Source: Acidobacteriota bacterium (GTDB lineage: Bacteria > Acidobacteriota > Terriglobia > Bryobacterales > Bryobacteraceae). From it: a stretch of DNA of 60,470 nucleotides. Each line of letters starts with the position of its first letter. Position 1 is the first letter of the stretch. Below the pieces are notes generated by a model, which saw only the letters and a list, made by a program, of their open reading frames with translations, was not told where the DNA came from and searched no databases. Below, piece after piece: positions 1 through 60,470 of the stretch. The DNA is taken from positions 1 to 60,470 of the forward strand of contig CANIVU010000051.1 in the NCBI GenBank assembly GCA_947470805.1, read 5' to 3'. A program made the position numbers and the translations under genes.

Positions 1-3000
1 GTTCGGGTGGTTGACGAAGTTGTAGCCATCGGCACGGAGCTGGATGTTCACGCGTTCCTGGATCTTGAAGTTCTTGAAGAGCGACAAGTTCCAGTTCTGG
101 AAGCCAGGGCCGTACATGATGTTGCGCAAGCGATCCTTCACGAACGTGCCAGCGGTGGGCTGCGAGTAGAGCTGCTGCCGGCCGGTGGCGTCGCGCGGGA
201 TGGTGATGTAGCTGGTGGAGGTGCCTTCGCCAGCATTGGTGAATTTCCCGTTGACGTTGACGCTGCCGTTGAGCTGCCAGAGCTGCGAACCGGAGCCGGT
301 GCCGACGCCGGCGAAGTCATCGCCAGTGGCCACGGAGCCGGGGGTGCCGGTCTGGAACTGCGTCACACCGGAGACCTGCCAGCCGCCGAGGATCGTCTTC
401 TGCATGCCCTGCGCGGACTTGAAGAACGGCAGTTCGTAGATGAAGTTGATCACAGCGACGTGGCGCGTATCGAAATCCGAGGGGCCCCAGAGCGCGGAAG
501 CGTCGAAGGCGTTCGGAAGGATGTCGCGCTGGCCGGAGCCACCGTCGGAGGACTTCGCCAGGGTGTAGGCGAAGCCATAGCTGAAGCCGTTGGAGAAGCG
601 ACGGTTCAGGCCGAGCTGGAGGCCCTGGTAGAACGAGGTCGATTCGTTGTTGGTGATGCGGATGGGGCCGAAGCCGCGGAACGGACGCAACGCATTTTCG
701 TTGATGCCGGGGTTTGCCTGACGCGTACCGGGCAGCAACTGATTCATGTTGCGTTCGCGCTGCGCGTGCAGACCTTTACGGCCCACATAGCTGACTTCGA
801 GAACCGTCTTCATGCCGATTTCGCGTTCCACGGTCATGTTCCAGTTGTAGGCTTCCGGGTTCTTGAAGATCGGGTCCTGCGTGTTGATCGACAAGGGGAA
901 GGTGGCGAGCGAACCGCCGCCCGGATTGTCAACGTTGCCGTTGGGGATCGAGGCGATGGGCTGCAGCGGCGGGTTGCCACCGAGGAAGACCGAATCCGAC
1001 ACGCCGATGCGCGTGGAGTAGCGGCCGACGCCGGCGCGGACAACCGTCCTCTGGTCCATCTGGTAGGCGATACCGAGACGGGGCTGAATCAGGTTCTTCT
1101 GGACCTGGGAGTAGCTCTTGGAAACGCCGCGGAAGAGACGGTCGAATTCGCCGGTAGAGGCGATCGGCACACGGCCCTTGGCGGCATCGGGCCAGCCGGT
1201 GCCCGGGATGACCACGCCGTTGTAGGCGTCGCCGGTGCCGGGGATCGGGTTACCCGTGGTGGGGTTGACGTTGATGGCCTTCGACTTGTCGTAGAAGGTC
1301 GGATCGAACACGGTCATGTTGCCCCACAGCGAGTAGTAGGGCTGAATGAGCGAGTGGCGGAAGCCGTACTCAATCTTCAACTTGTCGGTCACCTTCCAGC
1401 TGTCCTGCAGGAAGTATTCGACCATGTGGCCGCGATACGGGGTGTAGGAGCGGATGCCGATTTCGGCATAGGTGCTGAAGAGGCCGCGAGCAGCGTCGGA
1501 GATGGCCGTGCCGGAACCGCCCGGACGGGCGTTGATGAACACGAAGCGGCCGTTCTGGTTGTCGGAACCGCCGGGGACGCCGTTGACGTTGATCTGGTCA
1601 TAGTCGTTCTGGCCGGCGCGTTCAAACATGACGCCGAACTTCACGTTGTGCTTGCCGAAGATTTTGGTCGTGTTGTTGGAAATGTTGTAGATGGGGCCGG
1701 CGGAGCTGGACGGATACGGCGAGCCCGTATAGGTCTGGAAGCCGGCAATGTCCACGGTGGGCAGTTTGTTCTGCAGATCCTTCCCGTTGGGGAAGATGTA
1801 GGCGTAGTTGATGCCGTAGGTGGTGCGGTCGAGCTTCGGGGTGAGGTTCATCTTCAGGCGAACCTGATCGCGGCTGGCGCTGACGAGGAACTCGTTCACC
1901 ATGGTGGGGCTGATGGTGCGGGTCCAGTTGACCGAAGCGGTCTGATTCGGACGGTCAATCAAGCGATCGGCCAACAGGAAGTTGGTCTGGAACGGATTGA
2001 TGTCGTTGTAGTGATAGAGGCTGGACCGGAACTTGATCGAGTCCTTCTGCGTGGGCAGATAGTCGGCCGAGATCGTATCCTTGCGCTGATTCACCGGGGC
2101 AGCGCCGGCGGCGAAGTAGTTGTTCGCGCCCTGCGGGATGGCCAGGTTCGGGTTCGGATAGACGCTCAGGAGCGCCAAGCCGTTCTTGCTGGTCTGTGCC
2201 TGCGGGATGATGTTGCCGGGGTAGGGGGTGCCATTGGCGTCGCGGATGATCTGCGGGGAGTTGAAGAACGGATTGGCCGACAGCAGTTCGCTGAAGTCCG
2301 CATTCTTCATCTTCACGGTGGGGACCACGCGGAAGTTGGTGGCGTCCGTACGGCGCTTCACCCATTCCTGACCAACGAAGAAGAACAGCTTATTGCGGTC
2401 CTTGTTGAACAGACCGGGGATGGTGATGGGGCCGTTCAGGTTCCAGCCGAACTGGTTGAACTTGTCGGGCACGATCGCCTGGCCGGCGCGATTGCGGGAC
2501 CAGCTGTTGGCGTTGGTGGCGGAGTTGCGGATGTACTCGTAGGCGGCGCCGTGGAACTGCTGGCCACCGGTCTTGGTAACGATGCGCACCTGGCCGCCGG
2601 CCGAACGGCCGTATTCAGCGGGGTAGTTGGCGGTGAGGATCTGCACTTCCTGCACGGCGTCCAGATCGGCGGTGCCGATGGAGGTGCCGTTGGAACGAGT
2701 GCGGACGCCGACAGCGCCGTCCATGGCGATCAGGTTGTCCTGGGTGCGGCTGCCGTTGATCTGCAGACCGCCGGTGGTCAAACCGTAGTCGAAGTTGGCC
2801 AGCGAACCGCCGCGCACGCCCGGCTTCAGCAGGGAGAGGAACAGCGGGTTGCGGCCGTTGAGCTGCAGATCGGAAACCTGCTTGCCTTCGACGAGTTTGC
2901 CGAGGGCGGAGGTTTCGGTCTGGATCGCCCCGACCTGGGCTTCGACGGTGATCGTGTCGGTAACGGTACCAACCTGCATCACGGCGTTAATCGTGCTCGG

Positions 3001-3303
3001 CGCAGCTGCGTCGAACTTGTTGCCCTTGGTTTCGAATTTCTTAAAGCCCGAGACTTCCACGGTCATGGTGTAGATGCCGGACTGAATCGAGGGGATGACA
3101 TAGGTTCCGGACAGGTTCGTGGTCACTTCGCGAACAGCACCGGTATTTTGGTTTTTAACGACAACCTTGGCGTTGGCAACCGCCGCACCCGAAGGGTCGG
3201 TGATTGTGCCCGACACGGACGTACTATCCGACTGCGCGAATAGCGTACACGTGCCAAGCAGCAGGGCGAGCATCAGCGCTCCCAGCAAACGTACTTGGTT
3301 CAT
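1..3303 (-). CDS. TonB-dependent receptor, Oar-like (3' end outside window)
   Basis: Outer-membrane receptor of the Oar/CarboxypepD_reg type, expected to take up large ligands with TonB energy. The minus-strand frame is open from an ATG at 3303 to base 1, giving 1,101 codons with no stop, so the C-terminus lies outside. A signal peptide (MNQVRLLGALMLALLLG, ending FAQ) is followed by a carboxypeptidase-regulatory-like beta domain at about residues 28-110 (GTITDPSGAAVANAKV), then a plug (LQLNGRNPLFLSLLKPGVRG, YPAEYGRSAGGQVRIVTKTG) and a long beta-barrel. An AGGAGA ribosome site sits 8 bases before the ATG and supports the start. The plus strand here also stays open for 1,078 codons, but that is an antisense shadow. 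The substrate cannot be read from sequence. Confidence 0.95.
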   Translation of the reverse strand, partial: MNQVRLLGALMLALLLGTCTLFAQSDSTSVSGTITDPSGAAVANAKVVVKNQNTGAVREVTTNLSGTYVIPSIQSGIYTMTVEVSGFKKFETKGNKFDAAAPSTINAVMQVGTVTDTITVEAQVGAIQTETSALGKLVEGKQVSDLQLNGRNPLFLSLLKPGVRGGSLANFDYGLTTGGLQINGSRTQDNLIAMDGAVGVRTRSNGTSIGTADLDAVQEVQILTANYPAEYGRSAGGQVRIVTKTGGQQFHGAAYEYIRNSATNANSWSRNRAGQAIVPDKFNQFGWNLNGPITIPGLFNKDRNKLFFFVGQEWVKRRTDATNFRVVPTVKMKNADFSELLSANPFFNSPQIIRDANGTPYPGNIIPQAQTSKNGLALLSVYPNPNLAIPQGANNYFAAGAAPVNQRKDTISADYLPTQKDSIKFRSSLYHYNDINPFQTNFLLADRLIDRPNQTASVNWTRTISPTMVNEFLVSASRDQVRLKMNLTPKLDRTTYGINYAYIFPNGKDLQNKLPTVDIAGFQTYTGSPYPSSSAGPIYNISNNTTKIFGKHNVKFGVMFERAGQNDYDQINVNGVPGGSDNQNGRFVFINARPGGSGTAISDAARGLFSTYAEIGIRSYTPYRGHMVEYFLQDSWKVTDKLKIEYGFRHSLIQPYYSLWGNMTVFDPTFYDKSKAINVNPTTGNPIPGTGDAYNGVVIPGTGWPDAAKGRVPIASTGEFDRLFRGVSKSYSQVQKNLIQPRLGIAYQMDQRTVVRAGVGRYSTRIGVSDSVFLGGNPPLQPIASIPNGNVDNPGGGSLATFPLSINTQDPIFKNPEAYNWNMTVEREIGMKTVLEVSYVGRKGLHAQRERNMNQLLPGTRQANPGINENALRPFRGFGPIRITNNESTSFYQGLQLGLNRRFSNGFSYGFAYTLAKSSDGGSGQRDILPNAFDASALWGPSDFDTRHVAVINFIYELPFFKSAQGMQKTILGGWQVSGVTQFQTGTPGSVATGDDFAGVGTGSGSQLWQLNGSVNVNGKFTNAGEGTSTSYITIPRDATGRQQLYSQPTAGTFVKDRLRNIMYGPGFQNWNLSLFKNFKIQERVNIQLRADGYNFVNHPN

Positions 3304-3365
3304 ACTTTCTTTCTCCTGAAGCCTTAGCGGCTTGATACCTTTAATTGTACGAAACCTTTGGCCCC

Positions 3366-4157
3366 ATGATTGCGTCTAACAAAGAATTCATCAGCTGGAA
3401 ACACGTCACTGTTTATCGGGACGAACAGCTGGCCCTGGATGACATTAACTTAACGATTAGCACGGGCGAAAACGTCGCCATTGTCGGGCCGAACGGCTCC
3501 GGGAAATCCACGCTGATCAAGACTGTCACCCGTGAACTGTACACTCGCTGGCCTCCGCCGCGGTGCGAAATGCGCATTTTGGGGCAGCAGATCTGGAATG
3601 TTTGGGAACTGCGTTCCTGGATGGGGATCGTCACCAATGACCTGGTGCAACTGTGCACGCAGCCCTATTCGGTGTTCGAAACCATCCTTTCCGGCTTTCA
3701 TTCCAGCGTCGGCATCTGGCCGTATCATCCGGTCACTCCGGAGATGGAGGCGCGGGCCGAGGAGTTGTTGGACTACCTGGAGATCCGGCACCTGCGGGAG
3801 CGGCTGATGACGGAGTTGTCATCGGGCGAGGCGCGGCGGGCGGTGATTGCGCGGGCGTTGGCGCATTCGCCGAAGGCGCTGTTGCTCGACGAGCCGACCA
3901 ACAGCCTGGACATCCGGGCGATGGCCGAATTGCGCGATGCCATGCGGAAGCTGGCGCAAACCGGCGTTGCCGTGATTCTGGTGACGCACCATCTGCCCGA
4001 CATTATTCCGGAGATCGATCGCGTGATTTGCATGCGCAATGGGAAGGTGTTCCAGGACGGGCCGAAGCGCGAGATGTTGACGGCGGAGCGCTTGAGCGAG
4101 CTGTTCGGCATGCCGATTACCGTGGAGCAACGTGATGGCCTCTACCACATGTGGTAG
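3366..4157 (+). CDS. ABC transporter ATP-binding protein
   Basis: Single ABC ATPase domain of 263 residues counted from the ATG at 3366; a TTG at 3345 would add seven residues. Visible motifs are Walker A GPNGSGKST at residues 41-49, a signature LSSGEARR (a variant of LSGGQ), Walker B ALLLDEPT followed by the D-loop, and an H-loop VTHH. The layout resembles the ModF/YlmA-like group of stand-alone ATPases. No permease gene is adjacent, so the transported substrate, or whether it transports at all, is unknown. It is divergent from the TonB receptor across about 60 bases and overlaps the next gene by 23 bases, which suggests co-expression. Confidence 0.9.
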   Translation: MIASNKEFISWKHVTVYRDEQLALDDINLTISTGENVAIVGPNGSGKSTLIKTVTRELYTRWPPPRCEMRILGQQIWNVWELRSWMGIVTNDLVQLCTQPYSVFETILSGFHSSVGIWPYHPVTPEMEARAEELLDYLEIRHLRERLMTELSSGEARRAVIARALAHSPKALLLDEPTNSLDIRAMAELRDAMRKLAQTGVAVILVTHHLPDIIPEIDRVICMRNGKVFQDGPKREMLTAERLSELFGMPITVEQRDGLYHMW

Positions 4158-4560
4158 CGACGAACTCGATGCGCTGCTGGCGGAGGCGGCGCTCCCTGGG
4201 CGCGCGGTGCGGAGCGGGGACAGCCTGTTCCTGTATCGCCATGGGCGCTGGTATGTGTTGATGGACCATGAGCAGACCGGGGCGTGGCGCCATCTGATCT
4301 GCGCGCCGGAAGACGAGATGCGGCGACGCGTTCTGCGCGGAACGCCGCGGGCGGCGGCGGTGCCGGCGGGGTTGGAACAGCGCGTATTGGCAACGGCGGA
4401 GGAGTATCTGGCGTTGTACAGCGCGGGCGAACTGCGGTTGTTCGGAGGCCCGGCGTCGGACCAGATCCATTCGCCGGAGACCGAGCCTGCGTTTCTGCGG
4501 ACGGTGGCCTATTTACTCGACAAGGGCACCGGGCAGTATTGGCTGCGCTTCGTGCGGTAA
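4135..4560 (+). CDS. Hypothetical protein, coupled to the ABC ATPase
   Basis: Protein of 141 residues that I do not recognise. It starts at an ATG (4135) inside the last codons of the ABC ATPase gene, in another frame; a GTG directly before it is an alternative start. The overlap implies translational coupling. It has no signal peptide or membrane segment and is rich in Trp, Tyr and Arg (GRWYVLMDH, GQYWLRFVR), so it is probably a small soluble cytoplasmic protein. Its stop lies 18 bases before the tRNA-Ile gene. The coupling is the only functional clue: it may work with the ATPase. Confidence 0.75.
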   Translation: MASTTCGSDELDALLAEAALPGRAVRSGDSLFLYRHGRWYVLMDHEQTGAWRHLICAPEDEMRRRVLRGTPRAAAVPAGLEQRVLATAEEYLALYSAGELRLFGGPASDQIHSPETEPAFLRTVAYLLDKGTGQYWLRFVR

Positions 4561-4578
4561 ACTCAAGGAGTTCGGTTC

Positions 4579-4854
4579 GGGCCCTTAGCTCAATGGTTAG
4601 AGCAGCGGACTCATTCCCCTAAAGAGTGCACTGGGACGGGAAACTGCCCATGTGAATTGTGTCAAAGTCGGTGAACGCTGAACAGGTCATGCTGAAGCCA
4701 ACGCCGAGCCAAGCCCCGCAAGGGGAAGGTGTAGAGACTTGACGGCACACAGCTACAGCGGCAACGCCAGGCTGAAGGCAAAGTCCAGAGAGTGTGGAAA
4801 CACACACCAATCGGAATCCGTTGGTTGTAGGTTCAAGTCCTACAGGGCCCACCA
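4579..4854 (+). tRNA. tRNA-Ile2 (CAU), interrupted by a group I intron
   Basis: The 5' exon is 4579-4614 and the 3' exon 4815-4854, which join to a 76-nt tRNA with an encoded CCA. The acceptor stem is GGGCCCT paired with AGGGCCC. The anticodon stem GCGGA/TCCGT encloses the loop CTCATAA with anticodon CAT at 4612-4614. From memory, the exons closely match Escherichia coli tRNA-Ile2 (ileX), whose CAU is modified to lysidine to read AUA, rather than tRNA-Met. The intron sits immediately 3' of the anticodon. A spurious minus-strand ORF crosses this gene and carries the 'GPVGLEPTT' signature typical of mistranslated tRNA genes. Confidence 0.95.
4615..4814 (+). ncRNA. Group I self-splicing intron, Azoarcus-like (IC3 type)
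   Basis: A 200-nt intron without an open reading frame. The guide GTG at 4626-4628 can pair with the exon CAT, giving the U-G wobble at the 5' splice site, and the last intron base is G4814 (omega-G). A P2 hairpin with a GGGAAA loop lies at 4629-4654. Core segments (GCCAACGCCGAGCCAAGC, GAAGGTGTAGAGACTTGACG, AAGTCCAGAGAGTG) correspond to P4-P6, P7 and P9 of the Azoarcus tRNA-Ile intron as I remember it, and a GAAA-capped P9 hairpin is at 4792-4805. It should self-splice with guanosine as cofactor. With no homing endonuclease it is immobile or dependent on another mechanism. Confidence 0.93.
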
Positions 4855-5042
4855 AAAAAAATGCGGGACGTGAGAATTTCCGGCCCGCGTTTGCGCAATG
4901 AATAGGTGAGCGGTGCCACGGCTCGCTTTTTCGGAGGAAAGTTCAATCGGACGGCGGCACTGGCGATTGCGCCAACAGCCGCCGCCAACTTCCCCCACAT
5001 ATCCAAAACCCGATGCGGTTCGGCTAGCATCAGGGTAGGTGT

Positions 5043-5939
5043 ATGCCTGCCAGATGGATGAAACAGTGGATGCTCGCGGCCGGTGTTTACAACATCGTCT
5101 GGGGCGTGGTGTTTGGTGTGTTTCCGAATGCCCTGTTTGATTGGGCGGGCATGGAGCGGCCGAACTATCCGGAGCTTTGGCAGTGCATTGCGATGATCGT
5201 CGGTGTGTATGGCGTGGGCTATGCGGCGGCGTCGGTTAACCCGTATCGCCATTGGCCGGTGATCCTGGTTGGGTTCATGGGCAAGGTGTTTGGGCCGATT
5301 GGATTTCTGCAGGCCGCGCTGAGCGGGCGCATGCCGTGGAAGTTTGGCACGGTCAACATCTTTAACGATCTGATCTGGCTGGTGCCGTTCTTTCTGATCC
5401 TTCGCGGGGCGTGGCGGGCGTATCTGGCCGATCCGGGGGCGGAGTCGGCCGATGTGAGGGATCAGAATGGGGAGTCGTTGGATTCATTGTCGAAAGATCA
5501 GCCGGTTTTATTGGTGTTTTTGCGGCATTTCGGTTGTACGTTTTGCCGGGAGGCGCTGGCGGATCTGCGTGTGCAGCGGTCGCGCTTGGAGGCGGCCGGA
5601 GTGCGGATCGCACTTGTCCACATGAGCCCGGACGCGGAGGCGGCGGAGTTTTTCGCGCGGTATTCGCTGGATGATGTGGCGCGGCTTTCGGATCCCGGGC
5701 GTGGGCTGTACCGGCGCTTTGAACTGCGGCGTGGGGATTGGGGGCAGTTGTTTGGGCTGGCGGTGTGGCTGCGCGGGGCGCGTGCGATTGTCGCCGATGG
5801 GCATGGCCTGGGTGCGCTGGCTGGTGACGGGTTTCAGATGCCGGGCGCGTTCCTGGTGTTGGATGGAAAGATCGTGCGGGAGTTCCGGCACGAATCGGCG
5901 GCGTCGCGGCCGGACTACTGCAAATTGGCGGCGGTGTAG
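5043..5939 (+). CDS. Membrane protein fused to a SelL/AhpC-TSA-type redox domain
   Basis: Protein of 298 residues in two parts. Residues 1-125 hold about four hydrophobic segments (around 8-30, 48-66, 73-92 and 108-124). Residues 138-298 form a thioredoxin-fold peroxiredoxin-like domain of the AhpC-TSA_2/SelL group, with FLRHFGCTFC and redox cysteines at C165 and C168. In SelL proteins these positions can be selenocysteine; here both are ordinary Cys codons. The likely role is membrane-associated thiol-disulfide or peroxide chemistry, and the substrate is unknown. The last 25 bases overlap the convergent PfkB gene. The nearby selC gene shows that this organism probably also makes selenoproteins. 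Confidence 0.8.
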   Translation: MPARWMKQWMLAAGVYNIVWGVVFGVFPNALFDWAGMERPNYPELWQCIAMIVGVYGVGYAAASVNPYRHWPVILVGFMGKVFGPIGFLQAALSGRMPWKFGTVNIFNDLIWLVPFFLILRGAWRAYLADPGAESADVRDQNGESLDSLSKDQPVLLVFLRHFGCTFCREALADLRVQRSRLEAAGVRIALVHMSPDAEAAEFFARYSLDDVARLSDPGRGLYRRFELRRGDWGQLFGLAVWLRGARAIVADGHGLGALAGDGFQMPGAFLVLDGKIVREFRHESAASRPDYCKLAAV

Positions 5940-6799
5940 AGCTCTTCGCGGGTCCAGTCGGGGATGGCGCCGCGGCGTCCGGCGACCAGTGAGCCGAGGG
6001 CGTTGGCGAAACGCGCCGTCTGGTCCAGCGGCCACTGGTGGGTGAGGCCGTGGAGCAGCGCGGCGGAGAAGGAATCGCCCGCGCCCACTGTGTCGATGGC
6101 CGATATAGCGGGCGGTTTTTCCCACACGGTGTCGCCGTGGGCATGAAGGCGGCAGCCGTCGGCGCCGAGGGTGACGCAGAGAGCCGTGAGCGGGTAGCGG
6201 CGGAGGAGCGCATCGGCGGGGTCGCCGTCGAGTGAAAGTTCCCGGGTCATCCATTCCAACTCGGCGTCGTTGCATTTGACGACCGTGGCGGCGCGGAGTA
6301 GTTCGTCGACCGTGGATGGATCTTCAAAGCCAGGGCGGAGGTTGACGTCGTAGAAGAGCGGTATTCCGGGTAGGGCAAGGCGGGTGGCGCGGGCCATGGG
6401 GCAGGTCTGCTGCAGCGTGCCGCAGACGAGCCACGCGGGGCGGAGGGCTTGGATGGCGGAGGACTGGCAGGTGGAGAGGGCGGGTTCTTCCCAGGCGGAC
6501 GGTCGGCGGAGGTGATAGCTGGGTTGGCCGTTGTTTGTGAGTGTGACGTCGACGATGCCCGTGGGCCAGGAGGGGTGGCGGCGTGTGTAGGTCATGTCGA
6601 CGCCCAGCGCGGTGGCGCGTCGGAGGGCTTCGTCGCCAGGCTCATCTTGGCCGACGGCGCTGATGAAGTAGGAGGTGAATCCCAATCGCGCGGCGTGGGC
6701 GGCGAGGTTGAAGGGGGCACCGCCAAGAAGGCGGCGGTCGGGATACTGGTCCCAGAGAATTTCACCGATTGAGAAAAGGACAGGAGCCGAAGCGGGCAT
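5915..6799 (-). CDS. PfkB-family sugar kinase (fructokinase-like)
   Basis: Ribokinase/PfkB-family carbohydrate kinase of 294 residues, the normal length. N-terminal substrate-binding signature LLGGAPFNLAAHAARLG is at about residues 24-40. The C-terminal signature DTVGAGDSFSAALLHGL is at 236-252, with the catalytic base expected at D242 in GAGD. The most likely reaction is ATP-dependent phosphorylation of fructose or a related sugar in the cytoplasm; the exact sugar cannot be fixed from sequence. It is monocistronic and its 3' end overlaps the SelL-like gene by 25 bases, a tail-to-tail arrangement that could give antisense transcripts. Confidence 0.9.
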   Translation of the reverse strand: MPASAPVLFSIGEILWDQYPDRRLLGGAPFNLAAHAARLGFTSYFISAVGQDEPGDEALRRATALGVDMTYTRRHPSWPTGIVDVTLTNNGQPSYHLRRPSAWEEPALSTCQSSAIQALRPAWLVCGTLQQTCPMARATRLALPGIPLFYDVNLRPGFEDPSTVDELLRAATVVKCNDAELEWMTRELSLDGDPADALLRRYPLTALCVTLGADGCRLHAHGDTVWEKPPAISAIDTVGAGDSFSAALLHGLTHQWPLDQTARFANALGSLVAGRRGAIPDWTREELYTAANLQ

Positions 6800-6843
6800 C
6801 GCTACTACTGTAGCTTTCCGCTTCGGCCCCCGCTAATCAAGGC

Positions 6844-8496
6844 TTAGTTTTTGCCGGAGCCGCCGCTGCCGGAACCTGAACCAGAGCTGCCGGAACCCGA
6901 GCCGCTGTTGCCCGAGCCGGAACCGCTGCTCCCCGAACCAGAACCGCTGCTGCCTGAGCCAGAGCCACTGCTGCCTGAGCCGGAGCCGCTGTTGCCTGAG
7001 CCGGAGCCGGAGCCGCTGTTGCCCGAACCGGAACCGCCGCTGCCCGAACCGGAACCGCTATTGCCCGAGCCGGAACCGCCGCTGCCCGAACCCGAGCCGC
7101 TATTGCCCGAACCGGAGCCGCTATTGCCCGAACCAGAACCACTGCTGCCTGAACCCGAGCCGCTATTGCCCGAACCAGAACCACTGCTGCCCGAACCCGA
7201 CCCACTATTCCCCCCGCCCGAATTCGGCCCCTTCGGATCATCCACCTTCGGCCCCGGCACCGCAGGCACTTCCGTAAACGACTTCGCCTGCACCACACCC
7301 GTCAACAGGACCCCGCCTGCCGCCGTCCGCACGCTGACAACCTCACCGGCCCCAAACGTCGGCAGCACGCCGCCATCCCGCGTGTTGATCTCCAACTCAC
7401 CACCTCGCATTGGCGGCGGCCCGACTGTGATCTTCCCAATCACCTTGTCACCCACGAACACATTCACAACCGTCCCCACGGGCAGGTTCAACTTCTCAAT
7501 CTCAATGCTCAACTTCTGATCTGTCCCGCTCACGCGGAAGTCCACCGATCCCGTCGGCTGTACGCCACCGATAGCCCCGCCCGTCAAACCGGACTGTACA
7601 CGAGATACAGCGCTGCTCCCGCCCGAGGAAGAAGACGACGAAGAAGACGAGGCCGCCGACGAATCATCCGGCCGCCGGTCATCCCCAAACGACCGCACCT
7701 GCAACGCGCCCGCCAGGATCGGACCCGACGGCGCCAGCACCCGTACCATATCCCCCGCCTTCAACGATTCCACCCGTTCCCCGTTCCGGCTGTCCAACTC
7801 CAATTCGCCGCCGCGCCGCGATCCCGAAAGGCGAATCTTCCCCATCCGCCGTCCGTTCACTTCCACTTCTACTTCCGAGCCATCGCGCAGATTCACATCG
7901 TTCACTTCCACGAACAGCCGCGTGCTGCGTGTCAGCCGGTCGTCGCGAAACTCCACTTCGCCCGACGGCCGGATGCCGCCCAGTCCGCCGCCCGTCAGCG
8001 GGGAACGCAGGACACTCTTGTCATCCGGCACGGACGCAGCCAGCACCGGCGACGCGGTCGGCGCCGCGTTGACCGGCGAATCGTCCAGAACGCGCCGTTG
8101 CAGCACGCCACTCAGCAAGGTTCCAGCGTTGCTCCGGAGGCTCACCACATCGCCCGCTTCCAGCTTCGGGACCGCCGCCCCATCGCGCGACGAAAGCTCA
8201 ATTTCGCCCCCACGCGCCGGCAACCCGGACACCACCAGACGGCCGATCGGCTCGTTGTTCACCCACACCTGCAACGTCGTGCCGGCGGGAAGGTTCAGGT
8301 CCTCGACTTCCAGGTTAAAGCTGCGGTCGCCACGAGAGGGGCGCAACCGGAAATCGGCGGAGCCGGACGCAACAATGCCTCCGAGCGGCCCGCCCGCCAA
8401 CTGCGTTCGCAGCCGCACCTCGTCGAAATCGCCCGCAAGAGAAACGCCGCCCGCGATCATCGCAGCCAGCGCCAGTGCCTTTTGTGTCTTGAACAT
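6844..8496 (-). CDS. Exported protein with three internal repeats and a Gly/Ser tail
   Basis: Protein of 550 residues, family not recognised. A short signal peptide (MFKTQKALALAAMIAGGVSLA) is followed by three copies of a domain of about 107 residues, at roughly 29-135, 163-270 and 305-412. Each copy shares the pattern L.GG.(L/I)GG...(S/T)G...FR, a G(K/R)(I/L).(V/L)SG segment, an RGGE(I/L)E(L/I) strand and a closing G.(V/L)Q element. Residues from about 425 to the C-terminus are almost entirely Gly and Ser in seven-residue units. The layout suggests a secreted or surface protein with a flexible linker tail. The start has a hydrophobic leader directly after it. It is divergent from the enolase-superfamily gene across 119 bases. 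Confidence 0.85.
   Translation of the reverse strand: MFKTQKALALAAMIAGGVSLAGDFDEVRLRTQLAGGPLGGIVASGSADFRLRPSRGDRSFNLEVEDLNLPAGTTLQVWVNNEPIGRLVVSGLPARGGEIELSSRDGAAVPKLEAGDVVSLRSNAGTLLSGVLQRRVLDDSPVNAAPTASPVLAASVPDDKSVLRSPLTGGGLGGIRPSGEVEFRDDRLTRSTRLFVEVNDVNLRDGSEVEVEVNGRRMGKIRLSGSRRGGELELDSRNGERVESLKAGDMVRVLAPSGPILAGALQVRSFGDDRRPDDSSAASSSSSSSSSGGSSAVSRVQSGLTGGAIGGVQPTGSVDFRVSGTDQKLSIEIEKLNLPVGTVVNVFVGDKVIGKITVGPPPMRGGELEINTRDGGVLPTFGAGEVVSVRTAAGGVLLTGVVQAKSFTEVPAVPGPKVDDPKGPNSGGGNSGSGSGSSGSGSGNSGSGSGSSGSGSGNSGSGSGNSGSGSGSGGSGSGNSGSGSGSGGSGSGNSGSGSGSGNSGSGSGSSGSGSGSSGSGSGSSGSGSGNSGSGSGSSGSGSGSGGSGKN
6850..7215 (-). repeat. 21-bp coding tandem repeat (Gly/Ser heptads)
   Basis: About sixteen imperfect 21-bp units encode SGSGSG followed by N, S or G; one unit is enlarged by two residues. 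It forms the C-terminus of the exported repeat protein. Such arrays often vary in copy number by slippage, and the antisense frame reads as a Pro/Glu/Leu repeat. Confidence 0.9.
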
Positions 8497-8615
8497 GCTT
8501 ACCTTCCCAACTGTTCAGACAATCGCAATTCCGGTGCGGAACAAAAAACATAAAAATCTTTTACGGGCGGCAGCTGTGATAGATTCTGATCGCTCGTTGG
8601 AAGGGGAACATCCAC

Positions 8616-9851
8616 TTGAAGATCGCTCGCCGGGACATATTCAGACTCGCACTGGGCTTGCCCGCCGCCCCGTGGCTCGCCAGTTTCAACGCCCTCGCCG
8701 CGCCTGCCGCCGGAATGGTCAAGATCACCTCGATTCGTGTGATCGGCCTCGATAACCTCGGCGACGGCTGTCTCATCCGCATCAATACAGACGCGGGCCT
8801 CGTGGGCTATGGCGAAGCCGGTCTTCCCGCCGCGGTCGCCCGCGCCCGCATCGAAATGATGCAACCGCAGTTGATCGGACAGGACCCGCTGGCCATCGCC
8901 CGCCACTTCTATATGATGTCGGCCACGCAGTACTCCTTCATGGCCAATATCCCCACCGTGAGCGGCGTCGACATCGCCCTCTGGGATCTGGCCGGCAAGA
9001 TTACCGGCCTACCGATCTACCGCCTGCTCGGCGGGCCCCTGCGCAAAAACATTCCCGTCTATTCGCACGGCAACCCTGGCAACATGTTGGACAAAGGCGC
9101 CTGCCGCGCCTGGGCCGAACACGCCAAAGCCGAACCGGAAGGCTTTACCTGCTACAAATTTGGCTTCGGCGAACGCGGTGCCGCCCGTGCCAACGGCCCG
9201 TTCAACCCGACGCTCGATGGCGCGGATTTCCGCCGCGCCGCCAGAGGCTACGCCAACATTCGCGAAGCCGTGGGCGACGACATCGATATCGCCATGCACT
9301 GCACCGGGCAGTTCGATACGCGCAGCGCGATCGGCCTCTGCAAAGCCATCGAGCCCGCCGACCCGCTGTGGATCGAAGACCCGCTCACCGTCCGTTACTC
9401 CGAAGCCTGGCGCGAGCTCAAACGCTCCACCCGCGTCCCCATCCTGGCCGGCGAAAAAGTGGAGATGGTCGATGGCTTCCGCCCGTACCTGGATAATCAG
9501 GTCCTCGACATGATCCACCCCGACGTCTCCTACTCCGGCGGTATCACCGGTTGCCGCCAAATTGTCGACTACGCCTCGCTCACCCGGACCGCCATCGGGC
9601 TCCATAGCGGTCCCTGCACCCTGATCCGCTTCTACGCCTCCATGCACCTGGCCGCGGCCACCCAGAACTTTTTTAAAGTTGAAAACGCGCTCGGCGCCTT
9701 CCGTGGCAACAAGGAGAAAATGGCGCAAGGCCCCACGCCGGTCGTGCGGAAAAGTGTCTTCCCGGTGCCGGAAGGGCCTGGCCTGGGCCTCGAACTCAAC
9801 GAGGACTGGCTGAAATCGCACCTGGCGCTCGATGAAAAGTGGTGGGCGTAG
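8616..9851 (+). CDS. Mandelate racemase/muconate lactonizing enzyme family protein, exported
   Basis: Enolase-superfamily enzyme of 411 residues that begins with TTG at 8616, preceded by a GGAAGGGG ribosome site. A twin-arginine-like leader (ARRDIFRLALGLPAAP) suggests Tat export of a folded, metal-bound protein. The barrel shows the three metal-ligand strands IDIAMHCTG, WIEDPL and ILAGEKV, then IHPDVSYSGGI and GLHSGPC. The family abstracts the alpha-proton of a carboxylate, and dehydration or epimerisation of a sugar acid is the likeliest reaction. The specific substrate is unknown; galactonate-dehydratase-like members are the closest remembered group. No transporter or pathway gene lies next to it. 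Confidence 0.85.
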   Translation: MKIARRDIFRLALGLPAAPWLASFNALAAPAAGMVKITSIRVIGLDNLGDGCLIRINTDAGLVGYGEAGLPAAVARARIEMMQPQLIGQDPLAIARHFYMMSATQYSFMANIPTVSGVDIALWDLAGKITGLPIYRLLGGPLRKNIPVYSHGNPGNMLDKGACRAWAEHAKAEPEGFTCYKFGFGERGAARANGPFNPTLDGADFRRAARGYANIREAVGDDIDIAMHCTGQFDTRSAIGLCKAIEPADPLWIEDPLTVRYSEAWRELKRSTRVPILAGEKVEMVDGFRPYLDNQVLDMIHPDVSYSGGITGCRQIVDYASLTRTAIGLHSGPCTLIRFYASMHLAAATQNFFKVENALGAFRGNKEKMAQGPTPVVRKSVFPVPEGPGLGLELNEDWLKSHLALDEKWWA

Positions 9852-9870
9852 CCGAGCCGCCCCCAACAAC

Positions 9871-9892
9871 GAAAAACCCACCAAAAGGTGGG
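9871..9892 (-). terminator. Rho-independent terminator of tRNA-Ala
   Basis: On the minus strand a CCCACC-TTTT-GGTGGG hairpin is followed directly by five T residues. It lies 24 bases beyond the tRNA-Ala 3' end and fits an intrinsic terminator for it. On the plus strand no T tract follows, so it is not clearly the terminator of the enolase-superfamily gene. Confidence 0.75.
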
Positions 9893-9915
9893 CAACATGC
9901 GAAATCGGTTTAAAT

Positions 9916-9991
9916 TGGTGGACCTGAAGGGATTCGAACCCTTGACCTCTTCCATGCCATGGAAGCGCGCTCCCAACTGCGCCACAGGCCC
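9916..9991 (-). tRNA. tRNA-Ala (GGC)
   Basis: A 76-nt tRNA with encoded CCA. The acceptor stem is GGGCCTG/CAGGTCC, with one G-U pair. The anticodon stem CTTCC/GGAAG encloses the loop ATGGCAT, giving anticodon GGC (complement of 9956-9958), which reads the GCC codons that dominate this genome. The T-arm has GGTTCGAATCC. It is transcribed away from the HD-domain gene at 10050 and ends before an intrinsic terminator. Confidence 0.95.
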
Positions 9992-10049
9992 ACGTGACCG
10001 ACTTCATTTAGAATAGCATAACTCCACCAAATTCGGTACAAACAAAGGG

Positions 10050-10607
10050 ATGAATCGTGAAAAAGCTTGGCAGACGGTTTGCGAATTTGTTCAGTCCGAT
10101 GGGCTGAGGAAGCACATGCTCGCGGTGGAGGCCTGCATGGCCGCCTACGCTCGCAAGTATGGAGAGGACGAAGAAAAGTGGGCCGTCACCGCCCTCCTCC
10201 ATGACTTCGATTGGGAGGTGCATCCCCAGGCGCCGGACCATCCTATGAAGGGTGAACCGATCCTCGCCGAACGCGGCGTGTCGGAAGAAATCCGTCGCGC
10301 CATTCTCTCCCACGCCAACTACAGCGGCGTGCCGCGGGAATCACTCCTGGAAAAGTCTCTCTTTGCATGCGACGAACTCGCCGGATTCCTCACCGCCTGC
10401 GCCTACGTGAAGCCCGGCCGCTCCATCGCTGAGGTGGAAGTGAAATCCGTCCGGAAGAAGCTAAAGGACAAAGCCTTCGCCCGCGCCGTCAATCGCGACG
10501 ACGTCATCAACGGCGCAGCCGAAATGGGTCTCGATCTCGACGAACACATCGCCTTCTGTATCGAAGCGATGAAGGAGCGCGCGGCTAGCCTCGGCTTGGC
10601 GGGTTAG
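10050..10607 (+). CDS. HD-domain hydrolase
   Basis: Protein of 185 residues with an HD metal-dependent phosphohydrolase domain. A metal-binding His near residue 31 (GLRKHMLAVEACM), the paired motif LLHDFDW at about 50-56, a further His in PDHPMKG and a helix with ILSHANYSG complete the expected set. This compact type is often annotated as 'HAD/HD superfamily hydrolase' of unknown substrate and may act on nucleotides. It has its own promoter region between it and the divergent tRNA-Ala. Its stop overlaps the convergent small gene by 4 bases. Confidence 0.88.
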   Translation: MNREKAWQTVCEFVQSDGLRKHMLAVEACMAAYARKYGEDEEKWAVTALLHDFDWEVHPQAPDHPMKGEPILAERGVSEEIRRAILSHANYSGVPRESLLEKSLFACDELAGFLTACAYVKPGRSIAEVEVKSVRKKLKDKAFARAVNRDDVINGAAEMGLDLDEHIAFCIEAMKERAASLGLAG

Positions 10608-10792
10608 AACGGTCCAATCTCCATCCCTGGGAAAAACAGCGCCCGGAGTAAAATCCGCAGGCGATGAAACGCCCATTCATCCGCTTGCAGCGTCTCTACA
10701 ATCTGCTCTTCCGGTCCAAGAGCTACCAGCCATCCACGTACTAACCAGTACGCCAGCATTCCCGTTGCTATGAATATAGTGAACAAACTCAT
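10604..10792 (-). CDS. Small putative membrane protein
   Basis: A 62-residue frame with one N-terminal membrane segment (FTIFIATGMLAYWLVRGWL, about residues 4-22) and an amphipathic C-terminal half. It is not recognised. Support comes from a sensible hydrophobic profile and from its 4-base tail overlap with the HD gene. Homology would be needed to be sure, since short frames arise easily at this GC content. Confidence 0.45.
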   Translation of the reverse strand: MSLFTIFIATGMLAYWLVRGWLVALGPEEQIVETLQADEWAFHRLRILLRALFFPGMEIGPF

Positions 10793-10922
10793 ACTACTCC
10801 CAGGAGCATAGCAGGGAGTATGTCGAAACCGTACACTACTAAGTCGACTTACTGCGGAGTCTCAGGTAACTACCCCACTTATCCAACGCACCGCCGCCCC
10901 GACCCCTGCTAAACTGCCCTGT

Positions 10923-11017
10923 GGAAGCTAATCTTGGCCGGTGCTGGGCCTGGTCTTCAAAACCAGCGTGTGGTGCGTATGCGTCACGGTGGGTTCGACT
11001 CCCACTAGCTTCCGCCA
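10923..11017 (+). tRNA. selC: tRNA-Sec (selenocysteine tRNA)
   Basis: A 95-nt tRNA with the bacterial selC hallmarks. The acceptor stem has eight base pairs (GGAAGCTA/TAGCTTCC). The T-stem has five (GTGGG/CCCAC around TTCGACT), giving the 13-bp stack. The anticodon stem CTGGT/ACCAG encloses CTTCAAA with anticodon TCA at 10957-10959. A long variable arm follows, and the 3' end is GCCA with G as discriminator. It decodes UGA as selenocysteine with SelB. No selA, selB or selD is in the window. Its last 13 bases overlap the 3' end of the convergent HD gene. Confidence 0.96.
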
Positions 11018-11547
11018 ATCCCCGCCAATAGCTCCGCCCGAATCCCCTCATACTGCGCCAACAACTCCGCATTCCCCTCCGGCAGCCGCGAAACCACCGC
11101 ATGCGCCCAGTCAATGTACTTCCGGATCTCCGCCGCGTCCCACCCGTGCGGCGGCGTGTCCCGCAAGGAATACAGGTTGCTCACCTTGTCCGCCAGTTTC
11201 AACGCCACCACCCTCGACGATGACCCCGCGGCATGATCAATCTGCGCCTGCTTTCGCATCTGCCAGCGCAATGATTTATCATCTGTTACGGCCAGCACTA
11301 AGTCCGCGATATCCTGCCCGAACTCCGCCAACAACTCCTCGTAAGTGACTCGAACATCCTCAATCGTATCGTGCAGATACCCGGCCGCCACTAACTCCGC
11401 GTCGCAGTCGGCCTCGGCCAGCAACCGCGCCACGTGCGCCAGATGATTGATGTACGGGGTCTGGTCCACATCTTTCCGCCGGTGCCGCGCATGCGCCCGG
11501 GCGGCGTACTCCGCCGCGCGCACCACCAGCCGCAGTCCCTGTTCCAT
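11005..11547 (-). CDS. Small RelA/SpoT-type HD hydrolase (Mesh1-like)
   Basis: Protein of 180 residues that starts at the ATG at 11547, with an AGGAG site five bases upstream; the open frame extends to 11724 but only as overlap with the previous gene. It shows the (p)ppGpp-hydrolase HD pattern: INHLAHVARLL, AAGYLHDTIEDV (HDxxED), and VVALKLADKVSNL. There is no synthetase domain, so it resembles small alarmone hydrolases. The likely activity is removal of the 3'-pyrophosphate from ppGpp or a related nucleotide, which is an inference. It lies five bases after the penicillin-acylase gene, in one operon. Its stop codon lies inside the selC 3' end. Confidence 0.85.
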   Translation of the reverse strand: MEQGLRLVVRAAEYAARAHARHRRKDVDQTPYINHLAHVARLLAEADCDAELVAAGYLHDTIEDVRVTYEELLAEFGQDIADLVLAVTDDKSLRWQMRKQAQIDHAAGSSSRVVALKLADKVSNLYSLRDTPPHGWDAAEIRKYIDWAHAVVSRLPEGNAELLAQYEGIRAELLAGIGGS

Positions 11548-11552
11548 AGCTC

Positions 11553-13853
11553 CTACCGTGGCTCCAATCGTATCCGCTTTTCCGTCGCCTGTTCCACTGC
11601 CGCCCGCGTGTAAAGCAGCGGAAAATACTCGCCAGTCCGCCACGCTTCGGCCAGGTCTTTGTAGTGTGGATCCTCCGGCCGCCCCGATTGCCCCGGAAAA
11701 TTCACCGCCTTCGACCCATCCCAATTCCCCACATCCAGCACCATCCGGAACGACGGCCCGTTGCTCAACTGAAAGCTATTCCCCGTATACATCGATTGCC
11801 ACGGCGAATACGGCCCGCCCGGCGCCGGGTACGGCCCCGGTTGCAACTTCGCCTTCATCTCCCCGCTCACAAAGTTCCGCAGCGCATGTCCCGGCATGGC
11901 TTGATGAATCTCCCCCCAATCCGGCTTCCCCAACTTCTCCCATTCCGAATACGCCGGTCCCAACGTCGCCAACACCAACGCCCGCGCATCCATCTTAAAC
12001 CGTGCCGACTTCCCCTCCAACGCATCCACCAGCACCGCCGCATCCGCCGTCGACACCGCCTTCGCCGCCGCCGCAGGCAACGCCGCCTTCAAAAAAGCCG
12101 GTCCCAAATGGCGCTTGAACCAGATCTCAAACAGCGCCGCTTCTTTCGACTCCGCGTTCTCCACTGCATCCCAGCCCTGCAACATCCCCAGCGCCCCGCG
12201 CGTGGCCACGTCCTCACCCGTCAACCCCTGCAACACCGCCACCGTCCGCCGCGCCGAAACCGACGTCCGGTCCGTCTGCAACTTCATCGAATCCGCCAGC
12301 GACACCTTCGGCAGAGCCTTCAAAACTTCTTCAATCCGCCGGTGCCGCGAATCGTTCGACCATTCAAATCCCAACTTGCGCTCCTGATACGGATATCCCG
12401 CCGGCATGTTCATCTCATTCGATGTCGACACATACCCGGCGGGCGGATTAAACGCCGATGGAAACTGCTCCGGTCGCACGAATCCTTCCCACTCATACCG
12501 CCCATCTCCCGGCACCGGCAGCAGCCCGTCCCAGTTCTTTCGCACCGGCGTCAACCCACCCGGGCTCCAACCAATATTCCCCTTCACATCGGCATACACC
12601 TGATTCACCGTGGGTGCCCCGCCGCGGAACTGCCCCTTCTGAAACTCCGCGAAATTCCGCGCCCGCATATACGCAATGCTCCCGAAATAGGGCGACATCC
12701 CCGGCTCCATCCAACACGTCCGAATCGCATAGGCGCGCTTCGCGTCCGCCCAGATCACCGGCCCGTGCCGAGTGAATGCCAACTCGGCCTCCACCGCCGC
12801 CCCGCCCTTCACCCCCATCGCCTCCCGCTCCACACGCATCGTCTCCCAGCCGCCCTTATACCGGTACTGCCGCGCGTTCGCCGGGTTCAGTTCATATACA
12901 TATAGATCTTCCTGATCGATCGGAAAAATCGTTAGCCCAAACGCGATCGTCCCGTTGTGTCCCATCGAAATACCGGGCAGGGAAGGCTCCCCCGCGCCAA
13001 TCACGTCCAGCCCCGGCGCGCTCACATGCGCGATATACCGCAGGCTCGGCGTCGAATACGCCCGGTGCGGATCGCCCGCCAGAATGGGCCGCCCCGTCGC
13101 CGATTTCCCCGGCCCGATCACCCAGTTGTTGGACCCATCGTCGGCCGCGTCGTTATTGGGTTTCGTGAACGGCGCCGCCTGCGTCGCCAGCGTAAAAACT
13201 TTCAAAACATCGGCCGGCAAACAAGGGTCCAGCCCCGCCGGCGCCTGCACCTTCCACGGCGGTTCAATGTTCACCCGCGCCTCGTCAAACTCCACGCCAG
13301 CCGCGCACATCGTCTTCGCCCGCGCCACTTCGCTCGTCACGTTCCGCGTCAACCCGTGGCTGCGAATGCGCACCACATCGGCCACATCCCACTTCGATGG
13401 CTCGTACCCCAGCAGTCCGAACTCCACCGGCATCTGGTCCTTGTGCGCCATCACCCAATCCACATACGCATTGATGCCCGCCACAAACGCCGCCGTGATC
13501 CGCCTAGCCTCCGGCCCATACGCCGCCCACTCCTTCTCTATCGACGCTCGATACAGAAAAAGGCGCGCCGCCCGGTCTTGCTCCACATACTTCGGCCCCA
13601 TCACCTCCGCCATCCGCCCCAGCCCGCGCCGCCGCCACAGGTCGATCTGGAACAGCCGGTCGCGCCCCGCGTTGAATCCTTGCGCGAAAAACGCGTCGTC
13701 CGTATTCTTCGCAAAGATGTGCGGCACGCCCCATTTGTCCACCAGCAAATCCACGGGGCTCTTCAATCCCTTCACCGGGATCGTCTCGCCCATCGCCAAA
13801 CCGGCCAGCAGCACCGCGCAGAAAATTCGCCGAGTCATAGATTCGAACATCAT
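11553..13853 (-). CDS. Penicillin acylase-family (Ntn) hydrolase
   Basis: Exported Ntn-hydrolase of about 766 residues. A signal peptide (RRIFCAVLLAGLAMGE) is followed by the alpha-subunit region (VDKWGVPHIFAKNTDDAFFA, GFNAGRDRLFQIDLWRRR). A linker then precedes DDGSNNWVIGPGKSATG, in which the Ser of GSNNW is the expected autocatalytic cleavage point and nucleophile at the start of the beta subunit. Family members hydrolyse acylated amines such as acyl-homoserine lactones or beta-lactam side chains; the substrate is not predictable here. Start choice among ATGs at 13853, 13850 and 13838 is uncertain, but a G-rich tract precedes the first. It is divergent from fadN and in an operon with the HD gene. 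Confidence 0.9.
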   Translation of the reverse strand: MMFESMTRRIFCAVLLAGLAMGETIPVKGLKSPVDLLVDKWGVPHIFAKNTDDAFFAQGFNAGRDRLFQIDLWRRRGLGRMAEVMGPKYVEQDRAARLFLYRASIEKEWAAYGPEARRITAAFVAGINAYVDWVMAHKDQMPVEFGLLGYEPSKWDVADVVRIRSHGLTRNVTSEVARAKTMCAAGVEFDEARVNIEPPWKVQAPAGLDPCLPADVLKVFTLATQAAPFTKPNNDAADDGSNNWVIGPGKSATGRPILAGDPHRAYSTPSLRYIAHVSAPGLDVIGAGEPSLPGISMGHNGTIAFGLTIFPIDQEDLYVYELNPANARQYRYKGGWETMRVEREAMGVKGGAAVEAELAFTRHGPVIWADAKRAYAIRTCWMEPGMSPYFGSIAYMRARNFAEFQKGQFRGGAPTVNQVYADVKGNIGWSPGGLTPVRKNWDGLLPVPGDGRYEWEGFVRPEQFPSAFNPPAGYVSTSNEMNMPAGYPYQERKLGFEWSNDSRHRRIEEVLKALPKVSLADSMKLQTDRTSVSARRTVAVLQGLTGEDVATRGALGMLQGWDAVENAESKEAALFEIWFKRHLGPAFLKAALPAAAAKAVSTADAAVLVDALEGKSARFKMDARALVLATLGPAYSEWEKLGKPDWGEIHQAMPGHALRNFVSGEMKAKLQPGPYPAPGGPYSPWQSMYTGNSFQLSNGPSFRMVLDVGNWDGSKAVNFPGQSGRPEDPHYKDLAEAWRTGEYFPLLYTRAAVEQATEKRIRLEPR

Positions 13854-13896
13854 ACCCCCCGCACGCGTTCCGGCGGCTTGTTACACTCGATTTGGA

Positions 13897-16224
13897 ATGA
13901 TTTCTATCCGCCGGGTAGCGGTGCTGGGCGCGGGCACCATGGGGTCACGAATCGCCGCGCATTTTGCCAACGCAGGGATCCCCGCCCTGCTTCTCGATAT
14001 CGTCGTCCCGGGCGTTGCCGACCGCAACGCGGCCGCGAAGAAAGGCATCGAAACCGCCTGGAAAGGCCGCCCCGGCGGCTTCTTCACCGATGCGTTGCCC
14101 GCTCTCGTCACGCCGGGTAACTTCGAAGACGATCTCGCCAAACTCGCCGATTGCGACTGGATCATCGAAGCCGTCACCGAAAAGCTCGACGTCAAACGCG
14201 CCCTCTGGACCCGCGTCTCCGAGGTCCGCCGCCCCGGCTCCATCGTCTCCACCAACACCAGCGGCATCCCGCTCGCGCTCATCGCCGAAGGCTTCTCCGA
14301 CGAATTCCGCGCCAACTTCCTCGGCACGCATTTCTTCAATCCCCCGCGCTACCTGCACCTCTGCGAGATCATCCCCGGTCCTGCCACCGCCCCCGCGTTG
14401 CTCCAGGAAGTCGGTGACTTCATCGACCGCCGTCTCGGCAAAGGCGTCGTCCTCTGTAAGGACACGCCCAACTTCATCGGCAACCGCATCGGCTCCATGT
14501 GGGGTTCGACCACGTTCAAATACGCCATCGAAGACGACTTCACCGTCGAAGAGCTCGACGCGCTCACCGGGTCCTTGATCGGTCTGCCCAACAGCGCCAG
14601 CTGCCGCCTGATCGATATCGTCGGCGTCGATATCTGGTACCACGTCGGAGCCAATCTCTATAACCTTGTCCCCACCGATCCGTGGCGCGACCGCTTCCAG
14701 CCGCACCCGGTGATGGACGAGTTGATGAAGCGCAACTGGCTCGGCGACAAGACCGGCCAGGGCTTCTACAAACGCGTCGGCCCCGCCAAGGAAATCCACG
14801 CCCTCAACTGGAAGACCTACGAATACGCCCCCGCCGCCAAGCCGAAGTTCGCGAGCGTCGAACAGGCCAAACTCATCGAGGACCTTCCGGCCCGCCTCCG
14901 CGCGCTGGTCGCCTCCAACGACAAGGCCGGCAACTTCCTCTGGAAACTCTTCCGCGACGTCCTGCTCTACTCCGCCGAACGCATCCCGGAAATCTCGGAC
15001 CGCATCGTTGAAATCGATCGCGCCATGCGCTGGGGCTACGCCCACACCTACGGCCCGTTCGAGCTCTGGGACGCCCTCGGCTTCACCGAAACCGCGCGCC
15101 GCATGGAGGCCGACGGCCTGGCGCTTCCCGCCTCCATCACCACCATGCTCTCCCATGGAGCCAAGAGCTTCTACCGCTCCGCTGACGACAACCGCCAGCC
15201 CCGCACGGACTTCTTCGATCTCGGCATGGGGCACTACAAGCGTCTCGAAGAACGCCCCGGCGTCGTCTCCCTGCCGGAAACCAAACGTGCCGGCAACGTT
15301 GTCAAAAAGAACTCCGGCTGCTCGCTCATCGATCTCGGCGACGGCGTGCTCAATGTCGAATTCCACAGCAAAATGAACTCGCTGGGCGAAGACCAGATGG
15401 GCATGGTCCAAGCCGCCTACGACGAATGCAAGAAGGGGTTCCAGGCCGTCGTCATCGGCAATCAAGGTGAACTCTTCAGCGCCGGCGCCAATCTGATGAT
15501 GGTGCTCATGCTCGCGCAGGACGGCGAGTTTGACGACCTCGACATCGCCATCAACCGCTTCCAGCAGTCCATCATGTCCATCAAATATGCGCCCGTGCCG
15601 GTGGTTGTCGCCGCGCACAGCAAGGCGCTCGGCGGTGGCTGCGAAATGATCCTCCACGGCCCGCGCGTGCAGGTCAGCGCGGAGCTCTATACCGGCCTCG
15701 TTGAAGTCGGTGTGGGCTTGATCCCCGGTGGCGGCGGCTGTAAGGAAATGATCCTCCGCCACGGCAACCCGAAGACGGTCTTTGAAACCATCGGCTACGC
15801 CAAGGTTTCGACAAGCGCCGAAGAGGCCCGCAAACTGGGCTTCCTCGATGCCGGCGCGGGCATCTCCATGAACGGCGAACGCCTCATCGGGGATGCGAAA
15901 GTCGCGGCCCTCGCACTCGCGCAAACCTACAAACCCACCACTCCGCGCGACGACGTCAAGGTGGCCGGCCTAGGCGGTTTGGCGCTGTTGAAGCAAGGTG
16001 TCTGGCTCGCCCATCAGGGCGGCTACATTACGGATTACGATCAGGTCATCGGCGAAAAGCTCGCCCACGTCCTCTGCGGCGGCCGCCTCAGTGGCGAACA
16101 GCTGGTCAGCGAACAGTATCTGCTCGATTTGGAACGCGAAGCTTTCCTGAGTCTTTGTGGCGACCCGCGCACGCAAGCGCGCATGGCCCACATGTTGAAG
16201 ACCGGCAAGCCGCTGCGGAATTAG
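13897..16224 (+). CDS. fadN: 3-hydroxyacyl-CoA dehydrogenase / enoyl-CoA hydratase
   Basis: Bifunctional beta-oxidation enzyme of 775 residues. The dehydrogenase comes first (VAVLGAGTMGSRIAAHFANA at residues 6-25, NAD-binding; ITNTSG-like VSTNTSGIPL; GTHFFNPPRYLHL) and the crotonase domain last (LFSAGANLMMVL for the oxyanion hole, then LGGGCEMILHG and VEVGVGLIPGGGGCKEM). This domain order is that of Bacillus FadN rather than E. coli FadB. It oxidises 3-hydroxyacyl-CoA and hydrates enoyl-CoA in the cytoplasm. The ATG at 13897 begins exactly at the Rossmann motif; the same frame is open far upstream only as antisense to the acylase gene. It is the first gene of a fadN-fadA-fadE operon. Confidence 0.95.
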   Translation: MISIRRVAVLGAGTMGSRIAAHFANAGIPALLLDIVVPGVADRNAAAKKGIETAWKGRPGGFFTDALPALVTPGNFEDDLAKLADCDWIIEAVTEKLDVKRALWTRVSEVRRPGSIVSTNTSGIPLALIAEGFSDEFRANFLGTHFFNPPRYLHLCEIIPGPATAPALLQEVGDFIDRRLGKGVVLCKDTPNFIGNRIGSMWGSTTFKYAIEDDFTVEELDALTGSLIGLPNSASCRLIDIVGVDIWYHVGANLYNLVPTDPWRDRFQPHPVMDELMKRNWLGDKTGQGFYKRVGPAKEIHALNWKTYEYAPAAKPKFASVEQAKLIEDLPARLRALVASNDKAGNFLWKLFRDVLLYSAERIPEISDRIVEIDRAMRWGYAHTYGPFELWDALGFTETARRMEADGLALPASITTMLSHGAKSFYRSADDNRQPRTDFFDLGMGHYKRLEERPGVVSLPETKRAGNVVKKNSGCSLIDLGDGVLNVEFHSKMNSLGEDQMGMVQAAYDECKKGFQAVVIGNQGELFSAGANLMMVLMLAQDGEFDDLDIAINRFQQSIMSIKYAPVPVVVAAHSKALGGGCEMILHGPRVQVSAELYTGLVEVGVGLIPGGGGCKEMILRHGNPKTVFETIGYAKVSTSAEEARKLGFLDAGAGISMNGERLIGDAKVAALALAQTYKPTTPRDDVKVAGLGGLALLKQGVWLAHQGGYITDYDQVIGEKLAHVLCGGRLSGEQLVSEQYLLDLEREAFLSLCGDPRTQARMAHMLKTGKPLRN

Positions 16225-16233
16225 GGAGACCCA

Positions 16234-17409
<1,176 letters not shown>

Positions 17410-17421
17410 AGGAGATCGACT

Positions 17422-19140
17422 ATGGCTATCGGCGGATCGTTTCTAATCGAAAGCTACACCCCGGCGGACGTCTTCACGCCGGAAGACTACAACGAAGAAC
17501 ACCGCGCCATCGCGCGCACCACCGACGAGTTCTTCGCCCGCGAAATCGCGCCTAACCTCGAACGCATCCAGCATCAGGAGCCCGGCGTCGCTGTCGGCAT
17601 CCTGCGCAAATCCGCCGAACTCGGCCTCACCGCCGTCAGCGTGCCCGAAGAGTACGGCGGCATGGAGATGGATTTGAACTCCATGCTGATCGTCGCCGAA
17701 GGCCTTGCCAAGGACGGCTCCTACGCCGCCTGGCAGGGCGCCCACGCCGGCATCGGCACCATGCCGCTGCTCCTGTTCGGAACGCCCGAACAGAAGAAGA
17801 AGTATCTGCCCAAACTGGCCTCCGCCGAAATGGTCGGGGCGTACTGCTTAAGCGAGCCCCAGGCCGGCTCCGACGCTCTCGCCGCCAAGACCCGCGCCGA
17901 CCTCTCCGAGGACGGCACCCACTACGTCCTGAACGGCCAGAAGATGTGGATCACCAACGGCGGCGCGGCCGATCTCTACACCGTCTTCGCCAAGGTCGGC
18001 GGCGAGAAGTTCACGGCCTTCCTGGTCGAACGCGCCTACCCCGGCGTCAAGCCCGGGGCCGAAGAAAAAAAGATGGGCATCAAGGGGTCTTCCACTACGC
18101 CCGTCTATCTCGATAACGTCAAAGTTCCCGTGGAAAACGTGCTCGGCGAAGTCGGCCGCGGCCACATCATTGCGTTCAATATCCTAAACCTCGGTCGCCT
18201 GAAGCTCGGCCCCTTCGCCACCGGCGGCATGAAGAACGTGCTGCAGATCTCGGCCAAATACGCCAAGCAGCGCATCGCCTTCGGCAAGCCGATCGCCTCC
18301 TTCGGCATGATCCAGCAGAAGCTCGCCGAAATGGCGGCGCGCGTCTTCGTCAACGAATCTATGTGCACCCGCGTCACCGGGCTCATCGAAAGCAAGCTGA
18401 CGGATTGGAACTGGTCCCAACCCAATGCGGCCGAGACTCATCTCAAAGCCGTCGAAGAGTTCGCCGCCGAATGCTCCTACGTCAAGGTGTTCGCCAGCGA
18501 AGCGCTCGATTTCGTCGTCGATGAAGGCGTCCAAATCCACGGCGGCTACGGCTACCATCAGGACTACCTGGTCGAACGCGCCTACCGCGACAGCCGCATC
18601 AACCGCATCTTCGAAGGCACCAGCGAAATCAACCGCATGTTGGCCACGGGCATGTTGTTGAAGCGCGCCGCCCGCGGCCAATTGGCCCTCGTCCCCGCCG
18701 TGCAGAAGTTGCAGGGCGAACTCCTCGCCGGGCCGCAGAACTACGACCTCCCCACCGGCGCCAAGAAAGCAACTCTCCTGGCTTTGGGCGTGGCCTATCA
18801 GAAGTACATGGCCGAGCTAGAAAACCAGCAGGAGATCCTGGCCGCCCTCTGCGACATGGCCATGAACGCCTTCGCCATGGAGAGCGCCATGCTCCGCGCG
18901 CAGAAAATGGGCGAGCCCGAAGTCGTGAAGGCGATGGTGGATGTCTGGTCGCGCGACGCGATGGATACGGTCGCCGCCGCCGGCCGCAACGTGCTCGCCG
19001 CCTGTGCAGATGGCGACACGCTCCGCACGCAACTGGCCGCTCTCCGGCGCTTCACCAAGTACGAACCGGTGGACCGCATCGCCCTGCAACGCAAAGTAGC
19101 CGCGCGCGTCATCGCCGCAGAGCGCTACACCGTTGCCTGA
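17422..19140 (+). CDS. fadE: Acyl-CoA dehydrogenase
   Basis: FAD-dependent acyl-CoA dehydrogenase of 572 residues, larger than the 380-residue core because of a C-terminal helical extension like that of very-long-chain enzymes. Signatures include YCLSEPQAGSDALAAKTRA and MWITNGGAADLYTVFAKV in the middle domain, and VQIHGGYGYHQDYLVERAYR followed by RINRIFEGTSEINR, where the Glu of FEG is the expected catalytic base. It introduces the first double bond in fatty acyl-CoA; an ETF partner must be encoded elsewhere. A GAGGAGA site precedes the ATG. Its stop overlaps the following kinase gene by 8 bases. Confidence 0.95.
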   Translation: MAIGGSFLIESYTPADVFTPEDYNEEHRAIARTTDEFFAREIAPNLERIQHQEPGVAVGILRKSAELGLTAVSVPEEYGGMEMDLNSMLIVAEGLAKDGSYAAWQGAHAGIGTMPLLLFGTPEQKKKYLPKLASAEMVGAYCLSEPQAGSDALAAKTRADLSEDGTHYVLNGQKMWITNGGAADLYTVFAKVGGEKFTAFLVERAYPGVKPGAEEKKMGIKGSSTTPVYLDNVKVPVENVLGEVGRGHIIAFNILNLGRLKLGPFATGGMKNVLQISAKYAKQRIAFGKPIASFGMIQQKLAEMAARVFVNESMCTRVTGLIESKLTDWNWSQPNAAETHLKAVEEFAAECSYVKVFASEALDFVVDEGVQIHGGYGYHQDYLVERAYRDSRINRIFEGTSEINRMLATGMLLKRAARGQLALVPAVQKLQGELLAGPQNYDLPTGAKKATLLALGVAYQKYMAELENQQEILAALCDMAMNAFAMESAMLRAQKMGEPEVVKAMVDVWSRDAMDTVAAAGRNVLAACADGDTLRTQLAALRRFTKYEPVDRIALQRKVAARVIAAERYTVA

Positions 19141-19582
19141 GCAACGCATCGTCGTCCTGGTGGGCCTGCCCGGCAGCGGCAAGTCCACCTGGGTCGCCAA
19201 CCAAGGCGGCGTGGCTATCTCTTCGGACGAACTCCGCCTCTGGCTCCGCGACGATCCGGCGGACCAGACCGTTCATGCGCTCGTCTTCCGCCTGATGCGC
19301 GATTTCGTCCGCCACCGCATCGCCCTCGGCGCGCCGGTCACCTATGTTGATGCGACCAATCTCACGGCCAAGCACCGCCGGCCGTTCATTAAAATCGCCG
19401 AACACTCCGGCTGCCAATGCGAAGCTGTCTTCTTTGACGTGCCGATCGACGAGTGCCTCCGCCGCAACGCCCTCCGCTCCCGCCAGGTCCCCGAAGAAGC
19501 CATCCGCGCCATGGCCGGGCGCCTCCAACCGCCGGCGGAAGCTGAAGGCTTCGTTAGCGTAACGGCGCTGAGGTTCGCGTAA
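19133..19582 (+). CDS. P-loop kinase (AAA_33/PNK-like)
   Basis: Small P-loop NTPase of 149 residues. The P-loop VGLPGSGKST is at about residues 10-19. A strand ending ISSDELR and a DATN motif (VTYVDATNLTAKHRRPFI) resemble the polynucleotide-kinase/zeta-toxin-like AAA_33 group, and Arg-rich lid segments (RRNALRSR) follow. It probably transfers phosphate from ATP to an unknown small molecule or nucleic acid. The TTG start overlaps the fadE stop (GTTGCCTGA), so it is coupled to the beta-oxidation operon. Degenerate copies of this gene lie at 20641-20955 and 21477-21545. Confidence 0.85.
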   Translation: MPEQRIVVLVGLPGSGKSTWVANQGGVAISSDELRLWLRDDPADQTVHALVFRLMRDFVRHRIALGAPVTYVDATNLTAKHRRPFIKIAEHSGCQCEAVFFDVPIDECLRRNALRSRQVPEEAIRAMAGRLQPPAEAEGFVSVTALRFA

Positions 19583-19591
19583 CGCTGTTGG

Positions 19592-20143
19592 TCAGCGCAC
19601 GTTCTCCGGGATCGCTGCAACAAACTCCGGCACAGTGGTTTGAAGGATAGCGAGCAGTTGCCCGATGGACCGCTTCCGGTCCATGGCTTGCAACTCCAGG
19701 CTCTGGAGCACTCGCTTCGGCTCCTGCCGGTACAATGCCAACAGGAACTGTTGTGGGTGGAGTGCCGTGATTCCCCAGGGCGCAACCTGCTCCGGTCGAA
19801 AATGACGGAGATTGAAAGTCAGCAGGATCGGCGCCTTCACATGGGCCGCGGCTGCCAGAACGTGGCGATCTTTCGCATCGTTTGCAACGTCTGCGATCAG
19901 GTGTTCGTACCCGGTGATCCATGCCTCTGAAAAATGAGTTCGCAGTTCAGACTCGAAGTGCCGCAGCAGTGATTGCGGCCAGCCGAGCTTCCCTTCCAGT
20001 GTGCGCAAGGTCTCACGCAGGATCTCCTCACTCCACTTTGGCTCAAACAGCCGAGGCGGTTCGGCCAACCGAAGTAGAGTGTCGCAGAGGGATGCGTTGA
20101 CCAGAACGCAGGCGTCTAGCACAACGAGGGGCAGCCCCGTCAT
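19592..20143 (-). CDS. PIN-domain toxin
   Basis: Protein of 183 residues with a PIN-domain ribonuclease fold (PIN_3-like). The first acidic residue is in LVVLDACVLVNA at about 6-17, an E-rich helix follows (WSEEILRETLRTLE), and the late acidic pair is in VANDAKDRHVLAAA. The likely activity is Mg-dependent RNA cleavage as the toxin of a type II toxin-antitoxin pair. It overlaps the upstream antitoxin gene by 4 bases (ATGA). The C-terminal 50 residues extend beyond the PIN core. It converges on the kinase gene, nine bases apart. Confidence 0.88.
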   Translation of the reverse strand: MTGLPLVVLDACVLVNASLCDTLLRLAEPPRLFEPKWSEEILRETLRTLEGKLGWPQSLLRHFESELRTHFSEAWITGYEHLIADVANDAKDRHVLAAAAHVKAPILLTFNLRHFRPEQVAPWGITALHPQQFLLALYRQEPKRVLQSLELQAMDRKRSIGQLLAILQTTVPEFVAAIPENVR

Positions 20144-20358
20144 TGCGAATCGGGAATCAGCACGCGTTCATACAACCCGGCTTGATCAACCGCGTCACCA
20201 ATTCTGCGAAGCGCTTCCAAGCGCTCGGCGCCACGATGTTGTTCGTCCAAAAATCGGCGCACAGCTTGCTCAATCACAACGTTGGCGCTTGGATATCGGC
20301 CATCGGCAACTTCCTGTTGCAGTTGTTCGGTCAGATCGGCTGGAAGCGTTACATCCAT
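20140..20358 (-). CDS. Ribbon-helix-helix antitoxin (ParD-like)
   Basis: Protein of 72 residues. The N-terminal MDVTLPADLTEQLQQEV strand-helix, followed by YPSANVVIEQAVRRFLDEQ, fits the ParD/CopG ribbon-helix-helix DNA-binding fold. The C-terminal acidic and hydrophobic tail is the likely toxin-binding segment. It is the first gene of the toxin-antitoxin operon, with an AGGAG site seven bases before the ATG, and probably autorepresses the pair. The stop overlaps the toxin start. Confidence 0.88.
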   Translation of the reverse strand: MDVTLPADLTEQLQQEVADGRYPSANVVIEQAVRRFLDEQHRGAERLEALRRIGDAVDQAGLYERVLIPDSQ

Positions 20359-20451
20359 GGCTGTACTCCTGCTTTCATTCTACTTGGACCGATAGTCGTT
20401 TCAGGTGCCGGGCCGCCTCCATAGGGACGACTGGGAAAACCCGATGTGGAC

Positions 20452-20541
20452 TCACGCCACCATGATCATGGTGGCCGCGACGACGAACAACGCCTGTAGC
20501 GCTAAGGTCGGTCCCTCACTACGTCGGTTTTCGGCCAGCAC
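20452..20541 (-). pseudogene. Truncated copy of the 5' end of the membrane-protein gene at 21425
   Basis: Reading from a GTG at 20541 gives 29 codons that align with the first 30 of the membrane-protein frame beginning at 21425 (shared TLALQAL.VVAA versus SLALQALLVVAA), then a stop. The GTG position and spacing match. It is a dead 5' fragment from a duplication. Confidence 0.7.
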
Positions 20542-20640
20542 TCTTTGGGCTCAAGGCGTCACGTGAGATTGATCGGGGAACGGTTCGGTCCAGTGCTGGG
20601 GATCGGCGAACCTCTGCGAGACTCGGAGTACGCGGTGCGC

Positions 20641-20955
20641 CTGCCCGGCATCGGCAGGTCGCTAACCAGGTAGACGCAGAAATCTCCTCGGACGAACTCC
20701 ACGTCCGCTACCTCATCGCCCTAGGCCCGGCGGTTACCTACATCGACGCGACCAATCTCACCGCCAAACACCGCCGCCCGTTCATCAAAATCGTCGCACA
20801 CAGCGGCTGCCAGTGCGAAGCCGCCCTCTTCGACATCCCCATCGAAGAGCGCCTCCGCCGCAACGCTCTCCGCTTCCGCGAAGTTCCTGAAGAAGCCAAC
20901 CGCGCCATGGCCAGGCGCCCGCAGCCGCCGGTGGAAGCCGAAGGCTTCGGCCACG
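20641..20955 (+). pseudogene. Degenerate copy of the P-loop kinase gene
   Basis: The segment from about 20700 translates to a continuous run homologous to the C-terminal two thirds of the kinase at 19133-19582 (shared DATNLTAKHRRPFIKI, HSGCQCEA, RRNALR, VPEEA). The N-terminal part survives only as a P-loop remnant LPGIGR at 20641, followed by deletions and a frame change, then the ISSDEL strand. About 30 residues of the middle are missing. It is non-functional as written. It lies between the toxin-antitoxin pair and the membrane-protein gene. Confidence 0.85.
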
Positions 20956-21425
20956 ATCATTACGCCGTCGTCAGAGGATGTCGCTTCGTTCAGATGGACA
21001 GACCGCAGCAATACTGGCCTCGGGAGAATCTCGCACTGCTGATTCACTTGTCTGGTTAATGCCTGAATGGGCGGAGTCAGGCTGCCTTGGGCGACCAATA
21101 CGAGCGCGATGAAGGCGCTGAGAATATGGTCGAAGACGGTTCGACCGATGGCTCTTGGAATTCCATAGCCTCGGCCCCCGACGAGCCAAGTTACTCGGAG
21201 CAAAACCGAGAATATCGCTGTGCCCAGCATCGGATACGCGAGCCAGTCTGTTTGGCAGTTGGCGAGTTCGATTTCGACTTGCGAAGGCGGAAACGGCCGG
21301 CTCCCTAGGGCTGCTTGGGAGGCCACGATTGGTACCCATGCGGCCAACAGCGTGAATGCGGCGACGACCAACAAAGCTTGTAGCGCCAGCGACAGTCCCT
21401 CGATGATTCTTGTTTTCGTCGGCAC
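20721..21425 (-). CDS. Putative membrane protein, C-terminus of doubtful origin
   Basis: Open frame of 234 residues from a GTG start. The first 130 residues carry three clear membrane segments (about 10-36, 62-82 and 95-115) and resemble a genuine small membrane protein of unknown family. The last 80 residues are read from the antisense strand of the degenerate kinase copy, so the original stop was probably lost. An AGGAG tract touches the GTG, closer than normal, which makes the start uncertain. A truncated copy of its 5' end lies at 20452-20541. Confidence 0.5.
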   Translation of the reverse strand: MPTKTRIIEGLSLALQALLVVAAFTLLAAWVPIVASQAALGSRPFPPSQVEIELANCQTDWLAYPMLGTAIFSVLLRVTWLVGGRGYGIPRAIGRTVFDHILSAFIALVLVAQGSLTPPIQALTRQVNQQCEILPRPVLLRSVHLNEATSSDDGVMIVAEAFGFHRRLRAPGHGAVGFFRNFAEAESVAAEALFDGDVEEGGFALAAAVCDDFDERAAVFGGEIGRVDVGNRRA

Positions 21426-21476
21426 TCCTTTCCGGACGAGCGGTGCGCCGCATTTGTTCCCGCGATTGGAAGGCGC

Positions 21477-21545
21477 GCCGGCGCGGCCGCGGCGAGTCCA
21501 CCTGGATCGCCAATCATGCTGGCGTGGCCATCAATATCTGCGCCA
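21477..21545 (+). pseudogene. Fragment of the P-loop kinase gene 5' region
   Basis: Translates to RGRGESTWIANHAGVAI, which aligns with PGSGKSTWVANQGGVAI of the kinase at 19133, including a damaged P-loop (E for K). Similarity ends near 21545. It is the third copy in this array. Confidence 0.75.
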
Positions 21546-21595
21546 TCGCTCAGCGCTTCCTCCTGCCGTCGGAATCCGAGATCACCATGTATCCC

Positions 21596-21793
21596 TCATA
21601 GGCCAAGCGCGCCTTCGCCCAGAACGGCAATACAATCGCGCAGTGCCTCCCGCCCATTCGCGATCGCCTCTGCTACCGTTTCCCCATCCGACATGCAACC
21701 CGGGAGGTCCGGATACTCCACCAAATAGCCCCCACCCTCCTCCGCGCTCAGCGCCCGGATCGTAAATCTGTATTGGTCCATTTGCGTTCCCAC
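21596..21793 (-). CDS. HicB-like antitoxin domain, orphan
   Basis: Protein of 65 residues with the partial RNase-H fold of HicB: YRFTIRALSAEEGGGYLVEY, PDLPGCMSDGETVAEAI, and ANGREALRDCI. It is only the HicB fold; the C-terminal DNA-binding domain of longer HicB proteins is absent. No HicA toxin frame is visible on either side, so it is either an orphan antitoxin or the survivor of a lost pair. It lies head-to-head with the esterase gene at 21821. Confidence 0.8.
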   Translation of the reverse strand: MGTQMDQYRFTIRALSAEEGGGYLVEYPDLPGCMSDGETVAEAIANGREALRDCIAVLGEGALGL

Positions 21794-21820
21794 CCCTAGT
21801 ATGATAGTCCGGTCCCCATC

Positions 21821-23305
21821 ATGAAACGACTCCTCCTAGCCCTCTCCCTACTCACATCCGCGCAAGCCGCCGTCAAGCTTCCCGCCATCATCGGCGACCA
21901 CATGCTCCTTCAGCGCGACGCCCCCGTCCGCATCTTCGGCATGGCCGACCCCGGCGAAACTGTCACCGTCTCCTACCGCGGCCAAACCGCCACCACCACC
22001 GCCAACACTCTCGGCCGCTGGGAAGCCTGGCTCGCCCCCCTCACCCCAGCCGCACCCGCGACCATGACCATCAACAACCTAAAAATCGAAGACGTCCTGG
22101 TCGGCGACGTCTGGGTCGGCTCCGGTCAGTCCAACATGCAGTGGGACGTCACACGCACCAACAACGCCCCCGCCGAAATCGCCGCCGCCAACTTCCCCCA
22201 AATCCGCCTCTTCTACGTCCCCCGTAAGCCCTCCGCCACCCCCGTCGAAGACGTCGACGCCAAGTGGGTCGTCTGCACCCCGGAAACCGTCAAAGACTTC
22301 TCCGCCGTGCTCTTCTACTTCGGCCGCCAGCTCCACAAGGATCTGAAAGTCCCCATGGGCCTCATCCACTCCTCCTGGGGCGGCACCCCCATCGCTGCCT
22401 GGATCAGCGGCCCCTCGCTTCACGCGAACCCCGTCCTCGCCCCCTTCAACACCTGGTGGGCCGACCAGATCGCCGCCTACCCCGCCAACATGGTCCGCTA
22501 CGAACAGAACCTGAAAAAGTGGGAAGCCGCCACCACCAAAGGTCCCAAACCCGGCGCGCCCATGGGCCCCGGCAACCCCCATGAACCCACCACGCTCTAC
22601 AACGGCATGATCGCCCCCATCGCCAAATACTCCATCAAAGGCGCCCTATGGTATCAGGGCGAAACCGAAGCCGGCCGCAGCCAGGGCCACATCTACGGAG
22701 AAGCCCTCGAAACCCTCGTCACCGACTGGCGCCGCGCCTTCGGCCAGGGCAACTTCCCCTTCTTCTACGTCCAGCTCGCCAACTTCGGCAACGCCGCCAA
22801 AAACGGCCACTGGATGCGCGTCCAGGAAGGCCAAGTGAAAGCAGCCAACCTCAAGAAAACCGGCGTCGCCATCATCAACGACATCGGCGAAGCCACCGAC
22901 ATCCACCCCCGCAATAAACAGGACGTCGCCCTCCGCCTTTCCCTCCTGGCCCGCCACATCGCCTACGGCCAAACCGGCTTCGTCTACTCCAGCCCTCTCT
23001 ACCGTCAGGCGACGGCTGAAAACGGCGCCATGCGCGTCTGGTTCGACCACGCCGGCACCGGCCTCAAGACCCGCGACAACGGCCCCGTGAAAGGCTTCAC
23101 CATCGCCGGCGCCGACGGCAAATTCGTCCCCGCCACGGCCATCATCAAGGGCGATACCGTCCTCGTCTCCAGCCCCGACGTCGCCAGCCCGCGCGCCGTC
23201 CGTTACGCCTGGGACTACAACCCCGACGCCAATCTGGTCAACAGCGCCAACCTCCCCGCGTCGCTCTTCCGCTCCGACGATCGCGACGAAGTCGTCTTCA
23301 AATAG
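21821..23305 (+). CDS. Sialate O-acetylesterase-family SGNH hydrolase
   Basis: Exported esterase of 494 residues. A signal peptide (MKRLLLALSLLTSAQA) is followed by a beta domain, then the SGNH block I VGSGQSNMQW with nucleophile Ser104. IHSSWGGTPIAAWIS and ALWYQGETEAGR follow (oxyanion and substrate loops), with a late segment IHPRNKQDVALRLSLLA in which the catalytic Asp/His pair is expected (D-I-H). The family removes O-acetyl groups from sialic acids or from plant polysaccharides; in this organism polysaccharide deacetylation is more likely. The 3' end overlaps the convergent heparinase-like gene by 8 bases. Confidence 0.92.
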   Translation: MKRLLLALSLLTSAQAAVKLPAIIGDHMLLQRDAPVRIFGMADPGETVTVSYRGQTATTTANTLGRWEAWLAPLTPAAPATMTINNLKIEDVLVGDVWVGSGQSNMQWDVTRTNNAPAEIAAANFPQIRLFYVPRKPSATPVEDVDAKWVVCTPETVKDFSAVLFYFGRQLHKDLKVPMGLIHSSWGGTPIAAWISGPSLHANPVLAPFNTWWADQIAAYPANMVRYEQNLKKWEAATTKGPKPGAPMGPGNPHEPTTLYNGMIAPIAKYSIKGALWYQGETEAGRSQGHIYGEALETLVTDWRRAFGQGNFPFFYVQLANFGNAAKNGHWMRVQEGQVKAANLKKTGVAIINDIGEATDIHPRNKQDVALRLSLLARHIAYGQTGFVYSSPLYRQATAENGAMRVWFDHAGTGLKTRDNGPVKGFTIAGADGKFVPATAIIKGDTVLVSSPDVASPRAVRYAWDYNPDANLVNSANLPASLFRSDDRDEVVFK

Positions 23306-25103
23306 GCGCCAGCTCCACCCGGATCCGCCGCGCGGCCCCCGCCGGCGCCGCCACCGTGAAACCCACCATCCGCGTTCCCGGATTGGGCGCATCGGTAGCC
23401 GCCGGCGGCGGGTCCGTCGCATAGATCTGCAAGGTCACTCCCGCCGGTTCCACCACCCGCAATGCCAGTCGCTTCCCATCGCGCATCAGCGTCGCTCGCC
23501 CCGCCCCATCCAGACGCACCTCCGCCCGCGTCAACATCGCCCACCGTACCGTCGCGGCCTTCTCCGAGAGCGCCGCAAAATCATCCGTAATCACCACACT
23601 CCGCTCCGCCCCCAACGCCACCTTCCGCCGCGTCGAAGCCAGCTGTCCCGCATACGTCTCCCGCAAATCGACAACGCTCCCACCCGCCCCGCTCTCCACA
23701 ATCTTCGCGTGCCCGTCAAACCGCTGTCGCGCCCCATCCACCGTCAACACGTTATGCGCCCCCGCGCTTAGCCGGAACACATTCCACCGCGCCGCGTCCT
23801 GCCCCCGGCTCCACAAATCCACCCCCTTCGTCTCCAGCGAATTGTAGTCCTGCATGCCCAAGTCATCGGCCCACCGCACACCATCGGCGTCCACCACAAA
23901 CGAACCAACATCCATGTGCGCATGGTTCGTCGACGGCGATCCTCCCTTCACCGCCACAAACGTCGCCCCGCCATCCCAGCCTGTCCGATGCATCGCCACC
24001 GGCGTCACCCCATGCCCCACCCAATGCAAAGGCGGCGCAGCCGCAGTCTGCCCCATCCCCGGCTTCATCCACAGCGCTAAAAACGGGTCCATCCGGTCAT
24101 GGGACAACCGGCCCTTCTCCAACTTCTGCATCTCCGTAAACAACAGCTTCGAATCCCCGCGAGCCCCCGCCAGCCAGAACATCGCCGGCTGCAATCCGCC
24201 CTCCCGCGCCCCGGCGTCCGAGTAATTAAACGGCAACCCCGTCGGCCCAAACACATGCAGCATATAGTCGGCCGTAGCCAGAAAACCCGGCTGCGCTGTC
24301 AAATCAAAATCCGTCCCTAACGTCGATTGCAACGCCGCCAGCAGCATCACATTAAACGTCGTCCCATATCCCCAATACGAAACGCCCTCGGGATAGGCGC
24401 CATCCGGTCCATACTCATGCATCGCCAGCGGCACCGTGTTCACCGCCCGCGCAATCAGCTCCGCCGCCAACGCCGGCTCGCTCTCCGCCACCGCCAGCGC
24501 GCCCACCGTCAACCCGGCATTACACACCTGATTCCAGTTATGCACCGCCTTCGTCCAACTATGCGCCGCCCGCCCCGGCCGCAGCCCTTTGGTAACAATC
24601 GCGTTCCTTACCAGCGTCCGCGTGTCTTCGTCCAACGCCCCATAAAACCAGTCGTACCCAATCCCCATCGCCGCCGTCATCTCCGCCACATCCAGGAAAT
24701 GCGAAGGGTTCCAATCGCTAAAACCCGCCACCGTCACCATCTCCGCCCGCGCCCTCTCAAAGTATTTCCGATCCCCCGTCATCCGCCACGCGAAACCCAA
24801 ATGCAGCATCCGGCCCAGCGCCGTCCGCGACTTGTCCAGCAACCGCCGCCCAATCAGCACCCGCTCCACCGGAGCCAGCGAAATCATCCGGTCCGCCTCG
24901 GCAATCAGCCCGGCATGCAACCGCGCCCGCACCGGATCGGAAGCAGCCAGCTTCTTGAGCGCCCCCTCCTCTCCAGCCTTCAGAAACAATCGGGGATGAG
25001 CAGGAGGCAACTGAGCCAGGCGGCGAGCGACGTCCGGAGTTTCAACGGCGCCAGCAACCAGCGCAGCCGCCAGCAACAGTGCCGAACGCAGCGCGGTCTT
25101 CAT
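23298..25103 (-). CDS. Heparinase II/III-family polysaccharide lyase
   Basis: Exported protein of 601 residues, starting at the ATG at 25103 with leader MKTALRSALLLAAALVAGA; the frame is open further upstream without signal. An alpha/alpha-toroid region (HNWNQVCNAGLTVGALAVAE, YPEGVSYWGYGT) is followed by a beta-sandwich with NHAHMDVGSFVVDADGVRWA, typical of PF07940 enzymes. Catalytic residues in the family are a Tyr/His pair, matched here by the YW.YG and NHAHMD regions. It should cleave a uronic-acid-containing polysaccharide in the periplasm. It converges with the esterase gene and may belong with the polysaccharide-lyase-like genes upstream. Confidence 0.88.
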   Translation of the reverse strand: MKTALRSALLLAAALVAGAVETPDVARRLAQLPPAHPRLFLKAGEEGALKKLAASDPVRARLHAGLIAEADRMISLAPVERVLIGRRLLDKSRTALGRMLHLGFAWRMTGDRKYFERARAEMVTVAGFSDWNPSHFLDVAEMTAAMGIGYDWFYGALDEDTRTLVRNAIVTKGLRPGRAAHSWTKAVHNWNQVCNAGLTVGALAVAESEPALAAELIARAVNTVPLAMHEYGPDGAYPEGVSYWGYGTTFNVMLLAALQSTLGTDFDLTAQPGFLATADYMLHVFGPTGLPFNYSDAGAREGGLQPAMFWLAGARGDSKLLFTEMQKLEKGRLSHDRMDPFLALWMKPGMGQTAAAPPLHWVGHGVTPVAMHRTGWDGGATFVAVKGGSPSTNHAHMDVGSFVVDADGVRWADDLGMQDYNSLETKGVDLWSRGQDAARWNVFRLSAGAHNVLTVDGARQRFDGHAKIVESGAGGSVVDLRETYAGQLASTRRKVALGAERSVVITDDFAALSEKAATVRWAMLTRAEVRLDGAGRATLMRDGKRLALRVVEPAGVTLQIYATDPPPAATDAPNPGTRMVGFTVAAPAGAARRIRVELAPI

Positions 25104-25304
25104 AGCCGCAGTATATGCCTCCCACCAGCGAACGCAACCGGGGTGCTGAATCCCACGATCCTCGTGACCATGGAGCCTCCCGTGATTGTCTGACGCCGAA
25201 CATACCTCCCACACAGCGCCACCCCTCTCCGGGGACATACGTGCCGTAGGCCGTGTGTCCCCAAACCCCAACCTCGCCCGCAACCGCGCTAGGCAAATTC
25301 CCAA

Positions 25305-25478
25305 TTACACCGCTGCCGCCCGGCCCCGATCCCGATAAATCTCCGCCACAAATCGCTCCGTCTCTGCATCAGGAGCCGGATCCACCGCCAACAGCACATC
25401 GTCGAGCGAAAAAGGCTTCGGCCCCTCGAGCGCCGGCGCATAACCGGACGCCAACAGATTCCTCACTTCGTCACTCAT
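25305..25478 (-). CDS. Small hypothetical protein (57 residues), coupled to the lyase-like gene
   Basis: A 57-residue frame, MSDEVRNLLASGYAP onward, ending RDRGRAAAV. Its ATG overlaps the stop of the upstream lyase-like gene in an ATGA junction, which implies translational coupling and supports it as a real gene despite the length. It is acidic in the middle (SLDDVLLAVDPAPDAETERF), soluble, and has no signal peptide. No family is recognised. Confidence 0.6.
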   Translation of the reverse strand: MSDEVRNLLASGYAPALEGPKPFSLDDVLLAVDPAPDAETERFVAEIYRDRGRAAAV

Positions 25479-26197
25479 TTGCTCCCCACCTCCTCCAACG
25501 TATCCGCCAACACAAAATCATCAAAATAAATCGAATCCACCCCCGCCGTATGCGGGCTCCGATGAATCCCCGGCTGGCAGAAATACACGCTCTCCGCCCC
25601 CTTCGTCTTCACCCGCTTATCCAGCACCAACGCCCCGTCGAACCACAGCCCCACATTCCCCTTTTCCCCATCCTCCGACCAGTGAATATGCATCGCCAAC
25701 CGGTGCCATTTCCCCGTCGCGAACTCCGCTTCCCACAACGTCCCGTTCCGCCCCAAATTCCCCGTCCCATACTTGATCACCGTCGCCCCGCCCGCCTTCG
25801 GCTCCACCCACCACGTCATCACGTTGTTATAACGAGGCGGCGGAGTCCCCTCCCAATAGAAAAAGTTGTCCCGCTCCTTCGCCCCCTCCGCCATATACAG
25901 CGAAAACGCCATATACGTGTCCGACCCCTCCTCCACCGTCACCCGCGGCCCGCCCACCTGCACCCGCAATTGCCGGTCGTTGAACACATCGTCGCCGTGA
26001 ATCGTGAACTTCCCCGCATACTTCCCCGAAGCCACAATGTCGCTCACCACCTGCACATTCCGCGCCGTCGCGTTCTGCCCCTTCGTCCCCGTCCCCGCCC
26101 ACTCGCTCAAATCCCCCGTCTCAAACCCCGCCCGGAACAACACCTTCCCCGCCAACGGAGCCACCACGCAACAAACCAGTAAAATCAATCGAATCAC
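25475..26197 (-). CDS. Polysaccharide lyase-like secreted protein (jelly roll)
   Basis: Protein of 240 residues starting at GTG 26197 with a GGGAG site eight bases upstream; the open frame continues far upstream only as antisense of the ABC ATPase gene. A signal peptide (VIRLILLVCCVVAPLAG) precedes a concanavalin-like jelly roll: FRAGFETGDLSEW, KFTIHGDDVFNDRQLRVQVG, FYWEGTPPPRYNNVMTWWV, and GKWHRLAMHIHWSEDGEKGN. The pattern resembles the PL20/heparin-lyase-I-like 'polysaccharide lyase' fold (PF14099). Catalysis is inferred, not shown. Enzyme or glycan-binding protein remain alternatives. Confidence 0.75.
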   Translation of the reverse strand: MIRLILLVCCVVAPLAGKVLFRAGFETGDLSEWAGTGTKGQNATARNVQVVSDIVASGKYAGKFTIHGDDVFNDRQLRVQVGGPRVTVEEGSDTYMAFSLYMAEGAKERDNFFYWEGTPPPRYNNVMTWWVEPKAGGATVIKYGTGNLGRNGTLWEAEFATGKWHRLAMHIHWSEDGEKGNVGLWFDGALVLDKRVKTKGAESVYFCQPGIHRSPHTAGVDSIYFDDFVLADTLEEVGSK

Positions 26198-26251
26198 GCG
26201 AAATTCTCCCGGCTCCAAGTGTGCCACAACCGCCCTGCTATCCTGCGTTAC

Positions 26252-26914
26252 GTGCTGCTCCGTGTCGACAATCTCTCCAAACGCTTTGGGCAGATCACCG
26301 CGCTCGAAAACGTCAGCTTCGAAATTCGCTCCGGCGAACTCCTCGGCCTCATCGGTCCCAACGGCGCCGGCAAGTCCACTCTCTTCGAATGCCTCGCCGG
26401 CCTCCTCCCCGCCGACACCGGCACCATCACCGCCCCCGAATCCCTCTTCTACATCCCCGACGGCATCGCCCCCTGGCCCGCCCAACCCCTCTCCTGGGCC
26501 CTCCAATTCGCCATCGACTACTTCGGTGGCAACCCCGCCCTCCTCCCCGAACTCACCGCCCAACTCGACCTCGCCCCCTTCCTCGCCCAACCCATCGGCG
26601 CCCTCTCCAAAGGCCAGCGCAAACGCGGTCTCCTCGCCCTCGGCCTCCTCACCCCGCAACCCCTGCTCATGATCGACGAACCCTTCGACGGCCTCGATCT
26701 CCGCCAGATGCGCGACGTCGCCGCCGTCCTCAAAACTCACGCCGCCCGCGGTCGCACCCTCTTCCTTTCCATCCACCAAATCGCCGATGCCGCCCGCTTC
26801 TGCGACCGCTTCATTCTCTTGAGTAACGGCCGGGTCCGCGCCGAAGGCACCCTCGCCGAACTCGCCACCGCCCCGGGACAGACCCTCGAGGAGGTCTTCC
26901 TTGCCCTCACCTAG
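26252..26914 (+). CDS. ABC transporter ATP-binding protein (ABC-2 type)
   Basis: ABC ATPase of about 220 residues if the GTG at 26252 is the start (a GTG at 26219 would add 11). Motifs are Walker A GPNGAGKST, signature LSKGQRKR, Walker B LLMIDEPFDGLD and H-loop IHQ (FLSIHQIADAARF). It is slightly shorter than average and lacks part of the Q-loop region (IPDGIAPW follows the first strand). It pairs with the permease gene that overlaps its end by 14 bases, forming an ABC-2 exporter. The substrate is unknown. Confidence 0.88.
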   Translation: MLLRVDNLSKRFGQITALENVSFEIRSGELLGLIGPNGAGKSTLFECLAGLLPADTGTITAPESLFYIPDGIAPWPAQPLSWALQFAIDYFGGNPALLPELTAQLDLAPFLAQPIGALSKGQRKRGLLALGLLTPQPLLMIDEPFDGLDLRQMRDVAAVLKTHAARGRTLFLSIHQIADAARFCDRFILLSNGRVRAEGTLAELATAPGQTLEEVFLALT

Positions 26915-28199
26915 CCGCGCCCTTCTCCACAAGGAATGGCGCGAACTCCTCGCCTCCCGCGCGTGGTGGCTCCTGCTGCTTCTCATCGGCCCGCTCACCG
27001 GCATGTCCTTCATCGCCGCCGTCAACACCTACGCCGAAGTTTCCGCCGCGGCCGGCGAAACCCTCACCCCTCTCTCCGGCATCTGGGCCCCCACCGGCAG
27101 CGCCTGCGAACTCGTCGCCGTCTTCCTCCTCCCCTTCGTCGTTATCCGCATCGTCGGCGCGGACCGCCAATCCGGCGCCCTCAAGCTCGAACTCCAACGC
27201 CCCCAATCCCGCCTCACCCGCATCGCCGCCAAATCCGCCATCGCCCTCGCCGGCTGGGCCGTCGCCCTGCTCCCGCTCCTCGCCGCCGCCGCCCTCTGGC
27301 GCAGCTACGGCGGCCACATCCACCCGTCCGATCTCCTCGTCCTCCTCACCGGCCACCTGCTCAACGGCGGCCTCACCATCGCCCTCGCGGCCGCCGCCAC
27401 TTCCCTCGCCGAACACCCCTCCACCGCCGCCATCCTCACCCTCTCGGTCACCGTCGGCACCTGGATCATCACCTTCTTCGCCGCCCTCCGCGGCGGCCTC
27501 TGGGAACGCATCGCCGCCTACACTCCCGCCGCCGTCGTCGCCGAATTCCAACACGGCCTCCTCTCCCTCCCCACCCTCCTCGTCTCCCTCACCCTCCTCC
27601 TCGCCGGCCTCACCCTCGCGGCCGTCTGGCAACCCCTCGGCACCCGCACCAGCCGCAAACTCCAACAAACCGCCGCCCTGGGCCTTATCACCGCTCTCGC
27701 CCTCTTCCTCGCCGTCCAAACCCATCAAAGCTGGGACCTCTCCGAGAACCGCGCCAACTCCTTCCCCCTCGCCGATGAACTCGCCCTCCGCTCCCTCCCG
27801 CAGCCCCTCAAAATCACCGCCCGCCTCGCCCCCGAAGACGGCCGCCGTGTCGATCTCGAACGCAACGCCTTCTCCAAACTCCGCCGCCTGCTCCCCAACG
27901 TCGAAATCGAATTCCAATCCGCCACCGCCACCGGCCTCTTCGAACAAGCCGCCGCCGGCTACGGCGAAATCACCTACGCCTACAACGGCCGCAGTGAAAC
28001 CAACCGTGTCGCCACCGCCGAAGGCGTCCTCGAATCCATCTACGCCGTCACCGGTCTCCAACCCGCCAACCTCCCCGAAATCCCCTTCCGCGGCCACCCC
28101 CTCGCGGTAACCCCAACCGGTGCCGGAGCGTTATTCTATTTACTGTGGCCCGGCTTGACCCTGCTATGCGGAGTCTACGTCCGCCGGCGTTTCCAATAA
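26901..28199 (+). CDS. ABC-2 permease with a GldG-like C-terminal domain
   Basis: Protein of 432 residues that starts at a TTG (26901) within the ATPase gene. Residues 1-270 hold about seven membrane segments of the ABC-2/GldF type. Residues about 275-400 resemble the start of the GldG/ABC_transp_aux periplasmic domain (WDLSENRANSFPLADELALR, followed by LKITARLAPEDGRRVDLERN), and a final membrane segment (ALFYLLWPGLTLLCGVYVRR) closes the protein. In Bacteroidota, GldF and GldG are separate; here a shortened GldG-like part is fused to the permease. The system may export or remodel surface material rather than drive gliding. Confidence 0.82.
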   Translation: MPSPSRALLHKEWRELLASRAWWLLLLLIGPLTGMSFIAAVNTYAEVSAAAGETLTPLSGIWAPTGSACELVAVFLLPFVVIRIVGADRQSGALKLELQRPQSRLTRIAAKSAIALAGWAVALLPLLAAAALWRSYGGHIHPSDLLVLLTGHLLNGGLTIALAAAATSLAEHPSTAAILTLSVTVGTWIITFFAALRGGLWERIAAYTPAAVVAEFQHGLLSLPTLLVSLTLLLAGLTLAAVWQPLGTRTSRKLQQTAALGLITALALFLAVQTHQSWDLSENRANSFPLADELALRSLPQPLKITARLAPEDGRRVDLERNAFSKLRRLLPNVEIEFQSATATGLFEQAAAGYGEITYAYNGRSETNRVATAEGVLESIYAVTGLQPANLPEIPFRGHPLAVTPTGAGALFYLLWPGLTLLCGVYVRRRFQ

Positions 28200-28222
28200 T
28201 CTCTAGTTCCAAAAGGGTCCAC

Positions 28223-29005
28223 ATGAAAGTTCTCTTTGTCGCGGCCGCCGCGTTCCTGGCTCTTCCCCTCCTGTCCGCCGAAAAGAAGATCGATCTCTCC
28301 AAGGAAACCCCAGGAAAAACGCCCAAATCCTTCCTCCCCATGGTCGGCACCTGGGTCGTCGCCGCCGATGGCGCCGACAAGGTCATCATGGTCGATGGCC
28401 GCCCTTGGGTCGCCAGCAAGGACAACCCCACCAAGCTCCTTCTCCAAAGCGCCCGCAAGCTCTACGGCACCGCCAACGAAGAGCTCATGGACAACGCCAA
28501 ACAGTTCGCCTACTTCCCCGTCGCCGTCCTCAACGGCGTCGACAACTTCGCCAACGGCACCCTCTCCGTCAAGTTCAAAACCGTCGGTGGCGATGCTGAC
28601 CGCTGCTCCGGCATCCTCTTCAACGTCAAACCCAACGGCGATTGGCTCTCCGTCCGCTACAACGACACCGAAAACAACATCGCCTTCTGGGAGTTCCACA
28701 ACGGCATCCGCCGCCCCCTCAAGTTCAGCGATCGCGCCAAGCCCTTCCCCCTCGATCGCGCCGCCTGGCACGAACTTAAACTCACCATCGATGGCGCCAA
28801 TCTCCGCGCCTATCTGAACGGTGCCCTCGCCCTCGAATACACCCTCGGTAGCGAACCCCAGCCCGGCCGCAAAGGCCCGCCCCACGCCGACCTCTACCCG
28901 AAGAACAACCCCGTCCTCCGCCCCCCCGTCGCCGGCAAAATCGGGCTCTGGTCCAAAACCGATAGCACCAGCTATTTCAAGGACTACACCGTCGACGCCC
29001 ACTAA
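28223..29005 (+). CDS. Secreted LamG/DUF1080-like protein
   Basis: Protein of 260 residues from the ATG at 28223; the frame is open upstream without a leader. The signal peptide MKVLFVAAAAFLALPLLSA is cleaved before EKK. The rest is a beta-sandwich with DNFANGTLSVKFKTVGG, RCSGILFNVKPNGDWLSVRY, DRAAWHELKLTIDGANLRAY and GLWSKTDSTSYFKDYTV, the pattern of glycoside-hydrolase-16-like/DUF1080 folds that bind or cleave sugars. It lies three bases before the TonB-receptor gene, so the two probably act together at the cell surface. Confidence 0.8.
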   Translation: MKVLFVAAAAFLALPLLSAEKKIDLSKETPGKTPKSFLPMVGTWVVAADGADKVIMVDGRPWVASKDNPTKLLLQSARKLYGTANEELMDNAKQFAYFPVAVLNGVDNFANGTLSVKFKTVGGDADRCSGILFNVKPNGDWLSVRYNDTENNIAFWEFHNGIRRPLKFSDRAKPFPLDRAAWHELKLTIDGANLRAYLNGALALEYTLGSEPQPGRKGPPHADLYPKNNPVLRPPVAGKIGLWSKTDSTSYFKDYTVDAH

Positions 29006-29008
29006 CCC

Positions 29009-31964
29009 ATGAAGCGTCTTGTCATCCTGCTCGCGGTAACTGCCGCGCTGGCCCAATCCCCCAACACCGCCTCCCTCATCGTCCTCGTGCAGGACCCCGC
29101 CGGCCAGCTCGTCCGCGACGCCCAAATCACCATCGCCAACTCCGCCACCGGCGCCGCCCGCACTGCCCTCACCGCCGCCGATGGCGCCGTCACCCTCCCC
29201 GCTCTCCCCCTATACCCTCTCCGTTTCCAAGTCCGGCTTCGCCACCGAAGAACGCCCCAATATCTCCCTCCGAGCCGGCGAAACCGCCACTCTCCGCGTT
29301 AAACTCGCCGTCGGCACAGCCAAGGCCGAAGTCACCGTCTTCGGCACCGTCGAAGGCGTCCGCGCCGACCCCCAGCTCGGCCAGCGTCTCGATTCCGCCC
29401 GCGTCGACCAAACCCCCATCCTCGGCCGAAAAGTAACTTCTCTCCCTCTCCTCAACGCTGCCTTCCGCCAGGCCAAAGGCACCGGCGACCTCTTCGTCAA
29501 CGCCACCTATTTCGTCACCGGCGTCGGCGGCCGCCGCCAGTCCACCGTCACCCTTGATGGCGCCAATAACGACGAAGCCTGGGGCCGCCAAACCATGATT
29601 GCCACCGTCCCCGTCGGTGCCATCCAGGAAATGACCGTCCTCTCCAACGCCTTCTCCTCCGAGTTCGGCTGGACCTCCGGCCCCGCCATCAACATCGTCA
29701 CCAAATCCGGCACCAACGAGCTCCACGGCGAAGCCCTCTACATGAACCGCCCCGGCGCCATGCAGTCCAGCTCGCTCTCCACCAAAGGCTACTGCCCGCC
29801 CTCCGTCCCCTCCTGCGTCACCCCGTCCAGCCTCTCCTACATCAGCCCCGTCAACATTCCCGATTCGCTCCAACAGCTCTCCGGCTCCGCCGGCGGCGCG
29901 CTCGTCAAGGACCGAACCTTCCTCTTCGCCACCGCCGATTACACCCGCCAGAACCGCACCGCCTTCCTCTCCTCCACCCTCCCCGCCTTCGTCCTCCCCA
30001 CCGATGGCCGCCTCGATGTCACCGGCCACTACCGCCAGGCCCTCGTCAACACCCGTCTCGATCACAAACTCACCACCCGCCAAACCCTCATGCTCCGCGC
30101 CAATATGGACCGGTTCTATGACGACAACCCGCAGGACGCCGTCGGCGGCACCAACGCCCCCTCCGTCGCCCGCAAATACTCCCGCCAGTCCTGGACCACC
30201 CAGGCCAACCATACCGCCGTCCTCTCCCCCAATCTCCTCAACGAATTCCGCTTCGCCTTTCTCAATGGCGACCCCGTCACCCAGTGGGAAGCCAAAAATC
30301 TCTCCACCTCCTACACCCGCGCCGGCGCCGTCCCCTTCACCACCGGCCAGTCCCGCGCCGCCAGTCTCTACGGCCGCCAGGCCCAATTCGCCGACACCCT
30401 CTCCTTCACCCGAGGCCGCCACAATCTTCGCCTCGGCGGCAGCCTCATCCGCCATACCTCCGGCGGCTTCGGCAGTGAACCTGGCACCGCCATCCTCGGC
30501 ACCTTCACCTTCCGCAACACCACCACCGCGCCGCTCAACCAACTAACGCTCACCGACGTCCAGCAGTACACCCAACCCATCGATTTCGGCGTCAACCGCT
30601 ACGATCTCTCCCAGTGGCTCGTCACCGGCTTCGTCCAGGATTCCATCCGCCTCCGTTCCGATCTCACCCTCGACCTCGGCCTCCGCTACGACCATCAAAC
30701 CCTCACCCAGGCCAACGCCAACATCGCCCCCCGCGCCGGCTTCGGCTGGCGTCCCCTCGGCAACGCCCGCCTCTCCATCCGCGGCGGCTATGGCATGTAC
30801 TACACCCAGATCCGCTCCAACCTCGTCGCCGGCGCGCTCGTCAACGGGCTCGACGGCCTCACCACCTACACCGCCGTCCCCGGCCAGTTCGGCTTCCCCA
30901 GCTGCCTCACCGGTGCCTGCCTCCCGTTGGCCTTCGATCCCAAGACCCTCCCTCCCTCCCAACTCCCCGCGCGCGACATCACCATCCGCGCCGGCCAGCG
31001 TGCGTTCTATCAATCGCAGTTCACCCGCTACGGCCTCAACTTCGACCGTCTGCCCAACTACCCCACTGAACTCGTCAACCCCCGCAGCCAGGTCCTCTCC
31101 ATCGGTGCCGAACGCGAACTCGCCAAAGGCCTCTTCCTCGCCGCTGATTACGTCCGCCAGCACGTCTCCAACCTCGAACGCACCATCGATCTCAACGCCC
31201 CCTCCGTCTTCGATCGCAGTGCCCCCGGCCAAACCCGCCCCGTCGCCGCCGCCAACCTCACCCGCCCCGTCCTCCCCGTCAACGGCGGCATCCGCCAGGT
31301 CAACGTGCTGACCAATCTGGGCCTGGCCGACTACAACGCCCTCCAAACCCAGTTCACCTACCGCGGCAGCCGTCGCCTGTACGCCGCCGTCAGCTATACC
31401 CTTTCAAAAGCCACCAACACTAGCGAGCCCGACGGCAACGGCGTCGGCCCCAACGAGAGCAACCTCGTCGCCCTCGGCGAAGTCGAACGCGGCCCCAGCC
31501 TGCTCGATCAGCGCCACCGTGCCGTCGTCACCTTCAGCTACCAGCTCCCCCTGCGCATCTCCGCCGGCACCGTCTCCCAGTTCGCCTCCGCCCGGCCCTT
31601 CACCGTCACCACCGGCATCGATAACAACGGCGACGGCATCAACAACGATCGCCCCGTCGTCAACGGCCGCATCCTCCCCAAATCCGCCTTCCGCTCCACC
31701 CCCACCGCCGATGTCGGCCTCTTCGTCGAAAGCCGCCTACACACCTCCGAACGCTCCACCCTCCTGCTCCGACTGGAAGGCTTCAACCTCTTCAACCACG
31801 GCAACTTCCTCGGCCGCGGCCAAACCGTCTATGGCGATGCCGTCGCCCCCGCCCCCACCTTCGGCCAGCTGGCCCCCGTAGGCACGACGCCCAACGCCAT
31901 CCCAGCCTTCGCCAATATCGATCCGCCGCGCATGTTCCAGCTTCAGCTCCGCTGGCTCTTCTAA
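29009..31964 (+). pseudogene. TonB-dependent receptor, Oar-like, with one frameshift
   Basis: Two overlapping frames together encode one receptor of about 985 residues. Frame one, from ATG 29009, supplies the signal peptide (MKRLVILLAVTAALAQ) and most of the carboxypeptidase-regulatory domain (LIVLVQDPAGQLVRDAQITI). Frame two continues YTLSVSKSGFATEERPNISL, then a plug (VTSLPLLNAAF, INIVTKSGTNELHGEALYMN) and a barrel ending PRMFQLQLRWLF. The switch falls in a run of five C at 29206-29210; removing one C restores the frame. It could be a true inactivating mutation, a sequencing error or phase variation. The receptor would import a ligand, possibly sugar, linked to the secreted protein upstream. 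Confidence 0.88.
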
Positions 31965-32023
31965 CCGCCGGTCTCCACGTAACACTTCTCCGGTTTGGAT
32001 ACTCTAAAGAACCAGGCAACACC

Positions 32024-32512
32024 ATGAAGAAACTCCTCCTCCTGCTCGTCCTCGCCGTCGCCGGCTTCTGGCTCTACCGCTCCATCAGCCACAAGGACGA
32101 AGCCCCGCAATCCGTCCCCGTCGCCGCCAGCCCCAACAAAGCCATCCCCCAGAAGGAAGCCACCGCCGGCTCGTCGCTCAACGCCGCCTTTCCCAAATCC
32201 AACGGCGATTTCGTCGTCCGTTTCACCCAGGAAAAGGACGGATTCTCCCAAGCCGAACTCCTCAAAGGCCCCGTCAAAATGGCCACCCTTTCCATCTCCG
32301 ACACCGCCGCCAACCCCTCCGCGCGCGACAAGTTCAAAACCTCCACCAAGAAGATCGCCGCCCACCCCGCCGCCGCCGTCGGCGCCCAAGGCACCGCCCT
32401 CCTCGTAGCCGACCGCTACCAGGTCCAGGTCCGCTCCCTCGTGCAAACCTTCTCCGCCGCCGACCGCGAAGCCTGGCTCGAAAAGTTCAACCTCGCCGCC
32501 CTCAATAAATAG
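32024..32512 (+). CDS. Hypothetical protein with N-terminal membrane anchor
   Basis: Protein of 162 residues, not recognised. The hydrophobic N-terminus (MKKLLLLLVLAVAGFWLYRS) is a signal anchor with no clear cleavage site, followed by a Lys/Ala/Pro-rich linker and a region of about 90 residues with beta strands (GDFVVRFTQEKDGFSQAELL, LLVADRYQVQVRSL). It is probably a periplasmic, membrane-tethered protein. It follows the receptor by 60 bases and precedes the next gene by eight, so it may form a pair with it. Confidence 0.72.
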   Translation: MKKLLLLLVLAVAGFWLYRSISHKDEAPQSVPVAASPNKAIPQKEATAGSSLNAAFPKSNGDFVVRFTQEKDGFSQAELLKGPVKMATLSISDTAANPSARDKFKTSTKKIAAHPAAAVGAQGTALLVADRYQVQVRSLVQTFSAADREAWLEKFNLAALNK

Positions 32513-32520
32513 GAACCCCC

Positions 32521-33372
32521 ATGTCTGATTCCATCGATCAAATCATCGACTCCCTCCCCCAATCCGGGCTCACCGTCCGCGCCCTCGGTGCGCTCGATTA
32601 CATCGTCCCCGGCTCCTGGGAAAACTTGACCGGCTTCGACAACTCCATCCAGCACATCACCGGCGAATCCGATCCCGACATGGTCGCCCGCATCCGCGCC
32701 CGTGCCCTCGAACTCTTCAACGATCCGTCGCAGGGCTACCAGCGCGCCCTCTACCTCTACCGCCTCGCCGACCAAGTCGATTCCAAAGTCGGTCTCGCCG
32801 CCCTCGCCCACAAAGCTGGCGAATCCTTCAGCCTCCTCTCCTTCCTCGACCGCATCACCCCCTCCCCCGAAAAGGCCCAGCTCGCCGACCTCGCCATGAA
32901 AGTCGTCGTCGAATCCGTCGCCTTCTGCTCCCTGAACGGCTTCCCCGGGGATAGCGTCAGCGACTTCGCCGCCGCCGTCGGGTCGTTTGAAAAGACCAAT
33001 CTCATCCGCATGTCGTCCATCATCGTCTTCGACGGCCTCATCCCCCTCGGCCCCGATTTCGCCCGTAAACTCACCGAAATCGATCTCTCCGCCATCGAAG
33101 ACAACGCCCTCTACCAGCGCCTCCGCGGCTACGTCCCGGAGAACGTAGTGGACATCGTCAACGGCGCCGCCGGCTCCCTCGGCGACTTCGCCGCCAACCA
33201 CGGCATCACCCTCGAAAACTCCCTCGGTCGCCTCAACGGCATCATCGAGTTCTCCGACGACAAGCTCGACTACCTCGCTGCCCTCCTCGACATGAGCGTC
33301 AACTACATGGAGCACACCGGCGCCCAATCCGTCGCCCGCAGCCTCATCGAACGCGCCGTTGGCGAAGTCTAG
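32521..33372 (+). CDS. Hypothetical all-helical cytoplasmic protein
   Basis: Protein of 283 residues, not recognised. It has no signal peptide or membrane helix, is acidic, and appears almost wholly alpha-helical, with conserved-looking segments YIVPGSWENLTGFDNSIQHI, GFPGDSVSDFAAAVGSF and RLRGYVPENVVDIVNGA. It starts eight bases after the membrane-anchored protein with an AGGA site, so the two are probably co-translated. Function unknown. Confidence 0.8.
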   Translation: MSDSIDQIIDSLPQSGLTVRALGALDYIVPGSWENLTGFDNSIQHITGESDPDMVARIRARALELFNDPSQGYQRALYLYRLADQVDSKVGLAALAHKAGESFSLLSFLDRITPSPEKAQLADLAMKVVVESVAFCSLNGFPGDSVSDFAAAVGSFEKTNLIRMSSIIVFDGLIPLGPDFARKLTEIDLSAIEDNALYQRLRGYVPENVVDIVNGAAGSLGDFAANHGITLENSLGRLNGIIEFSDDKLDYLAALLDMSVNYMEHTGAQSVARSLIERAVGEV

Positions 33373-33407
33373 TCCTAACGCGCGCCACCTCAGCGCGCAG
33401 CGGTACC

Positions 33408-33479
33408 TCAAAAACCCAGATCCACCCGCAGCCGCACCCTGAAAATAGGCGCGAACGGATCTGCCGTGCCGCGCCGGCC
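33408..33479 (-). pseudogene. Possible C-terminal scrap of an outer-membrane protein gene
   Basis: A minus-strand frame ending at a TGA (33408-33410) reads DPFAPIFRVRLRVDLGF, a typical alternating final barrel strand with terminal Phe. It is interrupted upstream by a stop within about 25 codons. It may be a remnant; chance cannot be excluded. Confidence 0.3.
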
Positions 33480-33506
33480 TCATGCCACTGCCAACGCGGC
33501 AGCAGC

Positions 33507-34865
33507 CTAAGCCAATATGCCCTTCACCACCACGCCGTGCACATCCGTCAACCGGAAGTCACGCCCCGCGTGCCGGTACGTCAGCCGCGTGTGATCGATC
33601 CCCAGCAGGTGCAGAATCGTCGCGTGGAAGTCGTGGAAGTGCACCATATCCTTCGCCACCGTCGCGCCGTACTCGTCGCTCTCGCCATAGGTAATCCCCG
33701 GCTTCACACCGCCGCCAGCCATCCACGACGTAAACGCCGGCGCGTGATGCTCGCGCCCAATACCATCGGCCTTCGCCAAAAACGGCGTCCGTCCAAACTC
33801 CGATGTCCACACCACCAGCGTGTCGTCCAACATCCCGCGGGACTGCAAATCGCGCAACAACGCCGCAATCGGTTGATCCACGTTCTTCGCCATTCCCACA
33901 TGCGTCATGATGTCGAAGTGCGCGTCCCAGTTCTTGTTTAAGTCCGATCCCGAATCAATCAGTTCGATGAACCGCACTCCGCGTTCGGCCATTCGCCGCG
34001 CCACCAAACACTGCCACGCAAACCCCTTCGTCGAACCCCGCTCAAGCCCATACAGCTTCAACGTCGCGTCCGTCTCCTTCGATAGGTCGAACACCTCCGG
34101 CGCCTCGGTCTGCATGCCGTAAGCCGTTTCGAGCGAACGCACGCGCGCCGCCAAATTGCCATCGGACTCCCGCCCACGCAAATGCCGCCGATTGAACTCG
34201 GCCAATAGATCCAGTTCCCGTCGCTGCAACTCCGGCGTCGCCGCCCGCCGCGTCATGTTCGGAATCGGTTCCCCGCCCGGCACCACGCGCATTCCCTGGT
34301 GCGCCGCCGGCAGAAAGTCGGATCCCCAAATCTGCCCTCCCCCATAGGGCAGATGGGGAGCAATCACAACAAACGAAGGCAGGTTCTTGTTGAACGTGCC
34401 CAGCCCATAGCTCACCCACGATCCAATCGAGGGCCGTGAAAAATTGTTCTGCCCGGCATGAATCCCCAGCGTCGCCCCAAAGTGGTCCCCGTCGTCGTTC
34501 TTCATGGAGCGAATCACCGTCAGCATATCCGCGCATTCGCCGACGTGCGGAAACAGTTCACTCACTTCCAGTCCGCTCTGCCCATACCTCTTGAACGCGA
34601 ACTTCGACTTCACCAGGAACTGCTTGTTTCGATAGGTCTTCCCATGATCAGCCGTCAGCTTTGGCTTCGGATCGAACGTATCGACGTGCGACACCCCTCC
34701 CGTCATATAGAGGAAAATCACCCGCTTCGTCTTGGCCGGAAAATGCGGCGGCTTCGGCGCCATCGGGTCGTCCGCGGGCGCCGCCATCATCTCGCTCATC
34801 AATCCCGGAAGGGCCAGGCCGGCTCCCGCCAGCGATCGAAGGGCAAAGCGTCGATTCGTCATCAT
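33507..34865 (-). CDS. DUF1501 (sulfatase-like) protein
   Basis: Protein of 452 residues starting at the ATG at 34865; the longer open frame is antisense noise. The leader NRRFALRSLAGAGLALPGL is Tat-like. The alkaline-phosphatase-like core contains VIFLYMTGGVSHVDTFDPKP, then PFVVIAPHLPYGG-type and TLVVWTSEFGRTPF segments, and ends with HATILHLLGIDHTRLTYRHA and GRDFRLTDVHG. DUF1501 proteins nearly always pair with PSD1-cytochrome genes, as here; the start overlaps the stop of that gene (TAATG), so they are translationally coupled. A role in extracellular polysaccharide or organic-sulfur use has been proposed for such pairs, without proof. Confidence 0.92.
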   Translation of the reverse strand: MMTNRRFALRSLAGAGLALPGLMSEMMAAPADDPMAPKPPHFPAKTKRVIFLYMTGGVSHVDTFDPKPKLTADHGKTYRNKQFLVKSKFAFKRYGQSGLEVSELFPHVGECADMLTVIRSMKNDDGDHFGATLGIHAGQNNFSRPSIGSWVSYGLGTFNKNLPSFVVIAPHLPYGGGQIWGSDFLPAAHQGMRVVPGGEPIPNMTRRAATPELQRRELDLLAEFNRRHLRGRESDGNLAARVRSLETAYGMQTEAPEVFDLSKETDATLKLYGLERGSTKGFAWQCLVARRMAERGVRFIELIDSGSDLNKNWDAHFDIMTHVGMAKNVDQPIAALLRDLQSRGMLDDTLVVWTSEFGRTPFLAKADGIGREHHAPAFTSWMAGGGVKPGITYGESDEYGATVAKDMVHFHDFHATILHLLGIDHTRLTYRHAGRDFRLTDVHGVVVKGILA

Positions 34866-37204
34866 TACTCCACGAACAGGAATTCGTTGCTCGCCGCCAG
34901 CGCGCGCAAATAAGACGCCAGCGCCTCGGAAGGCGATAGGCCCAACGATGCCAGGTACGTCGATGCCAAATCGATCTCTTCCGGCGAAGGCGCCCGGCCC
35001 AGCAGCGTTCGATGCGCCCTGGCAATCATCTGCTTCTGCGGCAAACCATCTTTCAAAAGCCGCTCCGCCCACGCCTTCGACCGCGCATGGACGAACTCGC
35101 CATTCATTGAAAACAACGCCTGCACCGGCGAAATCGTCAACGGCCGCTGCGCCACGCTGATCGCCGGATCGGCCCCGTCGAACATGCCAAAATACGGATG
35201 CCGTTGAATCCGCTGCGTCATCACGTACACGCCACGCCGGTTCGATTCGTACACATCCGAGAACGGCCCATGCTGCATGTAGATCCACGTCGCCATGTGC
35301 GGAAACGGATGCGGCCCCGGCGCTCCCCACTCCATCTCCCCGCTCGCCGCAAGTAATGAATCGCGGATCTGCTCGGCGTCCAAACGATGCCGCCCATACT
35401 TCCAGAAAAACTCGTTCGCCCCGTCCGCCGCCACGCTCGCCGCCGGACCCTCACTCGCCAACTGATACGTCATCGAGTTCATCAACAACCGGTGCATCGC
35501 CTTAATCGACCAGCCCGACTCCACAAACCGCGCCGCCAAGTAGTCCAACAGCTCCGGGTGCGTAGGCGCCGCGCCGCGCTTCCCGAAATCGCTCGGCGTC
35601 GATACGATCCCCCGCCCGAAGTGATACTGCCAGATCCGGTTTACCATCACGCGCGGCGTCAGCGGATTCGCCGGATCGGTCAACCACTGCGCCAGCTCCA
35701 AACGGCCGCTCTTCTTGGCGTCCTGCACGATTTGCCCACCCAGAATGGAAAGGAATCCGCGCGGCACCTCCTCGCCCAACTGCTTATGATCGCCCCGGAT
35801 CTGTATCTTCGCGTGTGCCGGCGTGGCGCCCTCGGCCATCGCATACGCCATCTCCACGTTGGGCATGTTCGCCAACAGCGGCGCCCGCTGCGCCTTGGTC
35901 TGCTCAATCTCGTCCAGTATGTGTTGCAGCGTCCGGTTCTTGTCGCCCTTGTCGACGTAGGCCCGTTTCTCGCCTTCCAGCTTCCCGATCCGTCCGCTCA
36001 ACTTATAGATCTCAGCCAGATACGGCTGCATAATCTTCTCGTACTCCGACGGCACCCGGGCGATCAGATCGCGCTGCCGGTGATTCTTCTCCGAACCGGG
36101 GAACGGGTACCGGCTGGACGAAAAAATCCCGTACATCGCATAGTAGTCGCGATTCGAAATCGGATCGAACTTGTGATCGTGACAGCGCGCGCAGGCCACC
36201 GTTAGCCCAAGCACCGCCTTCCCAACGTTGTCCACCGTGTCGTCATACGTCATGTGCCAGTACAACGTTGGATCCACATTGAACCGCCGCGAACTGGCAA
36301 GGTAGCCGGTCGCCACAATCTGCTCCCATCGCTGATCCTCGTTCACCGACGGCAAAAGATCGCCCGCCAACTGCTCCCGCAGAAAAACATCGTACGGTTT
36401 GTCCTTGTTGAACGCCGCGATGACGTAATCGCGGTACTTCGCCGCCTGCGGGATCGGATAGTCCGACGCATCGCCCGCCGTATCGGCGTATCGCGCCACG
36501 TCCATCCAATGCCGCCCCCATCGCTCCCCATACCGCGGCGAATCAAGCAACCGGTCCACCATCTTCGCGTACGCATTCGGGGACTTATCGCCCAAAAACC
36601 GGTCGATCTCCTCCGGCGCCGGCGGCAGCCCCAACAGGTCATAGGAAGCCCGCCGGATCAGCGTTAATTTCGAAGCCGCGCCCGCCGGTGCAATCTTCTT
36701 CTCATCCAGCTTCGCCAGCACGAATGCATCCACGGGATTCCGCGCCCACGCCGCCAGCCGCGCCTTCGGCGGCGCCGTCTTCTTCACCGGTTGGAACGAC
36801 CAAAACGCTCGCTGCTGCGGCGTAATCTGATAGGCCGGTCCCTTCGACACCGTCACGGCTTCCTTCGCCGGCCACACGGCGCCATCGCGCACCCACGTCG
36901 CCAAATCGCGAATCTCGTCGTCCCCCAGTCGTCCCGCTGGCGGCATCTTCGGCCGCCCCTCGGCGTGCCGCGCAACCTGCAACAGCAAACTCTCTTCCGG
37001 TTTGCCCGGCACCACCGCCGGCCCCGATTTCCCACCCTTCAATACGTCCGCGCGCGAGTCCAAACGCAACCCGCCGCTCTGTACGCCGGTATGGCATGCA
37101 TAGCAATTGCCGGCCAATACAGGCCGGATCTTTGACTCAAAGAAAGCATCCGGGCTTTCCTGGCCATACGCCGCCAGCGCCGCCATTAGGAATAGGGTTC
37201 GCAT
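34865..37204 (-). CDS. PSD1 and cytochrome c-like domain protein (DUF1549/DUF1553)
   Basis: Exported protein of 779 residues from the ATG at 37204 (leader MRTLFLMAALAAYGQ). The order is a Planctomycete-type cytochrome c domain with NCYACHTGVQSG (CxxCH) near residue 35 and MPP as the distal ligand (KMPPAGRLGDDE). DUF1549 follows (RRASYDLLGLPPAPEEIDRF, YGERWGRHWMDVARYADTAG), with CARCHDHKFDP, then DUF1553 (RVMVNRIWQYHFGRGIVSTP). It is probably a heme protein in the periplasm. It forms a coupled operon with the DUF1501 gene. Confidence 0.93.
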   Translation of the reverse strand: MRTLFLMAALAAYGQESPDAFFESKIRPVLAGNCYACHTGVQSGGLRLDSRADVLKGGKSGPAVVPGKPEESLLLQVARHAEGRPKMPPAGRLGDDEIRDLATWVRDGAVWPAKEAVTVSKGPAYQITPQQRAFWSFQPVKKTAPPKARLAAWARNPVDAFVLAKLDEKKIAPAGAASKLTLIRRASYDLLGLPPAPEEIDRFLGDKSPNAYAKMVDRLLDSPRYGERWGRHWMDVARYADTAGDASDYPIPQAAKYRDYVIAAFNKDKPYDVFLREQLAGDLLPSVNEDQRWEQIVATGYLASSRRFNVDPTLYWHMTYDDTVDNVGKAVLGLTVACARCHDHKFDPISNRDYYAMYGIFSSSRYPFPGSEKNHRQRDLIARVPSEYEKIMQPYLAEIYKLSGRIGKLEGEKRAYVDKGDKNRTLQHILDEIEQTKAQRAPLLANMPNVEMAYAMAEGATPAHAKIQIRGDHKQLGEEVPRGFLSILGGQIVQDAKKSGRLELAQWLTDPANPLTPRVMVNRIWQYHFGRGIVSTPSDFGKRGAAPTHPELLDYLAARFVESGWSIKAMHRLLMNSMTYQLASEGPAASVAADGANEFFWKYGRHRLDAEQIRDSLLAASGEMEWGAPGPHPFPHMATWIYMQHGPFSDVYESNRRGVYVMTQRIQRHPYFGMFDGADPAISVAQRPLTISPVQALFSMNGEFVHARSKAWAERLLKDGLPQKQMIARAHRTLLGRAPSPEEIDLASTYLASLGLSPSEALASYLRALAASNEFLFVE

Positions 37205-37271
37205 TGCTCTCACAAGCTCCAACCAAGATACATCAGCGGGTACGGGGAGCACGTGGCTACCCAGCTGCCAA

Positions 37272-38024
37272 CTAGGTCAAACTCATCCGCCCCCGCAACT
37301 CCCCCAGAATCTCCTCTTCCACCCCGCACCCATCCCGCAAATACGCGTCAATACTCCCATACCGCTCCACCAATCCCCCACACAAAACATCCAAATACTC
37401 CGCCTGCGCCGACGCCATCTCCACCAACTGCTCCCGCGAAAACCGGAACCCCGTCAACACCCGCATCACCCGCGCAAACTTCGCAAACTGCGGCCGCAAA
37501 CAATCATTCGTCCGCAAATACTCGTCCATCACCGTCTCATACTCCACCCCCGCCAACAACTGCACCAGCGCCGCAACCACCCCCGTCCGGTCCTTCCCCG
37601 CCGTGCAATGAATCACCGCCGGCAGGTTCTCCTCCCGCCCCAAAACCCGCAGCACCGCCCCAATCCGCTCCCCCCTCTCAAACGCCAACTGCCGGTAATA
37701 TTCATGGACAATTCCCCGGTACCGCTCCCCGCCGGCCCGCCCATACAAACACCCCAATAACTGGTTCCGAATCACCCGCTGTGCCGCATCGTCCTGCAAC
37801 GCCACCGGCACAATGCGAATGCCCGAATCCGCCCCCAGCCGCGCCGGTTTCTTCGCCCTCTCCCGGTCGGACCGCAAGTCGCAAATCACCCGTATCCCCA
37901 ACCCCCGCAGCCGCTCCCCATCGGCCACGCTCAGCCGCGAAAGCTCTTCCGACCGGTACAACATCCCCCGCTGCACGCCCCCCACTTCCCGAAAATTACT
38001 CAGCCCGTCAAACCCCAGCGTCAT
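37272..38024 (-). CDS. Protein tyrosine/serine phosphatase
   Basis: Protein of 250 residues in the Tyr_phosphatase3 family. The N-terminal NFREVGGVQRGMLYRSEEL and CDLRSDRER segments and the P-loop VIHCTAGKDRTGVVAAL (CX5R, nucleophile Cys) are all present and correctly ordered. It should dephosphorylate phospho-Tyr/Ser or phosphoinositides in the cytoplasm. Its start overlaps the stop of the response-regulator gene by 4 bases, making it the third gene of a signalling operon, so a role in tuning that pathway is possible but inferred. Confidence 0.9.
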   Translation of the reverse strand: MTLGFDGLSNFREVGGVQRGMLYRSEELSRLSVADGERLRGLGIRVICDLRSDRERAKKPARLGADSGIRIVPVALQDDAAQRVIRNQLLGCLYGRAGGERYRGIVHEYYRQLAFERGERIGAVLRVLGREENLPAVIHCTAGKDRTGVVAALVQLLAGVEYETVMDEYLRTNDCLRPQFAKFARVMRVLTGFRFSREQLVEMASAQAEYLDVLCGGLVERYGSIDAYLRDGCGVEEEILGELRGRMSLT

Positions 38025-38665
38025 CCCAACCGCTCCGCCAGCCCAATCCCGTCCATATCCAACAACCCCCGCTGCACCGCCACAATCGCCGCTGCCGTCC
38101 GGTCCGGCACATCGAACTTCGCCGTAATGCTCTTCAAATACCCCTTCACCGTATGCTCGGTCAGCCCCAACGCCTCGCCCACCTCCCGGTTGCTCCGCCC
38201 CCCCGCCACCAGCCGCAAAACGTCAATCTCCCGCGCCGTCAATTGGTCCGCCGCCAGCCGCCGGTCCAACGCCGCCGCCACCGCCGCCGGCATCGTCCGC
38301 CGCCCCGCGTGCGTCGCGCGAATCGCCGCCGTCAACTCCGCCTCCTCGGCGTCTTTCGTCAAATACCCCAGCGCCCCCGCCTCAATCGCCCGGTACACAT
38401 GGTCGTCGCCCATCAGCGTTGTAAACACCAGCACCCGGCACCCCGGCGCCGCCTGCCGCACCGCCGCCGTCGCCCGCCATCCGCCCATCCCTGGCATCTT
38501 CAAATCCATCAACACCACGTCCGGCTGCAACTCCCCGCACAGCCCCACCGCCTCCTCCCCGCTCGCCGCCTCCCCCGCCACCCGCATGTCCGGCTGCAGG
38601 TTCAATATCGCCGCCAGCCCCGCCCGGATCACTTTCTGATCATCCACCACCACGACCCGGATCAC
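38021..38665 (-). CDS. NarL/LuxR-family response regulator
   Basis: Protein of 214 residues. Receiver domain: VVVVDDQ (D8, D9), phospho-acceptor D54 in VVLMDLKMPGMGG, FTTL and YLTKDAE. The C-terminal LuxR helix-turn-helix is at about 142-200 (LTAREIDVLRLVAGGRSNRE, VGEALGLTEHTVKGYLKSI). It should bind DNA as a dimer when phosphorylated by the adjacent kinase. It overlaps the kinase gene and the phosphatase gene by 4 bases each. Confidence 0.95.
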   Translation of the reverse strand: MIRVVVVDDQKVIRAGLAAILNLQPDMRVAGEAASGEEAVGLCGELQPDVVLMDLKMPGMGGWRATAAVRQAAPGCRVLVFTTLMGDDHVYRAIEAGALGYLTKDAEEAELTAAIRATHAGRRTMPAAVAAALDRRLAADQLTAREIDVLRLVAGGRSNREVGEALGLTEHTVKGYLKSITAKFDVPDRTAAAIVAVQRGLLDMDGIGLAERLG

Positions 38666-40764
38666 GCCCGCACCTCCACCCGGATCTCCGTCCCCGCGCC
38701 CGCCGTACTCGCAATCGTCAACGTCCCACCCATCTGCTCCGTCCGCTCCCGCATGCCAGCCAGCCCATACCCGCCCGCCCCGATTGCATCCGGCGCAAAC
38801 CCCCGCCCATCATCACAAATGCGCAGGCACAAAACCCCCTCCCGCGCCTCCAGCACAACCCGGATCGCCCCCGCCCCCGCATGCTTGCAGGCATTCGCCA
38901 CCGCCTCCTCGGCAATCCGCGCCAAATGCCACTGCACCTCGCCCGACGCCCGCCCCGCCGCGTCCGCCCCAACGAGCACCGTCACAATCTCATTCCGCCC
39001 CGCCAGGCTCTCCAATCGCGCCGCCAGGTCCCCCTCCCGCAACCCCGCAATCGATGCCCGCGTCTCCCGCAAACTCTTCCGCGCCAGCGCTCCGGCCTCC
39101 TCCAAAAACTGGCTCGCCTCCTCCGTCGCCCCCGCTTGAACGGTCTTCCGAGCCGCGTCCATATAGAGCGCAATCCCCGCAAACCCATGCCCCGCCGTGT
39201 CGTGTATCTCCCGTGCAATCCGCTGCCGCTCCGTCTGCACCGCGGCCGACTTCTCCCGCACCAATCGCGCCTGCGCCGCCACCACCGCCAGCAACTCCCG
39301 CTCGCTCTCCGAAATCGCCTCGCCCGGCCCCAACTCCAACGCCCCCGCCTCGTCGAACCCGGCCCACTCCAGCTCCAATATCGCCATCACCCGCCCCGGC
39401 GCCATGGCCTCTACCTCTTCCCACGACCCCAGCCCGGCTATCTCCGCCGCCAGCGCCCGCAGTTGTTTCTCCCGCTCCATCGCCGGCCGCCGGTACCAGC
39501 GGTCCAACCCCTGCTGCAGCCGCTCCCGGAACTCTAACCCCAATACCGCCGCCACCACCAGCCCTACGCCCACAATATTGAACAAGCTCCCAATCGGCGC
39601 CGCCGGATTGGCAATCGCCCGCACCACCATCAGCCCCAACGGCAACAGCGTCAGCCCCCGCAACAACTGCCGCGCCAGCAGGTATCGCAAGCTCCTGTGC
39701 ACCACCAGTCGCAGGTCCAGCACCCCGTGCCGCAGCACCGCGTAGGCAAAACAAATGGGAATCGGCAACGGCGCCAGATTCACCAGCGGCGACGGAATCT
39801 GCCCGGTCAGCATCGCAAAAAACGACGCCGCGCCGCTCGCCCCCATCGCTACCGCAATCGCCCCCGCCACCAGCCGGATGCTGCTCCGCGCCCGCGCATC
39901 AACCCCCACCCGGTAGTTCCGGATCAACACCGCTACAACGCCTACGCCCGTCAAAACGATGCACGCCATCGTCGCCAGCGAATACGCGTTCAGCGTCCAC
40001 GCCGGCATCCGTCGCAACCACGCAGCCCCGCCCACAAACGACAAATTCACCGACGCCACTACGCACCACGCCCCCAGGCACACCACCCCCAACCCGTTCC
40101 GAATCCCCCGCCAAACCCGGCTCGCCGGCGGCGGATACGGAAACTCCGCCACAAAACAGTACGCCACCCAAAGGTGCCAGCTCCCGATAAGCCGCAACAC
40201 ACTCAGCAGCGTGCTCGGATACCAGCCCAACATCTGCGTCCCTTCCAGCGCCAGCGAAATGTAGACGAACGCCGTGATCTGTGTCGCCAGCCACCCCAGC
40301 CGCGCCGTCCGGAACTCCGGCTGCTGCCAGCCCATCAGCCACCCGATCGCCGCGAAAGTCAGACTCCCGAACAACATGCTCGCCATCAACGGCCACTGTG
40401 AACCCGGCCGCGCCCCCACCCGCAGCGTCACATCAAGCTGTTCCCCTTTGCGCTCCACCCTCGCCCGGTACTCCCTGCCCGGCGCATACGGCCACACCTG
40501 CGCTACCGGCATATACAGCCCCGCAAAGTCAGAATTCCCGTCAATGGCGATAATCCGGTCGCCCTCCCGCAGGATCCCCTCCGCCGGCCCGCCCGGCGTC
40601 ACCCGCGTCACCCGCGGCGTCTGCCCCGGCCGCGCGGCAGACCACCCCACCTCGCGAGCCGTCCCCCCATGCTCCCAAAGCTCCGGAATCGCCATGCCCA
40701 GCGCAACGGCCCACAATACGGCGCCGCCAATCACCAGCCTGCGTATCGTCGAGGGGGAGACCAA
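38662..40764 (-). CDS. Membrane sensor histidine kinase (HisKA_3) with PDZ-like domain
   Basis: Protein of 700 residues. An N-terminal membrane helix is followed by a periplasmic PDZ-like segment (VTPGGPAEGILREGDRIIAI), then about seven to eight membrane helices, a coiled linker, the dimerisation/phospho-acceptor box RQRIAREIHDTAGHGFAGIA and a HATPase_c domain (NACKHAG N-box, CDDGRGFAPDAIG, GYGLAGMRERTEQMGG). It is a NarX/DesK-like kinase that would phosphorylate the regulator encoded next. The PDZ-like part may sense unfolded or cleaved envelope proteins, which is inference. It is divergent from the PEP-CTERM gene. Confidence 0.93.
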   Translation of the reverse strand: MVSPSTIRRLVIGGAVLWAVALGMAIPELWEHGGTAREVGWSAARPGQTPRVTRVTPGGPAEGILREGDRIIAIDGNSDFAGLYMPVAQVWPYAPGREYRARVERKGEQLDVTLRVGARPGSQWPLMASMLFGSLTFAAIGWLMGWQQPEFRTARLGWLATQITAFVYISLALEGTQMLGWYPSTLLSVLRLIGSWHLWVAYCFVAEFPYPPPASRVWRGIRNGLGVVCLGAWCVVASVNLSFVGGAAWLRRMPAWTLNAYSLATMACIVLTGVGVVAVLIRNYRVGVDARARSSIRLVAGAIAVAMGASGAASFFAMLTGQIPSPLVNLAPLPIPICFAYAVLRHGVLDLRLVVHRSLRYLLARQLLRGLTLLPLGLMVVRAIANPAAPIGSLFNIVGVGLVVAAVLGLEFRERLQQGLDRWYRRPAMEREKQLRALAAEIAGLGSWEEVEAMAPGRVMAILELEWAGFDEAGALELGPGEAISESERELLAVVAAQARLVREKSAAVQTERQRIAREIHDTAGHGFAGIALYMDAARKTVQAGATEEASQFLEEAGALARKSLRETRASIAGLREGDLAARLESLAGRNEIVTVLVGADAAGRASGEVQWHLARIAEEAVANACKHAGAGAIRVVLEAREGVLCLRICDDGRGFAPDAIGAGGYGLAGMRERTEQMGGTLTIASTAGAGTEIRVEVRA

Positions 40765-40845
40765 ACTGACAGCCAGTGTAGCGAAAAGTCGCCCCTCTTT
40801 CGAGGGATGCGCGCTTTTTCTTTCCGCCCTACTCTGGTCCCTGTA

Positions 40846-41694
40846 ATGACTCTCAAATCCTCTCTCCGCTGGCTCGCCGTCATGCTGGGAACCCTCGCGG
40901 CGGCCCAGGCGGCGCCGCTTCTCTATGTCTCCGATGGCGCCACTCTCTTCTCCCTCGACGCCTCCAACGCCGCCGTCCTCAGCTCCCAGGCCCTCAGCGC
41001 CACCAATCTCAAGGCCATGACCTTCAGCGCCACCGGCGTTCTCTACGGCCTCTTCACCCCCGATGGCGAAGCCCGCCTCGGCACCATCGATCCCGGCAGC
41101 GGCTTCGTCTCCTTCCTCGCTCTCACCACCGGCCAGTTCTCCCCCACCGGCCTTGCCTTCAACGCCTCCGGCAACCTCTATGGCCTCTTCGGCACCGAAA
41201 TCTTCGCCCTCGACGCCGGCACCGGCGCCTCCGCCGCCTCTCCCTCCGCCTGTGGCGTCTTCGGCCAGTCCCTCGCCTTCACGGCCGATCCGGCCGCTCT
41301 CGTCCTCTCCGGCCTCTTCGTCCAGCAGTTCTCCGTCGATGGCGGCACCTGCCCCTTCACCGGCTCCGGCGGTGGCGGCGGCACCGGTGATACCGGCAGT
41401 GGCTCCCCCGTCCTCTCTGAACTCAGCGCCTTCACCATCACCAACGGCACCGCCTTCGCCATCGGTCGCTACTCCAACGGCCCGCGCGCCCTGTTCTCGT
41501 ACGATGCCTGCACCTACGCCGCCACCCCGGCCCTAACCCAGCTCGGCTCCCTCGCCTCCACCACCACCTCCATCGCCTCCACCACCACCTCCATCGCCGC
41601 CATGGAAAGCACCTCCTTCGTTCCCGAACCCGGCTCGGTGGTCCTCCTCGGCGTCGGTGTCGCCGCCATGCTCCTCCTGCGCCGCTATCACTAA
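40846..41694 (+). CDS. PEP-CTERM sorted secreted protein
   Basis: Protein of 282 residues. A signal peptide (SLRWLAVMLGTLAAAQA) is followed by a beta-rich region with repeated strands (LLYVSDGATLFSLD, LYGLFTPDGEARLGTI, LYGLFGTEIFALDAG), reminiscent of a propeller. A Gly-rich loop and a TTTSIAS repeat precede the PEP-CTERM tripartite tail VPEPGSVVLLGVGVAAMLLL, ending RRYH. Exosortase should sort and cleave it for the cell surface. An ATG at 40807 would add 13 residues; neither has a strong ribosome site. Confidence 0.85.
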   Translation: MTLKSSLRWLAVMLGTLAAAQAAPLLYVSDGATLFSLDASNAAVLSSQALSATNLKAMTFSATGVLYGLFTPDGEARLGTIDPGSGFVSFLALTTGQFSPTGLAFNASGNLYGLFGTEIFALDAGTGASAASPSACGVFGQSLAFTADPAALVLSGLFVQQFSVDGGTCPFTGSGGGGGTGDTGSGSPVLSELSAFTITNGTAFAIGRYSNGPRALFSYDACTYAATPALTQLGSLASTTTSIASTTTSIAAMESTSFVPEPGSVVLLGVGVAAMLLLRRYH

Positions 41695-41703
41695 CGCCTC
41701 CCC

Positions 41704-43950
41704 ATGCGCCCCGAAGCCCGAACCTCCACCGCCTTCGCTGTCGCCCTCTCCCATTGGGCGTTGATGCTGACCATTCAAACCGGTAGCTTCTTCGCCTATC
41801 TGGTGCCCGCCGGCAGCCAGCCGCTCGACGCGCTGAAATACCTCGGCACCATCCCCTTCCTCCAGGCGCAAACCCTCGCCGTCACCGTTGCCCTGGCCCT
41901 GGTCGCCTGGGGCCTCGCCGGCCACCAACTCGCCCGCTGGCTCGTGCCGCTTCTCCAAATTGTCGTCGCCCAGCTCGTCCTCGCCGATCTGGTCTTCTAC
42001 AAAATCTCCTACGACCATCTCCGCCCGTCATTCTTTGAGCTCGGCGCCAATTGGAACCCCGGCGTCGGTGTCAGCTCGCTCTCCCGCAATACCGACGCGC
42101 TCTTCTTCCTCGCCCTCGCCGTCGCCCTCGCCGGCGAAGCCTGGCTCCTCCGCATCCTCTGGCACCCGCCCCTCGCCGTCCCCCGCTGGCAGAACTGGGG
42201 CTGGGCCGCCGGCATTCTCTTCCTCGCCGGCATCCCCGCCTTCGCCTCCCCTCGCTACTTCCATCTCAACGAACATCTCTTCATCGCCGCCGCCCAGGAC
42301 TGGGCCGCCGGCAGCGCCGCCGCCTCCCTCGGCCACCGCACTCCTCCGCCCACAATGGCTGCCGCCGGCGCCCCCGTCATCAACCGCGATCCCCGGCTCG
42401 CCGCCCTCGCCCAATCAGCCGCCAAACGCCGCAACGGCCGCCGTCCCAACGTCGTCCTCGTCGTCATGGAATCCGTCGGCGCCCTCAATCTCCTCACCGC
42501 CGCCGACGGTGGCCCGTCCCCTCTCTACGCACCCAACCTCGCCCGCCTCGCCCGCCACGGCGTTCTTTTTGATTCCCTCTACGTCCCCGCCCCCGCCACC
42601 GCCCGCTCCCACACGGCCATCCACACCGGCGGCCGCCTCCTCACCCACGGTGGTCCGCGCGAACTGGACCATCGCTACCAGGGCCCCATGCTCGGTCGCT
42701 CCATGCGTCAGTTGGGCTACGCCACCGCCGCCTTCTCCAGCCAGCGCACCGACGTCGAAGGCATGGACGCCATCCTCGACCAGGGCGGCTACGACCGCTT
42801 CCAAACCATCGAACGCGACGCCGCCAATCTCAATCCCGCCAACCTCATCCACTCCTGGCGCGCCCGTGAAGAGTACACCGTCGGCCTCATGGAAAAGTGG
42901 GTCGAAGACCAACGAGCCACCGGCCGGCCGTTCTATCTCGAATACATGACCGCCGCTTCCCACCATCCCTACGGCGCCCCGGCCGGTTACCCCGCCCCCT
43001 TCGCCGGCAAGGACGACCGGTCCCAATATTTGAACGCCATCCACTACACCGATAACGCCATCGGCCAGCTCGTCGCCATGCTCGCCGCCAAAGGGCTCTG
43101 GCAGGATACGCTGCTCCTCGTCACCGGCGACCACGGCGAAGCCTTCGCCGACCGTCACAAACTCAACGCCCTCCACAAAAACTTCATCTACGAAGAAAAC
43201 GTCCGCAGCTTCCTCCTCTGCCTCGACCCCCGTTGGGAACTCGAACAACCTCTCTATCCCGCCCGCATCGGCGCCAACGGCGACATCATGCCGACGCTCC
43301 TCGCCTACCTCCAAGCCCCGGACCCAACTCTGGCCGGCCAGAATCTCCTGGCCGAAACCCACGAGTCCCGCCCCGTGCATTTCTTCAAAAACGCACGTCC
43401 CGAACAATGGGGCCTCCGCGACGGCAAGTGGAAGTACATCGCCGCCATCCGCGGCGGCCAGGACGAACTCTACGACCTCACAGCCGACCCCGGCGAACAG
43501 CGCAACCTCGCCCTCACCCAGCCCGAACGAGCCGCCAACTACGCCGCACAATGCGAAGCCTGGTACGTGCGTTCGGACGCCGAGTTCACCTCTCGCCTGG
43601 AGAACTATCATGGTCGCCAACTGACCGTGGCCGAATCGTTCCAGCCCGGCCCCAAACGCCAAGCCCTAGGCCAGCGCAAGGACGGCCGCTTCACCGAGTC
43701 AGCCCGCCTCACCCGCGACCAGCGCCCCGTCGTCTGGACCCGCTGGTCCGCCGGAACGTCCCCCACAGCCCGCTGGCAATGGCGCGCGCCCTCCGGAGCC
43801 GAGTGGACCAGTCAACTCAACGTGAACGCCGAATGGGTCGACACCTACAGTTCCTATCCCGGCCCCCTCCCCATGGAGCGCGGCACCTGGACGGTCTCCC
43901 TGCTCACGCCAACTCAATCCGGCCTCGTCGCCCGCCTCGCCGTGGACTAG
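41704..43950 (+). CDS. Membrane sulfatase-family protein (LTA synthase-like)
   Basis: Protein of 748 residues. Four to five N-terminal membrane helices (residues about 10-220) are followed by an extracytoplasmic alkaline-phosphatase-like domain starting NVVLVVMESVGALNLLTAA. The candidate nucleophile is a Thr/Ser in the APATARSHTAIHTG region, with LLLVTGDHGEAFADRHKLN as the C-terminal metal site. The domain order matches LTA-synthase/OpgB-type phosphoglycerol transferases as well as membrane sulfatases. It may modify envelope glycans or phospholipids. A C-terminal beta region of about 130 residues is extra. It begins nine bases after the PEP-CTERM gene. Confidence 0.88.
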   Translation: MRPEARTSTAFAVALSHWALMLTIQTGSFFAYLVPAGSQPLDALKYLGTIPFLQAQTLAVTVALALVAWGLAGHQLARWLVPLLQIVVAQLVLADLVFYKISYDHLRPSFFELGANWNPGVGVSSLSRNTDALFFLALAVALAGEAWLLRILWHPPLAVPRWQNWGWAAGILFLAGIPAFASPRYFHLNEHLFIAAAQDWAAGSAAASLGHRTPPPTMAAAGAPVINRDPRLAALAQSAAKRRNGRRPNVVLVVMESVGALNLLTAADGGPSPLYAPNLARLARHGVLFDSLYVPAPATARSHTAIHTGGRLLTHGGPRELDHRYQGPMLGRSMRQLGYATAAFSSQRTDVEGMDAILDQGGYDRFQTIERDAANLNPANLIHSWRAREEYTVGLMEKWVEDQRATGRPFYLEYMTAASHHPYGAPAGYPAPFAGKDDRSQYLNAIHYTDNAIGQLVAMLAAKGLWQDTLLLVTGDHGEAFADRHKLNALHKNFIYEENVRSFLLCLDPRWELEQPLYPARIGANGDIMPTLLAYLQAPDPTLAGQNLLAETHESRPVHFFKNARPEQWGLRDGKWKYIAAIRGGQDELYDLTADPGEQRNLALTQPERAANYAAQCEAWYVRSDAEFTSRLENYHGRQLTVAESFQPGPKRQALGQRKDGRFTESARLTRDQRPVVWTRWSAGTSPTARWQWRAPSGAEWTSQLNVNAEWVDTYSSYPGPLPMERGTWTVSLLTPTQSGLVARLAVD

Positions 43951-43982
43951 CACTTCGCGTAGGATGCGCCGCACGGTCCGGG

Positions 43983-44216
43983 TCAGCCCTTGAAAGGATC
44001 TTCGAAGCTCAGCGGCGGGTCGACCAGTGAGCCGAAGAACTCGTCGGTTTCCGAGTAGTTCTCGCAAACGGCGAGTACTTGGGCACGCAGTTCGTTGTCG
44101 GCCTCGCATTCCCTGTCCAGTATGGAGTCCCATTCGGCCTTCGGAGAATCCAGCAGGCGCAAAGATAACTCACACACACGCCTCCAGCGATCGCTGGCGT
44201 CTTGGTTTGATTTCAT
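43983..44216 (-). pseudogene. N-terminal remnant of a Ser/Thr protein kinase-type protein
   Basis: A 77-residue frame (RWRRVCELSLRLLDSPKAEW, then a LDRECEADNELRAQVLAV segment) resembles the short helical region that precedes the kinase domain in many Acidobacterial Ser/Thr kinases. No kinase domain follows: the frame stops at 43983, 32 bases before the sulfatase gene end. It is therefore either a truncated kinase gene or a stand-alone small protein derived from one. It is not a shadow of a neighbouring gene. Confidence 0.55.
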
Positions 44217-44361
44217 TGCACGCGGTCCCCCTTCCCTGGATTTGCCGCTGTACCACCCGGCGTTCTTCGCCTTGTTACTTCGCCTTCCCCATCCCAGCCC
44301 GGAATCGGAATGCGGCGCACACCATGGAAATGGCGGCGCCGCACGGAAGCTCCCGTACCGG

Positions 44362-45261
44362 TTACTTCCGGATACCTGTGATGATCGTGCCGATCTGGTT
44401 CGTCCCGGAGATCGTCTTGCCGTCCGCGCTCATCCGCAGGACGTCGATGAATCTGCCGTTCTCCCAGTTAATGGTCAGCACGCACTCCGTCGAGACCTGC
44501 CACTTTCCCTTTACCGAATTGTTGACGGCCGATTGGTCGGCACTCAGCGTGACAGTGCCAACGTTCTCCTTCTTCCCGTTGCCTTTGGTTGTCTTCGTGT
44601 TGTCAGTCGTCCAGTCGTAGTTTCCTCCCGCATTCATGACGCAGGGCGGAGGTACGACCGTCTGATCCAGCTTAATGCCGGTCAGAAAATTGCCGACGCT
44701 CGGGTCACCGCTGGCGGTGGAGACACTCCGGAAGGAAAGTGTAACGGGCCCACCGCCATTTTTCGTCCCGACTGTGGCCGTATATTGCTTCCACGCGGCA
44801 TTCGTGGTGGTGTACGTGTTCTTCCAGACCTTGCCGCCATCGTTCACAGTCACTTCAATCGAGTCTCCTTCCGTGGCGCTGTGTCTGCCCATATGGTAGA
44901 AGGAAAACCCGTATTTGGCCCCGGCCGGGATTCCATTCACTACTTGCGATAGCGTGCTGTGGCTGTTCGCGTTGACCTCGGCGAACTGCTTGATACCTGC
45001 GGGGGCATCCCACTTCTTGTTTCCAAGCATCGCGCCGCCCTGCCAGATTTCGATCTGGCCCTTGCTGTCGGTCGTCGTCCAGGGCGCGACAACTTTCTGG
45101 TCTCTGAACTGCGCCACCCCACTCACGCTGGGCGACGAGAAGTCGCCATTGGCGACCTGAGCGTGGCCGTTCGCGGCGCCGAGGGCCGCAGCCGCCAGCA
45201 TCGCTATCATTCGGGATGTTCCGGAGGCCTGAGCCGCCATCTGTCGCATATTCACGAGCAT
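44362..45261 (-). CDS. Secreted DUF642-like carbohydrate-binding protein
   Basis: Protein of 299 residues from the ATG at 45261, with a GAGGAG site about ten bases upstream; the frame is open further without signal. A long leader (MIAMLAAAALGAANGHAQ) precedes VANGDFSSPSV, then APWTTTDSKGQIEIWQGG, QFAEVNANSHSTLSQVVNGI and GAKYGFSFYHMGRHS, the pattern of a DUF642/galactose-binding-like jelly roll. A second part (residues about 205-299) contains NYDWTTDNTKTTKGNGKK and a lipocalin-like beta run (GRFIDVLRMSADGKTISGTN). It is probably extracellular and glycan-binding. A structured leader RNA may lie upstream. Confidence 0.8.
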   Translation of the reverse strand: MLVNMRQMAAQASGTSRMIAMLAAAALGAANGHAQVANGDFSSPSVSGVAQFRDQKVVAPWTTTDSKGQIEIWQGGAMLGNKKWDAPAGIKQFAEVNANSHSTLSQVVNGIPAGAKYGFSFYHMGRHSATEGDSIEVTVNDGGKVWKNTYTTTNAAWKQYTATVGTKNGGGPVTLSFRSVSTASGDPSVGNFLTGIKLDQTVVPPPCVMNAGGNYDWTTDNTKTTKGNGKKENVGTVTLSADQSAVNNSVKGKWQVSTECVLTINWENGRFIDVLRMSADGKTISGTNQIGTIITGIRK

Positions 45262-45610
45262 GTATTCAAATCTCCTCAAAGTTCGTTGATGTGCCTCCTG
45301 CGAATGACCGCCGAAGGGCTGGAGCGGCCGGCTTGCGTCGCCAGTGTCCGGCTCCACACTGATACTGGCGAACGGTTTCCGAAAGACGCCACGCCAGGAA
45401 AATATTTTTTCTGCGTCGCAAGAACCACTCACCGGTTCCCGGTGTCGCGATGGACAACGCAAGTTTCACCGGCTGTTGTCCCATTCCAGCCCCATAAACT
45501 GGGGTACCGGAAACCTCCCAAGGCCAACCCGCGAAAGGAGCCCCCCTCTCCAGTGCAGTCGGAACCTGCAAAGCTCCCCTCCCCTGTTCCCGAAATAGTC
45601 CTGCCGCAAT
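45262..45610. promoter_or_regulatory. Divergent intergenic region with a possible structured leader
   Basis: This 349-base gap separates the DUF642-like gene from the CE15 esterase gene and should hold both promoters. On the minus strand, 45384 down to about 45305 contains GGAAACC, then a 7-bp stem CGCCAGT/ACTGGCG, then ACGCAAGCCGGCC. That order recalls the GEMM-I cyclic-di-GMP riboswitch core (GGCAAACC, stem, GACGCAAAGCC), but the match is imperfect and the downstream half is not convincing. No coding frame is supported. Confidence 0.35.
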
Positions 45611-47014
45611 ATGCTAACCTCCACCCAAATGAAACCCCTCGCCACCCTGCTGCTGGCGCTCGCCGCACTCCTCCCCGCCGCCCCGCCTCCCGTCACCTGG
45701 ACCACCGCCGAAGACCACCAGGACATGCTCCGCCAACTCGGCCTCACCAGCCTCCGCCCCGGCCCATCCGGCCGCGAAGGCGCCCCCAATCAAGCCAACT
45801 ACGACGAATCCATCGCCAACCCCTTCCCCAACTACCCCGACCCTCTCAAACTCAACAACGGCCGCCCCGTCAAATCGCCCAAAACGTGGTGGACTCAGCG
45901 CCGCCCCGAAATCCTCGAAGACTTCAGCCGCGAAGTCCTCGGCCGCGTCCCCTCGAACGCCCCAAAAATCACTTGGACCGTCACCCGCACCGTCGAGGAC
46001 AAAGTCGGCATGCTCCCCGTCATCGCCCGCGAACTCACCGGCCACGCCGATAACAAAGCCTGTTCTGAAAGCGACTGCCCCGAAATCACGGTCGACATCC
46101 AAATGGTCGTAGTCACCCCCACCGGCGTCAACAAACCTGCCCCGCTCATGATCATGTTCGGCCGCGCCGCTCTCCCCTCTGCCCCCGTCCCCGCCGCCTT
46201 CGCCCGCTTCGCGCCGCCCAGCCCCACTCCCACCGAACAGCTCATCGCCGCCGGCTGGGGCTACGCCATCCTCACCCCCGCCAGCATCCAGGCCGACAAC
46301 GGTGCCGGCCTCACCAAAGGCATCATCGGCCTGTCGAACAAAGGCCAGCCCCGCAAACCCGAAGACTGGGGCGCCCTCCGCGCCTGGGCCTGGGGCGCCT
46401 CCCGCGCCCTCGACTTCCTCGAAACCGACAAAACCGTCAACGCCAAACAAGTTGGCATCGAAGGCGTCTCCCGCTACGGCAAAGCGGCGCTGGTCACGAT
46501 GGCCTACGACACCCGCTTCGCCGTCGTCCTCATCGGTTCTTCCGGCGAAGGAGGCGTCAAACCCCACCGCCGCAACTTCGGCGAAGCCGTCGAAAACCTC
46601 ACCGGCTCCGGCGAATACCACTGGATGGCCGGCAACTTCCTCAAATACGGAGCCACCAAGAACGCCGGCGACATCCCGGTTGACTCCCACCAACTCCTCG
46701 CCCTCTGCGCCCCCCGCCCCACGTTCGTCAGCTACGGCATCCCCGAAAAGGGCGACGCCAAATGGCTCGACCAGCAAGGCAGCTTCATGGCCACCGTCGC
46801 CGCCGGCCCCGTCTTCCGCCTCCTCGGCGCCAAAGACATCGGTGTGAAAGACGACTACCGAACCGCCAAAATGCCCCCGGTAAATACCGGTCTCCTCGAA
46901 GGCCACCTCGCCTGGCGCCAACACGACGGCGGCCACACCGACGCCCCCAACTGGCAGCACTTCCTCCCCTGGGCTAACCGTCTTCTCAACACCGCCAACA
47001 CCAAACCGAAGTAA
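45611..47014 (+). CDS. Glucuronoyl esterase (carbohydrate esterase family 15)
   Basis: Exported alpha/beta hydrolase of 467 residues (461 from the ATG at 45629, which is better placed before the leader MKPLATLLLALAALLPAA). The CE15 nucleophile motif is VGIEGVSRYGKAALV with Ser287. The bacterial-type acid is in SSGEGG (E313), followed by HQLLALCAPRP, and the catalytic His is in HDGGHTDAPNWQHF. CE15 enzymes cleave the ester between lignin and glucuronoxylan, so this is a plant-cell-wall function. Its 3' third is duplicated as a decayed fragment at 54206-54480. Confidence 0.92.
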   Translation: MLTSTQMKPLATLLLALAALLPAAPPPVTWTTAEDHQDMLRQLGLTSLRPGPSGREGAPNQANYDESIANPFPNYPDPLKLNNGRPVKSPKTWWTQRRPEILEDFSREVLGRVPSNAPKITWTVTRTVEDKVGMLPVIARELTGHADNKACSESDCPEITVDIQMVVVTPTGVNKPAPLMIMFGRAALPSAPVPAAFARFAPPSPTPTEQLIAAGWGYAILTPASIQADNGAGLTKGIIGLSNKGQPRKPEDWGALRAWAWGASRALDFLETDKTVNAKQVGIEGVSRYGKAALVTMAYDTRFAVVLIGSSGEGGVKPHRRNFGEAVENLTGSGEYHWMAGNFLKYGATKNAGDIPVDSHQLLALCAPRPTFVSYGIPEKGDAKWLDQQGSFMATVAAGPVFRLLGAKDIGVKDDYRTAKMPPVNTGLLEGHLAWRQHDGGHTDAPNWQHFLPWANRLLNTANTKPK

Positions 47015-47283
47015 CCAAAAAGCCAACGGCCCGAATCGACAATCGCTCCGCCACACCCTCGCAGAGAGCCGGTAGCCATGCTCTACACTTCGCGACTACT
47101 CCTTCCCTACCCAGTCTTGGGCCAACTTCCGAATAGCCGACAATCCGGACTAACCTTCAATTTCCCACAATGGGACTTCTGTCCAACTTCCGAGTTGCGC
47201 GTCAACCACCGTCAAACCTTCCACGCATGGCGATGCAATATCATCGAGGTTTGGATGTGTAATGGGACGGAGAGGTCGTTGCC

Positions 47284-47667
47284 ATGAAGTCAATTGCTGC
47301 TGGTGGCCAGAGATCGGTTGAGTCAACCGTCGCCCGGAATGTTGTATTCGCCCTCTTGGGAGCAGCCGGGCTCGTTCTGAAGGCGCGCTATTCCGGGCCG
47401 CAAATGGAACTTGTTCATAGCTGCGGCGGCAACGTTATCGCCTCGTTTGCGGTCTACTTCATTCTCGCCCCTGCGCTTGGCCGCCTGAAGTTCGGCAGAG
47501 CGCTGCGCGCGGTTCTCGCCTTGGGAGTGGTCGAACTCTTCGAGGCCACGGATGGCTTCAAGGTGATGTCGAACACTTACGACTCAGCCGACTATCTGGC
47601 GAACGGAGTTGGAATCTTGCTCGCCCTGCTCGTGGACGCGGTGGCCACCAGAGTTGCCGGGCCCTGA
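47284..47667 (+). CDS. Small integral membrane protein (VanZ/DUF2809-like)
   Basis: Protein of 127 residues with about four membrane segments (20-36, 50-68, 74-92 and 108-124). The segment YDSADYLANGVGILLALLVD resembles the final helix of VanZ/DUF2809-type proteins, but the assignment is weak. A GGAG site precedes the ATG. The 269 bases upstream, back to the esterase gene, show nothing I can name. Function unknown. Confidence 0.7.
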   Translation: MKSIAAGGQRSVESTVARNVVFALLGAAGLVLKARYSGPQMELVHSCGGNVIASFAVYFILAPALGRLKFGRALRAVLALGVVELFEATDGFKVMSNTYDSADYLANGVGILLALLVDAVATRVAGP

Positions 47668-47794
47668 CCGAGTCGGAACGCATAGCCGACGCCAAATTGC
47701 CTCCAGCATACTCGCCTTGCATACCATGCAATCAACTTGCGCCCACAAGACGGCAGAGGAATCTGACGGGGTTCGCGTCGAGCGTTCTCCGCCT

Positions 47795-48211
47795 CTACGA
47801 CGCCGTTGGAGACGAAGGTGAAACGTTCTCCCTGCGTTTTCGAAGTCCAAGGATAACGCCGACGAGTCCCATGATCCACCCGACTGGGTAAGGTAGGACT
47901 ACTAGCAACCACCAGTTCGAGTGCCCCGTGCTGCTGCCAGTTCCCCCGAATCCACTCAGCACGAACATCGCAACGGCACCAACGATCATCAGTCCGAAAG
48001 CCCAGTAAAGGAGCCTTCGATGCCGGCTCTTGCCGAGGAGCGCGCCGAGCGCAACCAGACCACTTCCAAGTAGGACGATGAGCGAGCCCTCTAGCGGGTC
48101 TATTGCTCCGAGTAGCATGGCAACAAGGCCAGCGATCATCAGAACGCGTGACCAGCGTTTCGGTCCGTGCATGGGATTTGGCTCCTTGGCGTGGCGTTCC
48201 CAGTGCGGCAC
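47795..48211 (-). CDS. Hypothetical integral membrane protein
   Basis: Protein of 138 residues (125 from the more likely ATG at 48172, MHGPKRWSRVLMIAG). Four membrane segments are evident (about 20-36, 40-58, 66-84 and 100-122), with a cytoplasmic Arg/Lys-rich tail (GLRKRREN). Family not recognised. A competing longer frame on the same strand has no membrane logic and is rejected. It converges on the VanZ-like gene. Confidence 0.65.
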   Translation of the reverse strand: MPHWERHAKEPNPMHGPKRWSRVLMIAGLVAMLLGAIDPLEGSLIVLLGSGLVALGALLGKSRHRRLLYWAFGLMIVGAVAMFVLSGFGGTGSSTGHSNWWLLVVLPYPVGWIMGLVGVILGLRKRRENVSPSSPTAS

Positions 48212-48363
48212 CCCTCTCGATCCGTCTTTCTGATCGCCTTGTCGACGGGAACCAGATCCATTTCATTTTAGTGAGACTGTGACGAGAACTCCAAGCTGAA
48301 TACTCTGGCGCACGGGACCTCGCCAACGACTGAACAGCAGTTGGAGGAACCTTCTGCGTGACT

Positions 48364-48690
48364 CTATTCCGGGTTGCGTTGACGGACGATCTCGATGGCG
48401 CTCAGCCAATCCTGAAAGTCACCACCATCAGCACAGCCTCGATTGAGCCAAAGCAGGTAGGCTTCCTGGGCGATCTCGGCGTGATGATGGCTGGCTTCAA
48501 AAGCAGCCTTCATTTCCTTCTCAGCCTCACTCCCGGGTGGGGGAACCGCGGTGGTCGCATAGACGCTGGAGCCGGAGTTCATGCTCGATGTTGGCGCTGG
48601 TTTCCGCGCAACGGCTGAACGTCTAGATGCCTTGTCTTTACTAACAGTACTACCAGTGTTGGCGGCGTCAGCTATCTTCTTGCGAGGCAT
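48364..48690 (-). CDS. DUF2934 protein
   Basis: Protein of 108 residues. The basic, low-complexity N-terminus (MPRKKIADAANTG) is followed by a DUF2934 motif at about 70-105: HAEIAQEAYLLWLNRGCADG then DWLSAIEI. Small DUF2934 proteins are common in Acidobacteria and Proteobacteria and have no known function. It is divergent from the integrase pseudogene and marks the left side of the decayed region. Confidence 0.75.
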   Translation of the reverse strand: MPRKKIADAANTGSTVSKDKASRRSAVARKPAPTSSMNSGSSVYATTAVPPPGSEAEKEMKAAFEASHHHAEIAQEAYLLWLNRGCADGGDFQDWLSAIEIVRQRNPE

Positions 48691-48912
48691 AGAATTACGT
48701 ATGCTCCTTTGGGGGTGAATGGGGATTTCCGCTTTGGGTTTCAGGGACGAGATTGGTTTCGATGGCGAAGACGACTTTGGCTGGTGCAGTCAATCGCTTC
48801 TCAGTCAGCACAACCTAAGCCGTCGACTTCCGGATGGTCGGCAAACGGGAAGCTGGTCCCAAACGGCGTTGGAGGGAGTCAGCCGATGACATACTTGCGG
48901 CTGGGAGGCCGC

Positions 48913-49862
48913 ATGCATGGCATCTCGTCAAAAAAAACACAATGTCCAGCGCCCAGAACAATCTTGCGCCTATTGGACCTCGAACAATCAAAGAACGCAG
49001 TTTTGAATTCGCTGGCGGCAACGAGTTCCCAAGAATCCTATTGTCACGCGATGGAAGAGTTCATCACCTGTACAGTTCTGAACCTCGCCTGTCGTTCAGC
49101 CGCGCCGTGGTTCTTCGATACCGATTCTTCCTTGAGCAGAAGCGCCTCGCTCCGTCGACGATAAATGTCCGACTAGCTGCTGTCCGACGATTGGCATACG
49201 AGGCCGCTGACTCGGGCCTCCTCAGTCCCGATCTCGCGGCTGGAATTCGGCGTGTAAAGGGAGCTAAGCGTCTGGGAGTTCGGGTTGGAAACTGGCTCAC
49301 GGCCGAACAAGCACAAGCGTTGATGCAACGGCCCGTTGTCGAAACTCTTCGCTCCAAACGCGACCGCGCCATGTTGGCCGTAATGCTCGGATGCGGTCTG
49401 CGGCGGGCGGAACTCGTCGGACTGAAACTTGAAGACCTTCAGATCCGGGAGGAGCACTGGATCATCGCCGACCTGATCGGCAAAGGGAACCATGTCAGAA
49501 CTGTCCCTGTTCCTGCCTGGGTGAAGTCCACGATTGACGATTGGATCGCTGCCTCTGGCATCGACGAAGGGATCATTTTCCGGCGGGTCAATCGAACGGA
49601 CGGCGTTTGGGGTGAGGGGATCACGCCGAAGGCGGTGTGGCATGTTGTGAAGGCGGCGGCAAAGCGCTCCGGGATCAAAGGGCTAGCTCCGCACGACTTA
49701 CGGCGAACGTGCGCCAGGCTTTGTCACGTAGCCGGAGGGGAACTGGACCAAATTCAGTTTCTTCTGGGCCACGCCTCCGTCCAGACGACAGAGCGATACC
49801 TCGGCTGTAAGCAGAAACTTCGCCATGCCGTCAACGACAATCTGGGCATCGAGATTTCCTGA
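48913..49862 (+). pseudogene. Tyrosine recombinase/integrase, frameshifted
   Basis: The core-binding and catalytic domains are intact in one frame: SEPRLSFSRAVVLRYRFFLE, then GCGLRRAELVGLKL (catalytic Arg), HDLRRTCARL (His-x-x-Arg), LGHAS and TTERYLG (nucleophile Tyr). The N-terminal SAM-like part lies in another frame (DLEQSKNAVLNSLAATSSQE, HAMEEFIT). The two join at 49070/49071 where TGG has become TG, so one missing base explains the break. The best start is the ATG at 48913; an internal ATG at 48942 gives a truncated protein in the downstream frame. Its last 84 bases recur at 50839. Confidence 0.85.
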
Positions 49863-49894
49863 TGCGTCGGCGCCGTATCCTCCAACGGGACTTC
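49778..49894 (+). repeat. Integrase-end direct repeat, copy A
   Basis: The 117 bases comprise the last 28 codons of the integrase plus 32 bases after its stop. They match 50839-50955 at equal length with about a dozen substitutions and no gap. Similarity ends at CAACGGGACTTC in both copies, which marks a probable element boundary. Confidence 0.85.
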
Positions 49895-50259
49895 TACAAA
49901 GCGGCCGCCTCCTCAGCCGGCTGCACGACAACCGCATGGACAAAATCTCTTGGAACGAACAATGGATGGGTTGGCCCGTCGGCCCCGAATATACGGCCTC
50001 GTCGAATGTCGAACACGCCGCCAAACTCAAAGGCAAGCTCCTGCTCGCCGTCGGCGAGATGGCCCCCGACGTCGACCCCGCCTCCACACTGCAAGTAGTA
50101 AACGCCTTGATCAAGGCCAACAAGACCTTCGACTTACTCGTGCTCCCCGGCCAAAACCACGGCGACTGGGGCCAAGACTACGACCGCAAGCGAGCCGATT
50201 TCTTTGTCAGAGAACTAATCGGCATCCACCCACCCAACTGGAATACCGACTCACTCTGA
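49889..50259 (+). pseudogene. C-terminal fragment of an S9-family (prolyl oligopeptidase/DPP-IV-like) peptidase
   Basis: Reads [12 protein letters not shown], then after one missing base at 49923/49924 continues [40 protein letters not shown], and [12 protein letters not shown] with the catalytic-type Asp and His. It ends at a TGA at 50257-50259. The catalytic-Ser region and everything before are missing; the integrase end abuts instead. This is a dead 3' remnant about 123 codons long. Confidence 0.85.
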
Positions 50260-50293
50260 TATGCTTTACGAACCCTGAGGAAAAGAGGCACGA

Positions 50294-50680
50294 ATGAGAA
50301 TTGCAAAAGCGGATGTTCCAGAACAGATCAACATACCGGGTGCGATCGCGCGCCAGGTTTTCGAATTCGGCGACGCAACGGGCTACAGCAAAATGGCCGG
50401 AGAGTACTTCTCCATGGCAGCCGGAGTCGATATCGCTCCATTGCTGAAAGGTCTAGAAGGCGATCTCTGCCAGTCACCGCATTGGGGTTACGTAATTGAA
50501 GGCACCCTCACCGTAACCTACACCGATGGTTCCCAGGAAACAGTCAAAGGCAACGACCTCTTCTACTGGCCGCCTGGCCACACCATCGCCATCACCGAGA
50601 ACGTTGAGATGGTCCTGTTCAGCCCGCAGCACGAACATTGCCTCGTCGTCGACCATCTGAAGAAACAACTCGTCGGCTAA
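50294..50680 (+). CDS. Cupin-domain protein
   Basis: Protein of 128 residues, a single cupin barrel. The motif segments are SPHWGYVIEGTLTVTYTDGS (motif 1, with one His rather than two) and FYWPPGHTIAITENVEMVLF (motif 2). The metal-ligand set is therefore incomplete, so it may be a binding protein rather than an enzyme. A GAGG site precedes the ATG. It sits intact between gene fragments, 34 bases after the peptidase remnant. Confidence 0.85.
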   Translation: MRIAKADVPEQINIPGAIARQVFEFGDATGYSKMAGEYFSMAAGVDIAPLLKGLEGDLCQSPHWGYVIEGTLTVTYTDGSQETVKGNDLFYWPPGHTIAITENVEMVLFSPQHEHCLVVDHLKKQLVG

Positions 50681-50691
50681 GAACACATCCT

Positions 50692-50838
50692 CTAGCGGAA
50701 ATTCTCCAACAGCATCAAGTCACTACCAACTGCGTCAATCTGCGACCACAACAGATAGCGCCCGTCCGGCGGCACCGCCAGCCTCAGATCAGGAGTCTTC
50801 GTCTTGGTCATCGTCTTGCGCGCACCCGTTTCCGGCTG
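50692..50838 (-). pseudogene. C-terminal fragment of a PD40/WD40-like protein
   Basis: Minus-strand codons ending at TAG (50692-50694) read LRLAVPPDGRYLLWSQIDAV then GSDLMLLENFR, the standard ending of Acidobacterial PD40-propeller regulators; compare LVWSRLDQARSDVFVVEGFR at the end of the protein at 56796. Upstream coding sequence is replaced by integrase-end repeat B. A dead remnant. Confidence 0.8.
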
Positions 50839-50955
50839 CGTCCAGACGACAGAGCGATACCTTGGCTGTAAGCAGAAGCTTCGCCATGCCGTCAACGACA
50901 ACTTGGGCGTCGAGATTTACTGATGCGTGGGGGCCGCGTCCGCCAACGGGACTTC
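50839..50955 (+). repeat. Integrase-end direct repeat, copy B
   Basis: Second copy of the 117-base integrase end. It still reads [20 protein letters not shown] to a stop in frame, but no integrase body precedes it. It abuts the PD40 remnant on the left. The following 110 bases to 51065 hold nothing I recognise. Confidence 0.85.
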
Positions 50956-51065
50956 GGGCGCGCTAACTTCCGGATCCCGCTTCATGCGGGTGGTATCTAT
51001 CGGCGCTAGACGATAAAGCGTTTTTGTAGAGGCGATTTGATTGGAAGACTATCTGTCGTGTGCGT

Positions 51066-51270
51066 TTAAGGTACCGTCGCAAGCTTTGGGGGCTTCAGTA
51101 CTTCGCAATTTCCCGGAAGCGCTTGGCCAGCCAGCGCCTTTCTAACGAAGGGGAGTGAGTCGACAAGTGACGGGTTAACTGTGCCCGAGTGATCTAGCCC
51201 TGGGTAGTAATGGGTCTCTACAGCTGAACCTTCGTGGCAGGCAGCGACAGCCATGTTGTACTGTCCCTCG
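51066..51270 (-). pseudogene. C-terminal fragment of a lipase-like alpha/beta hydrolase
   Basis: Reads QYNMAVAACHEGSAVETHYY then PGLDHSGTVNPSLVDSLPFV and RKALAGQALPGNC before a TAA. The GLDHSG segment fits the catalytic-His loop and terminal helix of secretory lipase-type hydrolases. Nothing upstream continues the domain, although the frame stays open to 51524. Only the last 65 or so codons remain. Confidence 0.65.
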
Positions 51271-51363
51271 GGATAAGTGACCCCCACGACAGAAAAGCAG
51301 TAAATCCCACCACGAAGGGATGCGTGATGACCCCCCATCCCACTACAATCGGAAAAAGCAATC

Positions 51364-52140
51364 ATGCCTGCACAACAGCGAGACGACTTCCCCGCAAACA
51401 TCAAAAATACCCTTGCAGCACGGACCGGCCACGCGTGCTCAAACCCTAGCTGCCGCGCCCTCACGAGCGGCCCGCAAGCCGATGAGCAACGAGCAACAAA
51501 TATCGGAGTCGCGGCGCACATCACGGCAGCGATAAGTGGCGGTCCAAGGTATGATCGAAGCCTGAGTCAAGAACAACGCGCAGGGATAGTAAATGGGATT
51601 TGGCTCTGCCAGAACTGCGCACATGCAATCGACGTTGACCAGACAAGGTACTCGGTAGCAGTCCTCTACCACTGGAAGCTTGAAGCTGAATATGCCGCGC
51701 ACCTAAACCTCGGGAAGCCGAGAAGCACGACGCCGAATGTAACGGCAAACCTCGTACCGTTAGAAACCATACGGGTCGTGCAGGACAGAAGGGACAGTCG
51801 GTGGAACACAGGATCGAATGGAGAGACGCCGATCATGTTTGTGACGTTTCACGGCACAATTACGGAAGTCTCTGGGAACGCGATTAGAGTGGTCGGGGCA
51901 GAAATCCTCACGCCACCTGTCGATGCCGAAATGATCCTGATCTGCAACAACCACGACGCATGTAGACCGCAGTTCCTCCGTCCTCGCGAAGTAGCAAACA
52001 TCAACCTAACCTTCATCCTCCCATCGGAAAACATCCCCCCGACGGAAGAAATATGGACGTCCTCGATCATACTGATCGACCAGTTCGGGAACCGACACGA
52101 ACTCCCGAATTGTCAGTTTCACAACCCCTTCAAACTCTGA
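51364..52140 (+). CDS. HNH-type nuclease-like protein with C-terminal beta domain
   Basis: Protein of 258 residues. The first 110 residues show a zinc-knuckle HNH arrangement: RTGHACSNPSCRAL, VAAHITAAISGGPRYD (the AH-I-x-A histidine), and GIWLCQNCAHAIDVD followed by WKLEAEYAA. This 'AAHI...GPRYD...NGIWLC..C' pattern is that of HNH nucleases often found in defence islands; the usual final Cys-His is Cys-Ala-His here. Residues 125-258 form an unknown beta-rich domain (ITEVSGNAIRVVGAEILTPP, LTFILPSENIPP). The likely role is DNA cleavage with an accessory sensor, which is inference. It is one of few intact genes in the decayed region. Confidence 0.78.
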   Translation: MPAQQRDDFPANIKNTLAARTGHACSNPSCRALTSGPQADEQRATNIGVAAHITAAISGGPRYDRSLSQEQRAGIVNGIWLCQNCAHAIDVDQTRYSVAVLYHWKLEAEYAAHLNLGKPRSTTPNVTANLVPLETIRVVQDRRDSRWNTGSNGETPIMFVTFHGTITEVSGNAIRVVGAEILTPPVDAEMILICNNHDACRPQFLRPREVANINLTFILPSENIPPTEEIWTSSIILIDQFGNRHELPNCQFHNPFKL

Positions 52141-52166
52141 AAAAGCGATGGGGCGATAGCAAGGGA

Positions 52167-52820
52167 CTAGTTGCAGTTCGTGAAGCTCTGCGCGCCGACC
52201 TTCTGCGTCGTGCACGTCTTGCCATTATTGAAGTGCGTAAACGTCGTGTTCCCGACCTGTTGCTGGGTCGCAGTGGTTCCATTCGACCAATTCTGAAAGG
52301 TCGTATTCCCAACACGCTGCGCCGTACCCGTCACCCCATTGTTCCAGTTCTGGAAATTCGTATTCCCGACCTGCTGGCCCGTCCCGTTGACACCGTTGGA
52401 GAAGTTGTAGAAATCGGTGTTGCCGATCTGCTGACGAGTACCATTCACGCCGTTATTGAAGTTGTAGAAATCAGTGCCGCCGACGCGAGAACTCACCCCA
52501 GTGGACGGCATCGGCCTTGGTGCTGGCGTATACGATGGCGCGGGTGGCGGATTGTACGAGTACGGTGTCGGAGACGCGGAGCCATAGGGGCTCACAGTGG
52601 TCGATCTTGGCGCTACAGGCGTTCTGGCAGTGGTCGCCGCGAGATCCCTCATGCCTTGAGCCGACAGGCGAATCCCAAGACTGTTAAGGTGGTTGACCTT
52701 TTCATTCACCGTTGTTCCCGATGCGAGCTTAAGCATCCGAAGGTAACTGTCGAGATCGAGCTCCTGCCCAAAACACAAGGCAGCACCAAGAAGGAAAGGA
52801 ACAACGAGTCTATGGAGCAT
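52167..52820 (-). CDS. Secreted protein with VGNT-type tandem repeats
   Basis: Protein of 217 residues from the ATG at 52820 (nine more from 52847). The signal peptide MLHRLVVPFLLGAALCFGQ precedes a helical segment, a Pro/Ser/Thr-rich linker and about five copies of an 18-19 residue unit of the form (I/V)GNT.F.N(F/W).NG..GT.QQ (residues about 118-217). Such repeats are common in Proteobacterial and Acidobacterial secreted proteins of unknown role. The long plus-strand frame across it is a shadow. Confidence 0.8.
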   Translation of the reverse strand: MLHRLVVPFLLGAALCFGQELDLDSYLRMLKLASGTTVNEKVNHLNSLGIRLSAQGMRDLAATTARTPVAPRSTTVSPYGSASPTPYSYNPPPAPSYTPAPRPMPSTGVSSRVGGTDFYNFNNGVNGTRQQIGNTDFYNFSNGVNGTGQQVGNTNFQNWNNGVTGTAQRVGNTTFQNWSNGTTATQQQVGNTTFTHFNNGKTCTTQKVGAQSFTNCN

Positions 52821-53075
52821 TTGTTTACACAGTACGCCGATTCCCAAACGGAGTCAAGGCAATCATCACGCCACACCGAGTACACCAAGAAACGCACGAA
52901 TCTCACGACGAGTAAGAGTGTGGCGCGAGATCGCTGCCGGCCTGGCGGCCTCACCGCGACTCACCTGCGCCCTAGAAAAAATCGCGAAGAACGAGCAAAA
53001 GGATAAAAAAAGGCACAGGAGAGGCAACAAGGGCACAAGAGAAAAGACATCGACAGATTTAAATACACAGCGCGC

Positions 53076-53474
53076 CTATGGGCCGCCGTCACCGTGCCGG
53101 GAGTTGATGACGGGTCTGGGTCCGCTACGGGCATCCGCAAAGGCAATGGTTATGACCAACAGCTGGATGACGATGAGATTAATGGCGGCTCTGGAGGAGG
53201 CATGAAGTTGGATCATTTGCGGCTTCACGATAAACAGCGTACATGGAACGTTATTATCCAATGGCGCCTCGTAGAATGATCGTCCCACCAGCCCAAAAGG
53301 CGATGGCACACCTCCTCGGCTGCCAGTTTCTTCCAACTGCAGCGTCAGAAGTGCTCCGGACGGATCGTCGGCAATCCATAAGTTGGCCATATACGGCGTT
53401 ATGGGAAGTTGGCGAAGGTTTTGGGCCGGATCGCGCCGTCCGGAAGTTGACATCAAACTCTCGATAAACGGCAT
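53076..53474 (-). CDS. Doubtful hypothetical protein
   Basis: A 132-residue frame without a ribosome site or recognised family. It has a central hydrophobic stretch (INLIVIQLLVITIAFADA) and a plausible globular part (MANLWIADDPSGALLTLQLE). It might be a remnant of a longer gene whose 5' end is lost. The flanking 52848-53075 and 53475-53625 intervals show no gene. Confidence 0.3.
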   Translation of the reverse strand: MPFIESLMSTSGRRDPAQNLRQLPITPYMANLWIADDPSGALLTLQLEETGSRGGVPSPFGLVGRSFYEAPLDNNVPCTLFIVKPQMIQLHASSRAAINLIVIQLLVITIAFADARSGPRPVINSRHGDGGP

Positions 53475-53625
53475 TGCGCAGCCAAAACGGCAACCGTCAC
53501 CGGCTTCGCACCAGACACGCTCCTCACAAATGCTGGCAGCCAGTACGCGCCGCCCGCCAGGCCCGATCTATTCACAGGATCCCGCGAACACCGAATCAAG
53601 CTAAAACCGGGGAGGGAAACGCCGA

Positions 53626-54137
53626 ATGCCTACGCTCTATCAAGTGGATGACCGCAATCTGTTAACCGGACTCCTGAGCGGTGAGGGTGGCTTTCATGGA
53701 CCGGCCGTCGTGCTCGATGGACTTCGCGCCGAACACGCGCTGGCGAAGCCCAACGGATTGCCCCCTTCCATCGCGGAAATTGTGGCCCATATCTGCTACT
53801 GGCAGGAGTGGTTCAATAGCTGCGCCATTTCCGGATTCACCGGCGTCCCAGAGCATGCCGCCGAGGTTGGCCGGCCGTTTCCGCCGACAACTGGGACGTT
53901 CTCCGGGAACGATACATCGCCTCGATCGACGAAGCCAAGAGAATCGTGGCCACATCGAATTCGTTGCAGGAGCCGCTGCTCCCGCCAGGCGTGCCGATTC
54001 CGTTCCTGGCCAAGGAGTCTCGTGGTTCGGGAATTCTGCACGCAGCCGTCCACAGCGGCCATCATTTGGGGCAGATCATCACGTTGAGGCAGTTGATGGG
54101 TTTGTGGCCGCCTGCCGCTGGGTCAATGACCTGGTAA
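53626..54137 (+). pseudogene. DinB-family protein, frameshifted
   Basis: The first frame from ATG 53626, with a strong GGGGAGGG site, gives LTGLLSGEGGFHGPAVVLDG and IAEIVAHICYWQEWFNSCAI, which are DinB-like metal-binding helices. The second frame continues DNWDVLRERYIASIDEAKRI, then FLAKESRGSGILHAAVHSGH and HLGQIITLRQLMGLWP to a TAA at 54135. One missing base near 53872-53877 separates them. DinB proteins are four-helix-bundle metalloproteins, often bacillithiol- or mycothiol-dependent transferases. An intact but distant DinB gene lies at 54523. Confidence 0.82.
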
Positions 54138-54205
54138 CGATCGCGCACACTTTGCCCGAGCGGTTTATGCCCACGATCAAGGGCGCATCCATCCGCAAGA
54201 CGGCG

Positions 54206-54480
54206 CCCGCAACTTCGGCGAGGCCCCGGAAACCTTGACCGGCTCCGGCGAATACTACTGGATTGCCGGCACCTTCCTAAAATGCGGACCCGCCAGAAAC
54301 GCCGGGGGCATCCAGCCTTCTGCATCCCCGAAAAGGGCAACGCCAAGTTGCTCAACCAGCAAGGCAGCCTCATAGCCCCCCGTCAACCCCGGCCCCCTGG
54401 AAGGCCACCTCCTCTGGGCCAACCGTCTTCTCAACAACGCCAGCCCCAAACCGAAGTAGCCCGAATCGACAACCGCTCCA
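54206..54480 (+). pseudogene. Decayed duplicate of the CE15 esterase 3' end
   Basis: The DNA matches the 3' part of the esterase gene at 45611-47014 with several internal deletions: RNFGEA, LTGSGEYYWIAG, IPEKGNAK, LNQQGS, then the terminal NRLLNNASPKPK and stop. The match continues about 20 bases past the stop (cccgaatcgacaaccgctcc), so genomic DNA rather than a transcript was copied. It is non-coding now. Confidence 0.88.
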
Positions 54481-54522
54481 CCCGGTCCGCGTAGGATGCC
54501 AGGGCCCGAAAAGTCCACCCAG

Positions 54523-55011
54523 TTATCCTCGACGCAGGGCGTGTAGGATTCGGTTGATTTGGTCGCAGTGTCCGGCTTCATGGCCCGCTAATCGGTGCGC
54601 ATAGCTCAGGACCGTCTCCTCCCGTGGCTTCGTCGCCCTTACGATGGCTCGGCGCAACCAATCCTCGTGGGCAAGTGGCTGGAGAGCTTTCAACAGCTCG
54701 TCGCGCTGCCGCCGGAACGCAAGAAAGGACGCCTGGAAATCTGACTGTGGATAGTTTGTCTTCCGAATCCAAGTGCGGGGCGAAACATACCGGAAGGTGG
54801 GAGTGTCCTCTCTCAGGATCATCAAAATACTGTCACCCCACACGTCCGCGCAAGCCCGCAGATGCACAATCACTTCGTTAACTGACCAGGAATCCGGAGA
54901 GGGCTTCCAGATCAGATCCTTGTCGCTCAATCCCAGCGTAACCGAGGCAATTCGACGAGGCGTCGAGTTTAGCATTGCGATCACAGCTGTTGGATCGATC
55001 AGCGTCATCAA
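54523..55011 (-). CDS. DinB-family protein
   Basis: Protein of 162 residues, full length for the family. A four-helix-bundle profile carries the three-His pattern: EVIVHLRACADVWGD, YAHRLAGHEAGHCDQINR, with the first His in the N-terminal helix pair. Probably a metal-dependent, thiol-linked transferase or stress protein. It is not in an operon; it converges on the esterase fragment. The 198 bases to the next gene show nothing named. Confidence 0.85.
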   Translation of the reverse strand: MMTLIDPTAVIAMLNSTPRRIASVTLGLSDKDLIWKPSPDSWSVNEVIVHLRACADVWGDSILMILREDTPTFRYVSPRTWIRKTNYPQSDFQASFLAFRRQRDELLKALQPLAHEDWLRRAIVRATKPREETVLSYAHRLAGHEAGHCDQINRILHALRRG

Positions 55012-55209
55012 GCCAGCTTAATACCGCCAGTTTACGCCTGCCAATCAGACATTGGCCTGTCCCCGATTTGTGGGCAATTATGTTATCCAGGACGGACGGC
55101 AGGGAGAAGGCTCGACTCGGCGCGGCCGTACATCGAGCCCGCACCGATCAGACGGTTGTGTCTGGATCCGTCTGATCGGCTTCCAGCGCTCTGCGCGTTG
55201 ATTCGCCGC

Positions 55210-56061
55210 CTACTGCTTCAACTGGCAGACGGCGAAGGCGGTGGCGGTGCCGCCGCTGCACGTGACAGCCCAGCCATTCGCCGTGGCCAGGCTCGTCGCG
55301 ATGCGGCCCTGAATCGTGTTCTGGTTCGGCACGATACAGGAGCCGCCGCCGGTGATGACAAACTCATGGAGGTCGCAGCTGGCGACGGCACTGTTACTCA
55401 CGCCGGGTTGGGTGACCGTGCGGAACTGAGGGACGAATCCCGGCGGACGGATGGAGAGTCCGTCGCTGATGGTCAGCGCGTCGTTGACCGTCAGGCTGTA
55501 TTTCGTGGTGGCCGTGGCGGCGCCATCGGTCGCGGTAACGGCCAGCTGAAACGTTCCCTTATTCAACGGCGTTCCGGACAGCAGGCCACTGCTGGAGAGT
55601 GTGAGGCCGACAGGAACACCAGTCGCGCTCCAGGTGCGGCCGGCGGGGCTGCCGCCAAGGGCGGATAACTGCTGGAAGTACGGCACGCCGGTGACGGCAA
55701 CGGGCAGTGCGGGCGGGGCGACACACGGCGTGGCGTTTGGCGAACCGACAACGATTTGCGAATTGAAAACCCAAAGAACGGTGCCGTTTACCGGCGCCGT
55801 TATGCGGAAGGCACGCTCATGCAGGCCCGGCAAGTAAAGAGCGGGCTGCTGGCGGTCGGAGGGATCGGGGATAAAACGGTTATTGGATCCGAAGGGCAAC
55901 TGGATAACGGATTGTTCGAAGCTCTCGTATCCGAAGTAATACGTGATGCCACTGGGGCCGTTGTCGACGCAGTGGAGGAAGGGCGTTATCTTGAGTGTTT
56001 GCGCGGGAGCGACGGTCGGCAGCGCGGCGGCAAGTAAAAGGAGGAGGTTTAAGTTTTTCAT
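55210..56061 (-). CDS. Secreted protein with putative Ig-like domain (He_PIG)
   Basis: Protein of 283 residues from the ATG at 56061 with leader MKNLNLLLLLAAALPTVAPA. Residues about 120-205 form a putative Ig domain (ALPVAVTGVPYFQQLSALGG, GLTLSSSGLLSGTPLNKGTF, QLAVTATDGAATATTKYSLT), typical of He_PIG repeats. N-terminal and C-terminal parts are unassigned and contain several Cys. Its start overlaps the stop of the PEP-CTERM gene by 4 bases (ATGA), so both are made together. Confidence 0.8.
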   Translation of the reverse strand: MKNLNLLLLLAAALPTVAPAQTLKITPFLHCVDNGPSGITYYFGYESFEQSVIQLPFGSNNRFIPDPSDRQQPALYLPGLHERAFRITAPVNGTVLWVFNSQIVVGSPNATPCVAPPALPVAVTGVPYFQQLSALGGSPAGRTWSATGVPVGLTLSSSGLLSGTPLNKGTFQLAVTATDGAATATTKYSLTVNDALTISDGLSIRPPGFVPQFRTVTQPGVSNSAVASCDLHEFVITGGGSCIVPNQNTIQGRIATSLATANGWAVTCSGGTATAFAVCQLKQ

Positions 56062-56705
56062 TTGCGTTTCCTGAAGTGGATAGAGAGAAGACTGAGGGCG
56101 GCGGCGGTGAGGGCGGCGGTACCCGGCTCGGGGACGGGGGCGGCTTCCTGGAAGCGGAGCTGGCCGATTGCCCAATCGGCGTCGGAGTCGATGACGACGG
56201 AAGTGATGGATTCACCGGGGCTGGCGGAGTAGGCGAACAGGCGGGCGCCGGAATCGCCGAACAGGTCGCGGCTGATGGATTGCAAGAGCGTCGCCCCGTT
56301 AAAGAACGATGCGGTCACCGTGTGCTGGTCCGTGGGACCGGGTTCGAGCTCGAAGCCGAACAGTGCCACCGGCAGCGAGAAGTCCAGTGTGGACGTGGTG
56401 ATGGGGAAGAAGGTGTTGTCGTCGAGGCCGGACCAGAGAACGCGGGGCGTGGGGGATTCGGTATGGGGAGGAGTGCCCCACGTGGCCCAGTTGTTGCCGA
56501 CGGTGGAGGCGCGGAAGAGCGTGGAGAACGTGATGGTCTGGGCGCCGGCGGTGATGGCGGAGAGCAAGGCCTCATCGGGATCGGGGAAGGAGACGAGGGT
56601 TGTGTTGGCGAGATAGCCGGGGTCCGGGGCAGGGATGACAGTGCCGGCGCGGGCGGCGGGCGCAAGGGCGAGGAGAAAAATGACGAAGGCGGCCGGGCGA
56701 TACAT
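56058..56705 (-). CDS. PEP-CTERM sorted secreted protein
   Basis: Protein of 215 residues from the ATG at 56705, leader MYRPAAFVIFLLALAPAARA. The middle is a beta-sandwich with LPVALFGFELEPGP and SITSVVIDSDADWAIGQLRF, like other PEP-CTERM jelly-roll proteins. The sorting tail is VPEPGTAALTAAALSLLSIH, ending FRKRK. Exosortase processing is expected. It is the first gene of a two-gene operon and is divergent from the DNA-binding-domain/PD40 gene across 90 bases. Confidence 0.88.
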   Translation of the reverse strand: MYRPAAFVIFLLALAPAARAGTVIPAPDPGYLANTTLVSFPDPDEALLSAITAGAQTITFSTLFRASTVGNNWATWGTPPHTESPTPRVLWSGLDDNTFFPITTSTLDFSLPVALFGFELEPGPTDQHTVTASFFNGATLLQSISRDLFGDSGARLFAYSASPGESITSVVIDSDADWAIGQLRFQEAAPVPEPGTAALTAAALSLLSIHFRKRK

Positions 56706-56795
56706 AGTGGCCAATTTACACGTTACGGGTGGGGGCATCGTAGTAAGATGGGGTGTTCCAGGGGGTAGGACACCCCGTGTAACTGGTTGGAAGCA

Positions 56796-58883
56796 ATGGA
56801 ATTGACCCCTGCTGAAGTAAAACGCCAACTGGAGGGCCTGCTGGTGCGTCCGGAGTGGACGCAGAGCGTGCGGATGGCTCAGTTTCTGCGTTTCGTGGTG
56901 GAGTGTTCGCTGGCCGGGCAGGGTTCGACGTTGAAAGAGAGTGTCGTGGGGGTGGCGGTATTCGGGCGGGATCCCGGCTACGACCCGAAAACGGATCCAG
57001 TGGTGCGTGTGGAAGCGCGGCGGTTGCGGCAGAAGCTGGCGGAGTATTATGCGGGGCCGGGAGCGGCCGATCCGATCCGGTTTGTGCTGCCGAAAGGCAC
57101 CTACCAGCCGCAGTTTGAGCGGCTGGCGCTACCGGAGCCGCCGGTGAAATCGCGGCGGGGTCCGGTGGTGGCGGTTGCCGGGGCGGCGGTGCTGGCGCTG
57201 TTGGCCGGAGGGACGTTCTGGCGGTACGGAGGGAGTGACGGCGGGCCCCATTCGCCGGGAACGCCGCGGGTGGTGACATCGCAGAGTGGCTTTTCGCGAT
57301 CACCGGCATTTTCGCCGGATGGAGCCTTTCTGGCGTATTCGCATGATGGGGTATCGCGATCGACGATTTGCGTGCGTCCTGTGGGGGGAGGCGCGGAGCG
57401 GCTGTTGACCCCGGGGGAGCATTCGGATTTTGAGCCGGTATGGTCGCCCGATGGGCGATGGATCGCGTTCTTGCGGCAGCAGGAGCGCGGCCGGTTATCA
57501 ATTCTGGTGGTGAGCACGGGGGCGCCGCCGGAGGAACGCCGGGTGGCCGAAGTGGCCGCGCGGGGCGCGATTGATTGGACGGCGGACGGAAAGGGAATCC
57601 TGGCGGGGGACCGGGACGATGCTTCGTCGCCGTTGGCGATTTTCCACATTGATGTGCAGGATGGCCGGAAGCGGCAGTTGACGACACCGCCACGGGGAAC
57701 GCACGGGGACACGCATCCGCGGGTGAGCCCGGACGGCCAGCGGTTTGTGTTCAGCCGGGCGGTGGAGTCATCGGCGCAGGATTTGTATGTCGCAAGTATG
57801 AGCGGCGGGGAGCCACGGCGGGCGACGTTTGAGAACCGGGTGGTGGAGGGCGTCTGCTGGACGCCGCGGGGACAGTTGATTGCGTCATTGCAGAGGGGGG
57901 CGGAGCAGCGGAGCCTATGGCGTGTGGACGTGGACCGGGGACGGCTGGAGCGGATTCCGGAGGCGGGCGTGGGGCCGATTTCGCCGGCCCTGTCGCGGGC
58001 CGGCGACCGGTTGGCCTACGTTTCGCGGCTATCGGACACGAACCTGTGGGGGGTGCGGCCCCGCGCGAAGGGCACGGCGGAAGCCCGGCAGGTGGCCGAT
58101 GCCGTGGCGCTGGACACCAGCCCTAGGCTGTCCGCGGATGGGCAGCGGCTGGCGTGGCGCAGTGCGCGGAGCGGGGTGAACGAAGTGTGGATTGGGCGGT
58201 CGAATGGAACGGAGGCGCGGCAACTGACGGCGATGAACGGGCCCACGACCGGGAGCCCGGCATGGTCGCCGGACGGGGCGTGGGTGGCGTTTGATTCACG
58301 CCCGAAGGAGCGAGGGCAGATCTTCGTGATTCCGAGCGGGGGCGGGGCGGCGAAGGCGTTGACCGACGCGGCGGCGAATGCCGTGTTGCCGTCGTATTCA
58401 CGGGACGGAAAGTGGATCTATTTTTCAACGGACCGTGGCGGGATGTGGGAAGTGTGGAAGATGCGCGGGGACGGGGCGGAGGCGCAACGGGTGGCGGGAC
58501 GCGGAGCGTTTAACGCGACCGAGTCGTGGGATGGGAAGTGGTTGTACTTTGCCAGACGTGGAGAGGGCGGGGTATGGCGCATACCGGTGGGCGGCGGCGG
58601 GCCAGAGAAGGTGACGGAGGAGAAGGTGACCGATGCCCCGGGGGCGAATATGTGGGGCCAGTGGGCGATTTCGGCCAGCGGGTTATTTTTTGTAGTGGAG
58701 CAGGATCGGGTGCTCAGGCGGATGGACCTGGCCACGCGGGAGGTGCGGGATGTGATCGGGCTGACGAAGATGCCGGTGACTTTCGATAGCGGGATGACGG
58801 TGAGCGCGGGGGAGGAGTGGCTGGTGTGGTCGCGGTTGGACCAGGCGCGGAGCGATGTGTTTGTGGTGGAGGGGTTTCGGTAG
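56796..58883 (+). CDS. DNA-binding-domain/PD40 propeller membrane protein
   Basis: Protein of 695 residues from the ATG at 56796 (a TTG at 56787 adds three). The N-terminal 110 residues form a domain widespread in Acidobacterial regulators (RMAQFLRFVVECSLAG, LKESVVGVAVFGRDPGYDPK, VVRVEARRLRQKLAEYY, LPKGTYQPQF). It probably has a winged-helix-like role in DNA binding, which is inference. One membrane helix follows (VVAVAGAAVLALLAGGTFW). A TolB/PD40 beta-propeller covers the rest, with recurring SPDG and WSPDG strands, ending VFVVEGFR. It may sense an envelope signal. Its codons end mostly in G, unlike the C-ending gene that follows it. Confidence 0.88.
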   Translation: MELTPAEVKRQLEGLLVRPEWTQSVRMAQFLRFVVECSLAGQGSTLKESVVGVAVFGRDPGYDPKTDPVVRVEARRLRQKLAEYYAGPGAADPIRFVLPKGTYQPQFERLALPEPPVKSRRGPVVAVAGAAVLALLAGGTFWRYGGSDGGPHSPGTPRVVTSQSGFSRSPAFSPDGAFLAYSHDGVSRSTICVRPVGGGAERLLTPGEHSDFEPVWSPDGRWIAFLRQQERGRLSILVVSTGAPPEERRVAEVAARGAIDWTADGKGILAGDRDDASSPLAIFHIDVQDGRKRQLTTPPRGTHGDTHPRVSPDGQRFVFSRAVESSAQDLYVASMSGGEPRRATFENRVVEGVCWTPRGQLIASLQRGAEQRSLWRVDVDRGRLERIPEAGVGPISPALSRAGDRLAYVSRLSDTNLWGVRPRAKGTAEARQVADAVALDTSPRLSADGQRLAWRSARSGVNEVWIGRSNGTEARQLTAMNGPTTGSPAWSPDGAWVAFDSRPKERGQIFVIPSGGGAAKALTDAAANAVLPSYSRDGKWIYFSTDRGGMWEVWKMRGDGAEAQRVAGRGAFNATESWDGKWLYFARRGEGGVWRIPVGGGGPEKVTEEKVTDAPGANMWGQWAISASGLFFVVEQDRVLRRMDLATREVRDVIGLTKMPVTFDSGMTVSAGEEWLVWSRLDQARSDVFVVEGFR

Positions 58884-58892
58884 CATGAAGAA

Positions 58893-59582
58893 ATGGCCCG
58901 CCTCTCCCTCCTCGACGGTTCCACTCCCTTCGAAGCAACCCTCCTGGAATCCCCCAACCCCAACCGCTTCGCCCTCTTCGCCGTCGGCGGCGGTGGCAAC
59001 CCCGAGCGCCACCTCCCTCTGCTAACTGCCCTCGCCGATCACGGCCTAACCGTCATCGCCCCCCACTTCGACCGCCTCCTCTCCCCCAACGTCACCGAGC
59101 CCGATCTCCTCCTCCGCGCCCGCCGCCTCCGTCTCGCCATCGACGCCATCGCCCCCGAAAAATCCCCCGTCATCGGGGTCGGACATTCCATCGGCACCAC
59201 CATCCTCCTCGCCATGGCGGGCGCCCAGGCGTGGCTCGGTCCCGGTCGCCCGCTCACCATCGAACCCGACGAGCGCCTGCAACGGCTGATTCTCCTCACC
59301 CCGGCCACCGGCTTCTTCCGGGCCCCCGCCGCGCTCGACGCCGTGCGAATCCCCATCCAAGCCTGGGCCGGCACCAAGGACACCATCACCCCGCCCTCCC
59401 AAGCGCAGTTGCTCCACCAGGAACTCCACCCCCGCGTCCCAGTCGACCTGCGCATCGAAGACGGCGCCGGCCACTTCTCCTTCATGCACCTCCCGCCGCC
59501 ACAAGTCGAAGAGACCCTCGCCGACCGCGACACGTTCCTCGCGCGCCTGACTGCCGACGTAGTGCGGTTCGCAACAGCATAA
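58893..59582 (+). CDS. Alpha/beta hydrolase
   Basis: Protein of 229 residues. The nucleophile elbow is VIGVGHSIGTTILLAMAG (GHSIG). The acid is likely the Asp of AWAGTKDTITPP, and the His lies in DGAGHFSFMH. There is no signal peptide, so it is cytoplasmic; its small size resembles dienelactone-hydrolase-like enzymes. The substrate is unknown. It starts nine bases after the PD40 gene. Confidence 0.87.
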   Translation: MARLSLLDGSTPFEATLLESPNPNRFALFAVGGGGNPERHLPLLTALADHGLTVIAPHFDRLLSPNVTEPDLLLRARRLRLAIDAIAPEKSPVIGVGHSIGTTILLAMAGAQAWLGPGRPLTIEPDERLQRLILLTPATGFFRAPAALDAVRIPIQAWAGTKDTITPPSQAQLLHQELHPRVPVDLRIEDGAGHFSFMHLPPPQVEETLADRDTFLARLTADVVRFATA

Positions 59583-59789
59583 AACGCCCCTCCTGAAAAA
59601 CTCAGTCACAAGACTGGAAAATAATCTCTAACCCATTCATTCCATTACGACAACACGCCTTCCCTCTCTCGCCCCACGAGCCGGAAAAGTGGACAAAAAC
59701 GATAGAATGGAATTAGAGTGAGGGCCTCGCCCCTCCCCCTGACCACCGGAGCGGGACCTCCGGCCACCCAAGCCGGAAAGGAATCCGCC

Positions 59790-60209
59790 ATGCCTGAATC
59801 TCTCGCCACCCTGGAAACCCGGGTGGAAGCCGAACTGCGTCCTGCCACCGCTCTCGAATGCTGGTTCGCCAGCGAAATCGCCTACGCCTCCTGGGAACTC
59901 GCCCGCGTGCGTCACAACACCAACCACGTCGCCGCCGAGCCCACCCTAACCGCCGTTTACAGCCGCGCCTCCCGCAACTGGAACCGCGCCCGAAAAGAGC
60001 TCAAGCGCCTCCAGACCACCCGGGCCAATCAACAGATCCGCCTCGACGAAGGCCTCCGCCAAACCGCCGCGGCCTACCCATTGGCCGACCCGGCTCGCAT
60101 TCCGCTGCCCAGCCCCGCCCTGTTCATGCCGGTGCAGGAATTCGACAACACACTGAACGATATCGACACTGAACTCGCCGCGATCCGTGCGGCACAGAAA
60201 GGAAAGTAA
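59790..60209 (+). CDS. Hypothetical helical protein
   Basis: Protein of 139 residues from the ATG at 59790, preceded by GGAAAGGAA. It is mostly helical and charged (NWNRARKELKRLQTTRANQQ), probably a coiled coil, and not recognised. It lies one base from the next gene, with which it forms a pair. The 207 bases upstream show no gene. Confidence 0.7.
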   Translation: MPESLATLETRVEAELRPATALECWFASEIAYASWELARVRHNTNHVAAEPTLTAVYSRASRNWNRARKELKRLQTTRANQQIRLDEGLRQTAAAYPLADPARIPLPSPALFMPVQEFDNTLNDIDTELAAIRAAQKGK

Positions 60210-60210
60210 C

Positions 60211-60470
60211 ATGGCCACCGCCGCTCAAATTCTCGCCAACCAGGCGAACGCACAGCAATCCACCGGCCCCCGCACCGACGCGGGCAAGGCCCGGTCGTCC
60301 CGCAACAGTTTCCAGCACGGACTCACCCTCGGCGTGCTCGCCGTCGCCGACGAGGAGATCGAAGCCTTTGAAGCCTTCATCGCCGAAATGCGCGCCGACC
60401 TGTTTCCGGTCGACCCCATGCAGGAGGAGGCCTTCCACCAGTTCATCGACGGCGCCTGGCGTCTCCGCAA
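60211..60470 (+). CDS. Hypothetical protein with 'STGPRT-GKARSSRNSFQHG' motif (3' end outside window)
   Basis: Open frame of 86 codons running off the window, starting MATAAQILANQANAQQSTGP after an AGGAAAG site. The segment TDAGKARSSRNSFQHGLTLG is a conserved N-terminal signature of a family common in Acidobacteria and Planctomycetes, whose function I do not know. The remainder is helical and acidic. Confidence 0.75.
   Translation, partial: MATAAQILANQANAQQSTGPRTDAGKARSSRNSFQHGLTLGVLAVADEEIEAFEAFIAEMRADLFPVDPMQEEAFHQFIDGAWRLR

Follow-up and report, generated by a model that had tools for sequence, protein, structure and literature searches.

The locus between positions 4579 and 4854 of a 60,470-nucleotide stretch of acidobacterial DNA (the window) contains two tRNA halves, of 36 nt (4579-4614) and 40 nt (4815-4854), which flank an insert of 200 nt. 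Is the insert a working intron, what does the host lose if it is not, and to which known introns is it related? We hold with high confidence that it is a functional group I intron without an endonuclease, that it belongs to subgroup IC3 and to the tRNA-Ile2(CAU) lineage known from Azoarcus, and that it splits the only tRNA-Ile2 gene of this acidobacterium. Introns of this kind are already known from other bacteria; the new part is the host group, probably the genus Candidatus Sulfopaludibacter, and the patchy presence of the intron within it.

Joining the exons

When position 4614 is joined to 4815, ARAGORN folds the product into a 76-nt cloverleaf with the anticodon CAU, as expected from the initial annotation, which had the two halves forming a tRNA-Ile2. 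The program labels this product tRNA-Met, and it calls CAU for several alternative joins as well. The 4614/4815 join is preferred on three counts: it gives back the anticodon stem that congeners have in their uninterrupted genes, leaves a U before the intron, and ends the intron with a G. The joined tRNA aligns gap-free with the uninterrupted genes of two congeners (G003 and G014), at 96-97% identity.

A default ARAGORN scan of the whole window does not call a tRNA at 4579-4854, and an Rfam scan of the whole window at the gathering score reports neither intron nor tRNA there; the same Rfam scan reports a tRNA-Sec and one other tRNA, both elsewhere in the window. Thus, with both tools at their default settings, an essential tRNA escapes routine annotation.

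Pfam searches with four neighbouring genes of the window identified an ABC transporter, an AhpC/TSA-like protein, and a PfkB kinase, left 4132-4560 unmatched, and suggested no intron factor among the four. Repeats around the locus are not telling. Further along, an ORF on the minus strand (6844-8496) ends in an extended tail of Gly-Ser repeats; the long open frames that cover this tail on either strand are seemingly its shadows. The tRNA-Sec gene lies at 10923-11013 on the plus strand (72.1 bits), and selenoprotein synthesis in the host is therefore a possibility.

Features of the split tRNA gene and its intron in window coordinates; percentages refer to cells of the 25-row alignment
Feature	Position	Strand	Basis
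tRNA-Ile2(CAU) 5' exon, ending with anticodon C34-A35-U36	4579-4614	+	ARAGORN on exon join
Group I intron, 200 nt, IC3-like, between tRNA positions 36/37	4615-4814	+	RF00028 (42.2 bits) and R2 (180.4 bits)
P1, 4612-4616 with 4624-4628; U4614.G4626 at 5' splice site; guide GUG 4626-4628	4612-4628	+	97.6% paired; standard in window
P2 hairpin, GAAA loop 4640-4643	4632-4650	+	84.0% paired; standard in window
P3 5' strand, partner 4744-4749	4658-4663	+	Alignment and window pairs
P4 5' strand, partner 4704-4707	4668-4671	+	Alignment and window pairs
P5, 4677-4678 with 4697-4698	4677-4698	+	Alignment and window pairs
P4 3' strand	4704-4707	+	Alignment and window pairs
P6, 4708-4710 with 4728-4730	4708-4730	+	Alignment and window pairs
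P7 5' strand, partner 4781-4785; guanosine-binding helix, pseudoknot with P3	4736-4740	+	Alignment
P3 3' strand	4744-4749	+	Alignment and window pairs
P8, 4750-4753 with 4771-4774	4750-4774	+	Alignment and window pairs
P7 3' strand	4781-4785	+	Alignment and window pairs
P9.0 (4788-4789 with 4811-4812) and P9 (4792-4796 with 4801-4805, GAAA loop 4797-4800)	4788-4812	+	Alignment and window pairs
Terminal (omega) G of intron	4814	+	Sequence; invariant in 25 rows, but row selection required G
tRNA-Ile2(CAU) 3' exon, CCA encoded 4852-4854	4815-4854	+	ARAGORN on exon join

A compact group I intron

The features listed in the initial annotation (a length of 200 bases, a GUG guide for the exon CAU, a terminal G, and GAAA hairpins at P2 and P9) are all present in the sequence. 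The guide G4626-U4627-G4628 faces C4612-A4613-U4614, and both the U.G pair at the 5' splice site and the terminal G4814 are in place, although selection of the alignment rows demanded both that U and that G. Subgroup IC3 lacks P5(a-d), according to the available part of PMC11835236, and the P5 region here is short, which by this measure fits the subgroup. Exon ACUC could alternatively pair with GAGU at 4624-4627, making this a possible competitor of P1.

Of the tertiary contacts, both GAAA loops are present, and the P5 and P8 segments of the window differ from what we take to be the canonical 11-nt GAAA receptor; by that motif, such receptors are absent from P5 and P8. Under a strict pattern, the P8 receptor form occurs in 31 of the 87 listed unique CAU introns, and the P5 form in 17 of the 87.

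The initial annotation has no endonuclease here, and none is seen among the ORFs of the intron: the one plus-strand ORF wholly within it is 27 aa, and ORFs overlapping 4579-4854 reach at most 139 aa. Judged by ORF size, this supports the reading of the intron as one without an endonuclease.

Evidence for the fold

A permissive Rfam search of 4480-4960 (481 bases) gives the group I model RF00028 as the top-ranked match, at 4602-4807, with 42.2 bits and an E-value of 1.6e-9. Over the 8.7-Mb genome, this is the single RF00028 match at E ≤ 10 (E 7e-9). The search with this model, suggested beforehand as a check, therefore gave a genome-wide match beyond chance; the score, however, does not reach the gathering score of 50, which is a curator's threshold and not a biological feature. 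RF00028 matched 7 of 61 related genomes, every one below 50 (best 48.5), and five introns on viral contigs score 51.6-62.1.

A lineage-specific model, R2, was built from 24 CAU introns with acidobacterial sequence excluded. R2 gives the window 180.4 bits and the introns of two congeners 178.1 and 178.0, and gives six other acidobacterial tRNA introns 70.0-102.3 (two Leu introns among the comparisons score 82.5 and 102.3). Like a second model, R1, it contains ten exon letters and was made from rows selected for the 36/37 insertion point, so that introns at that point are favoured in these scores.

Covariation was assessed in an alignment of the window with 24 CAU introns (25 rows), picked at <88% identity from at least 91, and against a hand-written structure of 43 pairs for P1-P9 that includes the P7 pseudoknot. 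Of the 1075 cells, 97.0% pair, and 22 of the 43 pairs change on both sides, with the P7 pseudoknot among them. In none of 500 shuffles does any of the five measures come up to its observed value, and slid versions of the structure pair at only 23.8-39.4%. From P3 to P9, pairing is 98-100%. P7 pair 193/244 is A-U in 13 of the 25 rows and U-A in 12, and P3 pair 51/202 changes on both sides. P2 is the weakest helix, with two-sided changes at each of its seven pairs. RNAalifold by itself gives 37 pairs, of which 20 have compensatory change. In the window itself, all 43 modelled pairs are standard, and P3 contains U4658-A4749 in place of the G-C common to the 24 other rows, a compensated change. 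Folding energy was dropped as support: the lone 200-nt strand has an unremarkable z of -0.36, and the case therefore rests on homology and covariation. On these grounds, the insert is a well-formed ribozyme of a known family and is probably active; the RF00028 E-value, the covariation, and the R2 score agree with the original assignment to a group I intron in a tRNA-Ile2-type gene.

The sole candidate for reading AUA

The genome contains 50 RF00005 matches at E ≤ 0.1, on which ARAGORN finds 49 distinct tRNA entries; loci for 30 matches and stretches for 18 more cover all 50, two lying inside the loci of neighbours. There are two other CAU genes, L017 and L020, which by their features we take to be an elongator-like and an initiator-like tRNA-Met, respectively. 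The tRNA genes found by RF00005 and ARAGORN in this genome of 220 contigs include one tRNA-Ile(GAU), and neither a tRNA-Ile(UAU) nor a second tRNA-Ile2. A tRNA cut short by the end of its contig (L054) was considered as a second Ile2 and rejected, since its anticodon, read by eye, is CTT, that of a lysine tRNA. With the other two CAU genes Met-like and L054 a lysine tRNA, the split gene is the sole Ile2 candidate found. The gene for TilS is present (140.8 bits, above its cut-off), and AUA accounts for 5 of 111 isoleucine codons in eight ORFs of the window. The claim that Ile2 is essential for AUA thus gains indirect support from the absence of another Ile2 or a tRNA-Ile(UAU) among the genes found and from the presence of TilS.

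In the pathway that we propose, the precursor would be transcribed with the intron inside it, and the core would fold from the P3-P8 and P4-P6 domains. A free guanosine bound by P7 would then attack after U4614, a site set by the U.G pair with G4626, and the freed exon end would next attack after G4814. The joined anticodon loop, CUCAUAA, would receive lysidine from TilS and so read AUA. We infer these chemical steps, the efficiency of splicing, and the charging of the tRNA.

Split and intact genes among relatives

The spliced tRNA matches 18 of 19 genomes of the genus at E ≤ 1e-5; the exception, G007, is 62% complete. The gene is split into two halves in three of the 19 (G000, G004, and G010) and uninterrupted in 15, of which 14 have full-length matches at 86-97% and one (G018) a match at 80% that is likewise a CAU tRNA. 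ARAGORN, run on seven of the 15 uninterrupted genes, calls CAU for all. A neighbouring region is common to the window and 12 of the 15 uninterrupted loci (upstream in ten, downstream in two); the other three showed neither an upstream nor a downstream neighbour in common with it. The genus therefore holds intact and split versions of the gene, mostly at loci with a common neighbour, and so offers a natural test of gain and loss.

Between the three species, the intron is far more conserved than its surroundings. It differs from that of the window at 2 of 200 positions in G004 and 1 of 200 in G010, and the exons at 0 of 76 in both. The 300 bases upstream differ at 14 (G004) and 48 (G010), and the downstream spacer of ~188 at 9 and 24, respectively, giving 99-99.5% identity for the intron versus 84-95% for the nearest flanks. 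In G010, differences restart within ~10 bases of the tRNA ends. This pattern fits selection on the RNA better than a wide conversion tract.

In the family, R1 finds matches in 28 of 237 genomes, at 187.9-190.6 bits in the three split-gene genomes (the window's own score is biased, because R1 includes the window) and at ≤102.2 in the others. In the phylum, it matches 23 of 396 genomes, with 110.2 bits as the best score outside the genus; both searches used stricter filters, with weak matches lost. Among 48 family or phylum loci, a few of which were off-centre or cut, about 29 look like tRNA-Leu(UAA) by eye, and group I introns in this tRNA occur in many genera of the host family (L032, L035, L036, and L236-L260). 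Locus L037 (G024) has a copy of a tRNA-Leu intron whose 5' exon is shortened; the copy immediately follows an intact tRNA-Leu gene and may be a dead duplicate. Elsewhere in the phylum, an Ile2-like tRNA carries its split at 33/34 rather than 36/37 (L276, and L270 as read by eye), which suggests that introns have entered Ile2 at two points.

Relatives in other phyla, plasmids, and viruses

A search with an exact core pattern returned at least 119 genome stretches, mostly titled Betaproteobacteria, and 26 viral stretches; among the matches listed, the intron type is frequent in Betaproteobacteria. At least 155 core matches were parsed, including the window and six acidobacterial loci. Of these, 28 lacked an ARAGORN intron-bearing tRNA and 36 failed a test for CTCAT/AAT across the splice site, leaving 91. 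Two of the 36 (L096 and L127) look CAU by eye, which makes 91 a minimum, and the remaining 34 are a mix of other tRNAs and unassigned cases. The CAU introns at 36/37, at least 91 in number, comprise four rows from the host genus (L192 and L034 being treated as one record), 76 other genome records, and 11 viral contigs. Outside the genus, at least 87 matches (76 from genomes and 11 from viral contigs) have the identical insertion point, as the selection required. The closest of the 87 compared, L145 on a gammaproteobacterial contig, is 82% identical to the intron of the window. Among the genome stretches, one Methylotenera record (L120) has two core matches within 8 kb, and four stretches (L128, L132, L188, and L193) lie in one Polynucleobacter genome.

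In 11 of the 26 viral stretches, an intron of this type splits a CAU tRNA (L206, L207, L210-L214, L217, L219, L222, and L226), and a phage route is therefore possible. L222 also contains a second group I intron (5435-5629). Among ten proteins scanned on four viral contigs, L222 and L226 give phage-family matches (UvsX-like and nicotinamide phosphoribosyl transferase). On L211, an ORF at 3799-4629 beside the intron-bearing tRNA matches the phage endonuclease family phrog_15137 (5.7e-32); at a guess, it could be a free-standing homing enzyme. A BLAST search of plasmids and phages found no record that covers 80% of the query; the matches listed span only some of the intron or a single half of the tRNA. 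Plasmid records with some match to the query number 1273, of which 1267 are at 80-90% identity. Plasmid pCTX-M3 (L231:2948-3140) scores 36.8 bits with RF00028, below the cut-off, near aac(3)-IId in a stretch mostly without a listed gene.

Trees were made from unique introns only (106 and 100 rows). Both place the clade of the window with the CAU introns, across a branch from the Leu introns (93/98 and 99/97), and in the 106-row tree that clade sits on a long stem (branch 0.58). AU tests leave two constraints unrejected: a grouping of the window clade with the Leu introns (p 0.308), and one in which the 75 non-viral CAU introns found outside the genus form one clade (p 0.109). The split of the CAU loop after U36, the trees, and the R2 scores agree on membership in the tRNA-Ile2(CAU) intron lineage, and the AU value of 0.308 is not decisive; from these comparisons, descent within that lineage is likely. 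A single donor was sought in the trees and set aside: the nearest outside row shifted from L226 (a viral contig) to L145 when six long rows (L211, L273, L263, L186, L267, and L236) were dropped, and so no donor is claimed. The suggestion that the intron would be useful for tracing horizontal movement holds in part: the trees group it with the CAU introns, on a long branch and next to no consistent donor.

Alternative explanations

The locus might instead be a relic, with a decayed intron in a tRNA pseudogene and AUA read by another tRNA. The RF00028 score under the curated cut-off would suit such decay, and an assembly in 220 contigs could be missing a second gene. Decay would not, however, be expected to leave 43 of 43 modelled pairs standard, with the P3 change compensated, nor an intron at 99-99.5% identity between flanks at 84-95% and exons identical in three species; with no other Ile2 gene among those found, we give this reading almost no credence. 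A functional intron could also have arisen nearby, by descent from the tRNA-Leu(UAA) introns of the same family and local retargeting to tRNA-Ile2. Leu introns are frequent in the family, and the AU test leaves the grouping unrejected, but R2 scores the window at 180.4 bits against 82.5 and 102.3 for two Leu introns, both trees separate the two groups, and guide and insertion point match the CAU introns. Local retargeting is therefore very improbable.

A recent transfer from a sampled betaproteobacterium is suggested by the frequency of the intron type in that class among the matches listed. It is nonetheless improbable, given that the closest of the 87 outside introns is only 82% identical, that the stem is long and its nearest neighbour changes between trees, and that one locus is common to three species. 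Returning to a functional intron of the Ile2 lineage, we offer as a speculation, and one that may well be wrong, that it represents an old and distinct acidobacterial branch, acquired across phyla, possibly through phages, and retained by three species in a form whose receptors for the GAAA loops have changed. If so, these hosts would depend for all AUA decoding on a ribozyme whose tertiary contacts are a naturally occurring variation on those of Azoarcus.

Relation to known tRNA introns

Open-licence papers yielded no report of a group I tRNA intron for Acidobacteria/Acidobacteriota, Solibacter, or Sulfopaludibacter. In its available part, PMC4033280 places intron-bearing bacterial tRNAs in cyanobacteria and alpha- and beta-proteobacteria, with most introns at 37/38, just after the anticodon (counted 36/37 here); PMC6125680, as available, concerns archaea. 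PMC8450103, likewise in part, describes 36 genomes in which group I introns leave an fMet or Ile2 tRNA uncalled; its examples for Ile2 are Acidovorax and Burkholderia. By that description, the Acidovorax and Burkholderia introns interrupt the same gene and are likewise missed by a tRNA finder, in a different phylum. The window thus extends tRNA-Ile2 introns to a phylum unnamed in the available parts of PMC4033280 (for tRNA introns) and PMC8450103 (for Ile2).

The tRNA-Leu(UAA) introns of the host family are also anticodon-loop group I introns, but with another tRNA and splice point and far lower R2 scores. Introns of tRNA-fMet share a CAU tRNA and the anticodon loop, and two in other genomes of the phylum (L245 and L271) are inserted at 33/34 rather than 36/37. 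A close known counterpart is the intron of Azoarcus sp. BH72 pre-tRNA-Ile (IC3), compared here through the CAU introns of other bacteria. The two presumably share a tRNA-Ile host, a length of ~200 nt, the lack of an endonuclease, a GUG guide on the exon CAU, and GAAA loops on P2 and P9 (L2 and L9). The window differs in its host phylum, in the U-A outer pair of P3, in swapped P8 and P5 pairs, and in GAAA-receptor segments that are not canonical. For Azoarcus pre-tRNA-Ile, crystal structures exist, according to the available part of PMC3984707.
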